Shown here one piece after another: positions 1 to 64,000 of a DNA stretch of 64,000 nucleotides (positions within the stretch are counted from its first letter, which is position 1; every line of letters begins with the position of its first letter). Both the position numbers and the translations under genes were made by a program. Source of the DNA: Blastococcus sp. CPCC 205250 (GTDB taxonomy: Bacteria; Actinomycetota; Actinomycetes; Mycobacteriales; Geodermatophilaceae). Below the pieces are notes generated by a model. That model saw nothing but the letters and a program-made list of their open reading frames with translations. It made no database searches and was not told the origin of the DNA. Location: positions 248,001 through 312,000 of the forward strand of contig NZ_JABGCG010000002.1 of the NCBI RefSeq assembly GCF_019799925.1. The letters run 5' to 3'.

Positions 1-264
1 GCCACCGTCGGCGTGATCGCCTCGGTGACCCGCTCCTTCTGCGGCAGCTGCGACCGCACGCGGATCACCGCCGACGGGCAGATCCGCAACTGCCTGTTCG
101 CCCGCGACGAGTCCGACCTGCGCGCGGCGCTGCGCTCGGGCGCCTCCGACGAGGAGATCGCCGACCGGTGGCGGATCGCCACCCTCGGCAAGCTGCCCGG
201 CCACGGCATCGACGACCCGAGCTTCCTGCAGCCCAGCCGGCCGATGTCGGCGATCGGCGGGTGA
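1..264 (+). CDS. moaA: GTP 3',8-cyclase MoaA, C-terminal end (partial)
   Basis: Only the last 87 codons are inside the window; the gene begins upstream. MoaA is the radical-SAM enzyme that starts molybdenum cofactor synthesis by converting GTP to 3',8-cyclo-GTP. The visible part carries the C-terminal iron-sulfur cluster signature: FCGSCDRTR followed 13 residues later by NCLF, i.e. CxxC-x13-C, which in this family binds the second 4Fe-4S cluster that holds GTP. The stop codon overlaps the GTG of moaD, so the two are probably co-translated. The protein normally ends in two glycines and this one ends in IGG. Identification is firm despite the truncation. Confidence 0.93.
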
Positions 265-509
265 GCGTGCCCGTCACCGTGCGGTACTTCGCCGGGGCGC
301 GCGCCGCCGCGGGGGTCGACACCGAGACCCGGACCGCCGCGACGCTGGAGGAGCTGGTCCGGCAGCTGGCCGACGCCCACGGCGAGCGGCTGGAGCGGGT
401 GCTGACCGCCTGCTCCTTCCTCGTCGACGGGGCGCAGGCGCGCGACCCCCGGGCGGCCCTCGCCCCGGGGACCGTGGTCGACGTGCTGCCGCCGTTCGCA
501 GGAGGATGA
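261..509 (+). CDS. moaD: Molybdopterin synthase sulfur-carrier subunit MoaD (ThiS/MoaD fold)
   Basis: This 82-residue ubiquitin-like protein ends in PPFAGG; the C-terminal Gly-Gly is the site that is adenylated and thiocarboxylated so that MoaD can deliver sulfur to precursor Z. The [14 protein letters not shown] start is typical of the family. I chose the GTG at 261 because it overlaps the moaA stop (GTGA) and gives the usual length; reading further upstream would enter moaA in another frame. Its partner MoaE lies 0.9 kb away on the opposite strand, so the two subunits are not co-transcribed here. Confidence 0.92.
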
Positions 510-510
510 C

Positions 511-525
511 GCAGGGACCCCCTGC
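511..525 (+). terminator. Small hairpin after moaD
   Basis: GCAGGG and CCCTGC form a perfect 6-bp stem with a 3-nt loop two bases after the moaD stop. There is no T tract, as is common for high-GC actinobacteria. It may end the moaA-moaD transcript. Confidence 0.45.
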
Positions 526-591
526 CCCCACCCCTCGCAGGCTCGCGACGGGGCCCTGCCGGGGGCCGCAGGCCACAGGAAGAGAGAGTCG

Positions 592-804
592 ATGAGCGTC
601 TTCGACAAGGCGAAGGCCAAGGCCGAGCAGCTGCTCGGCCGGGCCGAGGAGCTGTACGGGCAGTCGCACGGCGACGCCGCGGCCACCCTGGACGGCGAGG
701 CCCGCCGCCTCGAGGGTGAGGCGGAGGAGGAGACGGCCGCCCGCGACCAGGCCGCCGAGGAGGCCCGCCGCTCCGGGGACGACGGTCTCGCCGGCGCGCG
801 GTGA
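592..804 (+). CDS. Small charged protein, CsbD-like (tentative)
   Basis: A 70-residue, strongly hydrophilic, Glu/Ala/Arg-rich helical protein without membrane segments or cysteines. The N-terminal stretch (MSVFDKAKAKAEQLLGRAEEL) resembles the Lys/Ala/Gly helical repeats of CsbD-type general stress proteins, but I see no full family signature. A good ribosome binding site (AGGAAGAGAG) lies 6-7 nt before the ATG. It stands alone between moaD and the GAF-domain gene. A real small gene is likely; the function is not established. Confidence 0.6.
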   Translation: MSVFDKAKAKAEQLLGRAEELYGQSHGDAAATLDGEARRLEGEAEEETAARDQAAEEARRSGDDGLAGAR

Positions 805-885
805 CCGCCTCCTGAGCGCCCGCTGCGGTTCCGGCACCGCTCCGGTGGGGAATGTCCCCGCCCGGTCCGGGTAACGCAGGCCGGT

Positions 886-1419
886 ATGGCACTCCCGGGG
901 ATCGCGGACATGGCACCCTGGCGGACGTGGCCGGAAGCGGTCAGCGGCGCGCTGCGGTACCTCCAGGCGCAGTCGTCGTGGGGCGCCTGGCTGGCCACTC
1001 GCGTCGTCGGGGACCAGCAGGTGGTGGTGTGTGCGGAGCCCGCGGGGGCGGTGCGCCCCGGCGCGAGCCTGCCGTGGGCCGAGAGCTTCTGCCGGCTGAT
1101 GGTCGCCGGTGACGCCCCGCGCGTGGCGACGGTGACCGCGGCCGTGCCGGAGTACGCCGGGCTGACCCTCCCCAACGGGCTCCGGGTCGCCGCCTACCTC
1201 GGGGTGCCGCTGGTGGGCCCCGACGGCGACCTGTTCGGCACGCTCTGCGCCGTCGGCGGCCGGGCCCGCCCGCTCAGCGCGGCGCGGGACCTGCCCATGG
1301 CCGAGGTGGTGGCGCGGATGCTCAGCTCACTGCTCGCGGCCGGCCTGGACCCGGGTCCGGTCCCGGAGCTGCTCCCGATGGGCGACGAGGGGACGGCACC
1401 CCGGGGGCCGGGGCCCTAG
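886..1419 (+). CDS. GAF-domain protein
   Basis: A 177-residue soluble protein that is essentially one GAF domain. The motif around residues 103-123 (AAYLGVPLVGPDG, then LFGTLCAV) is the signature strand-turn-strand of the small-molecule-binding GAF fold. The same motif occurs in the first GAF domain of the phosphatase at 18502-21102 (GAYLGAPLQGSDG, VGTLCVF), so the two are probably related. No output domain is attached, so it would be a stand-alone sensor. The last 20 residues are low-complexity Pro/Gly. Its stop overlaps the convergent moaE stop by 4 nt. Confidence 0.75.
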   Translation: MALPGIADMAPWRTWPEAVSGALRYLQAQSSWGAWLATRVVGDQQVVVCAEPAGAVRPGASLPWAESFCRLMVAGDAPRVATVTAAVPEYAGLTLPNGLRVAAYLGVPLVGPDGDLFGTLCAVGGRARPLSAARDLPMAEVVARMLSSLLAAGLDPGPVPELLPMGDEGTAPRGPGP

Positions 1420-1826
1420 GGGCAGGCCACCCACTCCTCCGCGCCGTCGGTGAAGACCTGGCGCTTCCAGATGGGCAGCCGCTTCTTCACCTCGTCGACG
1501 AGCTCGGCGCAGGCGGTGAACGCCGCGCCGCGGTGGGCGGCGCTGACCGCGCAGGCCAGCGCGACGTCGCCGATGCCCAGCAGGCCGATGCGGTGCGAGA
1601 CCGCGACGGCCTGCACGCCGGGGCGGGCGGCGAACTCCTCCGCGAGCTCGACGATCACCTCGGTGGCGCTGGGGTGCCCGACGTACTCGAGCTCGGTGAC
1701 CGACCGCCCGCCGTCGTGGTCGCGGACCACGCCGGCGAAGGAGACGACGGCGCCCGCTGCCTCGTCGGACACGGCGTCCTCGTGCTCGGCCACCGACAGG
1801 GGCTCGTCCACGACCCGGGCGATCAC
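1416..1826 (-). CDS. moaE: Molybdopterin synthase catalytic subunit MoaE
   Basis: MoaE converts precursor Z to molybdopterin using sulfur from MoaD. The 136-residue protein shows the family core: FAGVVRDHDGGRSV near the N-terminus, the HRIGLLGIGDVAL segment, and VDEVKKRLPIWKRQ, whose lysines and WK pair form the active site. The GTG at 1826 was chosen because it overlaps the stop of the upstream MobA-like gene (GTGA), giving a two-gene unit. Start codons further upstream would lie inside that gene. Confidence 0.93.
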   Translation of the reverse strand: MIARVVDEPLSVAEHEDAVSDEAAGAVVSFAGVVRDHDGGRSVTELEYVGHPSATEVIVELAEEFAARPGVQAVAVSHRIGLLGIGDVALACAVSAAHRGAAFTACAELVDEVKKRLPIWKRQVFTDGAEEWVACP

Positions 1827-2407
1827 GACCCCGACGCTACCCCGCCGGGCGGCACGTCCAGGTCCACCGGATCGGCCAGGCCGGTGCAGTCGACCTCCGT
1901 GACGTCGCGGCCGGCCAGGTAGCGGCGGGCGCCCTCGTCGCCGGTCGCCGTCTCCGCCACCCCGGCCCAGTGGTCGCGGCCGAGCAGCACCGGGTGGCCA
2001 CGGACACCGTCGTAGGTCGCGACCGCCAGGGCGCCGGGCGCGGCCTGAGCGGCGACCCGCTCGAGCGCCGCCGGGGTCATGCCGGGCATGTCGACCAGGG
2101 TCACCAGCGCGGCGTCGATCCGCCCCGGCCACGAGCGCAGGCCGTCCAGGCCCGTGCGCAGCGAGGAGGCCATGCCGGTCTCCCAGTCGGCGTTGGCGAG
2201 CACCGTGGCGCCGTCGAGGTCCGCCGTCCGCCAGACGTCCACCGCCCGGGCGCCCAGGACGACGAGCACCGGGTCGCACACCGCGCGCGCCGTCCGCACC
2301 GCGCGCTCCACCAGCAGGCTGCCGTCGTACTCGACCAGCGCCTTGGGCATGCCGTAGCGGCGGCCGCCTCCGGCGGCGAGGACGAGGGCGGCAACGGACC
2401 CGAGCAT
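1823..2407 (-). CDS. MobA-like nucleotidyltransferase (molybdenum cofactor nucleotide transfer)
   Basis: A 194-residue NTP-transferase. The N-terminal nucleotide-binding loop LAAGGGRRYGMPKAL, an ALVTLVDMPGMTP segment with the catalytic aspartate, and GHPVLLGRDHW match the MobA/MocA-like family, which adds GMP or CMP to molybdopterin. The layout (VRGHPVLL after DMP) is closer to MocA-type cytidylyltransferases that serve xanthine-dehydrogenase-type enzymes than to classic MobA, but sequence reading alone does not settle the nucleotide. It is translationally coupled to moaE and lies just downstream of the molybdate transporter on the same strand. Confidence 0.82.
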   Translation of the reverse strand: MLGSVAALVLAAGGGRRYGMPKALVEYDGSLLVERAVRTARAVCDPVLVVLGARAVDVWRTADLDGATVLANADWETGMASSLRTGLDGLRSWPGRIDAALVTLVDMPGMTPAALERVAAQAAPGALAVATYDGVRGHPVLLGRDHWAGVAETATGDEGARRYLAGRDVTEVDCTGLADPVDLDVPPGGVASGS

Positions 2408-2488
2408 GCCTCGCAGCGTGCCCCACCCGGCCCTCGTGCAGGGGCCCGCCGCGAGCCCGCGCGTGGTGGGGGGCAGGAGGGTCCTCCG

Positions 2489-3541
2489 TCAGCGCTCGTA
2501 GACGGCGATCTCGGAGGCCTTGACCGTCGCCCACAGCTGCGCCCCCGGCGCGAGCCCCATCTCGGCGAAGGCGGCCGCGGTGACGTCGGCCAGCAGCGGC
2601 ACCTCGCCCTCCAGCTCGCAGCGCACGGTGGCGCCGTGCGGGGTCGCCCCGGCCAGCCGCACCGGCCAGGTGTTGCGCGGGCTGCCCTCCGGGCGCACGG
2701 GCCACAGCGCGACCGACTCGGGGCGGACGGCGACCAGCACCGGCCCCGCCGTCTCCCCGGCGACGGTCACCCGGCCACCGCCGTCGAGCCGGACCGTCGT
2801 CCCCTCCCCGGTGCCGGGCAGCAGCGACAGCCCGACCAGGCGGGCGACGTAGTCGGTGCGCGGGTGGCGGGCCACCTCCGCCGGCGCGCCGGCCTGCACG
2901 ACGCGGCCCTCCTCGACCACCAGCACCCGGTCGGCCAGCGCCATCGCGTCGATCGGGTCGTGGGTGACCAGCACGGTGCTGCCGCGGAACTCGCCGAGGT
3001 GCCGGCGCAACTCGGCGCGGACGGTCAGGCGGGTGCGCGCGTCCAGCGCCGAGAGCGGCTCGTCGAGCAGCAGCAGCGCCGGGTCCCCTGCCAGCGCGCG
3101 GGCCAGTGCGACCCGCTGCGCCTGGCCGCCGGAGAGCTGGCCCGGCCGGCGGGCACCGAGGTCGGCGAGTTCCACGCGGGCGAGCCAGGCCGCCGCCGCC
3201 GCCCGGGCCTCGCGCCGGCCTGCCCCCCGGGTGCGCAGGCCGAAGGCGACGTTGTCGGTGACCGACAGGTGCGGGAAGAGCAGGTGGTCCTGGAAGACCA
3301 TGCCCAGCCGGCGGCGGTGCGGCGGGAGGTGGACGCCGGCGGCGACGTCGTCCCACGGCTCGCCGTCGACCTCGACGCGTCCGTCGTCGGGCGGGAGCAG
3401 CCCGGCGAGCACCCGCAGCAGCGTGGACTTGCCGGCGCCGTTGGGCCCGAGCACGGCGAGCACCTCGCCGTCGGCCACGTCGACGTCGAGTTCCACGTGC
3501 AACCTCCCCCGCTGCACGCGTACCGCCGCGCGCAGGCTCAC
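2489..3541 (-). CDS. modC: Molybdate ABC transporter ATP-binding protein ModC
   Basis: 350 residues. The ATPase half has Walker A GPNGAGKSTLL, the Q-loop (MVFQDHLLFPH), the signature LSGGQAQRVALARAL, Walker B LLLLDEPLSAL and the H-loop LVTHD. The C-terminal about 130 residues form the TOBE/Mop-like molybdate-binding region typical of ModC, ending in WATVKASEIAVYE. The GTG at 3541 overlaps the modB stop. It energises uptake of molybdate through ModB. Gene order modA-modB-modC with 4-nt overlaps makes one operon. Confidence 0.92.
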   Translation of the reverse strand: MSLRAAVRVQRGRLHVELDVDVADGEVLAVLGPNGAGKSTLLRVLAGLLPPDDGRVEVDGEPWDDVAAGVHLPPHRRRLGMVFQDHLLFPHLSVTDNVAFGLRTRGAGRREARAAAAAWLARVELADLGARRPGQLSGGQAQRVALARALAGDPALLLLDEPLSALDARTRLTVRAELRRHLGEFRGSTVLVTHDPIDAMALADRVLVVEEGRVVQAGAPAEVARHPRTDYVARLVGLSLLPGTGEGTTVRLDGGGRVTVAGETAGPVLVAVRPESVALWPVRPEGSPRNTWPVRLAGATPHGATVRCELEGEVPLLADVTAAAFAEMGLAPGAQLWATVKASEIAVYER

Positions 3542-4344
3542 GGGGCGGCCCCCGCGCGGCCCAGCCAGCGGCCGCGGAGGAGGAGCAGCGTGGCCAGCGA
3601 GACCGCGAGCAGCACCAGCGAGAGCACGATCGCCGACTCGGGGTCGCGCTGCAGGGCCAGGTAGACCGCCAGCGGCATCGTCTGCGTCGTCCCCGGGAAG
3701 TTGCCGGCGAAGGTGATGGTGGCGCCGAACTCGCCCAGCGCCCGGGCCCAGCACAGCACCGCGCCGGCGGCAACGCCCGGCGCGACCATCGGCAGGGTGA
3801 CGCGGCGGAACGTCGTCCACCGGTCGGCGCCCAGGGTGGCCGCGGCCTCCTCGTAGCGGGCGTCGGCGGCGCGCAGCGCGCCCTCGACGCTGATGACCAG
3901 GAACGGCATCGCGACGAAGGTCTCGGCGATGACGACGGCGGTCGTGGTGAACGGGATGGTGAGCCCGAACGCCTCGTCCAGCCAGCGCCCGACGATCCCC
4001 TGCCGGCCGAGCACGAGGAACAGCGCGACGCCGCCGACCACCGGGGGCAGCACCAGCGGCACGGTGACCAGCGCGCGCAGCACGCCGCGGCCGCGGATCC
4101 GGGAGCGGGCCAGCACCCAGGCCAGCGGCACCCCGAGCACCAGCGAGACCGCCGTCGCCAGGGTGGCCGAGACCAGCGACAGCCGCAGCGCCTCCCCGAC
4201 GCCGGGGCTGGTGAGCTGCGGCCCGAGGTCGCTCCACGGCGTCCGGACGACGAGGCCGACCAGCGGCAGGACCAGGAAGGCGACCGCCACGACCGCCGGG
4301 ACCAGCAGCGGCAGCGGCACGCTCCCCCCGCGGGGACGCCTCAC
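3538..4344 (-). CDS. modB: Molybdate ABC transporter permease ModB
   Basis: 268 residues with about six hydrophobic segments, starting with LLVPAVVAVAFLVLPLVGLVV. The cytoplasmic loop EEAAATLGADRWTTFRRVTLP is the EAA motif that docks on the ATPase. WARALGEFGATITFAGN is characteristic of ModB/CysTW-type permeases for oxyanions. The start ATG overlaps the modA stop (ATGA), and the stop overlaps modC. It forms the membrane channel for molybdate. Confidence 0.92.
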   Translation of the reverse strand: MRRPRGGSVPLPLLVPAVVAVAFLVLPLVGLVVRTPWSDLGPQLTSPGVGEALRLSLVSATLATAVSLVLGVPLAWVLARSRIRGRGVLRALVTVPLVLPPVVGGVALFLVLGRQGIVGRWLDEAFGLTIPFTTTAVVIAETFVAMPFLVISVEGALRAADARYEEAAATLGADRWTTFRRVTLPMVAPGVAAGAVLCWARALGEFGATITFAGNFPGTTQTMPLAVYLALQRDPESAIVLSLVLLAVSLATLLLLRGRWLGRAGAAP

Positions 4345-5132
4345 GGCGCGCGGAAGCCGGCGTCGGCCAGCGCGGCCTGCCCCTCGGCGGAGAGCACGAG
4401 GTCGACGAACGCCCGTGCCGCCTCGGGGTTCGGCGCCTCGGTCAGCACGCAGACCGGGTACTCGTTGACGGCGTCCTCGGCCTCCGCGACGGCGATGCCC
4501 TCGACGGCGTCGCCGGCCGCGACCACGTCGGTGGCGTAGACCAGCGCGGCGTCGACCTCGCCCAGCTCCACCTTGGTGAGGGCGGCGCGGACGTCCTCCT
4601 CCAGGGTGTCGGGCACGGCGTCGACCCCCGCGGCGGCAAAGACGTCCTCGGCCGCGGCCCCGCAGGGCACCTCGGGCGCGCAGACGGCGAGGGTCAGCTC
4701 CTCCCGGGCGAAGTCGGCCAGCCCGGTGACGTCCGCCGGGTTGCCCGCCGGGACGGCGATCTCCAGCACGTTGGACGTGAAGACCTGCGGCTCGCCGTCG
4801 GCCAGGCCCGCGTCGGTCACCACGGCCATCTGACCGGGGTTGGCGGAGGCGAAGACGTCGGCCGGGGCACCCTGGGTCACCTGGGTGGCCAGCGTCGAGC
4901 TGCCGGCGAAGGTGAACTGCACCTCAAGCCCGGGGTGCTCGGCCTCCAGCTGCTCGCCCAGGCCGGTGAAGACGTCGGTGAGCGAGGCCGCGGCGAAGAC
5001 CGTGAGCGTCCCGCCGAGCGAGCCGTCGCCGCCCGCCGCGCCGCCCACCGCGTCGCCGCCGTCGGCCGCTCCGCAGCCGGTGAGCAGTGCCGCCGCGAGC
5101 ACGGTGGCCGTGCCCCACGTCCTGATCCGCAT
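4341..5132 (-). CDS. modA: Molybdate-binding lipoprotein ModA
   Basis: 263 residues. The N-terminus is a lipoprotein signal: basic start, hydrophobic core, lipobox LLTGC, then a Gly/Ala-rich linker. The mature part begins TLTVFAAASLTDVF, the hallmark of ModA, with conserved FAGSSTLATQ and GAPADVFASA segments that contribute oxyanion-binding serines. It captures molybdate or tungstate outside the membrane and delivers it to ModBC. The ATG at 5132 is selected because it starts immediately before the signal peptide. The 50-bp gap to the upstream regulator gene suggests co-transcription. Confidence 0.92.
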   Translation of the reverse strand: MRIRTWGTATVLAAALLTGCGAADGGDAVGGAAGGDGSLGGTLTVFAAASLTDVFTGLGEQLEAEHPGLEVQFTFAGSSTLATQVTQGAPADVFASANPGQMAVVTDAGLADGEPQVFTSNVLEIAVPAGNPADVTGLADFAREELTLAVCAPEVPCGAAAEDVFAAAGVDAVPDTLEEDVRAALTKVELGEVDAALVYATDVVAAGDAVEGIAVAEAEDAVNEYPVCVLTEAPNPEAARAFVDLVLSAEGQAALADAGFRAP

Positions 5133-5182
5133 GCGCGGGACCCTAACGCGCGACACCCTCCGCAGGCGCGGGACGGAGCCGG

Positions 5183-5575
5183 TCAGGGGACGTCGACGCT
5201 CACCTGGGTCGCCTTGACGGTGGCGACCGCGCGGACGCCGACCTCCAGGCCCAGCTCGTCGGCGGCCTCGCGGGACATCAGCGACACCAGCCGGAAGGGG
5301 CCGGCCTGGATCTCCACCTGGGCCATGACGGTGTCGCGGACGACGCGCGTGACGATGCCGGCCAGCCGGTTGCGCGCGGAGGAGGAGCGGGTGGTGCCCG
5401 GCTCCGGCGCCTCGTGCAGGTGCGCCGCGACACCGGCGAGCGCCGCGCCGTCGACCACCGCCGGCCCGCCGGCCTCGCGCCGGGCGGCGAGCCGACCGCT
5501 GTCGATCCACCGGCGGACGGTGTCGTCGCTCACGCCGAGCAGCTCGGCGGCCTCGGCGATGCGGTACGTGGCCAC
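5183..5575 (-). CDS. HTH-TOBE fusion: molybdate-responsive regulator or molybdate-binding protein
   Basis: 130 residues with two parts. Residues 1-50 are a MerR/excisionase-type helix-turn-helix (YRIAEAAELLGVSDDTVRRWIDSGRL). Residues about 65-128 are a single TOBE/Mop domain (RNRLAGIVTRVVRDTVMAQVEI ... VGVRAVATVKATQVSV) of the kind that binds molybdate or tungstate. The GTG at 5575 was picked as the first codon before the HTH. Its place at the head of modABC suggests it senses molybdate and controls the operon, in place of a classical ModE. Operator sites were not identified. Confidence 0.8.
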   Translation of the reverse strand: MATYRIAEAAELLGVSDDTVRRWIDSGRLAARREAGGPAVVDGAALAGVAAHLHEAPEPGTTRSSSARNRLAGIVTRVVRDTVMAQVEIQAGPFRLVSLMSREAADELGLEVGVRAVATVKATQVSVDVP

Positions 5576-5738
5576 GGCCGGACGGTAGCCCGGGGTGATC
5601 GCCACCCTCGGCCCGCGGCCGCCGACCACACGGTCGACGGCGTGGCCGGCGGCGTCGGCGCGGTGATCGCGATCACCGGGGGCGGCGCCTGCACCAGCGC
5701 GCCGTTTGCCGATCTCGGACGCCGGGCAGCGGCACCCG

Positions 5739-7442
5739 GTGTCACACAACCCAGTGGGAAAGACCGCCGCCGTCCGCACCCGCCGCCTGCGGGAGGTCGC
5801 CCGCGACGTCCTCGGCTTCGACGGCTTCCGGCCGGGCCAGGAGGAGGCCATGCAGGCGGTGCTCGCCGGCCGCGACACCCTCGGCGTGCTCCCCAGCGGG
5901 GCCGGCAAGACCGCGGTCTACCAGGTCGCCGGCCAGCTGATCGACGGCCCGGTGATCGTGGTCTCCCCGCTCATCGCGCTGCAGCGCGACCAGGTGCAGC
6001 GCCTCACCGACCTGGACGCGCTCGACGGGCGCCCCGCGCAGCTGAACTCGAGCCTGTCGGCCGGCGACCAGCGCGCGGCCCTGGAGGGCCTGACGGACGG
6101 AACGGTCCGCTACCTGTTCCTGGCGCCGGAGCAGCTGGCCAAGCCCGAGGTCGTCGAGGCCGTGGCCGCGGCGGAGCCGGCGCTGTTCGTCGTGGACGAG
6201 GCGCACTGCGTGTCGGCGTGGGGGCACGACTTCCGGCCCGACTACCTGCGGCTGGGCACGGTCGTGGAGCAGCTGGGCCACCCGACCGTGCTCGCCCTCA
6301 CCGCCACCGCGGCCCCGCCGGTGCGCGCCGAGATCGTCGAGCGGCTGTGCATGCGCGATCCCGCCGTCGTCGTCGCCGGCTTCGACCGGCCGGAGATCCG
6401 GCTGGAGGTCGAGCAGCACGCCGACGCGCACGGCAAGCAGCAGGCCGTGCTCGACCGCGTGCTCGCCGAGGTGGGCGAGGGGCACGTGCCGGGCATCGTC
6501 TACAGCGCCACCCGCAAGGGGACCGAGGAGGTCGCCGCCGACCTGGTCGAGCGCGGCCTCCGGGCCCGGGCGTACCACGCCGGCCTGAAGAAGAGCGAGC
6601 GCGAGGACACCCAGCGGGCCTTCATGGACGACGAGCTCGACGTCGTCGTCGCCACCACCGCGTTCGGCATGGGCATCGACAAGCCCGACACCCGCTTCGT
6701 CGTCCACGCCGAGCCGGCTGACTCCGTCGACAGCTACTACCAGGAGATCGGGCGCGCCGGCCGCGACGGCGAACCGGCCCTGGCGGTGCTGGTCTACCGG
6801 CAGGAGGACCTGGGCCTGCGCCGCTTCTTCGCCGCGGGGGCGCCCGCCGAGGAGGAGCTGCAGCAGGTGGCCGGCCTGGTCGCCGCCGCGCCCGCCGCCG
6901 GCATGGAGGACGGCGTGGAGATCAAGCAGCTGCGGGAGGAGACCGGGCGGGGCGCGACGCCCCTGGCCCGCGACCTCAACCTCCTCGAGCAGGTCTCCGC
7001 GGTCGTGCTCGACGACGAGGGCGCCGCCCACCCGGCCGACGGCGGCCCGAGCCCCGCCGAGGCCGCCGCGGCGGCCCGCGAGCTCGCCGAGCACCACGAG
7101 CGGGTCGACCAGAGCCGGGTGGAGATGATGCGCGGCTACGCCGAGACCACCGAGTGCCGGCGCCAGTTCCTGCTCGGCTACTTCGGCGAGCAGCTCGAGG
7201 AGCCGTGCGGCAACTGCGACAACTGCTCCTCCGGCCTGGCGTCGGCGCGCTCCTCGGCCGGGGAGGGCGACGACCCCTTCCCGCCCCAGTCGCCGGTCGA
7301 GCACGCCGAGTGGGGCCCCGGCATCGTCATGCGTGTCGAGGACGACCGCGTCGTCGTCCTGTTCGAGGAGGTCGGCTACAAGACCCTGGCGCTGGCCGCG
7401 GTGCTCGGCAACGACCTGCTGCGGCCGCGCAGCCCCGCCTAG
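5739..7442 (+). CDS. recQ: RecQ-family ATP-dependent DNA helicase
   Basis: About 567 residues of superfamily-2 helicase. Motifs in order: Q-like FRPGQEEAM, Walker A variant [12 protein letters not shown] box with RecQ aromatic loop ([18 protein letters not shown]), [33 protein letters not shown] and [11 protein letters not shown] zinc-binding segment follows: [13 protein letters not shown] then CGNCDNC. The last about 60 residues are a small SH3-like tail; there is no HRDC domain, so this is a short RecQ. The start is uncertain: GTG at 5739 or 5754, or an upstream TTG at 5706. It is divergent from the mod operon and probably a DNA-repair helicase. Confidence 0.88.
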
Positions 7443-7539
7443 GGCCACCCGATCGGTTCCTCGCCCTGCGGAGTGCGCCGACCGACCTGATGATCACAAC
7501 CGGTACCGGGCGGGGCGCCCGGAGATGAGGAGTGCAGGC

Positions 7540-9186
7540 GTGAAGGTCCTCGGCATCAACGCGATCTACCACGACCCGGCGGCGGCGCTGGTCGTCGACG
7601 GGCGGATCGTGGCCGCCGCGGAGGAGGAGCGGTTCAGCCGGCGCAAGCACGGCAAGCGGCCCCTCCCGTGGAGCGCGTGGGAGCTGCCCGAGCTGTCCGC
7701 CGCGTGGTGCCTGGCCGAGGCGGGGCTGAGCCCGGAGGACCTGGACGCCGTCGCCTACTCCTTCGACCCCGCGCTCATGGGGACCCCGGAGGAGTCGGGA
7801 CTCCACGACCCGGGCGACGTCATGCGGAAGATGTACGCCGAGAAGGCGCCGGAGTTCCTGGCGCACGCGCTGCCCGGGCTCGACCCGGCGAAGGTCCGCT
7901 TCGTCAAGCACCACGTCGCGCACGCGGCCTCCGCGGGCCTGGGTGCCCCCACCGCGGACAACTCGGTGCTCGTCCTCGACGGCCGCGGCGAGGCGCACAG
8001 CCACCTGGCCGGCCGCTACACCGACGGGCAGCTGGAGATCCTCGCCGGCCAGGCCCTGCCGCACTCGATCGGCCTGCTCTACGAGGACCTCACCGACCAC
8101 CTCGGCTTCCTGCGCAGCAGCGACGAGTTCAAGGTCATGGCGATGGCCTCCTACGGCAAGCCGCGGTTCCTCGGCGAGCTCTCGGAGCTGGTCGTCGCCA
8201 CCGACGACGGCGGGTTCCGCACGCCGAGGATCGACTTCTCCGAGTACGCCCCCCGGCTGGGCAAGGGCGACCAGTGGACCGCCGACCACGCCGACCTCGC
8301 CGCGAGCGTGCAGCAGCGCGTCGAGGAGGTGCTGCTGGACCTCGCCCGCTGGCTGCACGAGCGCACCGGCGACCGCACGCTCACCCTCGCCGGCGGGGTC
8401 GCGCTCAACTGCGTGGCGAACACCCGGATCTTCGCCGAGACCCCGTTCGAGCAGGTGTGGGTGCAGCCCGCCGCCGGTGACTCCGGCACCGCGCTGGGCA
8501 GCGCCCTGCACGTGGCCCGGGGCCTCGGGGAGACGACGGAGCCGATGCCCGGCGCCGACCTCGGCCGGGGCTGGTCCGACGAGGAGATCCAGCAGTGGCT
8601 GGACACCGCCGCGATCGAGTACGAGCGCCCGCGCGACGTCGCCGACGCCGTCGCCGAGGTGCTGGCGAGCAACGGGATCGTCGCCTGGTTCCAGGGCCGC
8701 AGCGAGTTCGGCCCGCGGGCGCTGGGGCACCGGTCGCTGCTGGCCCACCCCGGCTACGAGGCGAACCTCGAGCGGATGAACGACGTGAAGGGCCGCGAGC
8801 AGTTCCGCCCGGTGGCGCCGATGGTGCTCGCCGAGCGGGCGTCGGAGATCTTCAGCCGCGGGCCCATCCCCTCGCGGTACATGCTCTTCGTGCACGACGT
8901 CGCGCAGGAGTGGAAGGACCGGATCCCGACGGTCACCCACGTCGACGGCACCGCGCGCATCCAGACCGTCGACCGCGCCGAGGAGCCGCTCGTCGCCCGC
9001 ATGCTCGAGTGCTTCGAGCGGCGCACCGGCCTCCCGGTCGTGGTGAACACCAGCCTCAACACCGCCGGCCGTCCGATGGTCGACGACCCCCGCGACGCGC
9101 TGGAGTGCTTCGGCTCGGCGCCGGTCGACCTGCTCGCCATCGGCCCGTTCGTCGTCCGCCGGCGGCGGTCCACGCTGCCCGGCTGA
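7540..9186 (+). CDS. Carbamoyltransferase, NodU/CmcH/TobZ family
   Basis: 548 residues. The N-terminal half has the ASKHA-type fold seen in TsaD: VLGINAIYHDPAAAL, EEERFSRRKHGK, the metal-binding HHVAHAASA and LVLDGRGE. The C-terminal half has FQGRSEFGPRALGHRS and VVNTSLN, typical of O-carbamoyltransferases that use carbamoyl phosphate to modify sugars or antibiotics. GTG at 7540 is preferred because GAGGAG lies 7 nt upstream; an ATG at 7525 is the alternative. No sugar or antibiotic biosynthesis genes are adjacent, so the acceptor is unknown. Confidence 0.85.
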   Translation: MKVLGINAIYHDPAAALVVDGRIVAAAEEERFSRRKHGKRPLPWSAWELPELSAAWCLAEAGLSPEDLDAVAYSFDPALMGTPEESGLHDPGDVMRKMYAEKAPEFLAHALPGLDPAKVRFVKHHVAHAASAGLGAPTADNSVLVLDGRGEAHSHLAGRYTDGQLEILAGQALPHSIGLLYEDLTDHLGFLRSSDEFKVMAMASYGKPRFLGELSELVVATDDGGFRTPRIDFSEYAPRLGKGDQWTADHADLAASVQQRVEEVLLDLARWLHERTGDRTLTLAGGVALNCVANTRIFAETPFEQVWVQPAAGDSGTALGSALHVARGLGETTEPMPGADLGRGWSDEEIQQWLDTAAIEYERPRDVADAVAEVLASNGIVAWFQGRSEFGPRALGHRSLLAHPGYEANLERMNDVKGREQFRPVAPMVLAERASEIFSRGPIPSRYMLFVHDVAQEWKDRIPTVTHVDGTARIQTVDRAEEPLVARMLECFERRTGLPVVVNTSLNTAGRPMVDDPRDALECFGSAPVDLLAIGPFVVRRRRSTLPG

Positions 9187-9320
9187 ACCGAACTCCCGCC
9201 CCGCTGCGAACTCGGAGGTCACGGGTCCGGCCCGCTGATGACAGTTCGGCCACAACACTCCTCCGAACGGGGGACGCTCGTTATGGCCGGGGGGTCAGCG
9301 GGTACCGGATCCGCCGAGCA

Positions 9321-9346
9321 CCCGTCAAGGGCTGACGGGCCTTTTT
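9321..9346 (+). terminator. Intrinsic terminator or attenuator just upstream of the DUF4383 gene
   Basis: CCCGTC and GACGGG form a 6-bp stem with a 7-nt loop, followed by CCTTTTT, one of the few T-tract terminators in this window. It ends only about 6 nt before the ribosome binding site (TTGGAGGA) of the gene at 9361. An upstream CGGGT (about 9300) could pair with ACCCG at 9320-9324 and break the stem. It may end the carbamoyltransferase transcript or act as an attenuator. Confidence 0.55.
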
Positions 9347-9360
9347 CCCTTGGAGGACCC

Positions 9361-9828
9361 ATGTCCGCAGCACGAGGCACCGGCGCAGACCGCCGGGGCA
9401 TGACCTGGCCGCAGATGCTGGCGCTGGCGTTCGGCGTGATCTACCTGCTGGTCGGCATCGTCGGCTTCTTCATCACCGGCTTCGGCGACTTCTTCGGCAA
9501 CGAGAACGCCGTCCCGCCGGCCCACGAGGACGACATGCTCCTGTTCTTCATGATCAACCCGATGCACAACGTGGTGCACATCCTGATCGGTGCGGCGGGC
9601 ATCGCCCTGTCGCGCACCCTGGCCGGGGCCCGGACCTACGGCTGGCTGCTCGCGGTCGGCTACGGCGCCGCCTTCGTCTACGGCCTCATCGCCATCGGCA
9701 AGGACTGGGACTTCCTGAACCTGAACGCCGCTGACAACGTGCTCCACATCCTCACCGCGATCGTGGGCCTGGTCATCGCCCTCGGCCCGGTGCGCAACGC
9801 GGTCGACCACCGCGGCACTCGCGTCTGA
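9361..9828 (+). CDS. DUF4383-type four-helix membrane protein
   Basis: 155 residues with four hydrophobic segments (about 20-42, 65-82, 92-110, 125-142). The pattern of a first helix beginning MLALAFGVIYLLVGIVGF, a FF..NPMHNVVHILIG motif and a final DNVLHILTAIVGL motif matches the DUF4383 family of actinobacterial membrane proteins, whose role is unknown. Start at ATG 9361 is supported by GGAGGA 7 nt upstream. The short 5' distance to a T-tract hairpin suggests regulated expression. A strong terminator follows at 9892. Confidence 0.82.
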   Translation: MSAARGTGADRRGMTWPQMLALAFGVIYLLVGIVGFFITGFGDFFGNENAVPPAHEDDMLLFFMINPMHNVVHILIGAAGIALSRTLAGARTYGWLLAVGYGAAFVYGLIAIGKDWDFLNLNAADNVLHILTAIVGLVIALGPVRNAVDHRGTRV

Positions 9829-9891
9829 CGGAGGACCCCGTGCCCTCCATCGCTCACTAGCTCGCGGCGGGCCCTGCACGGGAGCCGAGAC

Positions 9892-9925
9892 GGAGCCGGG
9901 TCCCTCCTCGGAGGGGCCCGGCTCC
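9892..9925 (+). terminator. Strong hairpin terminator after the DUF4383 gene
   Basis: GGAGCCGGG and CCCGGCTCC pair perfectly; the inner TCCCTCC/GAGGGG region extends the stem, leaving a small loop. No T tract. Confidence 0.7.
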
Positions 9926-10010
9926 GGCGCGTCCGGCCCCGGACGGGGCGCATCCGGTCCGGTGCCACCCCCGGTGTGCCGGCGGTCACCGCTCCCTCTA
10001 CGGTCCGCTC

Positions 10011-11222
10011 ATGGACTTCGCCCTCTCCGCCAAGGCCGAGGACGTCTGTGCCCGCGCATGGGACTTCATGCGCGAGCACGTGTTCCCCGCCGAAGCCGTC
10101 TACGACGCCTGGCGCGCCGAGCGCGGCCATGACGACCACGCGCACCCGCCGGTCCTGGAGGACCTCAAGGCCGAGGCCCGCAAGCGCGGGCTGTGGAACC
10201 TCTTCCACCACGAGGTCGGCGGCCTGACCAACCTCGAGTACGCCTCCGTCGCCGAGATCACCGGCTGGTCGCCGGTCATCGCCCCCGAGGCGATGAACGT
10301 CGGCGCGCCCGACACGGGCAACATGGAGACGCTCATGCTGTTCGGCACGCCCGAGCAGAAGTCGCGCTGGCTCGAGCCGCTGCTCGAGGGCGAGATCCGC
10401 TCGGGCTTCGCCATGACCGAGCCCGACGTCGCGTCGTCCGACGCCCGCAACATCCAGACGTCGATCGTGCGCGACGGCGACGAGTACGTCATCAACGGCC
10501 GCAAGTGGTGGACCAGCGGCGCCGCCGACGAGCGCTGCCAGATCTTCATCGTCATGGGCAAGACCGACCCCGAGGGCGCTCCGCACCGGCAGCAGTCCAT
10601 GGTCCTGGTCCCCCGCGACACCCCGGGCCTGGAGATCGTGCGGCACCTGCCGGTCTTCGGCTACCAGGACCAGCACGGCCACTCGGAGCTGCGGTTCACC
10701 GACGTCCGCGTGCCGGTCACCAACATCCTCGCCGGCGAGGGCGACGGGTTCATGATCGCCCAGGCGCGCCTGGGCCCCGGCCGCATCCACCACTGCATGC
10801 GCGCCATCGGCATGGCCGAGCGGGCGCTGGCCCTCATGGTCGAGCGGACGAAGAGCCGCGTCGCCTTCGGCCGGCCCCTGGCTGACCAGGGCACCGTCCG
10901 CGAGGCGATCGCGCTGTCGCGCATCGAGATCGACCAGGCCCGGCTCTACGTGCTGAAGACCGCCGACCTGATCGACCGGTACGGCGCGAAGGGGGCCAAG
11001 ACCGAGATCTCCGCGATCAAGGTGGCCGCCCCCCGCGTCGCGCTCGACGTCATCGACCGCGCCATCCAGGTGCACGGTGGTGCCGGCGTCAGCAACGACA
11101 CCGTGCTCGCCCGCTTCTACGCCAGCGCGCGGACACTGCGGATCGTCGACGGGCCCGACGCCGTGCACATCCGTGGCGTCGCCAAGGAGGAGCTGGCGCG
11201 GGAGCGCCCCTTCAGCGGCTGA
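10011..11222 (+). CDS. Acyl-CoA dehydrogenase family protein
   Basis: 403 residues with the acyl-CoA dehydrogenase fold. [15 protein letters not shown] and [10 protein letters not shown] bracket the flavin-binding loop. The C-terminal helical domain contains [22 protein letters not shown], a [21 protein letters not shown] flavin-contact segment and a final [11 protein letters not shown]. It oxidises acyl-CoA esters with FAD as cofactor; this subtype (ACAD10/11-like) often acts on branched or hydroxylated chains, but the substrate is not evident. TACGGT lies at 9999-10004, exactly 6 nt before the ATG, so the message is probably leaderless. It stands alone between two terminators. Confidence 0.9.
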
Positions 11223-11235
11223 CCGACCGGTACGC

Positions 11236-11272
11236 CGAGCGGCGGGGCCCCGCACCGGGGCCCCGCCGCTCG
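11236..11272. terminator. Bidirectional GC hairpin between convergent genes
   Basis: CGAGCGGCGGGGCCCC (11236-11251) pairs perfectly with GGGGCCCCGCCGCTCG (11257-11272): a 16-bp stem with a 5-nt loop. It serves the acyl-CoA dehydrogenase gene and the small gene ending at 11277. Confidence 0.85.
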
Positions 11273-11276
11273 CGCG

Positions 11277-11477
11277 TCAGGGGCTGAGCGTCGTCCCGAA
11301 GGCGCCGCCGGCGAGCTTGGCCATCAGCTGCGTGCGGTCCAGCCCCACGGCCTCCAGGGCGGCGGCGTCCGCGTCGGTGTCGATCTCGTCGGGCAGCTGC
11401 GCGGCCACCTTGTCGGCCGTGTCGTTGTCACCCTCGGTGCGCAACGTCTCGACGAGCTGCTGCTTCTTGAGCTTCAC
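11277..11477 (-). CDS. Small acidic hypothetical protein
   Basis: 66 residues, soluble, with no cysteines. A basic N-terminus (MKLKKQQLVETLRTEGDND) is followed by an acidic Ala/Asp-rich middle and an amphipathic C-terminal part (AVGLDRTQLMAKLAGG). The spacing of charged residues suggests a helical domain. ATG start with a GGAGGG-type site about 8 nt upstream. I do not recognise the family. It shares a bidirectional terminator with the acyl-CoA dehydrogenase gene. Confidence 0.6.
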   Translation of the reverse strand: MKLKKQQLVETLRTEGDNDTADKVAAQLPDEIDTDADAAALEAVGLDRTQLMAKLAGGAFGTTLSP

Positions 11478-11549
11478 GTGACCCTCCGTCCTCGTCCGGC
11501 ACTGTCCGCCAGGAGTGTGGTCCGGGTCACGACCGGTCGCCAGTCCGGC

Positions 11550-11744
11550 TCAGCGGGCCCGCGCGCGCCGCAGGAGGAGGACGCCGACCGCGGCGAACAG
11601 CGCGGCGACGCCGAGCTGGGCGAAGCCGATGACCTGGCGGTCGCTGGCGAACCAGGTCGGTGTCGAGACGAGCAGGACGACGGCGATGCCCAGGACCAGC
11701 AGGCCCACGAGCCGCTGACGGCGCGGATCCCCGCCCAGTGCCAC
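11550..11744 (-). CDS. Small membrane protein with two helices
   Basis: 64 residues with two transmembrane segments (LVGLLVLGIAVVLLV and FAQLGVAALFAAVGVLLL) and basic ends (DPRRQR, LRRARAR). The GTG at 11744 is chosen because GGGAGGAG lies 6-7 nt before it; a GTG seven codons upstream has no such site. No recognised family. It is upstream of, and co-oriented with, the small gene at 11277, but a 72-nt gap separates them. Confidence 0.55.
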   Translation of the reverse strand: MALGGDPRRQRLVGLLVLGIAVVLLVSTPTWFASDRQVIGFAQLGVAALFAAVGVLLLRRARAR

Positions 11745-11910
11745 GACGTCTCCTCCCGAGGCCACGGTCGCGCGGCCTGCCGCGGCAGCGTCTCAGACCG
11801 GTAACACCTGCCGGCGGCCGGGCTCCCCTCCCGCCGTGGTGACGTAGCGTCACCACGCACCTGATCTCGACACGGAGAGTGTCGGGGAGCCGCCCGGAAC
11901 GAGGGGTCCG

Positions 11911-13107
11911 ATGAGCGAGCCGTACGGCCAGCCCGCCTGGGGGCAGCAGCCGCCCCCGCAGGGTCCGCAGCAGCCGGCCTGGGGACCGCAGCAGCCCTCG
12001 TGGGGGCCGCAGCAGCCGTCCTGGGGACCGCACCAGACTCCCCAGCAGGTCCCGCAGCCGGGCTGGGGTGCGCCGCCGGCCGCGTGGGGCCCGCCGCCCC
12101 GCCGGTCGCGCCGCGGCCTGTGGTGGGCGCTGGGTGCCCTGCTCGTGGCGGTGGCGGTCGGCGCCGCGGTCACGGTGTTCCTGCTGAGCCGCCCCCTCGA
12201 CCCCCCGGCCGAGGTCCAGGCCACCGCGGGCGAGGACGGCGTCGCGATCAGCTGGCGGGCCGCGGAGGACGCCGTCGAGTACGAGGTGCACCGCGGCGAC
12301 GAGCCGCTGGGCACCACCGTCGAGACGACCTACGTCGACACCGAGGCGCCCGGCGGCACCGAGTACCGCTACACGGTCGTCGCGCTGGCGGAGGACGGCG
12401 ACCGCTCCGAGCCGGTCGGGTCCGGGGCCGTCGTCACCCCGCTGGACGACCTGACGGAGTTCGGCGCGAGCAGCGTCGACGCCGACGTCTCCCTGGAGTG
12501 GGAGCCGGTGACCGGGGCCGACCGGTACGAGATCACGAGGAGCGGCACCCTCCTCGACGACACGGTGACCGACAGCCCGTACCTCGACGAGGACGTGCCC
12601 GCCGGCGAGCACCGCTACGAGCTCACCGCCGTCGACGAGGACGGCGAGGGCAGCCGGACCTCGATCGACCTCACGTTCTCCGCCCGCGGCCCGTGGCAGC
12701 AGGCCTCCGAGATCGCACGGACCTTCCCCGAGCTCGTCCCCGTCGAGCCCGGCGGCTCGGCCTGGCAGGGCTCGACCTGCGACCGGGGCACCCCGGTCGG
12801 GCAGGAGTCGGTGGTGACCTGCGCCTACCCCAACGGGATCCAGCTGCGGGTGCTGCAGTTCCCCGACCGCGGCGCGCGCGACGCCGAGGTGGGCGGCGCC
12901 CGGGCGTCCGGCGGCCCGGTCACGACGTGGGCCTATGGCGAGGGGGCGCCCGAGGGCGATCTCGTCCTGTCCCCGCCTGGGCCGGCGACCTGGCGCTACA
13001 TCACCTTCCACGACCCCGACCTCGAGCTGTTCGTGCTGCGGGTCGACTGGGACGGGCACAGCCAGGAGGAGCTCGACGCCGTCTGGTTCGCCGAGGCCCC
13101 GTTCTGA
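11911..13107 (+). CDS. Membrane-anchored protein with fibronectin-III-like domains
   Basis: 398 residues. Residues 1-60 are a Pro/Gln/Trp-rich cytoplasmic tail made of imperfect QQPxWGP repeats. A basic patch (PPRRSRRG) precedes one transmembrane helix (about 70-93). Outside follow two FN3-like domains: AEVQATAGEDGVAISWRAAEDAVEYEVHRG and a second with VSLEWEPVTGADRYEITRSG, each about 80 residues. The last about 140 residues, containing a Cys pair (TCDRG, TCAYPNG) probably in a disulfide, form an unrecognised domain. It is a single-gene unit with an upstream GAACGAGGGG ribosome binding site. Role unknown; possibly cell-surface sensing or adhesion. Confidence 0.7.
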   Translation: MSEPYGQPAWGQQPPPQGPQQPAWGPQQPSWGPQQPSWGPHQTPQQVPQPGWGAPPAAWGPPPRRSRRGLWWALGALLVAVAVGAAVTVFLLSRPLDPPAEVQATAGEDGVAISWRAAEDAVEYEVHRGDEPLGTTVETTYVDTEAPGGTEYRYTVVALAEDGDRSEPVGSGAVVTPLDDLTEFGASSVDADVSLEWEPVTGADRYEITRSGTLLDDTVTDSPYLDEDVPAGEHRYELTAVDEDGEGSRTSIDLTFSARGPWQQASEIARTFPELVPVEPGGSAWQGSTCDRGTPVGQESVVTCAYPNGIQLRVLQFPDRGARDAEVGGARASGGPVTTWAYGEGAPEGDLVLSPPGPATWRYITFHDPDLELFVLRVDWDGHSQEELDAVWFAEAPF

Positions 13108-13118
13108 CGCGCCGGCCC

Positions 13119-13148
13119 TTGTCAGGCAAGTAGCTGCTTGCGTATCGT
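13119..13148 (+). promoter_or_regulatory. arsR promoter with an inverted-repeat operator in the spacer
   Basis: TTGTCA (13119-13124) and TATCGT (13143-13148) are separated by 18 bp. The spacer holds GCAAG-N6-CTTGC (13126-13141), an inverted repeat placed where a bound ArsR dimer would block RNA polymerase. The -10 hexamer ends 6 nt before the GTG start, so the mRNA is probably leaderless. Confidence 0.65.
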
Positions 13149-13154
13149 TCCGCC

Positions 13155-13436
13155 GTGGGCGACGTGTTCAAGGCCCTCGCCGACCCGACTAGGCGCGCGA
13201 TCCTCGACGAGCTGCAGGAGCGGAGCGGCCAGACGCTGTTCGAGCTGTGCACCCGGCTGGTGACCAGGCACGGGGTGGGCTCGTCGCGGCAGGCCGTCTC
13301 GCAGCACCTGGAGGTCCTCGAGGCCGCCGGCCTGGTGCGCAGCCGGCGCGAGGGCCGCTACAAGTTCCACGACCTGGACACGTCGCCGCTGCGCACCATC
13401 GTCGAGCGGTGGCCCCCGCCACCGCCTCACCCCTGA
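13155..13436 (+). CDS. ArsR-family winged-helix repressor
   Basis: 93 residues. The start GDVFKALADPTRRAILDEL is the family signature, and SSRQAVSQHLEVLEAAGLV is the recognition helix region, followed by the wing SRREGRYKFHDL. There are no Cys/His metal sites, so it is more like the non-metal ArsR regulators that sit beside glyoxalase-like or SRPBCC genes. GTG start at 13155. The promoter contains an inverted repeat, which suggests autoregulation. It is followed after 17 nt by a VOC gene, its probable target. Confidence 0.85.
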   Translation: MGDVFKALADPTRRAILDELQERSGQTLFELCTRLVTRHGVGSSRQAVSQHLEVLEAAGLVRSRREGRYKFHDLDTSPLRTIVERWPPPPPHP

Positions 13437-13453
13437 GCCCCCGGAGGGACCCC

Positions 13454-13861
13454 GTGCGGATCGGCCTGACCAGCATCTTCGTCGACGACCAGGAGAAGGC
13501 GGTGCGCTTCTACACCGAGGTGCTCGGCTTCCAGCTCAAGCACGACGTCCCGCTGGGCGAGCACCGCTGGCTGACCGTGGTGTCCCCGGAGCAGCCCGAC
13601 GGCGTGGAGATCGTCCTGGAGCCCGACGCGCACCCCGCCGTCCGCCCGTTCACCGAGGCACTCGTCGCCGACGGCATCCCGTTCACCGCGTTCTCCGTCG
13701 ACGACGTGCAGGCCGAGGTCGACCGGCTCAAGGGCCTGGGCGTGACGTTCACCCAGGAGCCGCTGCGGATGGGGCCGGTGACCACCGCCGTCCTCGACGA
13801 CACCTGCGGCAACCTCGTCCAGCTCGCGCAGATGCACGCCGACGAGGCGCCGCAGGGCTAG
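13454..13861 (+). CDS. VOC-family glyoxalase/bleomycin-resistance-like protein
   Basis: 135 residues with the paired beta-alpha-beta-beta-beta units of the vicinal-oxygen-chelate superfamily: IGLTSIFVDDQEKAVRFYTEVLGFQ at the N-terminus and a second module ending TTAVLDDTCGNLVQL. Potential metal ligands are H (EHRW) and E (VEIVLE). GTG at 13454 has GGAGGG 7 nt upstream. It is co-transcribed with the ArsR gene. The substrate is unknown; it could be a dioxygenase or drug-binding protein. Its stop overlaps the convergent LCP gene stop by 4 nt. Confidence 0.8.
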   Translation: MRIGLTSIFVDDQEKAVRFYTEVLGFQLKHDVPLGEHRWLTVVSPEQPDGVEIVLEPDAHPAVRPFTEALVADGIPFTAFSVDDVQAEVDRLKGLGVTFTQEPLRMGPVTTAVLDDTCGNLVQLAQMHADEAPQG

Positions 13862-15477
13862 TCCGCCTGGTTCGGGGGCTCCCCCGCCGCCACGGCGGCG
13901 GCCGCCTGCTCCGGGTCGTAGGCGCAGGCATCACCGATGTCGGTGACCGGCTCGGTGGCCGGCTGCTCACCGGCCGCCGGCGGCGGGGCGGACGTCTCCG
14001 CCGCCGGGGGCGCGGAGGTCTCCGGCGCCGGCGCGGTCCCCGGCGACAGCGCGCTCAGCACGATCAGGCGCATCTTCTCGTAGTCGGGGTAGGCCGGGTC
14101 GATCACGCTGTCGTCGAAGACGACGCTGGTCACCTGCGCCTCCTTGACCCGGTCCCCGAGGTCGACGAAGTCCTGCAGCGCCGAGCGGGGGATGTCGGTG
14201 CTGACGATGTCGCGGGTCGCGGAGGCCAGCTCCTGGTAGTCCTGCAGGAGCGTCAGCGGGTCCGCGGCGTCGATGATCGCGTCGATCGTGCAGCGCTGGC
14301 GGGCCATGCGGTCGTAGTCGCTCAGCCCGAAGCGGCCGCGGGCGTAGGCGAGCGCCAGGAAACCGTCCATGTGCTGGTCGGGGCCCGGCACGATGTAGTC
14401 GTCGGGGAGCTCGCCGGTGCCGGGGTCGCCGTTGATCGGCACGTAGTAGTTCACGTTCACCGTGATGCCGCCGAGGGCGTCGACCAGCCGGGCGAAGCCG
14501 TCGAGGTTGACCAGCACGAAGTAGTCGATGTCCAGGCCCAGCGCCTCGCCGACGCCGAGCTTCAGGAAGTCCGCTCCCGGGTCGTCGGTCGGCCCGAGGA
14601 TGTCGGGGTACTCGGCCGGGCCGTTGCGGTACACGGCGTTGAGCAGGCTCTCGCTCTCGCTGCCGGCGTCGAAGCCGTCGGGGTAGACCTCGGCCAGCGG
14701 GCTGTCGGCCGGGAAGGGCAGCTCCTCCAGGTTGCGGGGGAGGCTGAACAGCACCGTGTCGCCGCTGTCGGTGTCGATGCTCGCCACGATGACGGTGTCG
14801 GTCCGCACCCCGTCGCGGCCCTCCCCGCCGTCCCCGCCGAGGAGCAGCACGTTGACCCGCTCCTGGTCGCCGAACGGGTCCGGCTCGTCCACGACCGTGG
14901 CCGACTGGCGGTCGTCGGCGAAGACCTCGTCGATGAGACCCGCCTGCGCGACCGCGAACTGGCCCACGAGGTAGGCCGGGTAGCCCACGGCGGCGACGAG
15001 CGCGACGACCAGCAGGGCGCCGACGGCGTGCCGGCCGCGCGAGGTGGGCCGCGGCAGCAGGGCGCGGTAGCCGAGGACGACGGCGAGCACCCAGAGGACG
15101 GCGAGGGCCACCACGCCGGCCAGCAGCCAGCGCAGCTGGGCGGTGTCGACGGCGATCCCGATCGCCGTCCGCCGGCCCGCGGTGACCAGCCAGGCCGCCG
15201 CGCCCACCAGGAGGAGGAAGACGGCCAGCACGGCGATGCCGGTGCGCCGCCGTCCGGCCGCGAGGAACCCGGTCCCGGGCACGACGGTGTTGGCGACGGT
15301 CCAGCCCAGCGCCGCCCCGAACCCGCGCTGCCGCGTCCCGGCCGGGGCGCCGGACGGCCCCGCCGCGCGCGCTCCGCGCCGGCCCCCGCGCGAGCGCGCC
15401 GGCTCCGCCCCCGGCACGGGGGGCAGGGCGGCCCGCGGGGACCCGATCGGCCGGGTCGCGTCGTCGGCGTCGCTCAC
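13858..15477 (-). CDS. LytR-CpsA-Psr (LCP) family cell-wall glycopolymer ligase
   Basis: 539 residues. A disordered basic N-terminus (about 1-55) is followed by four hydrophobic segments between about 55 and 175, more than the single helix of simple LCP proteins. The extracellular LCP domain (about 205-440) contains VNVLLLGGDGGEGRDGVRTDTVIVASID, SLPRNLEEL with the conserved arginine, DYFVLVNLDGFARLVDALGGITV and LAYARGRFGLSDYDRMARQR. These residues bind the polyprenyl-phosphate donor. The tail is Ala/Pro/Thr-rich. LCP enzymes attach teichoic acid, arabinogalactan or capsule to peptidoglycan. Start is GTG at 15477. Confidence 0.9.
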   Translation of the reverse strand: MSDADDATRPIGSPRAALPPVPGAEPARSRGGRRGARAAGPSGAPAGTRQRGFGAALGWTVANTVVPGTGFLAAGRRRTGIAVLAVFLLLVGAAAWLVTAGRRTAIGIAVDTAQLRWLLAGVVALAVLWVLAVVLGYRALLPRPTSRGRHAVGALLVVALVAAVGYPAYLVGQFAVAQAGLIDEVFADDRQSATVVDEPDPFGDQERVNVLLLGGDGGEGRDGVRTDTVIVASIDTDSGDTVLFSLPRNLEELPFPADSPLAEVYPDGFDAGSESESLLNAVYRNGPAEYPDILGPTDDPGADFLKLGVGEALGLDIDYFVLVNLDGFARLVDALGGITVNVNYYVPINGDPGTGELPDDYIVPGPDQHMDGFLALAYARGRFGLSDYDRMARQRCTIDAIIDAADPLTLLQDYQELASATRDIVSTDIPRSALQDFVDLGDRVKEAQVTSVVFDDSVIDPAYPDYEKMRLIVLSALSPGTAPAPETSAPPAAETSAPPPAAGEQPATEPVTDIGDACAYDPEQAAAAVAAGEPPNQAD

Positions 15478-15602
15478 GCACGCACTCCCACGCGCCAGGT
15501 GCTCATCAGCTCATGGTCCCATCAGTCCAGGTCACGGGGGGTGGGCCCGCGAGCGACGAGGTGGGGTTACCCCCATCGGGTGGATCCGTAAGCTCGGCAG
15601 GC

Positions 15603-16403
15603 GTGCGCCTGGCCACCTGGAACGTGAACTCGATCCGCTCCCGAGCCGACCGCGTGGTCGCGTGGCTGCAGCGCTCGGACGTCGATGTCCTGGCTCTCCA
15701 GGAGACGAAGTGCCGCGACGACCAGTTCCCCGAGGACCGTTTCCGTGACCTGGGTTACGAGGTGGCGCACGTCGGCCACTCGCAGTGGAACGGGGTGGCC
15801 CTGCTCTCCCGGGTGGGCCTGACCGACGTCCAGGTCGGCTTCCCCGGCATGCCGTCGTGGGCCGCCAAGGAGGGCGTGGACCCGGCACCGGAGGCCCGGG
15901 CGCTGGGCGCCACCTGCGGCGGGGTGCGCGTGTGGAGCCTGTACGTGCCCAACGGCCGCCAGCTGGGCGACCCGCACCTGGACTACAAGCTGGCGTGGCT
16001 GGAGGCGCTGCGGGTGTCGGCCGGCGGCTGGCTGACCGACGACCCGGAGGCGCAGGTCGCCCTGGTCGGCGACTGGAACATCGCCCCGCAGGACGACGAC
16101 GTGTGGGACATGGCGGTCTTCTCGCACTCCACGCACGTGTCCCCGCCCGAGCGCGAGGCCTTCCGGGCGGTCGTCGAGGCGGGGTTCACCGACGTCGTCC
16201 GCCCGTACACGCCGGGGCCGGGCGTCTACACGTACTGGGACTACACCCAGCTGCGCTTCCCACGCCGCGAGGGCATGCGGATCGACTTCGTGCTCGGCTC
16301 GCCGGCGCTGGCCCGGCGGGTGTCCGGCGCGCGCATCGACCGCGAGGAGCGCAAGGGCAAGGGGGCCAGCGACCACGCCCCCGTGGTGGTCGAGCTCACC
16401 TGA
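15603..16403 (+). CDS. xth: Exodeoxyribonuclease III (AP endonuclease)
   Basis: 266 residues of the exonuclease-endonuclease-phosphatase superfamily. VRLATWNVNSIRSR, LALQETKCRDDQF (catalytic Glu), WSLYVPNGR, VALVGDWNIAP (Asp-Asn pair), RIDFVLGSP and ASDHAPVVVEL (catalytic His) occur in the expected order. It incises at abasic sites in base-excision repair. The GTG at 15603 is the natural start before VRLATWN; TAAGCT lies 8 nt upstream, so translation may be leaderless. Confidence 0.93.
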   Translation: MRLATWNVNSIRSRADRVVAWLQRSDVDVLALQETKCRDDQFPEDRFRDLGYEVAHVGHSQWNGVALLSRVGLTDVQVGFPGMPSWAAKEGVDPAPEARALGATCGGVRVWSLYVPNGRQLGDPHLDYKLAWLEALRVSAGGWLTDDPEAQVALVGDWNIAPQDDDVWDMAVFSHSTHVSPPEREAFRAVVEAGFTDVVRPYTPGPGVYTYWDYTQLRFPRREGMRIDFVLGSPALARRVSGARIDREERKGKGASDHAPVVVELT

Positions 16404-16445
16404 GGACCGGGGTCGGATGCCCGGCCCCGGGTGTTGTACCCGGTG

Positions 16446-17567
16446 ATGACCACGCCGGTGCTCACCCCCGCCCCGTCCCGCCACAGCGCTCCCCCGCCCG
16501 CCCGCCTCTGGACGCCCTCCCGCGTCCTCGTCACCCGCTCGGCCGCCGAGCGGCCGCACGGGCAGCGTGTGCTCGCCCGGCTGGAGGCCGCCGGCATCGA
16601 CGCCATCGAGCTGCTCCCCGGCGACCGGCTCCCCTCGCTGCGCGGCCGCGGCGACGACGACCGCGCCGCCTTCATGGCCGCCAAGGCCACGATGGCCCTC
16701 GTCGTCCCGCCGCCGTCGAAGCGGAAGCTGCAGCCCATCCCGCCGTCGGCGGACTTCCGGCTCGACCTGGCCGAGGGCTGCCCGGCGCACTGCCAGTACT
16801 GCTACCTCGCCGGCTCCCTGTCCGGCCCGCCGATCACCCGCGTCTGGGCCGACCTCGACGAGGTGCTGGCCGGGCTCGACGGGTACGTCGGGCACGGCGC
16901 CGTCACCTCCGGCACGGCCGAACGCGGCGCCGAGGGGACGACGTTCGAGGCCTCCTGCTACACCGACCCGCTGGCGCTCGAGCACCTGACCGGCGGCCTG
17001 GCGCGGATGGTCCAGCACTTCGGCACCCACGCGTGGCCCGGCCCGGTGCAGCTGCGCGCCACGACCAAGTTCGACGACGTCGCCGGCCTCCTCGACCTCC
17101 CGCACGGCGGCCGCACCCGGCTGCGCTTCTCGGTCAACGCCGCGTCGGTCGACCGCCGGTTCGAGGGCGCCACGGCGAAGGTGCCCGCGCGGCTGGGGGC
17201 GCTGTCGGCGGTGGCCGCGGCCGGCTACCCGGTGGGCGTCACCATCGCGCCGATCATGGCGGTCGAGGGATGGCAGGAGCAGTACGCGGAGCTGCTGGAC
17301 GGCATCGCCGCCGCCGTCCCGGCCGGGCACGACCTCACCGTCGAGTGCATCACCCACCGCTTCACGCCGGGCAGCAAGGAGACGCTGCTCGACTGGTACC
17401 CGCGGACGAAGCTGGAGATGGACGAGTCGCGGCGCACCACCAAGCGGGGCAAGTTCGGCTCGGTCAAGCACGTGTACCCGAAGGACACGATGGCCGAGCT
17501 GCGCGGCTGGTTCGAGCGCGAGCTGCCCGCCCGCCTGCCCGGTGGGCGCGTCCTCTACTGGACGTAA
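16446..17567 (+). CDS. Spore-photoproduct-lyase-like radical SAM protein
   Basis: 373 residues. The cluster motif is CPAHCQYCY, i.e. CX3CX2C, which is the spore photoproduct lyase pattern. It is followed by FEASCYTDPLALEHLTG, whose cysteine aligns with the catalytic H-donor cysteine of SplB. LRFSVNAASVDRRFEGAT and CITHRFTPGSKETLLDWYP are also family segments. SplB repairs the UV-induced thymine dimer of endospores; here there is no sign of endospore genes. The gene is next to exonuclease III and YaaA, so a role in UV or oxidative DNA damage is plausible. ATG at 16446 is preferred over a TTG-like upstream start at 16431. Confidence 0.85.
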   Translation: MTTPVLTPAPSRHSAPPPARLWTPSRVLVTRSAAERPHGQRVLARLEAAGIDAIELLPGDRLPSLRGRGDDDRAAFMAAKATMALVVPPPSKRKLQPIPPSADFRLDLAEGCPAHCQYCYLAGSLSGPPITRVWADLDEVLAGLDGYVGHGAVTSGTAERGAEGTTFEASCYTDPLALEHLTGGLARMVQHFGTHAWPGPVQLRATTKFDDVAGLLDLPHGGRTRLRFSVNAASVDRRFEGATAKVPARLGALSAVAAAGYPVGVTIAPIMAVEGWQEQYAELLDGIAAAVPAGHDLTVECITHRFTPGSKETLLDWYPRTKLEMDESRRTTKRGKFGSVKHVYPKDTMAELRGWFERELPARLPGGRVLYWT

Positions 17568-17578
17568 GTTCCTCCCTC

Positions 17579-18343
17579 GTGCTCGTGCTGCTGCCGCCGT
17601 CGGAGACCAAGCACCCCGGCGGGGACGGCACCCCCCTCGACCTCGCCGCGCTGGCGACGCCGGAGCTGACGCCCGTGCGGGAGACCCTGGTCGGTGCGCT
17701 CGTCGCGCTGGCCGCGGACCCGTCGGCCGCCCGGGCGGTGCTCGGACTGTCGGAGGCGCAGGCGGGTGAGGCCGCCCGCAACGCCGCGCTGCGCACCGCG
17801 CCCACGATGCCGGCGCTGGAGCGGTACACCGGTGTCCTGTACGACGCGCTCGACGTCCGGTCGCTGACCCGCGCCCAGCGGGCCCGGGCCGACCGGCGGC
17901 TGGCGGTGGGGTCGGCCCTGTTCGGGCTGGTCCGCGCCGGCGACGCCGTCCCCGCCTACCGGCTCTCCGCGGGGACCGCCCTGCCGGGGCTGCCGACGCT
18001 GCGGGCGCTGTGGCGGCCCGTGCTCGGCCCGGTGCTCGCGGGGTCCGGCGAACTGGTGGTCGACCTGCGCAGCGGCTCCTACCAGGCGCTGGCACCCGCG
18101 CCCGGGGCGGTGACCGTCGACGTCCTGAGCGAGCGGCCCGACGGCAGCCGGTCGGTGGTCAGCCACTTCAACAAGGCCCACAAGGGACGCGTGGCACGAC
18201 TGCTCGCGACGACCACGGCCGAGCCCGGAGACGTCGTCCGGCTGCGGGCACTGCTGCGGCGGGCCGGCTTCGCCGTGGAGCACGACGGGGGCACCCGGCT
18301 GACCCTCGTCGTCCCGGCCGCCGAGGTGACGCGACGCGGCTGA
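17579..18343 (+). CDS. yaaA: YaaA-family peroxide-stress protein (DUF328)
   Basis: 254 residues. LLPPSETKHPGG at the N-terminus and SHFNKAHKGRVARLL near residue 200 are the two signatures of the YaaA/DUF328 family; the latter contains the conserved basic cluster of its nucleic-acid-binding cleft. In E. coli YaaA limits free iron and DNA damage under hydrogen peroxide. GTG starts at 17579 and 17585 are both possible. It follows the SPL gene by 11 nt, so the pair is likely co-transcribed. Confidence 0.85.
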   Translation: MLVLLPPSETKHPGGDGTPLDLAALATPELTPVRETLVGALVALAADPSAARAVLGLSEAQAGEAARNAALRTAPTMPALERYTGVLYDALDVRSLTRAQRARADRRLAVGSALFGLVRAGDAVPAYRLSAGTALPGLPTLRALWRPVLGPVLAGSGELVVDLRSGSYQALAPAPGAVTVDVLSERPDGSRSVVSHFNKAHKGRVARLLATTTAEPGDVVRLRALLRRAGFAVEHDGGTRLTLVVPAAEVTRRG

Positions 18344-18501
18344 GCGGCCGCGCACGTTGTCACGCTACGTGTTCGTCCGGATCTCTTGCGCTGGGACCAT
18401 TGCCCGCAACCGGAATGTCGTGCCATAACTGACCCATCCACGCGGAACTGCAGCAACCGGTTCTCCGGTGTGGACACGCGCCCGCGGGGCAGAGGAGAAG
18501 C

Positions 18502-21102
18502 GTGCACGACGCCTCGGGGTCACGGCCCGCCGCCACGGCCCGGAGCACCGCGGCCGCGGTGGTCCGAGCCGACTCCGGTCGCGTCCAGGCCGCCGTCCGG
18601 CTCCGCCCCGCCGAGCCCGGCAACCCCGCCCTGGATCGCATCTCCGAACTCGCCGCCCGGCTGCTCGGCGCCCGGTCGGCGCAGGTCAACCTGATCGACG
18701 ACGTCCTCGTGGTGGCCGGCGGGGCCGGCGGCGCAGCGACGACGGTCGGCGACGAGATGCCGGTCGAGGAGTCCTTCTGCGGCCTCGCCGTCGCCGACCG
18801 GGCTCCCGTGGTCATCCGGGACGCCCCGGCCGACGACCGCGTGCGCGACCTGCACTGGGTGACCGGCGGGCAGATCGGCGCCTACCTCGGGGCGCCGCTG
18901 CAGGGCTCGGACGGCAACACCGTGGGCACGCTGTGCGTCTTCGACCCCCAGCCGCACGCCTGGTCCGACGCCGACGCCGGCGTGCTCGCCCAGCTCGCCG
19001 CGTCCGCGGCCACCGAGCTCGAGCTCGCGGCCCTGGTGCGGGAGTACGAGCGCGTGCGGGTGAGCTGGCGGCTCGCGATCGACGCCGGTGGCGTCGGCGC
19101 CTTCGACTGGGACCTGCGCACCGGCGAGCTCACGTGGGACGAGCGGCTCATCGCGATGTTCGGCTACGAGCCGGACGGCTTCGACCACACCATCGAGGCG
19201 TTCAACGCGCGGGTGCACCCGGCCGACCTGCCCCGGGTCTCCGAGGCGCTGCAGAACTCGATCGAGACCCGCGGGGCCTTCGAGTGCGAGTACCGGGTGG
19301 CCCTCCCCTCGGGCGAGACCCGCTGGGTGCAGGCCCGCGGCCGGACGCTCACCGACGCCGAGGGCACCGCCACCCGGTTCCTGGGCGCGGCCTACGACAC
19401 CACCGACATGCACACCGAGGACGTCCGGGTCACCCGGGTCCTGGAGGCCATGCCGGCCGGCTTCTACTCGCTGGACCGCGACTGGCGGTTCACCCACGTC
19501 AACGCCGAGGCCGAGCGGCTGCTGTGGCACTCGCGCGACGAGCTCCTGGGCGAGCTGCTGTGGGACGCCTTCCCGGCCGCGGTGAACAGCGTCTTCGAGG
19601 AGCACTACCGCACCGCCGTCCGCACCGGGCGGCCCACCTCCTTCGACGCCTACTACCCCCCGCCCCTGGACGGCTGGTACGAGGTACGGGCGTGGCCGAG
19701 CCCCGACGGGCTGGCGGTCTACTTCGTGGAGGTGACCGAGCGGCGCCAGGTGCAGGACCGCGCCGAGCGCTCCGCGCAGCGGCTCTCGCTGCTCGCCCAG
19801 GTCAGCTCGGAGCTGGCCGGCTCGCTCGACGCCCAGGCGGCCACCGCACACCTGCCCCGCCTGGTGGTCCCGGCGCTGGCCGACTGGTGCATCGTCACGC
19901 TGGTCGACGACGACGGCCGGCTGCGCGACGTCGGCCACTGGCACGCCGACCCCGCGCAGCGCCCCCTCGTCGCGCGCTACGCGGCGAGCCGCCTGGACGC
20001 CATGCCCGCGACCGGACCCGTCGGGCGGGCGCTGCTGTCCGGCGAGCCGGTGCACAGTCCGGCCCACGAGGTGCTGGCGATGCTGCCGCCGGGGGAGGCG
20101 CACGACGCGCTGGAGCTGCTCGGGCCCGAGGGCGGCGTCGCGCTGCCGCTGCGGGCGCGCGGGCGCACGCTCGGCGTCCTCACGCTGTTCTTCCGGCGCG
20201 GGTGGACCCCCCGGCAGGAGGACCTGGCGACCGCCCAGGACGTCGCCGACCGCGCCGGCCTGGCGCTGGACAACGCCCGCCTCTACCGCCAGCAGCAGCA
20301 GCTCGCCGAGGGCCTGCAGCGCAGCCTGCTCACCGAGCCGCCCGAGCCCGACCACGTCGAGGTCGCGGTGCGGTACGTGCCCGCCGCGGAGGCCGCCCGG
20401 GTGGGCGGCGACTGGTACGACGCCTTCCTCCAGCCCTGCGGCGCCACGATGCTCGTCATCGGCGACGTCGTCGGGCACGACACCCAGGCCGCCGCCGCGA
20501 TGGGCCAGCTGCGTGGGCTGCTGCGGGGCATCGCCACCTACAGCGACGCCCCGCCCGCCGAGGTCCTCCGCGGCCTCGACGCCTCCATGGCCGTGCTGGC
20601 CACCGACGTGCTGGCCACCGCCGCCGTCGCCCGGCTGGAGCAGAGCAGCGACGAGCGCGCCCGGGGGGTCACCCGGCTGCGCTGGGCCAACGCCGGGCAC
20701 CTGCCGCCGCTGGTGCTGCAGGCGGACGGCAGCGTGGCCGACCTGGCCTCGTGGCACGGCGACCTGATGCTCGGCGTCGACCCCGAGGCGGTGCGCCAGG
20801 AGTCCGTGGTCACCCTCGACCGCGGGGCGACGGTCCTGCTCTACACCGACGGGCTCGTCGAGCGGCGCGACTCCGACCTCGACGCCGGGGTGCTGCGGCT
20901 GCGCCAGGTCCTCGCCGAGCTGGCCGCCCTGCCGCTGGAGCGGCTGCTGGACGAGGTGCTGGAGCGGCTGGTCGACGGCCGCCCGGAGGACGACGTCGCG
21001 CTGGTCGCCGTGCGGCTGCACCCGCAGGACCGGCCGCGGCCCGCGGAGGCCGGCGCCAACCGCGTGCCCGACGTCGTCCCCGGCGACCCCGCCTCACCCT
21101 GA
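18502..21102 (+). CDS. GAF-PAS-PAS-GAF-PP2C (SpoIIE/RsbU-type) phosphatase
   Basis: 866 residues. Order: N-terminal GAF (about 45-170), a PAS fold (about 185-300, with YRVALPSGETRWVQARG), a second PAS (about 310-415), GAF (about 430-595, LVVPALADWCIVTLVDDDG) and a C-terminal PP2C phosphatase (about 600-850). Metal and active-site motifs are GGDWYDAF, IGDVVGHD, LLYTDGLVERR and EDDVALVAVR. Such proteins dephosphorylate anti-anti-sigma factors in partner-switching control of stress sigma factors. The GTG start has GAGGAGAAG 1-2 nt closer than ideal. It is related to the phosphatase at 49998-51731. Confidence 0.88.
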   Translation: MHDASGSRPAATARSTAAAVVRADSGRVQAAVRLRPAEPGNPALDRISELAARLLGARSAQVNLIDDVLVVAGGAGGAATTVGDEMPVEESFCGLAVADRAPVVIRDAPADDRVRDLHWVTGGQIGAYLGAPLQGSDGNTVGTLCVFDPQPHAWSDADAGVLAQLAASAATELELAALVREYERVRVSWRLAIDAGGVGAFDWDLRTGELTWDERLIAMFGYEPDGFDHTIEAFNARVHPADLPRVSEALQNSIETRGAFECEYRVALPSGETRWVQARGRTLTDAEGTATRFLGAAYDTTDMHTEDVRVTRVLEAMPAGFYSLDRDWRFTHVNAEAERLLWHSRDELLGELLWDAFPAAVNSVFEEHYRTAVRTGRPTSFDAYYPPPLDGWYEVRAWPSPDGLAVYFVEVTERRQVQDRAERSAQRLSLLAQVSSELAGSLDAQAATAHLPRLVVPALADWCIVTLVDDDGRLRDVGHWHADPAQRPLVARYAASRLDAMPATGPVGRALLSGEPVHSPAHEVLAMLPPGEAHDALELLGPEGGVALPLRARGRTLGVLTLFFRRGWTPRQEDLATAQDVADRAGLALDNARLYRQQQQLAEGLQRSLLTEPPEPDHVEVAVRYVPAAEAARVGGDWYDAFLQPCGATMLVIGDVVGHDTQAAAAMGQLRGLLRGIATYSDAPPAEVLRGLDASMAVLATDVLATAAVARLEQSSDERARGVTRLRWANAGHLPPLVLQADGSVADLASWHGDLMLGVDPEAVRQESVVTLDRGATVLLYTDGLVERRDSDLDAGVLRLRQVLAELAALPLERLLDEVLERLVDGRPEDDVALVAVRLHPQDRPRPAEAGANRVPDVVPGDPASP

Positions 21103-21119
21103 CCGGGGACGCCCGGCCC

Positions 21120-21773
21120 TCAGGCGGCGGGTCGCAGGCCCCCGAGCGCCCGGCCGTGGTCGGCGGCGTCGCGCTCCGCCGCGGCCTTCAGCTCGGCGGC
21201 GAGGTCGGCGAACCCGTCGAGCGCGGGGTTGACCCCGACCAGGGTGAACTCGCGCTCCACGACCCGCAGGTCCAGCTGCCAGACGTCGGCGAGGATGCGG
21301 CGCAGCCACGACGTCGAGTGGTCCCAGCCCTCCCGCGGGGTGCCCGCCGAGTAGTTGCCGCCGCGCACGGTGACCAGCACCGCCGGACGGCCCGCCAGGG
21401 GGGAGTCGCCACCGGGACCCATGCGGGGATCGGTCAGGACGAGGTCCACCCACGTCTTGACGTGCTGGGAGACGCCGAAGTTGTAGAGCGGGACGGCGAA
21501 CAGCAGCCCGTCGGCCTCCAGGAGCTCGTCGGTCAGGGTCGCGGCGAGGGCGACGGCCGCGGCCTGCTCGGGACTGCGCTCGGCGGCGGGCAGCGCGGAG
21601 CCGGCGACCGCCGCGGCCCACGCCGTCGCCGGCAGCGGATCGGTCCCGACGTGCCGGCGCACGACCGGCGCGGAGGGGTCCCCGGCGACCCAGCCCGCCT
21701 CCACGATGTCGGCGATCTCCCGGCTGGCCGAGCCCTCGACGCGGATGCTGCCGTCCAGGCGGAACAACGACAT
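21120..21773 (-). CDS. azoR: FMN-dependent NADH-azoreductase-like flavodoxin-fold reductase
   Basis: 217 residues of the flavodoxin-2/AzoR family. The N-terminus has the phosphate-binding loop (LFRLDGSIRVEGSASREIA); PLYNFGVSQHVKTWVDLV is the hallmark FMN/quinone contact segment; VLVTVRGGNYSAGTP and the LADVWQLDLRVV strand complete the fold. It transfers two electrons from NAD(P)H to quinones or azo compounds, avoiding semiquinones. It is transcribed divergently from an HxlR regulator over a palindrome, which is the usual arrangement for quinone-stress control. Confidence 0.86.
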   Translation of the reverse strand: MSLFRLDGSIRVEGSASREIADIVEAGWVAGDPSAPVVRRHVGTDPLPATAWAAAVAGSALPAAERSPEQAAAVALAATLTDELLEADGLLFAVPLYNFGVSQHVKTWVDLVLTDPRMGPGGDSPLAGRPAVLVTVRGGNYSAGTPREGWDHSTSWLRRILADVWQLDLRVVEREFTLVGVNPALDGFADLAAELKAAAERDAADHGRALGGLRPAA

Positions 21774-21801
21774 GACGACTCCTGCTCTCTGATCCGAAGC
21801 G

Positions 21802-21818
21802 GCTAGTTTTCTACTAGC
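21802..21818. promoter_or_regulatory. Palindrome between azoR and hxlR
   Basis: GCTAG-N7-CTAGC; a second, overlapping repeat TTTTC/GAAAA lies across it. It sits in the only AT-rich part of the divergent spacer and is a candidate HxlR operator. Position may be off by one base. Confidence 0.5.
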
Positions 21819-21887
21819 ACTTTGGAAAACGTAGCACCTGCCGCCCGATGCGTGTCCAGCCCGGTGCGGCGCGCCTACGATGTGCCC

Positions 21888-22250
21888 GTGCCCGAGGAGG
21901 TCCTGCACAGCCCGCAGGCGTGCGACGACGCCCTGAACCGGGCGTTCGGCTTCCTCGGCAAGCGCTGGAACGGCCTGATCATCGGGGTGCTGACCCGCGG
22001 GCCGGCCGGCTTCAGCGGGCTGCGGCGCGCGGTGGGCGGCATCAGCGACTCGATGCTGTCCGACCGGCTCAGCGAGCTCGCCGCAGCGGGGCTGGTGCAC
22101 CGCGCGGTCGACCCCGGCCCGCCCGTCGCCGTCACCTACGAGCTCACCGACGCGGGGGCGGCCCTGCTGCCCGTGCTCGACCAGCTGACCGCCTGGGCGC
22201 GGCAGAACCTCCCGGTGGAGCGCTGCGCGGAGCAGGACCGGGCGGGCTGA
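21888..22250 (+). CDS. HxlR-family transcriptional regulator
   Basis: 120 residues. GKRWNGLIIGVLTRGPAGFSGLRRAVGGISDSMLSDRLSELAAAGLVHR is laid out exactly as in HxlR/YodB/QorR regulators, with the conserved Trp and the recognition helix, followed by the wing VTYELTDAG. The family's redox cysteine before the HTH is present (QACDDALN). The GTG at 21888 is favoured because TACGAT ends 6 nt before it; longer forms starting at 21822 add a sequence with no family match. It probably represses azoR. Confidence 0.86.
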   Translation: MPEEVLHSPQACDDALNRAFGFLGKRWNGLIIGVLTRGPAGFSGLRRAVGGISDSMLSDRLSELAAAGLVHRAVDPGPPVAVTYELTDAGAALLPVLDQLTAWARQNLPVERCAEQDRAG

Positions 22251-22312
22251 CCGCCGCCGGTCCGCGCGGCGGGTGCGCCCGGCCCGCGCGGCGGGTGTGG
22301 CAACCTCGTCCG

Positions 22313-23728
22313 GTGACCGCCGACGACGAGCTGTGCCTGCGCCCGGCCACCGACCTCGCCGCCCTCGTCCGGGCGCGGGAGATCTCGGCGCGGGAGCTGC
22401 TCGAGGCGCACCTCGCGCGGATCGAGCGCCTGGACCCCCGCATCAACGCGATCGTCACGCTGGACCCCGACGGCGCGCGCGCCGCGGCGGACGCCGCCGA
22501 CGCGGCGCTGTCCGCGGGGGACCCGGTCGGCCCGCTGCACGGCCTGCCGGTGGCGCACAAGGACACCCACCTCACCGGCGGCATGCGCACCACCTGGGGC
22601 TCCCCCGTGCACGCCGACCACGTGCCCCGGCACGACGAGCTGGTCGTCGAGCGGCTCCGGCGGGCCGGGACGGTCCGCGTGGGCAAGACGAACACCCCCG
22701 AGTTCGCCGCCGGGTCGCACACCTTCAACACCCTGTTCGGCGCGACGCACAACCCGTACCGGCACGGCCTGTCGGCGGGCGGCTCCAGCGGCGGCGCCGC
22801 GGCCGCCCTCGCCGCCGGGCTGGTGCCCGTCGCCGAGGGCAGCGACATGGGCGGCTCGCTGCGCAACCCCGCCGCCTTCTGCGGCGTCGTCGGCCTGCGC
22901 CCGACGCCCGGCCGCGTGCCCACCTGGCCGGCCCCGATGGCCTGGTCGCAGCTGTCGGTGCAGGGGCCGATGGGCCGCACCGTCGCCGACGTGGCGCTCA
23001 CCCTGTCGGCGATCGCCGGCCCCGACCCGCGGGTCCCCATCGCGCTGGCCGACGAGGGCGCCGGCTTCGCCGCCCCGTTCCCCGACGACCTGACCGGCCT
23101 GCGCGTCGCATGGGCACCGGACCTCGGCGGCCGGGTCGCCGTCGACCCCGCCGTCCGCGCGGCCATGGCACCGGCGGCCGGGGTCTTCGAGGGGCTCGGG
23201 GCGACGGTGGAGGAGGCCTGCCCCGACCTCTCCGGCGCCGACGACGTCTTCGGCACCCTGCGGGCCTGGCTCTTCGAGGCCTCGTTCGGGGAGCTGGTCC
23301 GCCGCTCCCCCGAGCTGGTCAAGGAGGCGATCCGGTGGAACGCCGAGCAGGGCGCCCGGCTGACCGGCGCCGACCTCGCCCGCGCCGAGCAGCAGCACAG
23401 CGCGCTGTACGAGCGGGTCGTGGCGTTCTTCGAGCGCTACGACGTCCTCCTGGCGCCCACGACGCAGGTGCTGCCCTTCCCCGTGGAGCAGGAGTACCCG
23501 ACGGAGATCGACGGCGTCGAGCTGGACAACTACCTGGAGTGGATGCGCTCCTGCACGCTCATCACCCCGACCGGCTGCCCGGCGCTGTCGGTGCCGGCCG
23601 GGCTGACCCCGGACGGCCTGCCCGTGGGCCTGCAGGTCATCGGGGCACCCCGGGCCGACCGGCGGGTGCTCGAGGTCGGGCACGCCTTCGAGCAGGCGAC
23701 CGGCCGGCTCCCCGCGCCCACCCTCTGA
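22313..23728 (+). CDS. Amidase (amidase-signature family)
   Basis: 471 residues. The Ser-cisSer-Lys triad is visible: Lys in LPVAHKDTH, and the Gly/Ser-rich signature LSAGGSSGGAAAALAAGLVPVAEGSDMGGSLRNPAAF. The N-terminus TDLAALVRAREISARELLEAHLARIERLDPRINA is typical. These enzymes hydrolyse amides such as indole-acetamide, nicotinamide or aryl amides; the substrate is not evident. GTG at 22313 is the start. It is not GatA-like in context, as no gatB/C is nearby. Confidence 0.88.
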   Translation: MTADDELCLRPATDLAALVRAREISARELLEAHLARIERLDPRINAIVTLDPDGARAAADAADAALSAGDPVGPLHGLPVAHKDTHLTGGMRTTWGSPVHADHVPRHDELVVERLRRAGTVRVGKTNTPEFAAGSHTFNTLFGATHNPYRHGLSAGGSSGGAAAALAAGLVPVAEGSDMGGSLRNPAAFCGVVGLRPTPGRVPTWPAPMAWSQLSVQGPMGRTVADVALTLSAIAGPDPRVPIALADEGAGFAAPFPDDLTGLRVAWAPDLGGRVAVDPAVRAAMAPAAGVFEGLGATVEEACPDLSGADDVFGTLRAWLFEASFGELVRRSPELVKEAIRWNAEQGARLTGADLARAEQQHSALYERVVAFFERYDVLLAPTTQVLPFPVEQEYPTEIDGVELDNYLEWMRSCTLITPTGCPALSVPAGLTPDGLPVGLQVIGAPRADRRVLEVGHAFEQATGRLPAPTL

Positions 23729-23732
23729 CGTC

Positions 23733-23772
23733 GTCTGGCCCCCTCTAGCGCTGGTGCTAGAGAGGCCCAGAC
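23733..23772. repeat. 40-nt imperfect palindrome, copy 1 of 2
   Basis: It begins GTCTG and ends CAGAC, with an inner CTCTAGC/GCTAGAG stem. It shares 28 of 40 positions with 38389-38428. Here it lies 4 nt after the amidase stop and before the convergent pucR stop, so it could also act as a terminator. Confidence 0.65.
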
Positions 23773-23839
23773 GGGGGCATCGACCAGGTCGGCCGCGCGC
23801 CGCGACCCCGGCTGGGGGCCGCCCGCCCGACGGGTGCCC

Positions 23840-25303
23840 TCAGCCCTCCCGGTCGGAGTCCAGGCGGTGCAGGTCCAGCGCGACGAACACGGCCAGCCGC
23901 CGGTCGGGGTCGCCGACGAAGTCCCCCAGCTGCTGCTGCAGCTTGGCCAGCCGCTGGCGGAACGTGTTGTGGTGCAGGAACAGCAGCCGGGCGGCCTCGG
24001 TGACGTTGCCGTTGGTCGAGCGGAACGCGCGCAGCACCCGCCGCGCCTCCAGCGCCGGGGCGTCGGTGCCGGCGGCGGCACCGAGCACGTCCCGGACGAA
24101 CCCCTGCCGCTCGTGCTCGGGCAGCTGGTGGAGCAGCCGGGTCACGCCCAGGTCGTCGAAGCGGGTGACCCGGTTGGCCGCGCCGAGCGCCCGCCCGATC
24201 ACCGCGGCCCGCTGGGCCTGCCGGTGGGCGCCCGGGAAGCTGCGGACGTCGCGGACCGGCCGGCCGGCACCCACCGAGAGCGGCACCGTCGTCCGCCGGT
24301 ACATGGCCCGGACGAGCCGGTCGAGGTCGACGTCCGCGTCGATCAGCGTCACCACCGAGCCCTCGTGCACGAGCACGGTGGCCCGGTCGTCGACCGCACG
24401 GACCGCGGGCTCGACCGCGCGGGCCAGGCGCGCGAGGCCGGCGCTGGAGACGTCGGTCCCGAAGGGCACCAGTACGAGGAACAACGCCGTCCGCGCCGGG
24501 AAGGCGGCCAGCCGGCGGCTGCGCCGGACCGCGCTCTCCCGGGCCGCGAGGTCCTCCCCGAGGACGGCGGTCAGCAGGGCCTGCACCGGCGCCGCCGCCC
24601 GCTCCTCGGTGGTGTGCACCCGCAGCGCCAGGGTCAGCACCGGGGTGACCAGCTCGACGAGCGTGGTCTCCGCCGCGGTGAGCGGCGTGGCCCGCAGCAC
24701 CCGCCAGGAGCCCAGCTGCCGCCCCGCGTGCATGAGCGGCAGCACGGGTCCGTCCGGGTCGACCGTCACCGCGTTCGGCCCGTGCAGGTCGACGAGGTCG
24801 CGGCCGGCGGCGTCGGTCACGCGGACGACGGCGCCCAGCTGCTCGGCCACCCGCTCGGCGACCGAGGCCAGCCCCAGGTCGCCCTCGAGCACCCGTGCCA
24901 GCGCGGCCGGGGGGCCGGGGAGCTCGTCGGGCGTGGTGTGCACCAGGCGGCGCAGGTGCTCGACCGACAGCTCCTGCGCAGCCGGCCACAGCAGCGCGAC
25001 GCCGGCCTCCCGGGCCCGCTCCACCGCCTCGGCGGGCGGCCGGACGACGCGACCGCGGGGGACGACGAGCACGGCCGACGGCACCGACGCCAGCACCGGC
25101 GTGAGCAGCGGGACCAGCGGCGGCAGCGGCGAGCCCCGCCGCGGCGCCGCCCACGGGACGACGGCGAGCACGCCCGGGCCCAGCGTCTCGGGCAGGACCC
25201 CCTCGAGGACGCGCACGGTGTCGACCCGCCCATCGAGGCCCTCGCCCGGGGTGACGACCTCGAGGTCCGCCGCGCGGGCGAGCTCGGCGACGGTCGGCCT
25301 CAC
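23840..25303 (-). CDS. PucR-family transcriptional regulator
   Basis: 487 residues. The N-terminal about 125 residues form the PucR ligand domain (TVAELARAADLEVVTPGEG ... VLAVVPW), the middle is GAF/GGDEF-like, and the C-terminus is the HTH_30 domain: LRAFRSTNGNVTEAARLLFLHHNTFRQRLAKL. PucR controls purine catabolism in Bacillus, but homologues regulate many amide- and nitrogen-related pathways. It is divergent from an IPNS-like oxygenase with only 32 bp between starts, so it probably controls that gene and perhaps the facing operon (31921 to 26369). Confidence 0.85.
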   Translation of the reverse strand: MRPTVAELARAADLEVVTPGEGLDGRVDTVRVLEGVLPETLGPGVLAVVPWAAPRRGSPLPPLVPLLTPVLASVPSAVLVVPRGRVVRPPAEAVERAREAGVALLWPAAQELSVEHLRRLVHTTPDELPGPPAALARVLEGDLGLASVAERVAEQLGAVVRVTDAAGRDLVDLHGPNAVTVDPDGPVLPLMHAGRQLGSWRVLRATPLTAAETTLVELVTPVLTLALRVHTTEERAAAPVQALLTAVLGEDLAARESAVRRSRRLAAFPARTALFLVLVPFGTDVSSAGLARLARAVEPAVRAVDDRATVLVHEGSVVTLIDADVDLDRLVRAMYRRTTVPLSVGAGRPVRDVRSFPGAHRQAQRAAVIGRALGAANRVTRFDDLGVTRLLHQLPEHERQGFVRDVLGAAAGTDAPALEARRVLRAFRSTNGNVTEAARLLFLHHNTFRQRLAKLQQQLGDFVGDPDRRLAVFVALDLHRLDSDREG

Positions 25304-25335
25304 CGGGACCGCGCCGCTGGGGCAGACTCAGCCGG

Positions 25336-26325
25336 ATGCGGACGGTGCCGGTGATCGACCTGGGGCCACTGCGCACGGGCGAGGCGGGGGCCGCGTCGGT
25401 GGCCGCCCTGGTGGGCCAGGCGTGCGACGAGGTGGGGTTCTTCCAGGTCACCGGTCACGGCGTGCCCCCCTCTCTGCTGACCGAGCTCTTCACCGTCACC
25501 CGCCGGTTCTTCGCGCTGCCTCCGGACCGCAAGGCACGGGTGGCCCAGCCCGCCCCCGACCAGGTCCGCGGGTGGTCCGGGGTCGGCAGCGAGGGGATCA
25601 CGTACTCGCTGGACGAGGAGTCCCCCGCCGACCTCAAGGAGAAGTTCGACATCGGGCCGGTCGACGTCGACCGCGACGACCCGGCGACCTCGCCCGAGCG
25701 GTCGGGGCCGCACTTCGTCCCGAACCTGTGGCCGGCCGAGCTGCCGGAGATGCGCGCCCCGTGGGAGGCGGCGTACCGGCACCTGTCCCGGGTGTCGGCG
25801 GAGCTGATGGGCTGCTGCGCGCGGGCCCTCGGGCTGCCGCCGGACTTCCTGCACCCGCGGATCGACCGTGCGATCAGCATGCTGCGCGGGCTGTACTACC
25901 CCGACCAGCCCGAACCGCCGCTGCCGGGTCAGATGCGTGCCGGCATCCACTCCGACTACGGCACGCTCACCCTGGTGACCGCCGAACCCCGGCCCGGTGG
26001 GCTGCAGGTGCTCGACCGCGGCGGTGAGTGGGTCGACGTCCCGGTCATCCCCGGGGCCCTGATGGTCATGATCGGCGACCTGCTGACCGAGTGGACCGGC
26101 GACCGGTGGCCGGCGACCCTGCACCGGGTGGTCAACCCCCGGCGCGAGCAGGCCATGGACTCCGACCGGCTGGCCTTCGCGTTCTACTCCCATCCCAACC
26201 ACGACACCCTCGTCGACGTGCTGCCCGGGCTCCCCGGCGGCGGCGCCCCTCCCCCCGGGACGCCCACGGCCGGGGAGCACCTGCGGGAGAAGTTCCTGCG
26301 CCAGACGACCTTCGGCGCCTCCTGA
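25336..26325 (+). CDS. Isopenicillin-N-synthase-family 2OG/Fe(II) oxygenase
   Basis: 329 residues. The N-terminal DIOX_N domain begins VPVIDLGPL and contains GFFQVTGHGVP. The catalytic cupin has the iron triad HSDYG ... TLHRVVNP with R of the RLAFAFY segment as cosubstrate ligand. The family includes IPNS, ACC oxidase, plant-type hormone oxidases and fungal thymine-7-hydroxylase, so substrate cannot be read from sequence. CAGACT ends 7 nt before the ATG, so it may be leaderless. It is a clear paralogue of the oxygenase at 30926-31921 (same EKFDIGP / EKFDVGP, GPHF.PN.WP motifs). Confidence 0.87.
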   Translation: MRTVPVIDLGPLRTGEAGAASVAALVGQACDEVGFFQVTGHGVPPSLLTELFTVTRRFFALPPDRKARVAQPAPDQVRGWSGVGSEGITYSLDEESPADLKEKFDIGPVDVDRDDPATSPERSGPHFVPNLWPAELPEMRAPWEAAYRHLSRVSAELMGCCARALGLPPDFLHPRIDRAISMLRGLYYPDQPEPPLPGQMRAGIHSDYGTLTLVTAEPRPGGLQVLDRGGEWVDVPVIPGALMVMIGDLLTEWTGDRWPATLHRVVNPRREQAMDSDRLAFAFYSHPNHDTLVDVLPGLPGGGAPPPGTPTAGEHLREKFLRQTTFGAS

Positions 26326-26327
26326 CG

Positions 26328-26365
26328 GGGGTGGGAGGAACGCACGGCCTGCGCCCTCCCACCCC
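26328..26365. terminator. Bidirectional terminator between convergent oxygenase and VOC genes
   Basis: GGGGTGGGAGG (26328-26338) pairs perfectly with CCTCCCACCCC (26355-26365). It lies between the + strand oxygenase and the end of the facing operon. Confidence 0.8.
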
Positions 26366-26368
26366 ACG

Positions 26369-26764
26369 TCACAGGGGGAGGAAGTTGATCCGGAAGGCGT
26401 GCCCGTCGGGATCGCGGACGACGGACTGCCAGGCGCCGTAGTAGGTGTCGTACGGCTGCTTGACCACCGCCCCGCCCAGCTCGGCCGCGCGGGCGGTGAG
26501 CGCGCTGACGCCGTCGCGGTCCTCGGCCTCGAAGGTGAGGAACGTGTCCACGCCCTCCTCCTGCGCGGCCGGTGCCGGGAGCTCGAGCAGCTCGTAGGCG
26601 TGCGGGCCGCTGAAGCCGAGCACCGTCGGGCCGATCCGCAGCCCGCGGAAGTGCGGGCTGGCCAGCTCCTCGACCTCGGGCAGGCCGAACAGCTCCTGGT
26701 AGAAGGTCACCGACCGGTCGGGGTCGGGGACCATCAGGCTGGCGAAGGAGAGCGAGACCGCCAT
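26369..26764 (-). CDS. VOC-family protein, last gene of the ABC-transporter operon
   Basis: 131 residues. Two VOC modules: SFASLMVPDPDRSVTFYQELFGLPEV and a second with DRDGVSALTARAAELGGAVVKQPYDTYYGAWQSVVRDPDGHAFRIN. The pattern DPDGH.F is typical of glyoxalase/dioxygenase-like proteins. The ATG overlaps the SBP stop by one base, so translation is coupled. It may be an isomerase or dioxygenase acting on the imported compound. Confidence 0.78.
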   Translation of the reverse strand: MAVSLSFASLMVPDPDRSVTFYQELFGLPEVEELASPHFRGLRIGPTVLGFSGPHAYELLELPAPAAQEEGVDTFLTFEAEDRDGVSALTARAAELGGAVVKQPYDTYYGAWQSVVRDPDGHAFRINFLPL

Positions 26765-27813
26765 CAGATGGTCGCCGCCTGCTCGGCGAACTCCTCGTAG
26801 CGGTACGGGTGGTCGGCGACCATCTGCTCCGCGTTCTCGGGCGTGATCATGTCCTGGAAGATCTCGTTCTCGAAGGTGGCCTCGTCGCCCTCGATCGCGG
26901 CGATCACCGCCTGCGCGGCCACCAGGCCGGTCTCGGCCGCGGAGTAGTAGCGCGCGGCGCTCAGGTAGGGCGTCTGCAGCCAGTCCATCATCTCGTCGTC
27001 GGCGTCGCTGGAGACGTGCGCGATGTTCGTGATGCCCTGCGACTCCAGGTAGGAGCTGATGCCGTTGGACATGGAGGCGGCGTAGGCCACGATCGCCGTC
27101 ACCCCCGGGTTGGCCTGCAGCCCGGACTCCACGATGTCGGTGGCGGTGTCGCGGGCGAAGAAGCCCTGTTCCCGGACGACGACCTCGAAGCCGCTGCCCT
27201 CCAGCGCCTCGTCGAGCCCCTCGTCGATCCGCTCGGAGAAGCCCTGGCCGACGATGCCCTGCACCACGATGACCGGCCCCGGGGTGGCGTTGGCCTTGAG
27301 CCACTCGCCGATCAGCCGGCCGCCCTCCACCGAGTCCAGTGCCGCGACGCCGGTGAAGAACTCGTCGGCCTCGCTCTCCCCCGGCCACAGGGCGTTGCCG
27401 ACGGGGATGTCCTGCGCCTGCGCCTGCTCGGCCGCCCGAGCCAGCGTCGCGGCGTCGGCGGGGAGCACGACCAGCCCGGCGATCCCCTGGCTGAGCAGGT
27501 TCTCGATGTTGCCCAGCTCGACCGAGGAGTCGAAGTCGTTCTGGATGCCGGTGAAGTCGTAGCCGGTCCCGTCGAGTGCCTTGAGCACACCCTCGGCGAC
27601 GTAGCTGGAGTAGGCGTTGTTGCCGTTCAGCGAGATGCCGATCGTGCCGCTGCCCCCACCGCCCCCGCCGCCGCCGGAGCCACCCGAGCCGCCGGAGTCG
27701 TCGCCGCAGGCGGCCAGCAGCAGCCCACCGCCGACGAAGCCGGTGAGGCGCAGGAACCCGCGTCGGTCCATCGGCAGGAGGGGGGTGCGCGGGGTCGGGG
27801 GACGGGAGGTCAT
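26764..27813 (-). CDS. Sugar/nucleoside-type ABC transporter substrate-binding lipoprotein
   Basis: 349 residues. The N-terminus has a twin basic region (MDRRGFLRL) and lipobox LLAAC, followed by an unusual Gly/Ser linker with a run of glycines. The mature protein is a periplasmic-binding type-I fold (TIGISLNGNNAYSSYVAEGV, LPADAATLARAAEQAQAQDIPV) of the RbsB class. It probably captures a sugar-like or nucleoside-like ligand for the permease encoded upstream. A 94-bp gap with a hairpin (27866-27890) separates it from the permease gene. Confidence 0.85.
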   Translation of the reverse strand: MTSRPPTPRTPLLPMDRRGFLRLTGFVGGGLLLAACGDDSGGSGGSGGGGGGGGSGTIGISLNGNNAYSSYVAEGVLKALDGTGYDFTGIQNDFDSSVELGNIENLLSQGIAGLVVLPADAATLARAAEQAQAQDIPVGNALWPGESEADEFFTGVAALDSVEGGRLIGEWLKANATPGPVIVVQGIVGQGFSERIDEGLDEALEGSGFEVVVREQGFFARDTATDIVESGLQANPGVTAIVAYAASMSNGISSYLESQGITNIAHVSSDADDEMMDWLQTPYLSAARYYSAAETGLVAAQAVIAAIEGDEATFENEIFQDMITPENAEQMVADHPYRYEEFAEQAATI

Positions 27814-27865
27814 GGCTGCTCCAGTGGCTCAGGCGGCTCGTGTCGCGGGGTCGGGGGTGGAACAG

Positions 27866-27890
27866 CCGTCGGCACGGCGCTGTCCGACGG
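27866..27890 (-). other. Intra-operon hairpin
   Basis: CCGTCGG and CCGACGG form a 7-bp stem with an 11-nt loop between the permease and binding-protein genes. It may protect or partially terminate the mRNA to raise binding-protein levels; this is inference. Confidence 0.35.
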
Positions 27891-27907
27891 TGGTCGAGGG
27901 GGCGGGG

Positions 27908-29011
27908 TCACGCTCCGTCCGGGGGCGGGGTACCGCGGGAGGAGGGGCGCGTCAGCGGCGCGATCAGCCCGCGCAGCGCCGACCGTCCCCGCGCGCCGCC
28001 GGCCCGCGCCGAACGCAGGTCGGCCGCGGCCGTGACGACGACGGCGATGATCAGGATCCCGCCGGAGACCAGTGCCTGGTAGGCGCCGGGGACCCGCAGG
28101 AAGGTGAGCGAGGCGGTGATGGTGCCGAAGACCAGCACGCCCACCGCGGTGCCCAGCATGGTCCCGCGCCCGCCGGCCAGGGCCGCCCCGCCGAGCACGG
28201 TGACGGCGATGACCGACAGCTCCAGCCCGGACCCGGCGCGCGGGTCGCCCGCGGCGAGACGGGCCATGAGGACCAGGCCGCCGAAGGCCGCCAGCGTGCT
28301 GTTGCCGACGAACAGCAGCACGATGTGGCGGCGCACGGGGACGCCGGCGAGGAAGGCGGTCGGCTGCGAGGACCCCAGGGCGTAGGTGGTCCGGCCGAAG
28401 CGGGTGAGGTGCAGCAGCAGCCCCGCCAGCACGAGGACGACGATCAGCATGACCGCGGGCGCGCGCAGCCCGAACCACTGCCCGAAGCCCCAGCTGTCCA
28501 GGCCGTCGTCCACCCGGATCGGCACGTTGTCGCTGAACACCAGCGCCAGCGACGCGAGGACCGACAGCCCGCCGAGGGTCAGGATGAACGGCGGGACGTC
28601 GAGGTAGGCCACGACCAGCCCCCAGACCAGCCCGACGAGCGCGCCGAGGGCGAGGCCGAAGGCGACCACCGCCACCGTGCTCCACCCGGCCGCGAACTGC
28701 TTGGCCGCGAGCACGCCGACCAGGCTCACCAGGCTGCCGACGGAGAGGTCCATCTGGCCGCCGATGAGCAGGAACGTCTGCCCGGCGGCGAGGATCCCCA
28801 GGACGGCGACCTGCGTCAGGATGTTCTCGATGTTGCTGCCACGGAGGAACGCCGCGTTCTCGCTGTTGGTGTAGACCGCCAGGCCCAGGACGAGCACGAG
28901 CAGCGGCACGATCGTGCGCAGCGCCTGGGTGGTCGTGTGCTGCAGCCGCGGACCGCGCGCGGCCGCCGACCGCGCGGGGGCCTGCGCCGGCGGGTCCTGC
29001 AGGGTGGTCAT
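27908..29011 (-). CDS. Sugar-type ABC transporter permease (RbsC-like)
   Basis: 367 residues with eight to ten hydrophobic segments. FLLIGGQMDLSVGSLVSLVGVLAA and LTLGGLSVLASLALVFSD match the RbsC/XylH permease class, and LGGAALAGGRGTMLGTAVGVLVFG is the family's cytoplasmic coupling loop. The ATG overlaps the stop of the ATPase gene (ATGA). The C-terminal about 35 residues are basic and probably cytoplasmic. Confidence 0.88.
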   Translation of the reverse strand: MTTLQDPPAQAPARSAAARGPRLQHTTTQALRTIVPLLVLVLGLAVYTNSENAAFLRGSNIENILTQVAVLGILAAGQTFLLIGGQMDLSVGSLVSLVGVLAAKQFAAGWSTVAVVAFGLALGALVGLVWGLVVAYLDVPPFILTLGGLSVLASLALVFSDNVPIRVDDGLDSWGFGQWFGLRAPAVMLIVVLVLAGLLLHLTRFGRTTYALGSSQPTAFLAGVPVRRHIVLLFVGNSTLAAFGGLVLMARLAAGDPRAGSGLELSVIAVTVLGGAALAGGRGTMLGTAVGVLVFGTITASLTFLRVPGAYQALVSGGILIIAVVVTAAADLRSARAGGARGRSALRGLIAPLTRPSSRGTPPPDGA

Positions 29012-30618
29012 CGGTCCTCCTCCAGAGGCGGCGTGCGGACGTCGAGGCGGTCGTCGAGGACGACGGCCTCCCCCACCTCGTGGGCACCCTCGGTCTCCAG
29101 CTCGTACAGCCGCTCGGGCGTGATCGCGTCCCCCTCCAGTGCGGCGGTGGCCACGCCACCGACCATCACGACCACCCGGTCGGCCAGGGCGGCGATCTCC
29201 TCGTAGTCGCTGGAGACCACGACGACGGCCACCCCCTCCGCGGTCAGGTCGAGCAGCTGGGCGTAGATGTCGAACTTGGCGGCCACGTCGACCCCGGCGG
29301 TGGGCTGGTCGAGCACCAGCACCCGGCAGCCGGCCGACAGCCAGCGGGCGAAGACCACCCGCTGCTGGTTGCCGCCGGACAGCACCCGCACCGGCGACCC
29401 GGGCGAGGCCGCGCGGACCCGGCCCAGTTCCAGCGCGGTCGCGGCGTCGCGCAGCGCACGCCGCGGCCGGAACAGCCGCGAGCGGGCCGCCGCACCCAGT
29501 TGGAGGTTCTCCACGATCGCGCGCTCCAGGAGCAGTGCCTGGCGCTTGCGGTCGGCGGGCACGAAGCCGATTCCCGCCGACGCCGCGGCCGCCCGGCTGC
29601 GCAGCCGCCCGGTCCCGGCCAGCTCGACGGTGCCCTGGGCGGGCTCGCGCACCCCGGCCAGCAGCTCGGCCAGCACCGACGTGCCCGACCCCGCCGGGCC
29701 GGAGAGGGCGAGCACCTCGCCGGGGCGGACGGCGACGTCGATGGGCGCGAGCTGCCCGGGGACGGCGACGGCGGAGGCCTCCAGCACGGGCGCGGGGGGC
29801 GTGGCCGGCCGCGGCGCGCGGGGCAGCCGGCTGTGCTGGATCTCGCGGTCGAACATCGCGCGCAGCAGCCCGTCGGTGTCGGTCTCGGCGACCGGGACGT
29901 CGAGGACGTGCCGGCCGTTGCGCAGCACCGTCGCGGTGTCGGCGACCTCGAAGACCTCGTGCAGGTGGTGGGAGATGTAGAGCAGCGTGGTGCCGTTCTC
30001 CCGCAGCGAGCGGATGACGCGGAACAGCACCTCCACCTCGTCGCCGGCCAGCGAGGCGGTCGGCTCGTCGAGCACGATGACCTGGGCCGGGCGGGCGGTG
30101 GTGCGGGCGAGCTCGACCAGCTGCTGCTGCGCCGCGGTCAGGTCCCCGGCGCGCGCCCGGGCATCGAGGTCGAGGCCGAGGCGGTCCAGGTGCGCCTGCG
30201 CCCGCCGTGCGACGGCGCGGGAGCTGACCAGACCCAGGGCGTTGCGCGGCAGGGAGTCCAGCAGCACGTTGTGCCCGACGGTGAGGTCGGCGGCGACGTG
30301 CCGCTCCTGCGGCAGCACGCGGACGCCGAGCTTGCGGGCGGCCACCGGGGTGGCGTGCCGCAGGGGCTCGCCGCCGATGTAGACCTGGCCGGCGTCGGGC
30401 CGCTCCGCCCCGGTGAGGATCCGGATGAGCGTGGACTTGCCGGCGCCGTTCTCCCCCAGCAGCGCGTGGACCGTGCCGGGGCGCAGCCCGATCGAGACGT
30501 CGTCGAGGGCTCGGACCCCGGGGAAGGACTTGGAGATCCCGACGCAGGAGATGGCGAAGCCGGGGTCGGCGGGGTCGCCGGCCGCGGCCGCTGGTTCCAC
30601 GTGCAACAGCGCGCTCAC
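29008..30618 (-). CDS. Sugar-type ABC transporter ATP-binding protein (RbsA-like, two cassettes)
   Basis: 536 residues with two tandem cassettes. The first has Walker A GENGAGKSTLIRILTGAE and Walker B QVIVLDEPTASL, with a weak signature (LTAAQQQLVELAR). The second has a degenerate Walker A (GPAGSGTSVLAELL, with T instead of K) but a good signature LSGGNQQRVVFARWL and Walker B LVLDQPTAGVD. A degenerate second Walker A is usual in RbsA. The ATG overlaps the ferredoxin gene stop, so transporter and redox genes are translationally coupled. Confidence 0.88.
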   Translation of the reverse strand: MSALLHVEPAAAAGDPADPGFAISCVGISKSFPGVRALDDVSIGLRPGTVHALLGENGAGKSTLIRILTGAERPDAGQVYIGGEPLRHATPVAARKLGVRVLPQERHVAADLTVGHNVLLDSLPRNALGLVSSRAVARRAQAHLDRLGLDLDARARAGDLTAAQQQLVELARTTARPAQVIVLDEPTASLAGDEVEVLFRVIRSLRENGTTLLYISHHLHEVFEVADTATVLRNGRHVLDVPVAETDTDGLLRAMFDREIQHSRLPRAPRPATPPAPVLEASAVAVPGQLAPIDVAVRPGEVLALSGPAGSGTSVLAELLAGVREPAQGTVELAGTGRLRSRAAAASAGIGFVPADRKRQALLLERAIVENLQLGAAARSRLFRPRRALRDAATALELGRVRAASPGSPVRVLSGGNQQRVVFARWLSAGCRVLVLDQPTAGVDVAAKFDIYAQLLDLTAEGVAVVVVSSDYEEIAALADRVVVMVGGVATAALEGDAITPERLYELETEGAHEVGEAVVLDDRLDVRTPPLEEDR

Positions 30619-30929
30619 AGGTCCAGCACCAGGACGGGCGTGACGGACCGGTCCACACAGAGCGCGATCCGCCGGCCGGCCGCCCGGGCGCGGGCCGACA
30701 GCACCGTGTTGCGGAACTCCGGCACGCCCTCCAGGACCGTGCTCACGCAGGAGCCGCAGTCGCCGTTCCGGCAGGTGAAGTCGACCTCGACGACCTGCTC
30801 GACGACCTCGAGCAGGGTGCGGTCCGCGGGTACGTGGAGCGTCACGCCGGTGCGGCGGAGCTCGACGTCGAAGGCGGGTCCGGCGGCGGCCGCGGCCGGC
30901 CGGGGAGCGGTCCCCTCGATCGTGCTCAC
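30615..30929 (-). CDS. Plant-type 2Fe-2S ferredoxin
   Basis: 104 residues. The cysteine pattern CRNGDCGSC ... ALC is CX4CX2C followed about 32 residues later by the last Cys, i.e. the beta-grasp ferredoxin layout found at the end of phthalate-dioxygenase-reductase and vanillate-demethylase reductase proteins (FDVELRRTGVTLHVPADRTLLEVVE is the typical start). No flavin domain is attached, so it is a stand-alone electron carrier. The GTG at 30929 overlaps the stop of the oxygenase. Pairing with a 2OG oxygenase is unusual because that family does not normally need an electron-transfer protein. Confidence 0.85.
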   Translation of the reverse strand: MSTIEGTAPRPAAAAAGPAFDVELRRTGVTLHVPADRTLLEVVEQVVEVDFTCRNGDCGSCVSTVLEGVPEFRNTVLSARARAAGRRIALCVDRSVTPVLVLDL

Positions 30930-31921
30930 ACCCGCTGGTGCGTCTTCTCGAACTTCATGGTCAGGTGGTCGCCCGAGGTGGTCGGGGCGTACTTCGGCGG
31001 GACGCCGGGCTCGAGACAGGTCGGCAGCACCTCGACGACGGCGTCGTAGTTGGGCTGGTGGAAGAAGACGATCGACATCCGCTCCGTGCTGCCCTCGGCG
31101 TCCCGCGGCGGGTTGGCCACCCGGTGCCGGGTGGAGATCCACTGGTCGTTCGTCCACTGCGCCATGAGGTCGCCGATGTTGACGACGAGCGCGCCGGGGA
31201 TGACCGGCACGTCGACCCAGTCGCCGTCCTGGGTGAAGACCTGCAGGCCGCCGGGGGCCGCCTCCGGCCGGACGATGGTCAGGCTGCCGTAGTCGGTGTG
31301 CGCCCCGGCCCGCAGCTGGCCGGGCAGCGGGGGCTCCTCGCGGTGCGGGTAGTGGATCGCCCGCAGCATGGAGATGTCCTTGTCGATCTTGTCGTCGAAG
31401 AAGTGCTCGGGCAGGTCCAGGCCGAGCGCGAAGCCCCGCATGAGCGTGCGGCTCAGGTCGTCGGCGGCCTCGAAGTAGCGCTCCCACGCCTGCTGCATGC
31501 CGGCCGGGCGCTCCGGCCACTGGTTGGGGATGAAGTGCGGGCCGGCGTTCTCGACGGCGAAGTACGGGTCGTCGGAGACCACGTGCGGGCCGACGTCGAA
31601 CTTCTCGTGCAGGTCGCCGGGCGCGCTGGTGTCGTCGTTGTACGCGAAGGCCTGCTCCCCCACCGCGGTGTAGCCGCGGACCGTCTTGGGGTCGGGCTGG
31701 GCCACTCCGCGCTTCTCCTCCAGCGGCAGGGCGAAGAACTCCTTCGCGGTGTCGTAGACACCGGCGATCAGCTCGTCGGGGACACCGTGCCCGGTGATCG
31801 AGAAGAACCCGATCTCCCGGCATGCCGCGGCGATCTCCTTGCCCACCGCGCGGCGGCGCTCCTCGTCGGGGCTGGAGAGGTCGCTGATGTCGATGACCGG
31901 GACCGGGCTGGTGTCGCTCAC
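30926..31921 (-). CDS. Isopenicillin-N-synthase-family oxygenase, first gene of the transporter operon
   Basis: 331 residues. Same architecture as the oxygenase at 25336: VPVIDISDLSSPDE, GFFSITGHGVPDEL, iron ligands AHTDYGS and TRHRVANPP, and a RMSIVFF segment with the 2OG-binding arginine. It heads a six-gene operon (oxygenase, ferredoxin, ATPase, permease, binding protein, VOC). GTG start with GAGGAGG about 7 nt upstream. The substrate is probably the imported compound or a product of it; the type of ligand is unknown. Confidence 0.87.
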   Translation of the reverse strand: MSDTSPVPVIDISDLSSPDEERRRAVGKEIAAACREIGFFSITGHGVPDELIAGVYDTAKEFFALPLEEKRGVAQPDPKTVRGYTAVGEQAFAYNDDTSAPGDLHEKFDVGPHVVSDDPYFAVENAGPHFIPNQWPERPAGMQQAWERYFEAADDLSRTLMRGFALGLDLPEHFFDDKIDKDISMLRAIHYPHREEPPLPGQLRAGAHTDYGSLTIVRPEAAPGGLQVFTQDGDWVDVPVIPGALVVNIGDLMAQWTNDQWISTRHRVANPPRDAEGSTERMSIVFFHQPNYDAVVEVLPTCLEPGVPPKYAPTTSGDHLTMKFEKTHQRV

Positions 31922-31953
31922 GTCGTCCTCCTCGCGCTGGGACCGGCACGATG

Positions 31954-31982
31954 AGTCTGCGGAGCCCCGCGGAGCCGCTCAA
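31954..31982 (-). promoter_or_regulatory. Candidate promoter of the oxygenase-transporter operon
   Basis: On the minus strand TTGAGC is followed after 17 bp by CAGACT. The same GCAGACTCA nonamer occurs upstream of the paralogous oxygenase at 25322-25330. This points to a shared promoter element. Confidence 0.45.
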
Positions 31983-31987
31983 CGAGT

Positions 31988-32024
31988 GGTCCTCACACTC
32001 CTGGACCGCAGGAGTGTGAGGACC
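31988..32024. terminator. Perfect 15-bp inverted repeat
   Basis: GGTCCTCACACTCCT (31988-32002) pairs with AGGAGTGTGAGGACC (32010-32024) around a 7-nt loop. It lies 77 nt after the DUF2071 gene and directly upstream of the -35 of the oxygenase operon. Terminator is the likelier role, but operator is possible. Confidence 0.65.
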
Positions 32025-32100
32025 GTACATCGGAAACACCGCCGTTGCGTCCCGGTGCCCGCCCCGCCACGCAGGTCACGAACGGGTACGGGACGCCGCC

Positions 32101-32847
32101 TCAGCCGGGGATGCGCGGGCCGAAGCGGACGTCGACCCCCGGGGACCACAGGACGCTGTCGGGCGGCCCGCTGACGGGGAGCCCGGCGGCCGCGGTCAGG
32201 TCCTCGTCCCACGAGAGCACCTCCGCCTCGTGCAGCGGCCAGGCCGGGTGCTCGTTGGGCCAGTACCGGGTCCGGCCCCAGGCGCTCTGGTGCAGGCCCC
32301 AGCGGCCGGTGAGGAACGACGCGAGCGGCCCCGGGTCGGCCAGCCGGGGCCCCACCCGCAGCTCCACTCGGCCGCCGGCCCCGCGCGGTCCCGGCCAGCG
32401 CCGCCGCGTGGTGTAGACCAGCCGGTCGTCGTCACGCTCGAGCCGCATGCGCGCCCAGGTGTAGGGCAGCCGCGCGACCCAGCGGGCCACCAGGACGGTG
32501 GGCAGCCGCTCGGCCTCCAGGGACCGGAAGACGACGCCCCGGCGGCCGCGGTCGTCGACGGAGTAGAGCCGGACGTTGGTCTCCAGGAACGACCCGAGCC
32601 ACGGCAGCCCCGGGGCGCCGAGCAGCCCGATGCGGCGCATCCGGAACGGGATCAGCCCGACGTAGGTGCAGCCGTCGAGCACGTCCGGCCGGGTGCCGGG
32701 CGGCAGGAGCGGCGCCACCCGCTCCGGCTCCGCCGCCCAGTGCAGGAAGGCCGCGTCCCGCCAGCCCTGGGTGAACAGGGTGCGGCCGGCGGCGCGGGGG
32801 GCGGTGCCGGTGACCGGCTCGGGCTCGGCCGGGAGGGCGGGGGTCAC
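32101..32847 (-). CDS. DUF2071 (YqjF-like) protein
   Basis: 248 residues. TLFTQGWRDAAFLHWAAEPERVAPLLPPGTRPDVLDGCTYVGLIPFRM near the N-terminus, the ETNVRLYSVDDRGRRGVVFRSLEA segment and YHGRW-like FLTGRWGLHQS are the DUF2071 signatures. The function is unknown; the fold resembles acetoacetate decarboxylase. The start is uncertain: GTG at 32847 has GGGGAG directly before it, GTG at 32862 is an alternative. It lies between two strong inverted repeats, so it is probably monocistronic. Confidence 0.78.
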   Translation of the reverse strand: MTPALPAEPEPVTGTAPRAAGRTLFTQGWRDAAFLHWAAEPERVAPLLPPGTRPDVLDGCTYVGLIPFRMRRIGLLGAPGLPWLGSFLETNVRLYSVDDRGRRGVVFRSLEAERLPTVLVARWVARLPYTWARMRLERDDDRLVYTTRRRWPGPRGAGGRVELRVGPRLADPGPLASFLTGRWGLHQSAWGRTRYWPNEHPAWPLHEAEVLSWDEDLTAAAGLPVSGPPDSVLWSPGVDVRFGPRIPG

Positions 32848-32911
32848 CTCCCCAGCGTCCACTCCCGTCCGGGAGGTGGGGGGCAGGGGCCCGGCCGGCG
32901 GGTGTGCGCGC

Positions 32912-32942
32912 CTCCACCTCATCCGCGGCCGATGAGGTGGAG
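32912..32942 (-). terminator. Terminator of the glutamate dehydrogenase gene
   Basis: CTCCACCTCATC (32912-32923) pairs perfectly with GATGAGGTGGAG (32931-32942), leaving a 7-nt loop, 35 nt after the gdh stop on the minus strand. Confidence 0.8.
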
Positions 32943-32976
32943 AGGTGCACGGTCGCCCGGCGCCGCCGAGCGGGCC

Positions 32977-35900
32977 CTACCGGCGGCGGAGGCCCCGCAG
33001 CGTGCGCACCGCGACCAGGAGCTCGGCCAGCTCCTGCCGGTCCCCGGTCGCGAGGTCGGCCAGCTGGGCGGCGGCCCGGCGCTGGCCGGCGTCCCAGCGC
33101 TCGGCCCACGCGGTGACGAGCGCGTCGGCGTCGGTGCCCGACGTGGCGCCCTCGACCACCTCCGCGGTCAGCTCCGCCTGCTCGGCGGCCAGGTCGTCGC
33201 GCAGCGTGGCCCGCGCGAGGGAGGGCCACCGCCGGTCCCGGGGCAGTGCGGTGACCAGGTCGCGCAGCGCCACCAGGCCCAACCGCTCGGCCAGGCACTG
33301 CTGCACCCGGCCGGCCAGGCCGATCGGCGCCCCGGTCCGCTCGGCGACGACGGCCAGGTCCAGCGCGGCGGGGAGCAGCGAGGCCGCCGCCGCCTCCGCG
33401 GCCGCGTCGGCGGGCACCCCGGCCGCCTGCAGCCGTTCGGTCCGCTCCGCGTAGCCCGCGGCCTCGGACCCCAGCAGCCACCCGGGCAGCCCGGCGCGCA
33501 CCTCGGCCACCGGCCCGGCGAAGCGCTCCACCACCGCGCCGATCGGCGCCGGCCGGTCGCCGGCCAGGTCGGGGAGCCGCAGCAGCCACCGGGTCGCCCG
33601 CTCGGCCAGCCGGGTGGCCTCGGTGCGCAGCTCGACCTGGGTCGCGGCGGGCACCCGGTTGTCCATGCCGCGGGGGGCGTCCCACAGCCGGTCGACGCCG
33701 AAGACCTCACGGGCCACCGCGTGCGCCCGCACCACGCCGGCCAGGCCGACGCCCGTCTCCTCGGCGAGCCGGAACAGCCCGGTGACCCCGGCGAGGTTGA
33801 CCGCGCGGTTCGTGAGCGCCGTGGCGACGATCTCCCGGCGCAGCGGGTGGCCGGCGACCGCCTCGGGGAAGCGGCCGCGCAGCGCCGCCGGGAAGTACTC
33901 GGTGAGCAGCGACTGCAGCGCCGGGTCGTCGGGCAGCCCGGAGTGCAGGACGGCATCGCCGGCCTCGAGCTTCGCGTAGGCCAGCAGCACCGAGAGCTCC
34001 GGACCGGTCAGCGCCTGCCCGTCCCGGCGGCGTTCCCCCAGCACCCGGTCGTCGGGCAGCGCCTCGACCGCCCGCACCAGCCGGCCCGAGCGCTCCAGCG
34101 CGCGGATGAACCGCTGGCCGGCGTCGAGCAGGCTCCGGGCGGAGGCCACCTCGACCGCCAGCGTCGCGTTCTGCGCGTGGTTGTCGGTGAGGACGGCGGC
34201 GGCGACCTCGTCGGTCATCTCCTGCAGCAGCGCCGCCCGGCCCGCGGCGTCCAGCGCTCCGCGGGCGACCACCCCGTTGAGCGCGATCTTGATGTTGACC
34301 TCGTGGTCGGAGGTGTCGACGCCCGCGGAGTTGTCGATGGCGTCGGTGTTGACCCGCCCGCCGGCCAGGGCGTACTCCACGCGGCCGCGCTGGGTGAGGC
34401 CGAGGTTGCCGCCCTCCCCCACCACGCGGACCCGCAGCTGCCCGCCGTCGACCCGCACCGCGTCGTTGGCCTTGTCGCCGACGTCCAGGTCGCTCTCGGT
34501 CGACGCCTTGACGTACGTGCCGATGCCGCCGTTGAACAGCAGGTCCACGGGGGCGAGGAGGACGGCGCGGATGAGCTCCACCGGGGACAGCGTGTCCACG
34601 TCCTCCGCCAGGGCCAGCGCGGCGCGCATCGGCTCGCTGACCGGGATCGCCTTCGCCGTCCGCGGCCACACGCCGCCGCCCGGGCTGACCAGCGCGGCGT
34701 CGTAGTCGGCCCAGGAGGAGCGCGGCAGGTCGAACAGGCGCCGGCGTTCGGCGAACGACGTCGCCGCGTCCGGCGTGGGGTCGACGAACACGTGCCGGTG
34801 GTCGAAGGCGGCGACCAGCCGGATGTGCTCGCTGAGCAGCATCCCGTTGCCGAACACGTCGCCGGACATGTCGCCGACGCCGACGACGGTGAACTCCTGG
34901 CTCTGCACGTCGACGCCGAGCTCGCGGAAGTGCCGGGTCACCGACTCCCAGGCGCCGCGGGCGGTGATGCCCATGGCCTTGTGGTCGTAGCCGACCGAGC
35001 CGCCGGAGGCGAACGCGTCCCCGAGCCAGAAGCCGCGCTCCAGTGCCACGGAGTTGGCCAGGTCGGAGAAGGTCGCCGTCCCCTTGTCCGCGGCGACGAC
35101 GAGGTAGCTGTCGTCGCCGTCGTGGCGCACGACGCGGTCCGGGGGGACGACGGCGCCGTCGACCAGGTCGTCCGTGATGGACAGCAGCGTGCCGATGAAC
35201 AGGCGGTAGCAGGCCTGGCCCTCGGCGAGCTGGGCGTCCCGGGAGGGGTCGGCCGGGGGCCGGCGGACGACGAAGCCGCCCTTGGCACCGGTCGGCACGA
35301 TGACGGTGTTCTTCACCATCTGCGCCTTGACCAGTCCGAGCACCTCGGTGCGCAGGTCCTCGTGCCGGTCGGACCAGCGCAGGCCCCCGCGGGCGACCGC
35401 GCCGAAGCGCAGGTGCACGCCCATGACGCGGGGCGAGCTGACCCAGACCTCGCGCTGGGGGCGCGGCTGCGGCACGTCCGGCACCTGGGCCGGGTGCAGC
35501 TTGAGCGCCAGCGGCGTGCCGGCCGCGGACACCGCGTAGTAGTTCGTGCGCTGGGTGGCGAGCACCGCGGCCAGCAGCGAGGTGAGCACGCGGTCGGCGT
35601 CCAGCGACTCGACCTCGGCGATCGCCCGGCGCAGCGACGCGGCCAGCTCTTCCTGGCGCTTCTCCCGGCCCGCCGGGCGGTCGGGCGAGAAGCGGGTCTC
35701 GAACAGGGCGACGAGCCGGGCGACGACGTCGGGGTGGGCAGCCAGCGTCGTCTCGACGTAGCGCTGGCCGAACGGCAGGCCGGCCTGGCGCAGCCACTGC
35801 ACGTACGCCCGGACCACGGTCACCTGGCGCCAGTTCAGCCCGGCGAGCAGCACCAGCGCGCCCAGGCCGTCGTCCTCCGCCTCGCCCCGCCACACGGCCA

Positions 35901-37923
35901 GGACGGCGTCGGTGAACCGCTCGGGCAGCGAGCCGGCGAACGGCAGCTCGCCCCCGGGCGCGGCGAGGCCGAAGTCGTAGATCCACGCCTGCGGCGAGCC
36001 GATGCGGTCGATCTCGTAGGGCCGCTCGTCGACGACGTCGACGCCCATGTGCTGCAGCACGGGGAGGATGTCGGACAGCAGCAGCCGCTCCCCCACCCGG
36101 TACACCGACAGCCGGGCCTCGCCGCCGTCGCGCGGGCGGCGCAGCCGCAGCCCCAGCTCGCCCGGGGCCAGCCCGTCGAGCCGGGCGAGGTCGTCCACGG
36201 CGGTGGCCGCGGGGAAGTCCTCCTGGTAGGCCGCCGGGAAGGCGTCGGCGACCCGGGACAGCAGCCGCTCGGCGTCGGCGCCGTGCCGCTCCCGCAGGGC
36301 GTCGGTGAGGTCGTCGGTCCAGCTGCGGGCGGCGGCGTCGAGCTCGGTCTGCAGCTCCGCGACGTCGACGTCGGGCAGCGCCGTGCGGCCGTCCCGCGCC
36401 ACCGGCGGGCGGACGACGAAGTGCAGCCGGGCCAGCACCGACTCGGTGACCCGTGCCGTGTACTCGATCCCGCTGCCGCCGAGGCGCGCCAGCAGCAGCT
36501 GCTGCATGCGGGTGCGGACCTCGGTCGTGTAGCGGTCCCGCGGCAGGTAGACCAGCGCCGACCAGAACCGCCCCAGTGGGTCCCGGCGCAGGAACAGGCG
36601 GGTCTGCCGGCGCTCCTGCAGCTGCAGCACGCCCAGGGCGACGGGGAGCAGCTCGTCGGCGCCCACCTGCAGCAGCTCGTCGCGCGGATGGGTCTCCAGC
36701 AGGTCCACCAGCTCCTTGCCGGTGTGGCTGTCCTCCGGCACACCGGCCCGCGCGACCACCTGCGCCACCCGCCGGCGGACCACCGGCGCGTCGCGCACGC
36801 TCGTCGCGTACGCCGCGGTCGACCACAGCCCGGCCAGGCGGTGCTGGCGCGGCGCGCCGTCGTCGCCGGACAGCGTGACGGCGACGACGTCCAGCCAGGC
36901 GCGGCGGTGCACGGTGGCGCGCGCATCGGCCTTGGTCACGGTGAGCAGGGCGGCGCCGTCGACCGCGCCGGACTCCGGCGGGGCGCCGGACGCCGGGTCG
37001 CTGCGGAGCATCCCCAGACCGGTGCCCGGCACGGGGCGGCCCGTGGGCAGCGCCACGTCGCGGGCGCCGAGGAAGACGAAGTGGCCGTCGGCCAGCCAGC
37101 GCAGCAGCGCGGCGGCCTCGGCCGGGTCCTGCGCCGGGTCGTCGGCGGGGTCGTCGGCGGGGTCGTCGCCCGGTGCCCCGGCCGCGCCGTCCGCGGCCAG
37201 TGCGTCCAGTCGGTCGGCCAGCGCCAGCGCGCGGGCACGCATCCGGTCGGCGTCCTCGTCGACGGCCCGGACGTCGGCCAGCACCGTGCGCAGGCCCTCG
37301 ACGAGGTCGTCGCGCGCCTCGTCGTCCAGCGGGCCGTCGAGGACGACGGCCATCCAGGACTCGACGAGCGCGTCGGGCCCGCACTCCGTGGGGTCCGCGC
37401 TGTCGCACAGGGCGCCGATCCGCCCGGCGGTGTCGCGCCGGACCACCAGGACGGGGTGGACGACGTGCTCGAGCCGGAACCCCTGCCGGACCACCTCGGC
37501 GGTCACGGAGTCGACGAGGAACGGCATGTCGTCGGTGACGACGAGGACGACCGAACGGCTGCGGTCGCCCTGCTCGCGCCGGGTGACCTCGACCGTCGCC
37601 GAGCCCGGCGGGCGGACGGCGGCCACGCGCAGGTGGTCCAGCGCCAGCGCGGCCAGCCCGGCGGGGTCGTGCCGCACGACCTCGGCGGCCGGCTCGCTCC
37701 AGTAGTAGCGGCGGAACAGGCCGGGCAGGTCCGCCACCGTGCAGCCGGGAGGCAGCGCGGGGCCGGAGGCGGGCACCTCCCGGGCCGCGGCCTCCAGCAG
37801 CCGGCTCTTCGCGGTGCGGGCGGCCTCGAGGGCCGCCAGGTCCGACGAGGCGGCTCCGTCGGCGGGCGGGGGATCGGGCTGCTGCTGGGCGGCCTCGGCG
37901 ACGCTGCCGGTGGTGCGGGCCAT
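32977..37923 (-). CDS. gdh: NAD-specific glutamate dehydrogenase, large GDH-180 class
   Basis: 1648 residues, the length of the GDH-180 family (about 1600). The N-terminal region has ACT-like domains ([21 protein letters not shown]), the core has [69 protein letters not shown] and [45 protein letters not shown], all characteristic. It converts glutamate to 2-oxoglutarate with NAD. A short Asp/Pro tandem ([15 protein letters not shown]) is inserted near residue 255. TAGCGT lies exactly 6 nt before the ATG, indicating a leaderless message. Confidence 0.93.
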   Translation of the reverse strand: [1648 protein letters not shown]

Positions 37924-37972
37924 GGCTCGACGCTAGTCCCGCCGGGGCCCGGCGGCCCGCCGACGCGACGCG

Positions 37973-38341
37973 TCAGTCACGGTCGAGCAGCTGGTCGGCG
38001 AGCCAGCCGCCGACGGCCAGCAGCAGACCGCCCAGCACGGCGCTGCCGAAGCCGTCGACGGTCAGCCGGTCGGTCACGGCCGCGGTGATCCCGAGCAGTG
38101 CCGCGTTGATCACCAGCAGGAACAGCCCGAGGGTCAGCAGCACGAACGGCAGCCCGATCAGCCGCAGGATCGGTCCGACGATCGCGTTGACGACCGCGAA
38201 GACCAGCGCGATCCACAGCCACGTGCCGAACTCCCCGAGCGGGCCGTCGGGGTTGGGCAGCACCTCGACGCCGTCGAGCAGGTAGGCGACGCCGTAGAAG
38301 ACGCCGGCCATGAGCACGACCTTGAGCGCGAACTTGATCAC
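37973..38341 (-). CDS. Phage-holin-4-like actinobacterial membrane protein (PF04020 type)
   Basis: 122 residues with four hydrophobic segments: IKFALKVVLMAGVFYGVAYLL, LWIALVFAVVNAIVGPILRLI, LPFVLLTLGLFLLVINAALL and AVLGGLLLAVGGWLADQLL. The VNAIVGPILR and TLGLFLLVINA motifs define the family called phage holin 4_2, which is chromosomal and widely distributed, with no proven lysis role. TAGCGT ends 6 nt before the GTG at 38341, the same spacing as gdh. It is not part of a prophage here. Confidence 0.85.
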   Translation of the reverse strand: MIKFALKVVLMAGVFYGVAYLLDGVEVLPNPDGPLGEFGTWLWIALVFAVVNAIVGPILRLIGLPFVLLTLGLFLLVINAALLGITAAVTDRLTVDGFGSAVLGGLLLAVGGWLADQLLDRD

Positions 38342-38388
38342 GCGGCGACGCTAACGGTGCGCGCGGGTCCGGTGGGGGATCTGACCCC

Positions 38389-38428
38389 GTCTGCGGGTGT
38401 CTAGCGTCGGCCCTAGAGACGCGCAGAC
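38389..38428. repeat. 40-nt imperfect palindrome, copy 2 of 2
   Basis: Ends GTCTG/CAGAC and inner TCTAG/CTAGA are conserved with 23733-23772, including one compensatory change (position 6 and 35: G-C there, C-G here). Here it is between two divergent genes, where a terminator is not expected. The surrounding 38342-38699 gap holds this element, a 22-nt direct repeat and a promoter; I see no gene in it. Confidence 0.65.
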
Positions 38429-38498
38429 GCCGCTCGACGGTCGGCCGCGCGCCCTCCGCCGCCCTCGGGCCGGGGCTGGAGGCCGGGAGCCGGGGCCC

Positions 38499-38548
38499 GG
38501 GCCGGGGCGATCGCCGTCGTAGGTCAGGGCCGGGGCGATCGCCGTCGT
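38499..38548. repeat. 22-nt direct repeat, two copies
   Basis: GGGCCGGGGCGATCGCCGTC plus GT occurs at 38499-38520 and 38527-38548, identical, with a 6-nt spacer; each contains the palindrome GCGATCGC. It lies upstream of the cassette promoter. Confidence 0.7.
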
Positions 38549-38595
38549 CGGCGCGTGGATGCGTAGGGGATCCCCGTACCGCTGCCGGCGATGCG

Positions 38596-38638
38596 GGTAG
38601 TGCGTACGGTGCCCGCGCCGGTGCCCGCTCCCTAGCGT
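38596..38638 (+). promoter_or_regulatory. Cassette promoter P1: conserved box plus TAGCGT
   Basis: Box GGTAGTGCGTACGGTGCC (38596-38613); its TACGGT begins 28 bp before the TAGCGT -10 (38633-38638). Matches P2 (43260) and P3 (48512) in sequence and spacing. ATG of the lipoprotein remnant is at 38700. Confidence 0.65.
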
Positions 38639-38699
38639 CGTCCTCGTCCTGATGAGGCCGGCACGACAGTCGGCCACCCACCGCCTGGAGCCACCGACG

Positions 38700-39194
38700 A
38701 TGTCCAGCGCCACCCCCTTGCCCACCACCGCCCGGGCCCCGCGCCCGTCCGTCCGCCGCCCCGCGTCCCGTGTCGCGGGCGTCCTCGCCGCAGCGGGTCC
38801 GGCCCTCACCCTCGCTGCCTGCGGGAGCAGTGAGCCCGACCCGGCGGACGAGCCCGCCGCCGACGCCTCCGGCCCCTTCGGGGCCTCCGGGGCCGGGGAG
38901 GAGGCCGGCGCGGAGTCCGGGGACCGGCTCGGGGACGAGACCGGTCCGGCGAGGACGCCGGGTCGGAGGCGGCCGGCGAGCGGCTCGCCGTCGGCGACTG
39001 CATCGACGGGCTCCCGGCCGGTGCGGAGGACCTCGGCATGGAGCACGGCGTGGAGCACGGCGTGGAGCACGGCGTCCTCTGCCACGCCCGCGGAGGACCG
39101 GGTCCCGGCCACGGGGTTCCGCGCCCCGACCGCCGGAGCCCTCCTGACGGCAGCGGGCGGGGTGGCGGTCCTCCTGCCATCCCCGCTGGGCTGA
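38700..39194 (+). pseudogene. Decayed Septum_form-type lipoprotein (cassette copy 1)
   Basis: The ATG frame gives a lipoprotein signal (VLAAAGPALTLAACGSS) and an acidic linker up to about residue 75, then turns into an Arg/Ser-rich run unlike coding sequence. The neighbouring frame from about 38945 instead reads AGERLAVGDCIDGLPAGAEDL, matching the Septum_form core of the intact paralogue at 43358 (VQVGECAGSMPDG). So at least one frameshift occurred near 38930-38960. The region also holds a 12-bp tandem repeat (three GAGCACGGCGTG units at about 39040). The C-terminal domain of the paralogue is missing. A sequencing error cannot be excluded. Confidence 0.65.
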
Positions 39195-39244
39195 CCGGGC
39201 AGGCCCGACCCGTCATGGGTACCGGGGCCGGGATCGCCCGCACC

Positions 39245-40399
39245 ATGGTGGGGTCGGCCGCCTGGGACGTCCGGGACGTCCCCGACGCCCGCCGGCGGCG
39301 GCCCGACGTCGACCTGTCCGCCTGGGCGGCCGCCCGCGGGCTGGGGTTCCACGGCAGCGCCAACGCCAGCGGGTGGGCCGCCGCGCTGCCGGGGGAACCG
39401 GAACTGCAGTTCAACGTGGTCCGGGGGACCAGCCCCGGCGGCAACGACGTCTGCCTGTGGCACTGCCGGCACGCCCTCCCCGTGGTGTGGGGACCGGGCG
39501 GCCCGACGCTCGACGACGAGGCGCTCCACGACCTGCGCCTGCACCCACCGCCGCAGCGCCACGAGGGCGCGTCGACCGGGCACGTCGGTCTCCCCTGCAC
39601 CACGGCGGGCGTGGCGGTGCCGCAGGCGGCGCTCCTCCCCCCGTTCACCGTCACCCTGCGCGACGGGCTGCGGAGCCAGGCATCCGAGCAGGCCCCCGAG
39701 CCGGCGGCCGCGCTGCTGGACGGCCCCCTCGGCCGGCTCCTGCGCATCGGCTCCCGGCATGTGGTCTTCGAGCTGTCGTACCGGTTCGGGGTGCTCCTGC
39801 TGCGCCGCAACGGCTACGCCGACCGGGCCGGCATGGACGAGCTCCTGTCCATGCTCGACGCCGGCGCGCAGGCCCTCTGCGTGGCGGCCGCCCCCCGGCA
39901 CGTCCCTGCTCCGTTCGACACCGAGCTCCCCCCGGTGGTCTGGCCCCCGACGGAGTCCGCCGTGCACCGGTCGTGGCCCCCCTCGCCCCTGCTCGAGGAG
40001 GTGCACCGGCTGGCCTGGCGCCACCGCATGCAGCTGGAGGACCCCCGGCACCTCCACCGGGCCCTCCCCACGCTCCCGGTCCCCGGGACGGCGTGGGCGG
40101 TCCTCCGCGGCCGGCTGCCGACGATCGGCCCGCTCGCCCGCATCGCGATGCACACCGAGGCGCCGCTGCCCGACGGCATCGGCCGCACGGCGCTGCTGCT
40201 GGACGCGGGAGCCGCCCCGGGGACGCCGCCCGGGGGGACGCAGCTGCTGGGGTCGGCGGTACCGATGCGCTACGCCGTCGTGGACCGGGTCTTCGCCGTC
40301 TGGGTCACCCGCACCGGTGCCGGTGGCCTGGGGTCCGTCGCCACCCTCCTCACGGCGGGGAGCGCGCTCGCCCGCCGGCTGGGGGTCCCGGTCGACTGA
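39245..40399 (+). CDS. Unrecognised protein, cassette copy 1 (paralogue of 44681-45691)
   Basis: 384 residues, no membrane segment or signal peptide. I do not recognise the family. It aligns along most of its length with the protein at 44681: SANASGWAAALPGEPELQFNVVRG versus SGNASGYTSVLPGDPERQFDVARG, DVCLW, VPQAALLPPF/VPEAALLPPF, WPPSPLLEEVHRL, HRALPTLPVPGTAWAVLRG, HTEAPLP and ARRLGVPVD. It has about 45 extra residues after DVCLWHC. Start is uncertain: ATG 39245 aligns best with the paralogue; ATG 39215 is upstream. The reading frame is open throughout, unlike its two cassette partners. Confidence 0.7.
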   Translation: MVGSAAWDVRDVPDARRRRPDVDLSAWAAARGLGFHGSANASGWAAALPGEPELQFNVVRGTSPGGNDVCLWHCRHALPVVWGPGGPTLDDEALHDLRLHPPPQRHEGASTGHVGLPCTTAGVAVPQAALLPPFTVTLRDGLRSQASEQAPEPAAALLDGPLGRLLRIGSRHVVFELSYRFGVLLLRRNGYADRAGMDELLSMLDAGAQALCVAAAPRHVPAPFDTELPPVVWPPTESAVHRSWPPSPLLEEVHRLAWRHRMQLEDPRHLHRALPTLPVPGTAWAVLRGRLPTIGPLARIAMHTEAPLPDGIGRTALLLDAGAAPGTPPGGTQLLGSAVPMRYAVVDRVFAVWVTRTGAGGLGSVATLLTAGSALARRLGVPVD

Positions 40400-40486
40400 C
40401 CCGAGCGGGTCCGGCCGTGCCCGGGCGCGCCCGGGGGCCCTAGGCTCCCCGGGGCGTCCGGGTCGGCGGGTCGGAGAGGGGTGGCG

Positions 40487-43200
40487 GTGAGCGCTGCTTC
40501 CCGCCTCGGCGGCGCGCTCCCTCCCCGACCCGAGTGGGTGGTCCGCCCGCGTCCGGAGGTCGTCGCCCGGGCGCTGGCCGAGCTCGCGCGCCCCGGGCTG
40601 GTCGGGATCGCCGTCACCGGGGAGGCCGGCTCGGGCAAGACCACCCTCGCCGCCCAGGTGGGTGCGGAGTCCGGGCCGGGACACCCCGTGCTGCTCGTCC
40701 GCGGCACCGCCCTGACGGCCGATCACCCCTACGGCGCGCTGGCGCCCTACCTGGACGACCTGCCCGACGACCGCGGCGACGGCGGGGGACCGCTGGACCC
40801 CCTCGTCGCCACGCGCGCCCTGCTGAACCGGCTGCGCCGGCTGGGGAGGGAGTCCGTCCCCCTGGTCGTGGTCGACAACCTCGGCCAGGTCGACGACCAC
40901 AGCGCCTCCGTGCTGGCCGCGCTCGCCGGGTCCGGTGCGCTGCGCCTGCTGGTGGTCGCCGACGACGTGACGTCGGGCCCCGACGCGGTCGTCGACCTCT
41001 GGCGCGACGGGCTGCTCGGTGCGGTCGTGGTCCCCGAGTGGACCGCCGAGGAGGTCGACGCCGCCGTGACCGCCTACCTCGGCGGCCCGGTGAGCGCCTC
41101 GCTGCGCCGGCACCTGCACCGCTCCAGCGACGGCAACCCGATGCTGCTGCGCCACCTGCTGGAGCACGGCGTGCTCAGCGGCGGCCTGGTGCGCTCGGCC
41201 GAGACCTGGACCCTCGACGCCTTCCGCTGGTCCAGCCCGGAGGTCAGCGGGCTGCTCAGCGCGCCGCTCGCGCGGTGGAACGCGGCCCAGCGACAGGTGC
41301 TCGAACTGGTGGCGCTGACCGACGGCGTGCCCCTCCCGGCCGTCGAGCGGATCCTGCCCGACGACGAGCTGCAGACCCTCGAGCGGGCCGGGATGGTGGT
41401 GGTCGACGCGGCCCGGGGCTGGGCCGGGGGCCCGCCGACGGTCCGGCTGGGCAGCCCGGCCCTCGCCCGGGCGATCAGCCAGCAGGTCCCCTGGTCCCGC
41501 CGCCGCGCCGTCCTGCAGACCGCCCTGTCCCTCGGCGTCGGCACCGGCGACCCCACGGCGCGCCAGGAGCTGGCCCTGGCCGAGCTCGTCCTGGACACCG
41601 GCGCCGTCCTCGACCCCGCGCTGGCCGTACGGGCGGCGCGCACGGCGCTGGCGCACCACGACGCGCCGCTGGCCCTGCGGCTGGCCACCGCGGTGCCCGA
41701 CGGCGAGCACGGGGTGCCCGCGACGGTGCTGCGCTCGCAGGCGCTGCGCTCGCTCGGCCTGGTGGACGACGCCGTCGCCGCGCTGGAGGACCTGCGGAGC
41801 CGGCGGTGGACCACCATGTCCCCGGCCGAGCGCGTCGCGTGGGCGGTGGAGCGGGCGGACACGGTGCGCTTCGCACCGTCGGCCGCACGGCTGGCGGCCC
41901 TGGACGTGCTGGCCTCCGTCCGCGCCGCCGCGCCGGACGAGGACGGCGATCCCGAGGGCATGCTGGACGTCGCCTGGGCCGGGCTGGCCTTCTCCGGTGC
42001 CCACTACGCGGAGATGGTCGACCGGCTCACCCCGATCCACGCCGCCGGCCCCGGCCCGGGGTGGCGCGGTGGTCGATCTGCAGTTCGATCCTCGGCACCG
42101 CGCTGGCCGCCCTCGGGCGCCAGGAGGACGCGATGGCCATGGAGGAGGCGGTGGAGGAGTTCTGGCGACGGGGCGAGCTCCCCCCGGAGCTGGCCGTCGT
42201 CACTGCGGCGGCGCACTTCGCCCTGATGACGTGCGGGTACTGGACGCGGATCCTCGAGCCGGGACAGCGGCAGGGTGCGCAGGACCCCTACCAGGACCCC
42301 CGCAACGGCAGCACCACCGACCTGGGCGTCGGCCTGGTCCACCTGCTCCGCGGCGACGGGCACCGGGCCCGCCCCCTGCTCCGGTCGGCGCTGGACCAGG
42401 CGCTGCTGGCAGATCCCTTCCGGACCGAGGGGCAGGTCCGCGCCGCCCTCGCCTGGGCGGAGGCGCTGACCGGGGACCCCGACGCCGCCCGGGCCGAGCT
42501 CGCCCGGTACGCCCCCACGACCGGCATCGACTACGACGGCCCGATCGCCGCCCAGCACAGCCTGCACGGCGCGCTGCTCGCGCTCGGGGAGGACGTGGTC
42601 GAGGAGGTGGTCGCCCGGGGCCGCGTCCTGCTGGAGCGGGGCCACCTGGGCAACGCCGCGGTGGTGCTGTCCCAGGCCGCCCGGCACGGCTCACCGGCAG
42701 CGGTGGACCTCATCCGGGCGATGCCCATGGACCAGCCGGGGCCGTGGATGCGCGCCGCCCGCGACCACGCCGAGGGCGTCGCCACGGGCGACGCGGCACT
42801 GCTCGTGCGGACGGCGCAGACCCTGCTCGCCGACGGCGACCTCGGCTTCGCCGCCGACGCCGCGACCGCCGCACTCGCCGTGCCCGGCGCACCGAAGGAC
42901 GTCGTCCGGGCCGCCACCCGCATCCAGCAGGCCGCCCGCCGGGGGAGCGCTCCGTCCGCCGCAGCCAGGGACGGTGCGGCCGCACCGGGGCTGCTCACCC
43001 GGCGGGAGGAGGAGGTGGCGGCCCGCGCCTCGGCAGGGCGCTCGAACGCCCGCATCGCCGCTGAGCTCCACCTCTCCGTGCGCACCGTGGAGGGCTATCT
43101 GCAGTCGGCCTTCGGCAAGCTCGGCATCAACAGCCGCACGGAGCTGGCCGCCGCCCTGGAGAAGGCCGGGACCGGTACCGGCACGGCTGCGACCGAGTAG
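40487..43200 (+). pseudogene. LAL-type LuxR regulator with a one-base frameshift (cassette copy 1)
   Basis: The first frame encodes an N-terminal ATPase (Walker A GEAGSGKTTLAAQ) and runs without a stop to about 42055. There the G run at 42058-42061 is one base short relative to the paralogue, and coding continues in the next frame (VARWSICSSILGTALAALGRQEDAM) through the C-terminal LuxR helix-turn-helix (LTRREEEVAARASAGRSNARIAAELHLSVRTVEGYL) to 43200. Adding one base gives 904 residues, against 905 for the intact copy at 45779. GTG start has GGAGAGG upstream. Either a recent pseudogene or an assembly error; the two halves would be truncated proteins. Confidence 0.85.
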
Positions 43201-43259
43201 GGCGGCAGATCGCCGTAGCGCGACGCCGTACCCCTCCGTGGCTGCACACCGTAGGAGCC

Positions 43260-43302
43260 GGTAGTCGCTACGGTGCCCACCCCTCCGGCCCGTTCCTAGC
43301 GT
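43260..43302 (+). promoter_or_regulatory. Cassette promoter P2: conserved box plus TAGCGT
   Basis: Box GGTAGTCGCTACGGTGCC (43260-43277); its TACGGT begins exactly 28 bp before TAGCGT (43297-43302), as in P1. Drives the intact lipoprotein gene (ATG 43358). Remaining sequence in 43201-43357 shows no gene. Confidence 0.7.
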
Positions 43303-43357
43303 CGAACTCGTCAGGAACGGCCGGGATCCCCGGCCACGTCGACCGGAGGAGCCCCCC

Positions 43358-43957
43358 ATGTCCACCACCACCCGCACCCGCCGGACCGGACCGGTCCGTC
43401 GCAGCGCGACCCTCGTCCTCCCCGCCCTCGCGGGCGCCCTGCTGCTCACCGCCTGCGGCGGCTCCGATCCCGCAGCCGACGCCGCTGCCGACGTGGCGTC
43501 CGACGTCGAGGAGCTCACCGAGGCCGGCGTCGACCCCGACGTCATCGCGGCGCTGGAGGAGGCTGCGACCGGGCCGATGCCCGGCGACGGGCCGGTGGCC
43601 GACCCCGTCCAGGTCGGGGAGTGCGCCGGCTCGATGCCCGACGGCGTGATGGCCGCGGCGGTCCCCGCCGTCGACTGCGCCGAGCCGCACCGCACGGAGG
43701 TCTACGCCTCCGTGCCGCTCGACGCCCTGGGGTCCGACTTCCCCGGTGCGGACGCCGTGTACGACGCCGCGAGCCAGATCTGCAAGGACGCCTTCGAGGA
43801 GTACGTGGGGATCCCGTGGACGGAGTCGGAGCTCTGGTACCGCGTCCTGAGCCCCACCCCGGAGAGCTGGGCCGACGGGGACCACACCGCCCTGTGCCTG
43901 GCCTTCGCGGCCGACGGCGACCAGCACACCGGGTCCGTCCGGGGCACGGCCCGGTGA
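43358..43957 (+). CDS. Septum_form-domain lipoprotein (cassette copy 2)
   Basis: 199 residues. Basic N-terminus and hydrophobic core lead to lipobox LLLTAC; the mature protein starts with a Gly/Asp/Ala linker. The core VQVGECAGSMPDG ... VPAVDCAEPHRTEVYASVPL matches the Septum_form family of actinobacterial envelope proteins, with four cysteines probably in two disulfides (GEC, DC, IC, LC). It should be lipid-anchored and face outside. GACCGGAGGAG provides a strong ribosome binding site. Its stop overlaps the next gene (GTGA). Function in the family is not established despite its name. Confidence 0.8.
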   Translation: MSTTTRTRRTGPVRRSATLVLPALAGALLLTACGGSDPAADAAADVASDVEELTEAGVDPDVIAALEEAATGPMPGDGPVADPVQVGECAGSMPDGVMAAAVPAVDCAEPHRTEVYASVPLDALGSDFPGADAVYDAASQICKDAFEEYVGIPWTESELWYRVLSPTPESWADGDHTALCLAFAADGDQHTGSVRGTAR

Positions 43958-44667
43958 GCGCCACCCTCGGCCCGGTCCTGGCACCAGGCGAGCGCCCCAC
44001 CCGCCAGTCCGCGGGCCTGAGCGTCTCGCGGGTGCTCCGCGCGGTCGGTGCCGGAGTGGCACTCGGCGGCCTGGTCGGCATGGTCGCCGATCCGGGTGGC
44101 ACGTACGTGCTGGCCTTCGTCGTCGGCTTCCCCGTCGCGCTGCTCATCACGATCGGCCGCATCACCGGGGCGGTGCGCCGATCGCTGCCGGCCGCCGGGC
44201 CGGTCCCCGGCGGCCGGCTGGCCCTGGCCCGCGTGGAGAGCATCCGGCGGACGGGCGTGGAGCTCAACGACCAGCCGCAGTGCGAGCTGCTGCTGGTCGT
44301 GAGCCCCGAGGCCCTGCAGCCGGGCACCGGGCGGCCCTACGCGACGACGACGCGGGCGATCGTGGACGTCGTCCAGCTGGCCGCCCACCAGCCCGGGTCG
44401 GTGGTCGTCGTGCAGCAGCCCGACCCGGCGCTGCCCGACGTCACCCTCGTGGCCGCGCCGCCGGCCGACGCCGTGGCCGCCGCCCGTGCCGAGGCCCGGC
44501 GGGACCCGGAGAGCGCCGCCATCCCGCCGCTGGACCGGGTGCCGCTGCGCGAGCCGGCGCCGGTGCCGCTGTTCGGCCCGGCGCCCTCGCCGGGCTCGGT
44601 CCTGGCCTGCCTGGTGCTCCTCGTGGCCGCGGGCGGAGCCGTCCTCGCCCCGACCCTGTTCGGCTGA
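43954..44667 (+). CDS. Membrane protein of cassette copy 2 (no copy-1 counterpart)
   Basis: 237 residues. Two N-terminal helices (VLRAVGAGVALGGLVGMVA and YVLAFVVGFPVALLITIG), a soluble middle of about 130 residues beginning RLALARVESIRRTGVELNDQPQCELLLVVSPE, and one C-terminal helix (LACLVLLVAAGGAVLAPTL). The middle resembles OB-like domains of other actinobacterial membrane proteins but I cannot name the family. GTG overlaps the lipoprotein stop, so the two are coupled. The upstream cassette lacks this gene. Confidence 0.7.
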   Translation: MSATLGPVLAPGERPTRQSAGLSVSRVLRAVGAGVALGGLVGMVADPGGTYVLAFVVGFPVALLITIGRITGAVRRSLPAAGPVPGGRLALARVESIRRTGVELNDQPQCELLLVVSPEALQPGTGRPYATTTRAIVDVVQLAAHQPGSVVVVQQPDPALPDVTLVAAPPADAVAAARAEARRDPESAAIPPLDRVPLREPAPVPLFGPAPSPGSVLACLVLLVAAGGAVLAPTLFG

Positions 44668-44680
44668 GGGGGCGGACGGC

Positions 44681-45691
44681 ATGGGCGGCGCGGAGGTCGG
44701 TCTGCGCGAGCGCAGCGGCCTGCCCGCGGACCTCAGGGGATGGGCGGCCGGGCACGGCCTCGAGGCCCTCGGCAGCGGCAACGCGAGCGGCTACACGTCG
44801 GTGCTGCCCGGCGACCCCGAGCGGCAGTTCGACGTCGCGCGCGGGACGACGGTCTCCGGCCGGGACGTCTGCCTGTGGCGCGGCTGCGACGACACCGGCC
44901 GGCCGGTCACCTGCGCGGCGGCGGTGGTGCCCGAGGCGGCCCTGCTCCCCCCGTTCTCGTCCCGGCGCGGGGGCCCGGGCGACCCCGGCGACGGGACCGG
45001 CCGGATCGTGGCCGGGTGGCTGGCGGGCCCGGTCGCGGCCGGACTGCGGCAGGACCGGGTGCGGCTGTCCTCCGCCTACGGGCTGCTCCTGCTCCGGCGC
45101 GACGGCCACGCGGCCGCCGACGCGATGGACCGGCTGCTGCGGCAGGTCGACGAGGCCGCCCGCGACCTCGCCGCCGCCTGCGCCCCGCTGCACCGGCCGG
45201 CGGCCTTCGCCACCGCGCTGCCCGGGGCGCTGTGGCCGGCGCGCGAGGAGTCCGCGGGCCGGGCGTGGCCCCCCTCGCCGCTGCTGGAGGAGGTCCACCG
45301 GCTGGGCCGCCGCTGGGCGATGGCCCTGGAGGACCCGCGCGCCTACCACCGGGCACTGCCCACCGTGCCGGTCCCCGGCACCGCTTGGGCCGTCGTCCGC
45401 GGCGTCCTCCCGGGGTCGTCGACGCCGGCGCGCATCGCCCTGCACACCGAGGCCCCGCTGCCCGGCGGGAGCGGGCGGACCGCGCTGCTGCTGGCGGCCG
45501 GCGCCGCCGCGCCCACCGCCCCGGGAGGCGTCCGGCTGGAGGGGGCCCCGGTCCCGCTGCGGTACGCCGTCCACGGGGGCGTGCTGGCCGTCTGGGTGAT
45601 GCGGCACCGCGACCGCGGGCTGGGCGACGTGGACGCGCTGGTCGAGCACGGGGTGCCGCTGGCCCGCCGGCTCGGCGTCCCCGCGGACTGA
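44681..45691 (+). CDS. Unrecognised protein, cassette copy 2 (paralogue of 39245-40399)
   Basis: 336 residues, soluble, without signal peptide. I do not recognise a family. Conserved with its paralogue: ASGYTSVLPGDPERQFDVARG, DVCLWRGC, PEAALLPPF, LLLLRRDG, WPPSPLLEEVHRL, HRALPTVPVPGTAWAVVRG and LARRLGVPAD. The predicted composition alternates strands and Arg/Leu helices. GAGGGGGCGG lies 5-6 nt before the ATG. The gene sits between the membrane protein and the LuxR regulator, so it may belong to the signalling pathway this cassette encodes. Confidence 0.72.
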   Translation: MGGAEVGLRERSGLPADLRGWAAGHGLEALGSGNASGYTSVLPGDPERQFDVARGTTVSGRDVCLWRGCDDTGRPVTCAAAVVPEAALLPPFSSRRGGPGDPGDGTGRIVAGWLAGPVAAGLRQDRVRLSSAYGLLLLRRDGHAAADAMDRLLRQVDEAARDLAAACAPLHRPAAFATALPGALWPAREESAGRAWPPSPLLEEVHRLGRRWAMALEDPRAYHRALPTVPVPGTAWAVVRGVLPGSSTPARIALHTEAPLPGGSGRTALLLAAGAAAPTAPGGVRLEGAPVPLRYAVHGGVLAVWVMRHRDRGLGDVDALVEHGVPLARRLGVPAD

Positions 45692-45778
45692 GCAGCACGT
45701 TCGCCGGCCGCCGGCCCCGAGGAGGAGTCCTCTAGTCTGCCCGCGGCAACCGGTCCGGACGAGCAACGGGGAGTGGGC

Positions 45779-48496
45779 GTGGGCAGCTCCCTCGGCAGCA
45801 CCGGGCAGCCTGCCGGGCAGCAGGAGTGGGGCGTGCGCCCGCGCCCGGCCGTGGTGACCCGGGTGCTGGCCGAGCTCGACCGCCCCGGCGTCGTGGGTGT
45901 CGCGCTGACCGGGCCGACCGGGTCGGGGAAGACCACGCTGGCCGCGCAGGTGGGCTCGGCGGCCGCCGTCCGGGCCGCCGTCCTGCTGGTCCGGGGCGCC
46001 ACGCTCGCCGCCGACCTGCCCTACGGCGCCCTCTACCCGTACCTCGACGACGTCGCCGACGACCCGGCCGGCCCCGCGGGCGCGACCATCCCGAACCCCC
46101 TGTCGGTGATCCGCGCCCTGCGCCGGCGCCTGCGGGAGCTCGGCGGCAGCACGGCGCCGCTCGTGGTCGTCGACAACCTGGCGCAGGTCGACGCGCACAG
46201 CGGGCACGTGCTGGGCTCGCTGGCCGGGTCGGGCGCGCTGCGCCTGCTCGTCGTGGCCGACGACCTCCGCAGCGGCCCGGACGCCCTCGTCGACCTCTGG
46301 CGCGACGGGCTGCTGGGGGCGGTCGTCGTCCCGCCGTGGGACGCGGCCGAGGTCGACGCCGCCGTCGCCGCGTACCTCGACGGGCCCGTGACGGCCGCGC
46401 TGCGGCGGCACCTGCACGGGTCCAGCGCCGGCAACCCCATGCTGCTGCGCCACCTGGTGGAGCACGGCGTGGCCAGCGGCGGGCTGGTGCGCTCGTCGGG
46501 GGTGTGGACCTTCGACGCGTTCCGGTGGTCCAACCCCGAGGTGAGCGGGCTGCTCGACGCTCCCCTGGCGCGCTGGACGGCCGAGCAGCGGCAGGTGCTG
46601 GAGCTCATCGCGCTGACCGACCGGCTCCCGCTGCCGGCCGTGAGCCGGCTGCTGTCCGCGGACCAGCTGGAGGGGCTGCAGCGCGCGGGGGTCGTCGTCA
46701 CCACCGCCGGCGCGCCGCCCACCGCCGGCATCGCCAGTCCCGCCCTCGCCCGCGCCGTCCGGCAGCAGGTGCCGTGGTCGCGCCGGCGGTCGCTGCTCGA
46801 GCTGGCCCTCTCGCTGGGCGTGGGCGACGGCGATCCCACCGCCGACCAGGAGCTGGCGCTGGCGGCGCTCACGCTGGACGCCGGCGCCGTCCTCGACCCC
46901 GCCCTCGGGGTCCGGGCGGCCGGCACGGCCCTCCTGCGGTTCGACGCCGCCCTCGCGCTGCGGCTGGCCGGTGCCGTGGCCGACGCCGCCCCACCGGACG
47001 CGCCCGCCGTGGCGGCCGAGGTCGTGCGCTCGCAGGCGCTGCGCTCCCTCGGGCAGGTCGAGCGCTCGGTCGAGCTGCTCGAGCGGCTCCGCGCCGGACG
47101 GTGGACGTCGATGTCGCCCGGCGAGCGCGTGGCCTGGGCGGTGGAGCGCGCCGAGACCGCCCGCTACGCCCCGCCGGCCGAGCAGCGGGCCGCGCTCGAC
47201 GCACTGGCCGCCGTCCGTGCCGCCGCGCCGGCCGAGGGCGCCGACCCCGAGGGCATGCTCGACGCCGCCTGGGCGGGCCTGGCGTTCTCCGGCGCCCACT
47301 ACGCCGAGCTGGCCGAGCGGCTGGCGCCCATCCACGCCGCCGGACCGGGCGCCGGGGTCGAGCGCTGGGCGGTCTGCGGGTCCGTCCTCGCCGCGGCGCA
47401 GGCGATCCTCGGCCGCCAGGAGGAGGCCCTGGCGGTCGCGGACGGGGTGGAGGAGGTGTGGCGGCGCGGGGAGCTGCCCCCCGACCTGGCCATCGTCGCC
47501 ATGGCGGGCCTGAACGTCGCCCTGCTGACCTGCGGCCGGTTCACCCGCGTGCTGGACGTCATCCGGCTGGAGGGGGCCCAGGACCCCTACGAGGACCCCC
47601 GCAACGGGAGCACCAACGACCTCGGCCTGGGCCTGGTGCACGTGCTGCGAGGCGACGGCGCCCAGGCGCGGCCACTGCTGCGCGCGGCCCTGGCGCAGGC
47701 GGCGCTGCGCGACCCGTTCCGGACCGAGGGCCAGGTGCGGGCCGCGCTGGCGTGGGCTGAGGCGCTCGCCGGGGACCGGGAGGCCGCCCGGGACGAGATC
47801 GCGCGCTTCGTCCCCACCACCGGGGTGGTCTACGACGGCCCCATCGGTGCCGAGCACAACCTGTCCGGCGCCCGATTGGAGCTCGGCGACGACGTGCACG
47901 ACGAGGTGGTGGCCCGGGGGCGGGCCCTGCTGGAGCTCGGGCACCTGGGCAACGCCGTCGTCGTCCTGTCGCAGGCGGCCCGGCACGGTTCCGCGGCCGC
48001 CGTCGACCTCCTCCGGTCGGTCCCGATGGAGCAGCCCGGGCCGTGGATGCGGGCTGCCCGCGACCACGCCGAGGGCGTGGCCACGGCGGACGCCGGACTG
48101 CTGGTGCGGACCGCGGAGGCGCTCCTCGACGAGGGCGACCTCGGGTTCGCCGCCGACGTCGCCGCAGCGGCCGCGGCGGCGCCCGGGGCCGGGCGGGAGG
48201 AGGTGCGGGCCGCGACCCGGGTGCTGCAGCGGGCGCGCCGTCGTCAGGGGGCGGCGCCGCCCCCGGCCGAGGACCGGGGGGCCGCGCCGGGGCTGCTCAC
48301 CCGGCGGGAGGAGGAGGTCGCCACGCGCGCCGCCCGGGGACAGTCGAACGCGCGGATCGCCGCGGAGCTGCACCTGTCGGTCCGCACCGTGGAGAGCTAC
48401 CTGCAGGCGGCCTTCGGCAAGCTCGGCGTCAACAGCCGCACCGAGGTGGCCGCCGCCCTGCGGCGGGCCGGTGCGGCGGCGGGCACGGACCCGTAG
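45779..48496 (+). CDS. LAL-type LuxR regulator with N-terminal ATPase (intact copy)
   Basis: 905 residues. N-terminal P-loop ATPase: Walker A GPTGSGKTTLAAQVG, Walker B LVVVDNLAQVD, sensor segment LRLLVVADDLRSG. A long helical-repeat middle (about 330-800) is followed by the C-terminal LuxR/NarL HTH: LTRREEEVATRAARGQSNARIAAELHLSVRTVESYLQAAFGKLGVNSRTEV. Large ATP-binding LuxR regulators bind a ligand in the repeat region and ATP in the N-domain. GTG at 45779 follows GGGGAG by 5 nt, matching the start of the other copy. Conserved boxes precede the lipoprotein genes and a box follows this gene. Confidence 0.87.
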   Translation: MGSSLGSTGQPAGQQEWGVRPRPAVVTRVLAELDRPGVVGVALTGPTGSGKTTLAAQVGSAAAVRAAVLLVRGATLAADLPYGALYPYLDDVADDPAGPAGATIPNPLSVIRALRRRLRELGGSTAPLVVVDNLAQVDAHSGHVLGSLAGSGALRLLVVADDLRSGPDALVDLWRDGLLGAVVVPPWDAAEVDAAVAAYLDGPVTAALRRHLHGSSAGNPMLLRHLVEHGVASGGLVRSSGVWTFDAFRWSNPEVSGLLDAPLARWTAEQRQVLELIALTDRLPLPAVSRLLSADQLEGLQRAGVVVTTAGAPPTAGIASPALARAVRQQVPWSRRRSLLELALSLGVGDGDPTADQELALAALTLDAGAVLDPALGVRAAGTALLRFDAALALRLAGAVADAAPPDAPAVAAEVVRSQALRSLGQVERSVELLERLRAGRWTSMSPGERVAWAVERAETARYAPPAEQRAALDALAAVRAAAPAEGADPEGMLDAAWAGLAFSGAHYAELAERLAPIHAAGPGAGVERWAVCGSVLAAAQAILGRQEEALAVADGVEEVWRRGELPPDLAIVAMAGLNVALLTCGRFTRVLDVIRLEGAQDPYEDPRNGSTNDLGLGLVHVLRGDGAQARPLLRAALAQAALRDPFRTEGQVRAALAWAEALAGDREAARDEIARFVPTTGVVYDGPIGAEHNLSGARLELGDDVHDEVVARGRALLELGHLGNAVVVLSQAARHGSAAAVDLLRSVPMEQPGPWMRAARDHAEGVATADAGLLVRTAEALLDEGDLGFAADVAAAAAAAPGAGREEVRAATRVLQRARRRQGAAPPPAEDRGAAPGLLTRREEEVATRAARGQSNARIAAELHLSVRTVESYLQAAFGKLGVNSRTEVAAALRRAGAAAGTDP

Positions 48497-48511
48497 GAAC
48501 ACCGCAGGACC

Positions 48512-48555
48512 CCGTAGTCGGTACGGTGCCGCGCCCCCGGCCGGCGCAGCAGCCT
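48512..48555 (+). promoter_or_regulatory. Cassette promoter P3: conserved box plus CAGCCT
   Basis: Box CGTAGTCGGTACGGTGCC (48513-48530) contains a perfect CCGTA-N5-TACGG dyad (48512-48526). A -10-like CAGCCT (48550-48555) begins exactly 28 bp after the start of TACGGT, as in P1 and P2, and ends 6 nt before the ATG at 48562. Confidence 0.6.
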
Positions 48556-48561
48556 CGGTGC

Positions 48562-48714
48562 ATGCCCACCACCACCCTGTCCCCCGTGCCCGACGACGTC
48601 GTCCTGCGGCTGGCCGTGCAGCGGGCCCTGGACCACCGCGCGCGGCGCCGGCGGGCGGCCGTCCGCCGGTCGGCGCTGCTGCTGACCACCGCGCCGCCGC
48701 CGGTCCGCCGCTGA
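48562..48714 (+). CDS. Small basic protein downstream of cassette promoter P3
   Basis: 50 residues, very basic, no cysteines (DDVVLRLAVQRALDHRARRRRAAVRRSALLL). The start MPTTTLS resembles MSTTTRT of the lipoprotein, but no lipobox follows, so it may be a remnant of a third cassette start or a real small protein. Support comes from the promoter box and a -10 at leaderless spacing. It ends 70 nt before the AAA ATPase gene. Confidence 0.45.
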   Translation: MPTTTLSPVPDDVVLRLAVQRALDHRARRRRAAVRRSALLLTTAPPPVRR

Positions 48715-48784
48715 CCGCGACACGGGCTAGGTAGTTCTACGGATGTCTACGGCGGTCGCTAGACGACGGCATACGGTGCTCGAC

Positions 48785-49975
48785 GTGGATCCCGTCCGGA
48801 ACCCCTACGCGCCCGGCGCCGGCCAGCGCCCGCCCGAGCTCGCCGGCCGGGACGACGAGCTGTCGGCCTTCGACGTCGTCCTCGAGCGGATCGCCCGCGG
48901 GCGGCCGGAGCGTTCCCTCGTGCTCACCGGGCTGCGCGGCGTCGGCAAGACCGTGCTGCTCAACCAGCTCCGGTCCGCCGCGATCGGCCGCGGCTGGGGC
49001 ACCGGGAAGATCGAGGCGCGGCCGGACCAGTCGCTGCGCCGCCCGGTCTCCTCGGCGCTGCACATGGCGCTGCGGGAGCTGCGGCACCCCGACCAGGAGT
49101 CGATGGACGCCGTCCTCGCGACCGTGAAGGCCTTCGCCCAGCGCGCGGTGAGCAGCGACGCGAAGGTGCGCGACCGGTGGCAGCCGGGCATCGACGTCCC
49201 CGCGGCCAGCGGCCGGGCGGACTCCGGGGACATGGAGATCGACCTGGTGGAGCTGCTCAGCGACGCCGCCGGGCTGGCCGCGGACGTCGGCCGCGGCATC
49301 GCCCTGTTCATCGACGAGATGCAGGACGTGCAGGCACCCGACGTCTCGGCCATCTGCGCGGCCTGCCACGAGCTCTCCCAGCAGGGCGCGCCGCTGATCG
49401 TCGTCGGTGCGGGCCTGCCGCACCTGCCGGCGGTGCTCAGCGCCTCCAAGAGCTACTCCGAGCGGCTCTTCCGCTACCTGCGCATCGACCGGCTGGACCG
49501 CACCGCGGCCGACCGGGCGCTGCTGGCCCCCGCCGAGCGGGAGGACGTCACGTTCGAGCCGGCGGCCCTGGACGCCCTCTACGCCGCCGCCGACGGCTAC
49601 CCCTACTTCGTGCAGGCCTACGGCAAGGTCACCTGGGACGTCGCGGCCGCCTCCCCCATCACCGCCGGTGACGTCGCCATGGCCGCCCCGGTCGCCGAGG
49701 CCGAGCTCGCCGTCGGCTTCTTCGGCTCGCGCTACGACCGGGCCACCCCCGCCGAGCGGGAGTACATGCACGCCATGGCCGAGCTGGGCGGGCCGCAGGG
49801 CGCCGCGGTCGCGACCTCCGAGGTCGCGGTCTCCCTCGGCCGCAAGCCCGCCTCGCTCTCCCCCGCGCGCGACTCGCTCATCAAGAAGGGGCTGGTCTAC
49901 TCCGCCGAGCGCGGGCAGATCGCCTTCACCGTGCCGCACTTCGGCCGGTACCTGCTCAGCCACCCCGCCGACTGA
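48785..49975 (+). CDS. AAA/STAND-like ATP-binding protein
   Basis: 396 residues. It opens NPYAPGAGQRPPELAGRDDELSAFDVVLERIARGRPERSLVLTGLRGVGKTVLLNQL, with Walker A GLRGVGKT; Walker B is ALFIDEMQDVQ. The C-terminal about 80 residues (AELGGPQGAAVATSEVAVSLGRKPASLSPARDSLIKKGLVY) form a winged helix. This is a common actinobacterial ORC/Cdc6-like or archaeal-type ATPase of unknown role. GTG at 48785 is preferred to 48743 because TACGGT lies 7 nt upstream. Sequence repeats (GTAGTTCTACGG, GTCTA/TAGAC) fill its promoter region. Confidence 0.8.
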   Translation: MDPVRNPYAPGAGQRPPELAGRDDELSAFDVVLERIARGRPERSLVLTGLRGVGKTVLLNQLRSAAIGRGWGTGKIEARPDQSLRRPVSSALHMALRELRHPDQESMDAVLATVKAFAQRAVSSDAKVRDRWQPGIDVPAASGRADSGDMEIDLVELLSDAAGLAADVGRGIALFIDEMQDVQAPDVSAICAACHELSQQGAPLIVVGAGLPHLPAVLSASKSYSERLFRYLRIDRLDRTAADRALLAPAEREDVTFEPAALDALYAAADGYPYFVQAYGKVTWDVAAASPITAGDVAMAAPVAEAELAVGFFGSRYDRATPAEREYMHAMAELGGPQGAAVATSEVAVSLGRKPASLSPARDSLIKKGLVYSAERGQIAFTVPHFGRYLLSHPAD

Positions 49976-49997
49976 CGGAGGGCCCTGCCCGGAGGCC

Positions 49998-51731
49998 TCA
50001 GCGGGCGGCGGCGCGGGTGCGCAGCGCCAGGACGGCGACGTCGTCCTCCGCGCCGTCGGCGAGCATCACCGACAGCAGCCGGTCGCACAGCTCCTCCAGC
50101 GGCCGGTCCCCGAAGCGGGCCAGCAGCCGGCGCACCTGCTCCCGGCCGTCGTCCAGGGGGACGCCGCGGCGCTCGAACAGCCCGTCGGTGAACAGCAGCA
50201 CCGTGGCGTCGTCGGGCAGGTCCGCCGCGCCGTCGGCCCGGGGACCGCGCCAGCCGATGCCCAGCGGGGGGCCGATCGGCGCGGTGAGGTCGGTGACGCG
50301 GCCGTCGGGCCCGAGCATCAGCGGCTCCGGGTGCCCGGCCGACGACCAGCGCAGGGTGCGGCCGCCGGCGCCGTCGTGCTCGACCCGGCAGACCAGCGCG
50401 GTGGCCATGGTGGGCACCGCCAGCCCCACCAGGGCGTGGTCCACCCGCCGGAGGAGGCCGGCCGGCTCCTCGCACCGGTCGAACGCGATGCCCCGCACCA
50501 GGGTCTTGACCTGGCCCATGGCCGCCGCGGCCTCGATGTCGTGGCCCATCACGTCGCCGATGACGAGGACCATGTCGCCGTCGGGCTGGAGGAAGCTGTC
50601 GTACCAGTCGCCGCCGATGGAGACGCCGCGGGTGGCCGCGCGGTAGCGGACCGCGGTCTCCAGGTGCGGCTGCTGCACCGGCGGCGAGAGCAGGGACAGC
50701 TGCAGCCGCTCGGCGACCTGCTGGTTGGCCGCGGCGAGCCGGGCGTTGTCCAGCGCGAGGGCGGCCCGCCGGGACGCGACCTCGGCGGTGCGCAGCTCGA
50801 CGTCGGTGTGCGGCCCGCGGTCGGGCCCGTTGACCAGGGTGAGGGCGCCGAACTGCTCGCCGCGGGCCAGCAGCGGGAAGGTGGCGACGGCGGAGGGGTG
50901 CAGCGGCGCCAGGGCCTCGCGGCTGACCTCGTCGGCCACCATCTGCTCGACGTGCGCGCTGGTCACCTGCGGGATCACCACCGGCTGGCCGCTGCGCAGC
51001 GCCGTCGGCACCGGGGCGTGGGGGCTGTTGCTGCCCACCCGGGCGTCGGCGTAGCGGTGCATGGCCTCGACCATGGCGGGGTCGCGGTGGGCGCGGCCGA
51101 CGTCCCGGCGGGAGCCGTCGGGGTCCACGACGCTGACCAGGCACCAGTCGGCCAGCAGCGGGACGACGAGGCGGGCGAAGCGGCTCACGGCCTCGTCGCT
51201 GTCGAGGGTGGACGTCATGGCCTGGCTGATGTCGCCGAGCAGCATGAGGTGGCGCCCGGCCAGCTCGGCCTCCGCGGCGGCGTCGGCGGCGCGCAGGGCG
51301 GCCTCGGCGGCGCGCTGGGCGGCCTCCTCGCGGGCGGCGACGGCAGCGGCGCGCTCGTCCTCGGTGCGGCGGCGCTCGGTGACGTCGTCGTAGGTCACCA
51401 CGAGCCCGGCATCGGTGCGGAAGGCGTCGGCCTGGAACCACGTGTCCAGGGGCTCGAAGTAGGCCACCGTGCGGCCGGACTCACCGGTCCGGAACACCGA
51501 CGTGTACAGCTCCTGGAAGGGGCTGCCCACGGCCTCGGGGAACGCCTCCCAGATGCCGCGGCCCAGCAGTTCCTCGACGGTGCGCCCCAGGACCTGCGCG
51601 CCGGCGGGGTTGATGTAGCTGAAGCACCAGGCCTCGTCGAGGACGAACAGCGGGCGGTCCATGCCCTCGACGGCCTGCACCAGCAGGTCGCCGCGCGGCG
51701 GGAGCGCCCGGTCCGTGATCATGGGATCCAC
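49998..51731 (-). CDS. PAS-GAF-PP2C (RsbU-type) phosphatase
   Basis: 577 residues. PAS (about 15-125, with LFVLDEAWCFSYINPAGAQVLGRT), an Ala/Glu-rich coiled coil (about 125-170), GAF (about 180-345, LVVPLLADWCLVSVVDPDG) and PP2C (about 355-575; GGDWYDSF, IGDVMGHD, LLFTDGLFERR, EDDVAVLALR). The GAF motif is close to that of 18502-21102, so they are paralogues. It probably dephosphorylates an anti-anti-sigma factor. It is divergent from an RsbW-like kinase gene (51865). Start GTG at 51731; ATG at 51722 is possible. Confidence 0.86.
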   Translation of the reverse strand: MDPMITDRALPPRGDLLVQAVEGMDRPLFVLDEAWCFSYINPAGAQVLGRTVEELLGRGIWEAFPEAVGSPFQELYTSVFRTGESGRTVAYFEPLDTWFQADAFRTDAGLVVTYDDVTERRRTEDERAAAVAAREEAAQRAAEAALRAADAAAEAELAGRHLMLLGDISQAMTSTLDSDEAVSRFARLVVPLLADWCLVSVVDPDGSRRDVGRAHRDPAMVEAMHRYADARVGSNSPHAPVPTALRSGQPVVIPQVTSAHVEQMVADEVSREALAPLHPSAVATFPLLARGEQFGALTLVNGPDRGPHTDVELRTAEVASRRAALALDNARLAAANQQVAERLQLSLLSPPVQQPHLETAVRYRAATRGVSIGGDWYDSFLQPDGDMVLVIGDVMGHDIEAAAAMGQVKTLVRGIAFDRCEEPAGLLRRVDHALVGLAVPTMATALVCRVEHDGAGGRTLRWSSAGHPEPLMLGPDGRVTDLTAPIGPPLGIGWRGPRADGAADLPDDATVLLFTDGLFERRGVPLDDGREQVRRLLARFGDRPLEELCDRLLSVMLADGAEDDVAVLALRTRAAAR

Positions 51732-51864
51732 TCTGCCTCATGGGCGCCCCGGGACCGGTCACCCGACGCGGCACACCACCCTGATGGGGATCACACGGTT
51801 GAGCCGGAGCGCGGGTGGGCACCCCGGAGACATCCCAGAACCGGACGCTGACGGGGGCGAGGAC

Positions 51865-52323
51865 ATGAGTCGACTGGCGTGGCCGCTGCGGCCGCTGCCG
51901 GACGGCCGGGGCGAGATGTGGCGGTGGGACCTCGGGTCGCTCGCCGAGCTCCCGGCGGTCCGCGCCGCTCTGCGGGCCCGGCTGGACGAGGTCGGTTTCC
52001 CGCGCGACGCCGACGACCCGGTCGCCGACCGCATGATCCTGGCGTTCGACGAGCTGGCGTCCAACGCCCTGCGGCACGGGGACCGGCCCGTCGTGGCCAC
52101 GGTCATCGCCGGGAGCGGTGGCTGGATCTTCGACATCAGCGACCGGGCGCGCGACACCATGCCCGCGCCGGCGGTCGGCCGCGACCCCGCCCAGGGCGGG
52201 CTCGGCCTGTACCTGGTGGCGCGTCTGGCGGTGGCGCACGGCTGGTACGTCGACGACGTGTGCAAGCACGTGTGGGCCTGCCTGCCCACGACCGTCGAGG
52301 ACCTCGCGCCCGCGTACGGCTGA
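51865..52323 (+). CDS. RsbW/SpoIIAB-like HATPase (anti-sigma factor kinase)
   Basis: 152 residues. MILAFDELASNALRHGD contains the N-box of GHKL ATPases, followed by DISDRARDTMP and GGLGLYLVARLAVAHGW, the G1/G2 boxes of the HATPase_c_2 class. In partner switching it phosphorylates an anti-anti-sigma protein and sequesters a sigma factor. No sigma or STAS gene is adjacent; the divergent PP2C phosphatase is the likely functional opposite. ATG 51865 is preceded by GGGGGCGAGG. Confidence 0.82.
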   Translation: MSRLAWPLRPLPDGRGEMWRWDLGSLAELPAVRAALRARLDEVGFPRDADDPVADRMILAFDELASNALRHGDRPVVATVIAGSGGWIFDISDRARDTMPAPAVGRDPAQGGLGLYLVARLAVAHGWYVDDVCKHVWACLPTTVEDLAPAYG

Positions 52324-52373
52324 GGCCCGTCAGCGGGTCGCGGACGGGCCCCGGAGGACGACGGGGTGGATGC

Positions 52374-52417
52374 GCCCGGGGCGGCGGGGCACGGATGGCC
52401 CTGCGCCGCCCCGGGGC
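52374..52417. terminator. Convergent terminator hairpin
   Basis: GCCCGGGGCGGCG (52374-52386) pairs with CGCCGCCCCGGGGC (52404-52417), one bulge, between the HATPase gene and the end of the cheB operon. Confidence 0.75.
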
Positions 52418-52455
52418 AGCTCCCTGGGCCGGGGGTCACCCGGCCGCCAGGTGGA

Positions 52456-52944
52456 TCAGGGGATGACGAGCGAGAGCCCGCCCTTCCCGTATCCGGGGAC
52501 CTCGACGGCGAGGTCGATCCGGTTGAAGGCGCTGAGCATGCCGGCGATGTCGCCGGGGATGTCGTCGCCCGGGGCGTAGAGCGCGTACAGCTTCGAGTGC
52601 GGCGCGCCCGGCACGTTGAACAGCGCCGAGAGCACGTTGACGACCTCGTGCAGCGCCTCGGTGAGCATCGTGGTCAGCTCGCCGTCCTCCTCGACGGCGT
52701 CCTGGCAGCCGCCGGGGGGCAGCATGGCCAGCGCGCCGCCGCTGTAGGCCGACAGCGCGAGGTCCATGACGCACAGGGCGTTGGTGTTCAGCTGCGGGTC
52801 CACGTAGACGGCGACCGACACCGGCTTGCGCTCGGTCGGGGTGACCGGGGCGCCGGGGGCGACGGTGACGGGCCTGCCGACCAGGCCGGTCAGCATGTCC
52901 TTGACGTCCTTGGTGGTGGGCAGCACCCGCGTGTCGGCGGTCAT
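52456..52944 (-). CDS. Hypothetical protein at the end of the cheB operon, weakly CheC/CheX-like
   Basis: 162 residues, soluble, no signal peptide. It begins with an Asp/Lys-rich helix (TTKDVKDMLTGLVGRPV), and LTEALHEVVNVLSALFN contains an E-x-x-N pattern resembling the active helix of CheC/CheX-type phosphatases; the similarity is too weak to name it. The ATG overlaps the stop of the preceding response regulator by 4 nt. Position in a chemotaxis operon suggests a motility or adaptation role. Confidence 0.6.
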   Translation of the reverse strand: MTADTRVLPTTKDVKDMLTGLVGRPVTVAPGAPVTPTERKPVSVAVYVDPQLNTNALCVMDLALSAYSGGALAMLPPGGCQDAVEEDGELTTMLTEALHEVVNVLSALFNVPGAPHSKLYALYAPGDDIPGDIAGMLSAFNRIDLAVEVPGYGKGGLSLVIP

Positions 52945-53303
52945 GCGATCACCCCGTCCAGGGCCTCGGTGAAGGTCTCCTCGTTGAACGGCTTGGCGAT
53001 GAGGAACAGCGCGCCGGCGTCGGCCGCGCGGCCCCGCATCTCCTCCGAGCCCTCCGAGGTGACGAAGCCGAAGGGCACGGTCGACCCGGACGAGCGCAGC
53101 GCCTGCAGGCACTCGATGCCGGTCATGTTCGGCATGTTCCAGTCGGACAGGACCAGGTCGGGCTGCTCGCTCTGCACCTTGTCGTAGGCGTCGCGGCCGT
53201 CCTCGGCCTCGACGATGTCGTGGCCGTCGTACCCGGCCTGACGCAGGGTGCGGATGACGATCTGCCGCATGACGCGGCTGTCGTCGGCGATGAGGATCTT
53301 CAC
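52941..53303 (-). CDS. CheY-like response regulator 2
   Basis: 120 residues, receiver domain only: acidic pair ADDSR, phospho-acceptor Asp54 in LVLSDWNMPNM, Thr in FVTSEG, and Lys in LIAKPF. The GTG at 53303 overlaps the upstream CheX-like gene stop. A single-domain receiver in a chemotaxis operon is probably CheY-like, binding the flagellar switch or acting as a phosphate sink for the other one (53854). Which is which cannot be told. Confidence 0.88.
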   Translation of the reverse strand: MKILIADDSRVMRQIVIRTLRQAGYDGHDIVEAEDGRDAYDKVQSEQPDLVLSDWNMPNMTGIECLQALRSSGSTVPFGFVTSEGSEEMRGRAADAGALFLIAKPFNEETFTEALDGVIA

Positions 53304-53857
53304 AGGGGCACCTCGTTCTCGTACGTGGGGTGGACGGGGGTCGTGCGGGGAGCGGGCAGGGCCGGGAGGGCACCCTGGACGGAGATGGCGACGGGCTCGC
53401 CGCGCCAGAGCAGGTCGATCCGGCAGACGTCGGCGGCGTTGCGCACGTCCGGGCCGGTGCCCACGGACGGCAGGCTCAGCGCGGACTGACCCGGCAGGGC
53501 CGCCTTGACGCTGCCGCCGACGACGTTGGCGATCTCCCCGAAGGCGTCCGCGACGTCCTCCTCCTCGAGCTCCGCGGGGGCGCTGTCGCGCAGCAGGGCG
53601 CGGGTGAGCTCCTCGGCGGTGCGCCGGCCGGTGGTGAGGACGACGCTGCCGGTCCAGGGCCCGACGACGTCGACCCAGCTGGACAGGACGTCGGCCGGCA
53701 GCTCGCCGGGCAGCGGGACGAGGACCTCCTCCTCGCCGACCAGGGAGATCCACGCCTCCTCGGCGATGGCCTGGACGGTGGCCGCGTCGATCAGCTCGGC
53801 GATCACGGGCCGGGCCTCGACGGTGCGGCGGCGCTCGGCGGTGTCGAACGTGGTCAC
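53300..53857 (-). CDS. cheX: CheX-like chemotaxis phosphatase
   Basis: 185 residues. The segment VADAFGEIANVVGGSVKAALPG holds the E-x-x-N-x-x-GG motif by which CheX/CheC dephosphorylate CheY-P; a central VSVVLTTGRRTAEEL segment supports the CheC-like fold. It lies between the two CheY-like genes, as expected for a dephosphorylating partner. Start GTG at 53857 overlaps the upstream gene stop. Confidence 0.75.
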   Translation of the reverse strand: MTTFDTAERRRTVEARPVIAELIDAATVQAIAEEAWISLVGEEEVLVPLPGELPADVLSSWVDVVGPWTGSVVLTTGRRTAEELTRALLRDSAPAELEEEDVADAFGEIANVVGGSVKAALPGQSALSLPSVGTGPDVRNAADVCRIDLLWRGEPVAISVQGALPALPAPRTTPVHPTYENEVPL

Positions 53858-54237
53858 AGGACGACCTCCTGGGGGAGCAGGCCGAGCAGCGCCAGCTTGT
53901 CGCGGATGGCGTCGGCCGTGAACGGCTTGATCACGTACTCGTGCGCGCCGGCGGCCAGCGCTCGCACGATCTGGGTGTGCTCGCTCTCCGAGGTGACCAT
54001 CATCATGGTCATCGAGCGCCAGGCCGGGTTGGACCGGACGGCGGAGACGAACTGCAGCCCGTCCATCACGGGCATGTTCCAGTCGATGGTGGCCAGGTCG
54101 GGGACCCAGCCCTCGTTCAGCACGTCGAGCGCCTCGCCGCCGTGGCCGGCGTCGCGGACCTCGTAGCCGAGACCGGTGAGGATCGAGGAGACGATCCGGC
54201 GCATGGCGCGCGAGTCGTCGATCACCAGGGCACGCAT
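53854..54237 (-). CDS. cheY: CheY-like response regulator 1
   Basis: 127 residues, receiver domain only: VIDDSRAMRRIV, phospho-acceptor Asp52 in TIDWNMPVMDG, Thr/Ser in MMVTSES, and Lys in YVIKPF. It follows cheR by one base and overlaps the cheX-like gene. It is probably the CheY that carries the CheA signal to the flagellar motor. Confidence 0.9.
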   Translation of the reverse strand: MRALVIDDSRAMRRIVSSILTGLGYEVRDAGHGGEALDVLNEGWVPDLATIDWNMPVMDGLQFVSAVRSNPAWRSMTMMMVTSESEHTQIVRALAAGAHEYVIKPFTADAIRDKLALLGLLPQEVVL

Positions 54238-54238
54238 G

Positions 54239-55063
54239 TCAGGCCCCCTTCAGCGGGCGGTAGGCGGAGCTGCGGCCGAGCACGACCCGCTCCCAGGAGT
54301 CGTCGACGCCGAGGGTGGTCTCGGCGGCGCCGAGGAACAGCCACCCGTCCGGCCGCATGAGCGAGCGGACGCGGCGCAGGATCGCCTGCTTGGTCGACAG
54401 GTCGAAGTAGATGAGGACGTTGCGCAGGTAGACCACGTCGAACGGGCCCATCCGCGGCAGCGGCGCCGAGAGGTTGCACTCGGTCGCGGTCACCATCCGG
54501 CGGAGGGTGGCGTTGACCTCCCACTCGTTGCCGGCCCGCGTGAAGTGGCGGACCAGCATCGGCGCGGGCAGGCCGCGGTTGACCTCGAGCTGGCTGAACC
54601 GCCCGGCCCGGGTCCGCTCGACCATCTCGCGGGAGAGGTCGGTGGCCGTGATCGACACGCGGCTGCTCGCGTTGGGCATCGCGTCCTCGAGCAGCATCGC
54701 GATCGTGTACGGCTCCTGCCCGCTGGAGCAGGCGGCCGACCAGACCTGTAGCCGCTCGCCGTGGGTGCGCGACGCCTGCAGCGCCGGCAGCACCGTGGTG
54801 GTGAGCGCGGTGAACGGGTCGCCGTCACGGAACCACGAGGTCTCGTTGGTGGTGAGCGCCTCGACGATGCGCCGGGTGTTCTCCGGGCTCGGGCGGGTCC
54901 GCACGTTGTCGACGAGCTGGCCGACGTCGGTCAGGCCCATCTGCCGGGCGATCGGCAGCAGCCGCGCCTCGACCAGGTACTCCTTGCCCGGCTGCAGCAC
55001 GATCGCGCTCTCCCGGTGCACCACCTGGCGCACCCAGTCGAAGCTCGTGGCGGTCAGGGTCAT
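54239..55063 (-). CDS. cheR: Chemotaxis protein methyltransferase CheR
   Basis: 274 residues. An N-terminal helical domain (VRQVVHRESAIVLQPGKEYLVEARLL) precedes the SAM-binding domain: NETSWFRD, LQVWSAACSSGQEPYTIAMLL (glycine-rich loop), ITATDLSREMVERTRAG and VYLRNVLIYFD. It methylates glutamates of methyl-accepting receptors. The ATG overlaps cheB (ATGA), so CheB and CheR are made together. No receptor gene is in this window. Confidence 0.93.
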   Translation of the reverse strand: MTLTATSFDWVRQVVHRESAIVLQPGKEYLVEARLLPIARQMGLTDVGQLVDNVRTRPSPENTRRIVEALTTNETSWFRDGDPFTALTTTVLPALQASRTHGERLQVWSAACSSGQEPYTIAMLLEDAMPNASSRVSITATDLSREMVERTRAGRFSQLEVNRGLPAPMLVRHFTRAGNEWEVNATLRRMVTATECNLSAPLPRMGPFDVVYLRNVLIYFDLSTKQAILRRVRSLMRPDGWLFLGAAETTLGVDDSWERVVLGRSSAYRPLKGA

Positions 55064-56178
55064 CGGACTCCTCCAGCGGCCAGCGCGGCGAGCCGGCCGG
55101 GAACGGGGCCCGAGGTGGGGCCGGTCAGGCGGCGCGTGATGGTCTCGGCGATGCGGTCCAGCGGCAGGATCTCGTCGGCCAGGCCGGCCGACGCGACCGC
55201 GCCGGGCATGCCCCAGACCACCGAGGTCGCCTGGTCCTGGACGACGACCGAGCCACCGGCCTCCCGGATGCGGGCGGCGCCGAGCTTCCCGTCCGAGCCC
55301 ATCCCGGTGAGGACGACGGCGAGGACGGCGCCCCGGTGGGCCTCGACGGCGGAGCGGAACAGGGGGTCCACCGCCGGCCGGCAGAAGTTCTCCGGCGGGC
55401 CCTGGGTGAGCATCGTGGCGTTGCCCCGCGCGCCGGACCGGATGGTCAGGTGGTGGTCGCCGGGGGCGAGGTGGACCGTGCCGGGCGCCAGCGGCGTGCC
55501 GTCGACGGCCTCGACGACCCGCAGAGCGCACAGCCGGTCGAGCCGCTGGGCGAACTGCCGGGTGAAGACCGGGGGCATGTGCTGGACGAGCAGCACCGGC
55601 ACCGGCAGCGAGGCCGGCAGCGCGGGCAGCACCTTGGCGAGGGCCTCGGGGCCGCCCGTGGAGGAGCCGATGACCAGGATCGCCGGCTTCTCGACCGGCG
55701 CGGTGCGCGGCGGGGCCGGGCGGGCGGGCGGCAGGGCGGGCGCCACACGGACCGGCCCGGTGGAGACCGGGCGGCCGAGCAGGGCCTTGATCTTGGGGAT
55801 CAGCTGCTCGCGGACGCTCTCCATCGACTGCGCGACGCTGCCGACGTTGGCCGGCTTGGTGACGTAGTCGTTGGCGCCGGCCGACAGCGCGTCCAGGGTG
55901 GCGGAGGCACCGCGCTCGGTGAGCGTGCTGAACATGATGATCGGCACCCGGCTGCGTGCGGCCCGGATGGCGCGCACCGCCTCGATGCCGTTCATCTCCG
56001 GCATCTCGATGTCCATCGTGACCAGGTCGGGCTTGAGCTGCTCGAGCTTGGTGACGGCGAGCTTGCCGTTGACCGCGGTCCCCACGACCTCGATCCCGGG
56101 GTCCTGCGAGAGCACGTCGGTCACGATCTTGCGGACGACGATCGAGTCGTCGACCACCAGCACCCGGATCGGGTTCAT
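55060..56178 (-). CDS. cheB: Protein-glutamate methylesterase CheB
   Basis: 372 residues. N-terminal receiver (VLVVDDSIVVRKIV, phospho-acceptor Asp56 in VTMDIEMPEMNG, KPANVG) joined by a Pro/Ala linker to the methylesterase domain: Ser in VIGSSTGGPEAL, His in LVQHMPPVFT and Asp in VLTGMGSDGKLGA. It removes methyl groups from receptors and may also deamidate. It is the first gene of a six-gene operon (cheB-cheR-cheY-cheX-cheY-orf). Strong GGGGGA ribosome binding site. FliA-type promoter 47 nt upstream. Confidence 0.94.
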   Translation of the reverse strand: MNPIRVLVVDDSIVVRKIVTDVLSQDPGIEVVGTAVNGKLAVTKLEQLKPDLVTMDIEMPEMNGIEAVRAIRAARSRVPIIMFSTLTERGASATLDALSAGANDYVTKPANVGSVAQSMESVREQLIPKIKALLGRPVSTGPVRVAPALPPARPAPPRTAPVEKPAILVIGSSTGGPEALAKVLPALPASLPVPVLLVQHMPPVFTRQFAQRLDRLCALRVVEAVDGTPLAPGTVHLAPGDHHLTIRSGARGNATMLTQGPPENFCRPAVDPLFRSAVEAHRGAVLAVVLTGMGSDGKLGAARIREAGGSVVVQDQATSVVWGMPGAVASAGLADEILPLDRIAETITRRLTGPTSGPVPGRLAALAAGGVR

Positions 56179-56224
56179 CCGTCCCCCTGCTCCTGTCGGA
56201 CAGCCGACAGGGCTGTTCAGTCGT

Positions 56225-56251
56225 GTATCGGCACCGGTCGCGGGGCCTTGA
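56225..56251 (-). promoter_or_regulatory. FliA/WhiG-type promoter of the cheB operon
   Basis: On the minus strand TCAA is followed after 15 bp by GCCGATAC, close to the TAAA-N15-GCCGATAA consensus. The remaining sequence of the 56179-56560 gap shows only this and the -10 of the gene at 56561. Confidence 0.75.
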
Positions 56252-56560
56252 GTTCGGCCGTGCGCCGCCGGTCCCGGTCGGTCCGGATGTCTCGGTCGCA
56301 CCACCCGTCACAGGAGTTGTCGGCCGCCCCAGGCGTTCCCTGAACCGGTACGGCGAACTCGTTACGCAGGTCGCGGTGACCACCGCCGCGGAGGACTCCT
56401 CGGCCACATGTCGACCGCCCGGGACGGTCACCGCCCGCGCTCTGCCGGGGCGCTGACCTGCCGGTTCGCCCCGGACCGCGCGCGCCGTGCGGCGGGCGCC
56501 CGGTCGGTGACCGGAACGGGGCCCGCAGCGCTCGTCACCCGCGCCGCCTACGGTGCCGGG

Positions 56561-57214
56561 GTGCCCGACGACGTCGCCCGGCCGGCCGACCTGGACGTCG
56601 TCCGCGGGTCCTACGACCGGGCGGCCGACGCCTACGTGGCCCTGCGCGCCGGGGAGCTGGCCGACCGCCCCTGGCTGCGTGCCGCCCTGGCCGCCTTCGC
56701 GGAGGAGGTCCGGGCGCTCAGGCCCGTGCTCGACGTCGGCTGCGGGCCCGGGCACGTGACCGCGCACCTGGCCGGCCTCGGCGTCGACGTCTCGGGCGTG
56801 GACCTCTCGCCGCGGATGGTGGGGCACGCGCGGCGCCTGCACCCGGGCCTGCGGTTCTCGGTGGCCTCGGCCACCGACCTGCGGCTCGACGACGCCTCGC
56901 TCGGCGGCGTGCTCGGCTGGTGGTCGCTGTTCCACCTGCCCCGCACCGTGCTGCCCGGGGTGCTCCGCTCCTGCGCGCGGGCCCTGGTGCCCGGCGGCCA
57001 GTTCCTCCTCGGGACGCACGTGGGCGACGGCGAGATCGTGCGCACCGAGGCCTACGGCGGCGTGCCCGTGCGGTGGACGACGCACCTGTGGCGACCGGCG
57101 GCGCTCACCGCGCTGCTCGAGGAGGCCGGGCTGGAGACGCTGGCCCAGCTGCGGCTGCCGACCGAGGCGGTCGGGCTGCCGCAGGTGCTCGTCGCCGCCC
57201 GCCGTCCGGGCTGA
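56561..57214 (+). CDS. Class I SAM-dependent methyltransferase
   Basis: 217 residues. SAM-binding motif I is PVLDVGCGPGHVTAHLAG, followed by VSGVDLSPRMVGHAR and the motif IV-like VLGWWSLFHLPR. The N-terminus YDRAADAYVALR is typical of methyltransferase-11/25-type enzymes. Substrate unknown. TACGGT ends 6 nt before the GTG, so it is probably leaderless. Confidence 0.85.
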   Translation: MPDDVARPADLDVVRGSYDRAADAYVALRAGELADRPWLRAALAAFAEEVRALRPVLDVGCGPGHVTAHLAGLGVDVSGVDLSPRMVGHARRLHPGLRFSVASATDLRLDDASLGGVLGWWSLFHLPRTVLPGVLRSCARALVPGGQFLLGTHVGDGEIVRTEAYGGVPVRWTTHLWRPAALTALLEEAGLETLAQLRLPTEAVGLPQVLVAARRPG

Positions 57215-57223
57215 GCCGCGCCG

Positions 57224-57616
57224 TCAGCCCGCGAGCAGCTCAGGAGGCGGGGCGAACGGCGTGATGCAGAACGGGTGGCCCGCCGGGTCCAGCAGCACCC
57301 GCCAGCGGGGGTCCGGCTGCGGGTCGGCCAGGCGCGCCCCCAGCTCGAGGGCGCGGGCGACCGGCTCGTCGAGCTCCTCGCCGGCGGTCAGGTCCAGGTG
57401 GACGACGGAGGCGCCGGGCCACACCGGCGGGCGGTAGCCGGCCACCCGCTGCGGGACGAGCAGCACGCCGGGCACGCGCAGCCCCACGCTGCCCTCCCGC
57501 CGCCACAGCACGCGGCCACCGAGCAGCCGCAGGTAGAAGTCCGCGAGCTCGTCCGGGTCGGCGCAGTCCAGCGACACCCCGACGAACCGCACCCCGGCCG
57601 GCGCCACCTCGTCCAC
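57224..57616 (-). CDS. VOC-family protein (glyoxalase-6-like)
   Basis: 130 residues: FVGVSLDCADPDELADFYLRLLGG, VVHLDLTAGEELDEPVARALELGARL and RVLLDPAGHPFCI are the glyoxalase-6-like motifs common in actinobacteria, generally of unknown substrate. GTG start at 57616. Convergent with the methyltransferase. Confidence 0.8.
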   Translation of the reverse strand: MDEVAPAGVRFVGVSLDCADPDELADFYLRLLGGRVLWRREGSVGLRVPGVLLVPQRVAGYRPPVWPGASVVHLDLTAGEELDEPVARALELGARLADPQPDPRWRVLLDPAGHPFCITPFAPPPELLAG

Positions 57617-57640
57617 GGCCGCGACCGTAGACCGGCCGGG

Positions 57641-58525
57641 TCAGGCGGCGGTGACCCGCTCCCAGGGCGCCAGCAGCACCGACAGCGCGCTGTCGTCGAG
57701 CAGGTCGCCCATGGTCAGCGCCTGCACCACGCCGGCCACCGCGTTCCACACGCCCTGCGCGCCGTCGCGGGCGTCGAAGCCGCCGTCGCCGAAGGCCTGG
57801 ACGGCGAGCAGCTGCGCGCCGGCGAGCACCCGCAACCGTCCGGAGACGTGCGCGGCCCAGGAGGCCTCGTGCATCGCCCGCGCCCACGGGCGGCGCTCGA
57901 ACCGGCCCTCGTCCACCGCGCGGCGCCACCGGCCGCGGGCGACCTCGTCCTGGTCGCCGACGGCGGTGAGGAGGGCCCGGACCTCGGCCGCGGCCGGCCC
58001 CAGGTCGGGCTCGACGGCGGGGACCAGCCCGGCGGCGGTCGCCAGGGCCAGTGGCCCGGTGAGCTGGCGGCGTACCAGCGGCGGCAGCACGTCGGCGGCG
58101 AAGGAGCCGATGACGGCATCACCCAGCACGTCGGCGGCCGCGGCGACGACGTCGTCCGCCAGATCGGCCACGGCCGGGTGCTCGTACCCCAGGACGTCGT
58201 CGCGCAGCACGCGCTCGACGGCGGCGGCGTCGCCGATCATCCCGCGCTCGAGCTGGTCGACGAGGACGGCGGCGCGGTCGGTGTCCCCGGCCGAGCGCAG
58301 GTGCGGCACCCCGGCAGCCAGCTCGCGGGCCCGGCGGGCGCGGACGGCCAGCACGGCCCGCTCCTCGCGGTCGCGCCCGGCCGCGGGGTGGGCACCGGCG
58401 ATGCCCTCCAGGGTGGCCGCGTCGGCGGTCAGCCCGGTGAGCAGCACCTCGGCCACCTGGCGCCCCTGGGGCAGGCGGACGAGGTCGAAGCCGAGGGTGG
58501 CGGCGCTCACCAGCGAGTAGGGCAC
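57641..58525 (-). CDS. Hypothetical Ala/Leu-rich helical protein
   Basis: 294 residues, soluble, mostly helical, rich in Ala/Val/Leu/Arg (SLVSAATLGFDLVRLPQGRQVAEVLLTG; EERAVLAVRARRARELAAGVPHL). No recognised motif. GTG at 58525 is supported by GGAGG about 7 nt upstream. It lies between the VOC gene and the cheAW unit, in the same orientation, but a terminator separates it from cheW. Not clearly a chemotaxis protein. Confidence 0.55.
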   Translation of the reverse strand: MPYSLVSAATLGFDLVRLPQGRQVAEVLLTGLTADAATLEGIAGAHPAAGRDREERAVLAVRARRARELAAGVPHLRSAGDTDRAAVLVDQLERGMIGDAAAVERVLRDDVLGYEHPAVADLADDVVAAAADVLGDAVIGSFAADVLPPLVRRQLTGPLALATAAGLVPAVEPDLGPAAAEVRALLTAVGDQDEVARGRWRRAVDEGRFERRPWARAMHEASWAAHVSGRLRVLAGAQLLAVQAFGDGGFDARDGAQGVWNAVAGVVQALTMGDLLDDSALSVLLAPWERVTAA

Positions 58526-58701
58526 GGCAGCGCCTCCAGGACCGACGGACGGGACCCGACCATGCTGACCGTGATCGGGCCGTGGCGCCACGTGCGCCTC
58601 ACCCGTCGGTTGGAGAGACCGCCGCGTCCTCTTGCGTGTCCACGTGACGAGCGTCATCACCCGGCTACGGCGCGTGATCGCCCGGCTCGCCGGGACGACG
58701 A

Positions 58702-58740
58702 CGGCCCCCGGCCCCTCCGGTGCGGAGGGGACGGGGGCCG
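58702..58740 (-). terminator. Terminator after cheW
   Basis: CGGCCCCCG with CGGGGGCCG and inner GCCCCTCCG with CGGAGGGG form a long, nearly perfect stem with a small loop, 20 nt after the cheW stop. Confidence 0.85.
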
Positions 58741-58760
58741 GTCGGGACGGCGTCCGCGCG

Positions 58761-59225
58761 TCAGGCGCTGACGGCCTTGTGCACGTCCAGGGCCAGCAGC
58801 AGCTGGCCGTCGAGCTTGAAGGCGCCGCGGATCAGGTCGCGGGCGGTGCCGTCGAGCGTGTCCGGCGGGGCCTCGAAGTCGGCCGGGTCGACGTCGACCA
58901 CGTCGGCGATGGCGTCGACCAGCAGGCTGACGGCCTCCCCGCGCAGGCGCACGACGATGACGACGGCGTCGGTGCCCTCGGGGCGCGGCGGGCGGCCGAG
59001 CCGCTCCCGCAGCTCGATCGCCGTCACGACCTGGCCGCGCAGGTTGATCAGGCCCGCCACGGCGGCCGGCGCCAGCGGCACCCGGGTCAGGCTCTGGCTG
59101 CGCAGCACCTCCTGCACGTGCGCCACCTCGACGCCGTACAGGTCGCCGTCGAGCCAGAAGGTGGCCAGCTGACCGCCGAGGGCCAGCACCTCGTCCTTGG
59201 GTCGGGTGTCGGTGGGGGCACTCAC
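58761..59225 (-). CDS. cheW: Chemotaxis coupling protein CheW
   Basis: 154 residues. LATFWLDGDLYGVEVAHVQEVLR and GLINLRGQVVTAIELRERLG are the CheW signatures, and VVRLRGEAVSLLVDAIADVVDV completes the two beta-barrel subdomains. It links receptors to CheA. It starts one base after the cheA stop. Confidence 0.93.
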   Translation of the reverse strand: MSAPTDTRPKDEVLALGGQLATFWLDGDLYGVEVAHVQEVLRSQSLTRVPLAPAAVAGLINLRGQVVTAIELRERLGRPPRPEGTDAVVIVVRLRGEAVSLLVDAIADVVDVDPADFEAPPDTLDGTARDLIRGAFKLDGQLLLALDVHKAVSA

Positions 59226-59226
59226 G

Positions 59227-61518
59227 TCAGACCTCCAGCAGGGACGCGGCGACGCCGTGCGGCGTCGAGGTGGTGGTGGTGCTGTAGAACGCCGGGTCCG
59301 CGGCGAGGATGGCCGCGCGCACGTCGAGCAGCTCGGTGACCTTGTCGCCGAGGACGGCGGAGCCGAGCAGGCCCATGTCCTCGATGTCGCTGCGGATCGC
59401 GGCCTCGCCGTCGACGATGTCGAGGATCTCCTCGACCACGATGGCCACGCTGCGGCCGTGGTCGCTGTAGACGATGACCTCCAGGACGTCGCGGTCGGCC
59501 TCGCCGTAGGCGCCCAGGTGCCGGTCGAGCCGGACGATCGGCAGGATCGCGCCGCGGTACTGGACGACCTCGCGGTTGCCGACCCGCTCGACGTTCTCCA
59601 GCCGCACCTGCTCCAGCCGGGTGACCGTGTCCAGCGGGATGGCGACCCGCCGGCCCCCGCCGATGGCCGCCAGCAGCATCCGCTCGCGCTGGGACTCGGT
59701 GTCGGCCGCGGCGACGGCGGCGGCCACGCGGGCCTCCTGCCGCTCGGCGCTCTCGGTGCGCAGCGCGCGGCGGGCGAGGGCCTGCACGTCGAGGATCAGC
59801 GCGACCGTGCCGTCGCCGAGGACCGTGGCGCCGGAGTAGAGGCCGATCGCCTTGAGCTGGCCGCCCACGGCCTTGACGACGATCTCCTCGGTGTTGATGA
59901 CCCGGTCGACGACGAGGCCGAAGCGCCGGCCCTCGGAGCGCAGCACGGCGATGACGACGTGGCCGTCGTGCCGGTCGGAGGTGAGCCCGAGGACGTCGGT
60001 CAGGCGGACCAGCGGGAGCAGCTCGCCGCGCAGCCGGTAGACCGGCGCGCCGCCGACCTCCTCGACGGCGTTGGCGGCCTTCTCCGCGTCGAGGCTGACC
60101 AGCTCCTGCAGGCTGATCTGCGGGATGGCGTAGCGGTCGCCGGCGCACTCGACGGTCAGCGCCGGGACGATCGCCAGCGTCAGCGGGATGCGCAGCCGGC
60201 AGACGGTGCCGGTGCCGGCGACGGACTCGACCTCGATCGTGCCGCCGATGGACTCGATGTTGGTCTTCACCACGTCCATGCCGACGCCGCGGCCGGAGAC
60301 GTTGGTGACGGCGGCCGCCGTGGAGAAGCCCGGCAGGAAGATCATCTGCAGGACGTCGGTGGGGCTCATCCGGGCCAGCTGCGCGTCGGTGACCAGCCCG
60401 CGCTCGACGGCCTTGGCGCCGATCCGCGCCGGGTCGATGCCGGCGCCGTCGTCGGCGACCTCGACGACGACCTGCCCGCTCTCGTGCTTGGCGCGCAGGG
60501 TCAGCACGCCCTCGGCCGGCTTGCCGGCCTCACGGCGGCGGTCGGGGGTCTCGATGCCGTGGTCGACGGAGTTGCGGACCAGGTGGGTCAGCGGGTCCTT
60601 GACGGCCTCGAGCAGGGTCTTGTCGAGCTCGGTGTCCTTGCCCTCCATCTCCAGGCGGACGCTCTTGCCGCACTGGATGCCGAGGTCGCGGACGACGCGC
60701 GGCAGCTTGGACCAGATGTGGTCGATCGGCTGCATGCGCGTCTTCATGACGCCCTCCTGCAGCTCGCTGGCGATGAGGTTGAGCCGCTGCGAGGCGCGGA
60801 CCAGGTCCGTGTCGTTGGACCGGCCGACGTACTGGACGATCTGGTTGCGGGTCAGCACGAGCTCGCCGACGAGCAGCATGAGCTCGTCGAGCAGGTCGAC
60901 GTCCACGCGGATGGTGCTGTCGGCGACGGCGCGGCGGGCACCGGCGTCGGCGGCGGCCGGCGCGGACTCGGCCTCGGGGGTCTCGGCGGCCGGCGCGGGC
61001 CGGGGGGCGGGCATGGCGGGGGTCTCGGCGACGGGGGCCTCCACGACCGGCTCCTCGGCGGGCACCTCGGCGACGGGGGCCTGGACGACCGGGGCCTCCA
61101 CGACCGCGGCCTCCACGGGGGACTCGGCCGGCCGGTCCTCCATCGCGGCGCTGATCGCGGCGACGACGTCGGAGACGTCCACGTTGCCCTCGCCGCCGCT
61201 GGCCTCGATGGAGGCGAGCAGCGAGCGGACGGTGTCGACCATGCGCAGCAGCACGCTGGTGCGGGCCGGGGTCAGGTCCAGGGCGCCGTCGCGCAGCCGG
61301 GAGAGCATGTTCTCCCCGACGTGGGCGACCTCCTCCAGGCGGTTGAACGCCAGGAAGCCGCTGGTGCCCTTGATGGTGTGGATCGTGCGGAAGATGCTCG
61401 AGAGCCGCTCCCGGGAGTTCGGCTCCTGCTCGAGCGCCACCAGGTCGGTGTCCAGCTGGTCGAGGTTCTCGTGGCTCTCGACGAGGAACTCCTCGACGAT
61501 GTCGTCCAGACCGTCCAC
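59227..61518 (-). CDS. cheA: Chemotaxis histidine kinase CheA with two CheW-like domains
   Basis: 763 residues. Phospho-transfer (Hpt) domain 1-110 with His47 in IFRTIHTIKGTSGF; a Pro/Ala/Glu linker (130-200) with PVxEAPV repeats and no recognisable P2 domain; dimerisation and HATPase domains with N-box HLVRNSVDHGIE, GAGIDP, RGVGMDVV; then P5 (AIPQISLQELVSL, LRGELLPLVRL) and a second CheW-like domain from about 605 (RRVAIPLDTVTRLEQV, YRGAILPIVRLDRHLG). CheA phosphorylates CheY and CheB. GTG start at 61518. Confidence 0.93.
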   Translation of the reverse strand: MDGLDDIVEEFLVESHENLDQLDTDLVALEQEPNSRERLSSIFRTIHTIKGTSGFLAFNRLEEVAHVGENMLSRLRDGALDLTPARTSVLLRMVDTVRSLLASIEASGGEGNVDVSDVVAAISAAMEDRPAESPVEAAVVEAPVVQAPVAEVPAEEPVVEAPVAETPAMPAPRPAPAAETPEAESAPAAADAGARRAVADSTIRVDVDLLDELMLLVGELVLTRNQIVQYVGRSNDTDLVRASQRLNLIASELQEGVMKTRMQPIDHIWSKLPRVVRDLGIQCGKSVRLEMEGKDTELDKTLLEAVKDPLTHLVRNSVDHGIETPDRRREAGKPAEGVLTLRAKHESGQVVVEVADDGAGIDPARIGAKAVERGLVTDAQLARMSPTDVLQMIFLPGFSTAAAVTNVSGRGVGMDVVKTNIESIGGTIEVESVAGTGTVCRLRIPLTLAIVPALTVECAGDRYAIPQISLQELVSLDAEKAANAVEEVGGAPVYRLRGELLPLVRLTDVLGLTSDRHDGHVVIAVLRSEGRRFGLVVDRVINTEEIVVKAVGGQLKAIGLYSGATVLGDGTVALILDVQALARRALRTESAERQEARVAAAVAAADTESQRERMLLAAIGGGRRVAIPLDTVTRLEQVRLENVERVGNREVVQYRGAILPIVRLDRHLGAYGEADRDVLEVIVYSDHGRSVAIVVEEILDIVDGEAAIRSDIEDMGLLGSAVLGDKVTELLDVRAAILAADPAFYSTTTTSTPHGVAASLLEV

Positions 61519-61543
61519 CGGTGCCTTCTCTCTGCTCTGCGTC

Positions 61544-61559
61544 GGTCCCGTACGGGACC
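61544..61559. promoter_or_regulatory. 16-bp perfect palindrome in the cheA leader
   Basis: GGTCCCGTACGGGACC lies 26 nt before the cheA start and downstream of its promoter. It could bind a regulator or fold in the mRNA. Confidence 0.5.
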
Positions 61560-61567
61560 CGTTGGTT

Positions 61568-61594
61568 CTGTCGGCACACGGACGGGCGAGTCAA
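61568..61594 (-). promoter_or_regulatory. FliA/WhiG-type promoter of cheAW
   Basis: On the minus strand TTGA is followed after exactly 15 bp by GCCGACAG. Same arrangement as the cheB promoter (TCAA-N15-GCCGATAC). Confidence 0.65.
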
Positions 61595-61785
61595 GGCGAG
61601 TCCGGGCTCTCGGCGGGGAAACCTAGGAGCGCCGGCGGCGGCGGACGGCCAACTCCGGGGCGTGTCGCGGCGGCCCGGCGCAGAAAGGACGACGACCGGA
61701 TCGCCGCCGTCGACAAGCCGACCGGGCGCCCCTCCCCCCGCCGCCGGCTGCGGGCGTCCCGCGCGCCGATGGGATGATCGGGCCC

Positions 61786-62991
61786 ATGACCAGGGAGGAC
61801 GCGACCAGCACCGTTCCCGACCCGGCGGCCGCCCTCGCCGCCGCCCGCTCCGTGGCCGGGACGCTGGCCACCGACGTCGTCGCGCGCGACGCCGCGGGCG
61901 GCACCCCGGAGCCGGAGACGGCCCTGCTGCGCGGCTCGGGCCTGCTGCCCCTCCTGCTCCCCGCCGAGCGGGGCGGCACGGGGGCCGGGTGGGACACCGC
62001 CTACGCCGTCGTCCGCACGGTGGCCGCCGTCGACCCCTCGATCGGCCAGCTGCTGGGCTACCACTACCTGCACTCCTGGCGGATCCGGCTCAACCGGGAC
62101 GCCGACGCGGTCGCCCGGCTCGACGAGCAGGGCGCGTCCGCGGGGTGGTTCTGGGGCGGCGCGGGCAACCCGCGCGACGCCGGGCTGGAGCTGCGGCCGG
62201 TCGAGGGCGGCCACCTGCTGAGCGGCACCAAGCACTTCGCCACCGGCGCCGAGGTCGCCGACCGCATCAACGCCAGCGGCACCCGCACCGACACCGGCGA
62301 GAAGCTCTCGATCGCCGTCGACGCGCACGCCGAGGGGGTGCGGCACGGCCGCGACTGGGACGCGCTGGGCCAGCGGCGCTCGGCGTCGGGGTCGGTCACC
62401 TTCACCGACGTGTTCGTCGCCGGGGACGACGTCCTGGGGCCCAACGAGCAGGGCACGCCCGGCGCCCCCGCCTACGCGACCCTCCACGTCCTGGCGTTCC
62501 AGGCGATGCTCAGCCAGCTCCACGTCGGCATCGCCGAGGGAGCCCTGGCCGCGGGGGCTGAGTACACCCGCACGAGATCGCGGGCCTGGGCCACCGCCGG
62601 CGTCGAGGAGGCGGTGCAGGACCCGCTGGTGCGGGCGCGCTACGGCGAGCTGTCGGCCAGGCTGCAGGCCGCCGCCGCGCTCACCGACCGGGCGTGCGCC
62701 GCGCTCACCGAGGCGGCCGGCCGCGGCTGGGAGCTCACCGCGCAGGAGCGGGCCGAGGTCGCCGTCGGGCTGGCCGCGGCCAAGGTGGTGACGACCGGGA
62801 CGGCGCTCGAGGTGGCGAGCACCGTGTTCGAGCTGACCGGCGCGCGGGCGACGAAGGCCGGCACCGGCCTGGACCGCTACTGGCGGGACGCGCGCACGCT
62901 CACGCTGCACGACCCGGTGGCGCACAAGGCCGTCGAGGTCGGCGACTGGCTGCTCACCGGCACCGCGCCGGTGCCCAGCGCCTACAGCTGA
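61786..62991 (+). CDS. DszC/SfnB-like flavin monooxygenase (acyl-CoA dehydrogenase fold)
   Basis: 401 residues. The fold is acyl-CoA dehydrogenase-like, but the pattern (LLLPAERGGTGAGWDTAYAVVRTVAAVDPSIGQLLGYHYLHSW, SGTKHFATGAEVADRINAS, WRDARTLTLHDPVAHKAVEVGDWLL) matches the DszC / SfnB / SfnC group, which oxidise organosulfur compounds with FMNH2. It lacks the acyl-CoA catalytic-base context. The neighbouring acireductone dioxygenase and sulfur-type transporter start fit a sulfur-scavenging role. ATG at 61786; GATGAT lies 7 nt before it. An upstream start at 61774 is possible. Confidence 0.8.
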   Translation: MTREDATSTVPDPAAALAAARSVAGTLATDVVARDAAGGTPEPETALLRGSGLLPLLLPAERGGTGAGWDTAYAVVRTVAAVDPSIGQLLGYHYLHSWRIRLNRDADAVARLDEQGASAGWFWGGAGNPRDAGLELRPVEGGHLLSGTKHFATGAEVADRINASGTRTDTGEKLSIAVDAHAEGVRHGRDWDALGQRRSASGSVTFTDVFVAGDDVLGPNEQGTPGAPAYATLHVLAFQAMLSQLHVGIAEGALAAGAEYTRTRSRAWATAGVEEAVQDPLVRARYGELSARLQAAAALTDRACAALTEAAGRGWELTAQERAEVAVGLAAAKVVTTGTALEVASTVFELTGARATKAGTGLDRYWRDARTLTLHDPVAHKAVEVGDWLLTGTAPVPSAYS

Positions 62992-63006
62992 GCCCCGGCG
63001 CCGGGC

Positions 63007-63579
63007 TCAGCGGCCGGCGGCGAGCTCGTCGTAGGTGGGGAAGCGGCGGGAGACGTCGCTGCCGGTGAAGGAGCCGACCCAGCCGTCGTCGTCGTGGAAG
63101 AAGCGCACCGACACGTAGTCGGGGGCCGTGCCCATGTCGAACCAGTGCGTGGTGCCGCCGGGGACCGACAGCAGGTCGCCGGCCTCGCAGAGGACGGCGT
63201 GCACGCGGCCGTCGACGTGCAGGTAGAACACGCCCGAGCCGGTGGCGAAGAACCGGTCCTCGTCGTCGTCGTGGGTGTGCTCGTCGAGGAACTTCTCGCG
63301 GCTGGTGCGCACGGTCTCCGCCCACGACGGGTCGTCGCTGGGGTGCATCTGCACGACGTCCACGAGCACGTAGCCCTCGGCGGTCGTGACGCCGTCGATG
63401 CGCTCCCGGTAGGCGGCGAGGACGTCGTCCTGGGTGGGCCGCTCGGGCAGCTCCTGCAGCGGCCACTGCTCGAACCGGACGCCGATCCCCTTGAGGACGG
63501 CGGCCACCTCGGCGGCGTCCTCGGTCCGGACCTCGGGGGTCTGCGGAGCGTCGTCTCGCCAGACGGTGAGCAGGGTCAC
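63007..63579 (-). CDS. mtnD: Acireductone dioxygenase (methionine salvage)
   Basis: 190 residues with the ARD cupin: metal ligands His, His and Glu in EHTHDDDEDRFF and the fourth His in THWFDMG; GSGVFYLHVDGRVHAVLCEAGDLLSVP is the family beta-barrel core. It oxidises acireductone to 4-methylthio-2-oxobutyrate and formate in the methionine salvage pathway. Convergent with the flavin monooxygenase gene and divergent from a leaderless short ORF. No other mtn genes are in the window. Confidence 0.92.
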   Translation of the reverse strand: MTLLTVWRDDAPQTPEVRTEDAAEVAAVLKGIGVRFEQWPLQELPERPTQDDVLAAYRERIDGVTTAEGYVLVDVVQMHPSDDPSWAETVRTSREKFLDEHTHDDDEDRFFATGSGVFYLHVDGRVHAVLCEAGDLLSVPGGTTHWFDMGTAPDYVSVRFFHDDDGWVGSFTGSDVSRRFPTYDELAAGR

Positions 63580-63625
63580 GGTCGCACCTCGATCATCACG
63601 ATTCCAAGAGCCGGAGTGGGCCTCC

Positions 63626-63631
63626 TACTAT
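63626..63631 (+). promoter_or_regulatory. -10 hexamer TACTAT for a leaderless short ORF
   Basis: TACTAT ends 7 nt before GTG 63639, the same spacing seen at 10011, 13155, 21888 and other starts. Divergent from mtnD. Confidence 0.65.
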
Positions 63632-63638
63632 TCCCCGC

Positions 63639-63794
63639 GTGATCGGTCGCGCGCCACTGACCTCCGGCAGCACCGCTGCCCGGGGGCTGTCGCGTACCGC
63701 GAACGACACCGTGAGCGCCCCGGTGCACCCGGCGGTGTGCCCGGAGCTGTGTTGCATGCCGGGGTCCCGGGTCTCGCGTCCGCAGCACGCGTGA
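63639..63794 (+). CDS. Leaderless short ORF with Cys cluster, possible leader peptide
   Basis: 51 codons starting with GTG directly behind a -10 hexamer. The product is hydrophilic up to a CPELCCMPG cluster (three Cys and one Met within nine residues), then ends SRPQHA. A strong hairpin begins 1 nt after the stop codon. This resembles leaderless Cys-rich attenuator ORFs known in actinobacteria, but the sequence is not a known family member. An alternative reading is a structured 5' UTR; GGCAGC-ACC-GCTGCC (63666-63680) is a second hairpin in it. Confidence 0.4.
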   Translation: MIGRAPLTSGSTAARGLSRTANDTVSAPVHPAVCPELCCMPGSRVSRPQHA

Positions 63795-63830
63795 GGCCCC
63801 GGCGCGGCCGAGCCGCGCCGTCGTGGGGCC
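63795..63830 (+). other. Hairpin after the short ORF, possible attenuator
   Basis: CGGCGCGG (63800-63807) pairs perfectly with CCGCGCCG (63813-63820), and outer GGCCCC (63795-63800) with GGGGCC (63825-63830). It lies between the short ORF stop and the lipoprotein start at 63899. Confidence 0.6.
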
Positions 63831-63898
63831 CACCCGCAGTGCGCTGACCCGCTCCTCCCCCGGGCCGCCGTGGCCCACCGCCCCCCCGAAGGACCCCC

Positions 63899-64000
63899 AT
63901 GCCCCGCTCCTCCCGGTCCCCCGTGCTCGCCACGACCGCCGTCTCGCTGCTCCTGCTCGCCGCCTGCTCCCAGTCCGACGGCGAGGACGCCGGCTCCTCC
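63899..64000 (+). CDS. Lipoprotein, probably ABC transporter substrate-binding protein (partial)
   Basis: The first 34 codons are in the window. ATG at 63899 with GAAGGA about 6 nt upstream. The signal peptide (SRSPVLATTAVSLLLLAAC) ends in lipobox LLAAC, followed by an acidic linker SQSDGEDAGSS. Cut by the window edge, so the ligand is unknown; context suggests a sulfur-compound or methionine transporter, which is inference. Confidence 0.7.
   Translation, partial: MPRSSRSPVLATTAVSLLLLAACSQSDGEDAGSS

Follow-up and report, generated by a model that had tools for sequence, protein, structure and literature searches.

LAL regulators are large LuxR-type transcription factors and many of them, like MalT, respond to small-molecule ligands. 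The signal is known for only a minority of LALs. The group has been described as poorly studied (PMC3282765). MalT itself is said in one account to be kept inactive by MalY and other partner proteins (PMC10427625). TtfA (trehalose monomycolate transport factor A) is an accessory to the lipid transporter MmpL3; it is anchored in the membrane, has its C terminus in the cytoplasm, binds MmpL3 and is found at poles and septa (PMC6593404), and the title of its structure paper, as cited in PMC7458404, calls the fold 'atypical'. Class I type III secretion chaperones have a fold that also occurs in YbjN proteins, which one source describes as having no secretion role (PMC5398634). A search of the literature on the Septum_form family (PF13845) and on LuxR regulators of the Geodermatophilaceae returned nothing useful. 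Here, we describe a genomic island in which a LAL of a narrow subfamily is encoded with a Septum_form lipoprotein, a membrane protein and a protein, U, whose N-terminal domain is modelled with the TtfA fold. The cassette offers a compact and testable case for the study of LAL signals.

Gene order and history of the island

The window analysed is a stretch of 64,000 nucleotides, positions 248001-312000 of its contig in a 5.28-Mb draft genome of 357 contigs (Blastococcus sp. CPCC 205250, family Geodermatophilaceae, hereafter the host); all cassette features of the window given below lie on the + strand. An earlier note on this DNA had described a duplicated cassette, and two tandem cassettes with identical gene order are indeed seen at 38.6-48.5 kb, each running lipoprotein (PF13845), membrane protein, U, LAL (LuxR-type). 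Together they fill a 10.4-kb island (38342-48742) bordered by a holin-like gene (37973-38341) and an AAA ATPase gene (48743-49975). These border genes are only ~140-165 bp apart in G001, G002, G003 and G004 (same genus) and in G007, the site being empty in all four same-genus relatives compared, and several other family members hold unrelated genes there, which makes the site a variable spot. By eye, those genes include CheB-like, VTT-like and TetR-like ones, among others. The G+C content is 78.5% in the island and 75-76% in the 10-kb flanks, and a PAS-GAF-SpoIIE phosphatase gene (49998-51731) adjoins the AAA ATPase gene. Within the genus, gain in the host lineage is the simpler reading, while an older presence of the cassette at the site followed by losses is possible, given that two genomes of another genus (G130 and G119) carry related cassettes at the same site.

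The proposed paralogy of the parts is borne out by identities of 69-72% between LAL A and LAL B and of ~54% between U A and U B, where A is the upstream and B the downstream copy. Every gene of copy B is open. The description of one copy as decaying and the other as intact stands only in part. The lipoprotein and membrane genes of copy A have collapsed into a remnant (38700-39194) that keeps the lipoprotein signal, the lipobox and, out of frame, a piece from the beginning of the Septum_form domain; a deletion together with a frameshift cost it this domain and most of the membrane gene. The last codons of the membrane gene and the spacer persist at ~39144-39209, with 85% DNA identity over 66 bp to the corresponding remnant in G119; hence both copies once had the membrane gene, which was not, as had been thought, a part of the downstream copy only. 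Beyond this remnant the description oversimplifies: U A (39215-40399; 394 aa, start codon chosen by alignment) is open, the predicted upstream operator is intact, and LAL A (40481-43200) has a single frameshift and evolves no faster than LAL B. This frameshift, between 42046 and 42058, is the one-base lesion noted earlier; because a single base is involved, within a GC-rich stretch of a draft assembly in 357 contigs, it may be recent or a sequencing error.

In the LAL tree the branch lengths are 0.18 (LAL A) and 0.16 (LAL B), and LAL A clusters with the homologues of the other genus (g6) and not with LAL B, at moderate support (86/85). Equal branch lengths and this grouping indicate, with moderate support, that the tandem duplication is old. 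Pairwise dN/dS (NG86, usable comparisons only) is 0.31-0.46 for LAL and 0.58-0.68 for U. Rows in the wrong frame were left out, namely G130 in the 3' half of LAL for dN/dS, C96 in the lipoprotein alignment and G064 in the U tree.

Cassette proteins and their occurrence

LAL B (45773-48496; 907 aa) has a P-loop NTPase domain and a C-terminal GerE HTH. Its Walker A motif is intact (GPTGSGKTT, with GxxGxGKTT invariant across the family alignment). AAA_16 scores 31.1 bits in the window LAL, just under the cut-off of 32.6, and 34.8 bits in G119, while the HTH (PF00196, residues 842-893) reaches 53.1 bits against a cut-off of 23.5; the region in between, where MalT-like STAND proteins have a TPR-type sensor, matches TPR_12 at only 17.3 bits against a cut-off of 30.1. 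The subfamily comprises six loci in four of the 115 family genomes, and a short PF13845 partner lies beside the LAL at five of these loci and is decayed at the sixth. LALs outside the family are distant from this subfamily, and cassette partners for them were rejected, given that the PF13845 genes of the compared genomes are located elsewhere. One genome of another family carries two distant LAL genes in tandem (G138:C12:465917-471314).

The lipoprotein of copy B (43358-43957; lipobox LLTACGG, read from the sequence) is of the Septum_form type, as had been stated, with a PF13845 score of 54.2 bits against a cut-off of 25; the scores are 46-48 bits in G130 and G119 and 31.2 bits in C96. The full-length model is not matched, the window match covering positions 2-119 of 227. 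In the 26 genomes searched for PF13845, the short forms adjoin the LAL in LAL-bearing genomes. A PDB sequence search with the lipoprotein gave no match. The membrane gene (43954-44667; 237 aa) shares 4 bp with the lipoprotein gene at the latter's stop (43954-43957) and is followed by a gap of 13 bp. Its product has hydrophobic segments at residues 27-45, at 52-70 and near the C-terminus, with a soluble middle part, no match above cut-off in the domain search and a 61% identical homologue in G130. It is intact at only two loci, in two of the 115 family genomes.

U B (44681-45691; 336 aa) consists of a TtfA-like N-terminal domain plus a C-terminal domain. It is ~60 residues shorter than U A and lacks two segments present in the homologues, while its model keeps the core fold; neither U A nor U B has a hydrophobic segment. 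U was rightly called unrecognised, with no match in Pfam, NCBIfam, PADLOC or PHROG. A defence or phage origin was rejected for the lipoprotein, the membrane protein and U, none of which has a PADLOC or PHROG match. Searching PDB sequences with the U profile returned no match, and Foldseek alone gave no match for U at an E value of 0.001 or better. Using AlphaFold2 and a seven-row alignment, we modelled a G002-type homologue of U (mean pLDDT 81, pTM 0.83). For its residues 32-260, VIA-align placed TtfA at the top (Z 13.4, rmsd 3.4, 163/178 residues), followed by CCDC47 chains and then type III chaperones. A separate model of U B (pLDDT 74) again had TtfA at the top (Z 13.3, 150/178 residues), with chaperones at 7-8.8. 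Predicted models on the U side thus share the fold of TtfA (PDB 6t84) in their N-terminal domain, at Z scores well above the next unrelated rows. Profile comparison of this domain by hhalign with four sequences from Mycobacteriaceae genomes, which we take to be TtfA from their position next to clpB and which also bear a TM segment, gave a probability of 0.4% and an E value of 0.16 from shallow alignments. The comparison is not significant, so the relation is a structural one, and we rejected U as a TtfA orthologue, as it has neither a TM anchor nor a significant profile match. Compared with each other by hhalign, the two halves of U give their best local match in register, if weakly (E 0.034), and chaperone folds align to both; an internal duplication within U is suggestive.

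The neighbourhood recurs at independent loci; its absence from related genomes would, by the earlier note, have spoken against the module. G130 has a complete single cassette in the same order at the same site, and G119, of the same genus, has the lipoprotein and the LAL, separated by a collapsed membrane gene, but lacks U. At another place in the host genome there is a third cassette with a different gene order (C96, L009), which has a homologue in G002; both run LAL, then a Septum_form protein with one TM helix, then U. In both, the LAL is directly preceded by a globin gene of bacterial-like type (PF01152, 57.7 bits in L009; L009:12724-13104 and L023:13537-13917, both on the - strand), probably in the same operon. 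The expectation that all four parts would always occur together did not hold: the membrane protein is rarely intact, and U, present in eight of the 115 family genomes, stands without the LAL in five of them (G001, G024, G078, G082 and G064, truncated in the last). Of 296 genomes sampled across the phylum, four have U, the host included and one match being weak, and the named homologues in a GTDB scan are all Geodermatophilaceae (Blastococcus, Trujillonella and Geodermatophilus). In G001 (Trujillonella endophytica) the U gene is solitary and is directly followed by a serine/threonine kinase gene (L021:8050-11115).

A predicted operator shared by the cassettes

A 15-bp dyad with half-sites precedes both operons of the window, the same-site homologues in G130 and G119, and a putative 50-aa ORF at the end of the island. 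In copy A the predicted operator/promoter (38574-38638) has a half-site CCGTAC at 38574, the dyad at 38595-38609 and a -10-like TAGCGT at 38633-38638. Copy B (43213-43302) has half-sites at 43213, 43226 and 43249, the dyad at 43259-43273 and TAGCGT at 43297-43302. The third predicted operator (48491-48555; half-site 48491, dyad 48512-48526, -10-like CAGCCT at 48550-48555) has the ORF (48562-48714) directly 3' of it. The putative ORF product is basic and possibly leaderless, with no homologue in any other locus compared. All five upstream sequences share the dyad type CCGTAGTNNGTACGG, then TGCC, and the hexamer YAGSNT lies 23 bp 3' of the dyad in five of five. A CCGTA half-site, read from the sequence, stands ~21-22 bp 5' of the dyad arm in four of five; at the same spacing copy B has a degenerate CCGTGG, plus additional half-sites. 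If transcription starts ~7 nt after the hexamer, the dyad would be centred near -43.

The window contains three exact matches to TACGGTGCC-N19-YAGSNT, where 0.03 are expected. The 17-bp core occurs exactly seven times in the 115 genomes, three times in the window and once each in G130 and G119, the only other genomes with cassettes of the same type, so that five of the seven occurrences belong to cassettes. The remaining two are in Geodermatophilus genomes, where the half-site array and the cassette were not seen. A reversed control pattern occurs four times in the 115 genomes, at scattered positions. Only exact matches are informative, as a motif search with two mismatches did no better than the control. 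The exact core is absent from the G002 genome, and none of the three host matches falls in the C96 cassette; hence the LAL branch of these two loci presumably reads another sequence. Confinement of the shared element to the cassettes suggests that the LAL's targets are its own genes, that is, autoregulation. With the recurrent neighbourhood, this agrees with the earlier proposal of a self-contained module that includes a LAL of its own.

Readings of the cassette and comparison with known systems

We put at about one half the probability that the locus is an autoregulated cassette of a STAND-type, MalT-like LAL in a variable island, with its partners acting as sensors. Sequence comparison gives good support to the pairing and to a shared element confined to the cassettes; binding by the LAL, the direction of control, the contacts and the signal are what we infer. 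The LAL in its ATP state would oligomerise and bind the dyad and half-sites near -43, over the -35 region, turning on its own operon in the manner of a class II activator. From its predicted place outside the membrane, the Septum_form protein would report an envelope condition to the cytoplasm via the membrane protein, or at the third locus via its own TM helix, so that the cassette may sense the envelope. U, as a cytosolic partner with a possible chaperone fold, could hold or release the LAL by analogy with the sequestration of MalT by MalY and others. As G119 has neither U nor the membrane protein intact, these two would not be needed in all versions of the circuit.

The predicted target operon holds candidate sensors and candidate outputs alike and so fits either direction of signalling. 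The main rival reading, at clearly lower odds, is that the lipoprotein, the membrane protein and U are an output set for envelope maintenance or lipid handling and that the LAL responds to a small-molecule ligand of its own. All three genes belong to the operon that the LAL itself is predicted to target, the N-terminal domain of U is modelled with the fold of an MmpL3 accessory factor, and five family genomes have U alone, with no LAL of this kind. However, a fold similarity shows no function, sequence homology with TtfA is not detectable and the cassette has no transporter gene. The G119 locus, which lost U and the membrane protein and kept the lipoprotein and the LAL, better fits a regulator-lipoprotein pair.

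The upstream element could instead be another inherited feature, either a site for some other regulator or similarity left over from the duplication of the DNA, given that the five upstream regions share an ancestor and some similarity is expected without function. We consider this unlikely: copies A and B have drifted apart in the upstream sequence around the element and yet preserve its dyad symmetry, its half-sites and the 23-bp spacing to the -10-like hexamer, the third element precedes an unrelated ORF, and the core is nearly absent from cassette-free genomes. The least probable alternative is a decaying accessory island that has no function at present and is being lost from a variable site at which it had been acquired or retained. 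The empty or otherwise occupied site in relatives, the collapsed genes of copy A and G119, the missing U of the latter and the presence of the LAL in only 4 of 115 genomes would all fit. Against it are the dN/dS values of LAL and U, the predicted operators and spacing kept at all same-site copies, and the open genes of copy B. Our best reading is the autoregulated cassette.

What is new here is the dyad and half-site element and the TtfA fold modelled for the N-terminal domain of U, the LAL-based regulation being otherwise of a known kind. It is doubtful that the cassette is a novel type of transmembrane signalling circuit in actinobacteria, in which an outside lipoprotein and a membrane protein control a STAND/LAL factor via a cytosolic TtfA-fold protein, with feedback confined to the cassette; if it were, TtfA would belong, as a single branch, to a wider group of envelope adaptors located in the cytosol. 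The cassette is testable through its predicted operator and its TtfA-like fold: it offers a defined predicted operator with few or no other exact genomic sites, and surface as well as soluble partners.

Among known systems, class I type III secretion chaperones and YbjN-like proteins (SycT, Spa15 and DR1245) align to the core fold of the N-terminal domain of U (Z 7-8.8) and to that of its C-terminal domain (Z ~6.6), scores in a range (6.6-8.8) where common arrangements also score, and the cassette has no secretion system or effector. For the Septum_form family, the cassette lipoproteins, like the C96 protein, exceed the curated cut-off but match only about half of the 227-position model, and in most of the family genomes examined there is a further, longer match away from any LAL. 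TtfA has an N-terminal TM helix (residues 2-24) and homologues reported among mycolate producers (PMC6593404), whereas U lacks this helix and carries an extra C-terminal domain. The modelled occurrence of the 'atypical' fold outside mycolate producers, joined to a second domain, suggests an independent route to the role of this fold. With MalT and other LAL regulators the window LAL shares its length of ~900 aa, the N-terminal P-loop NTPase and the C-terminal GerE HTH; it differs in forming a narrow subfamily, in being encoded with a Septum_form protein, a membrane protein and U, and in having predicted targets confined to its own cassette.
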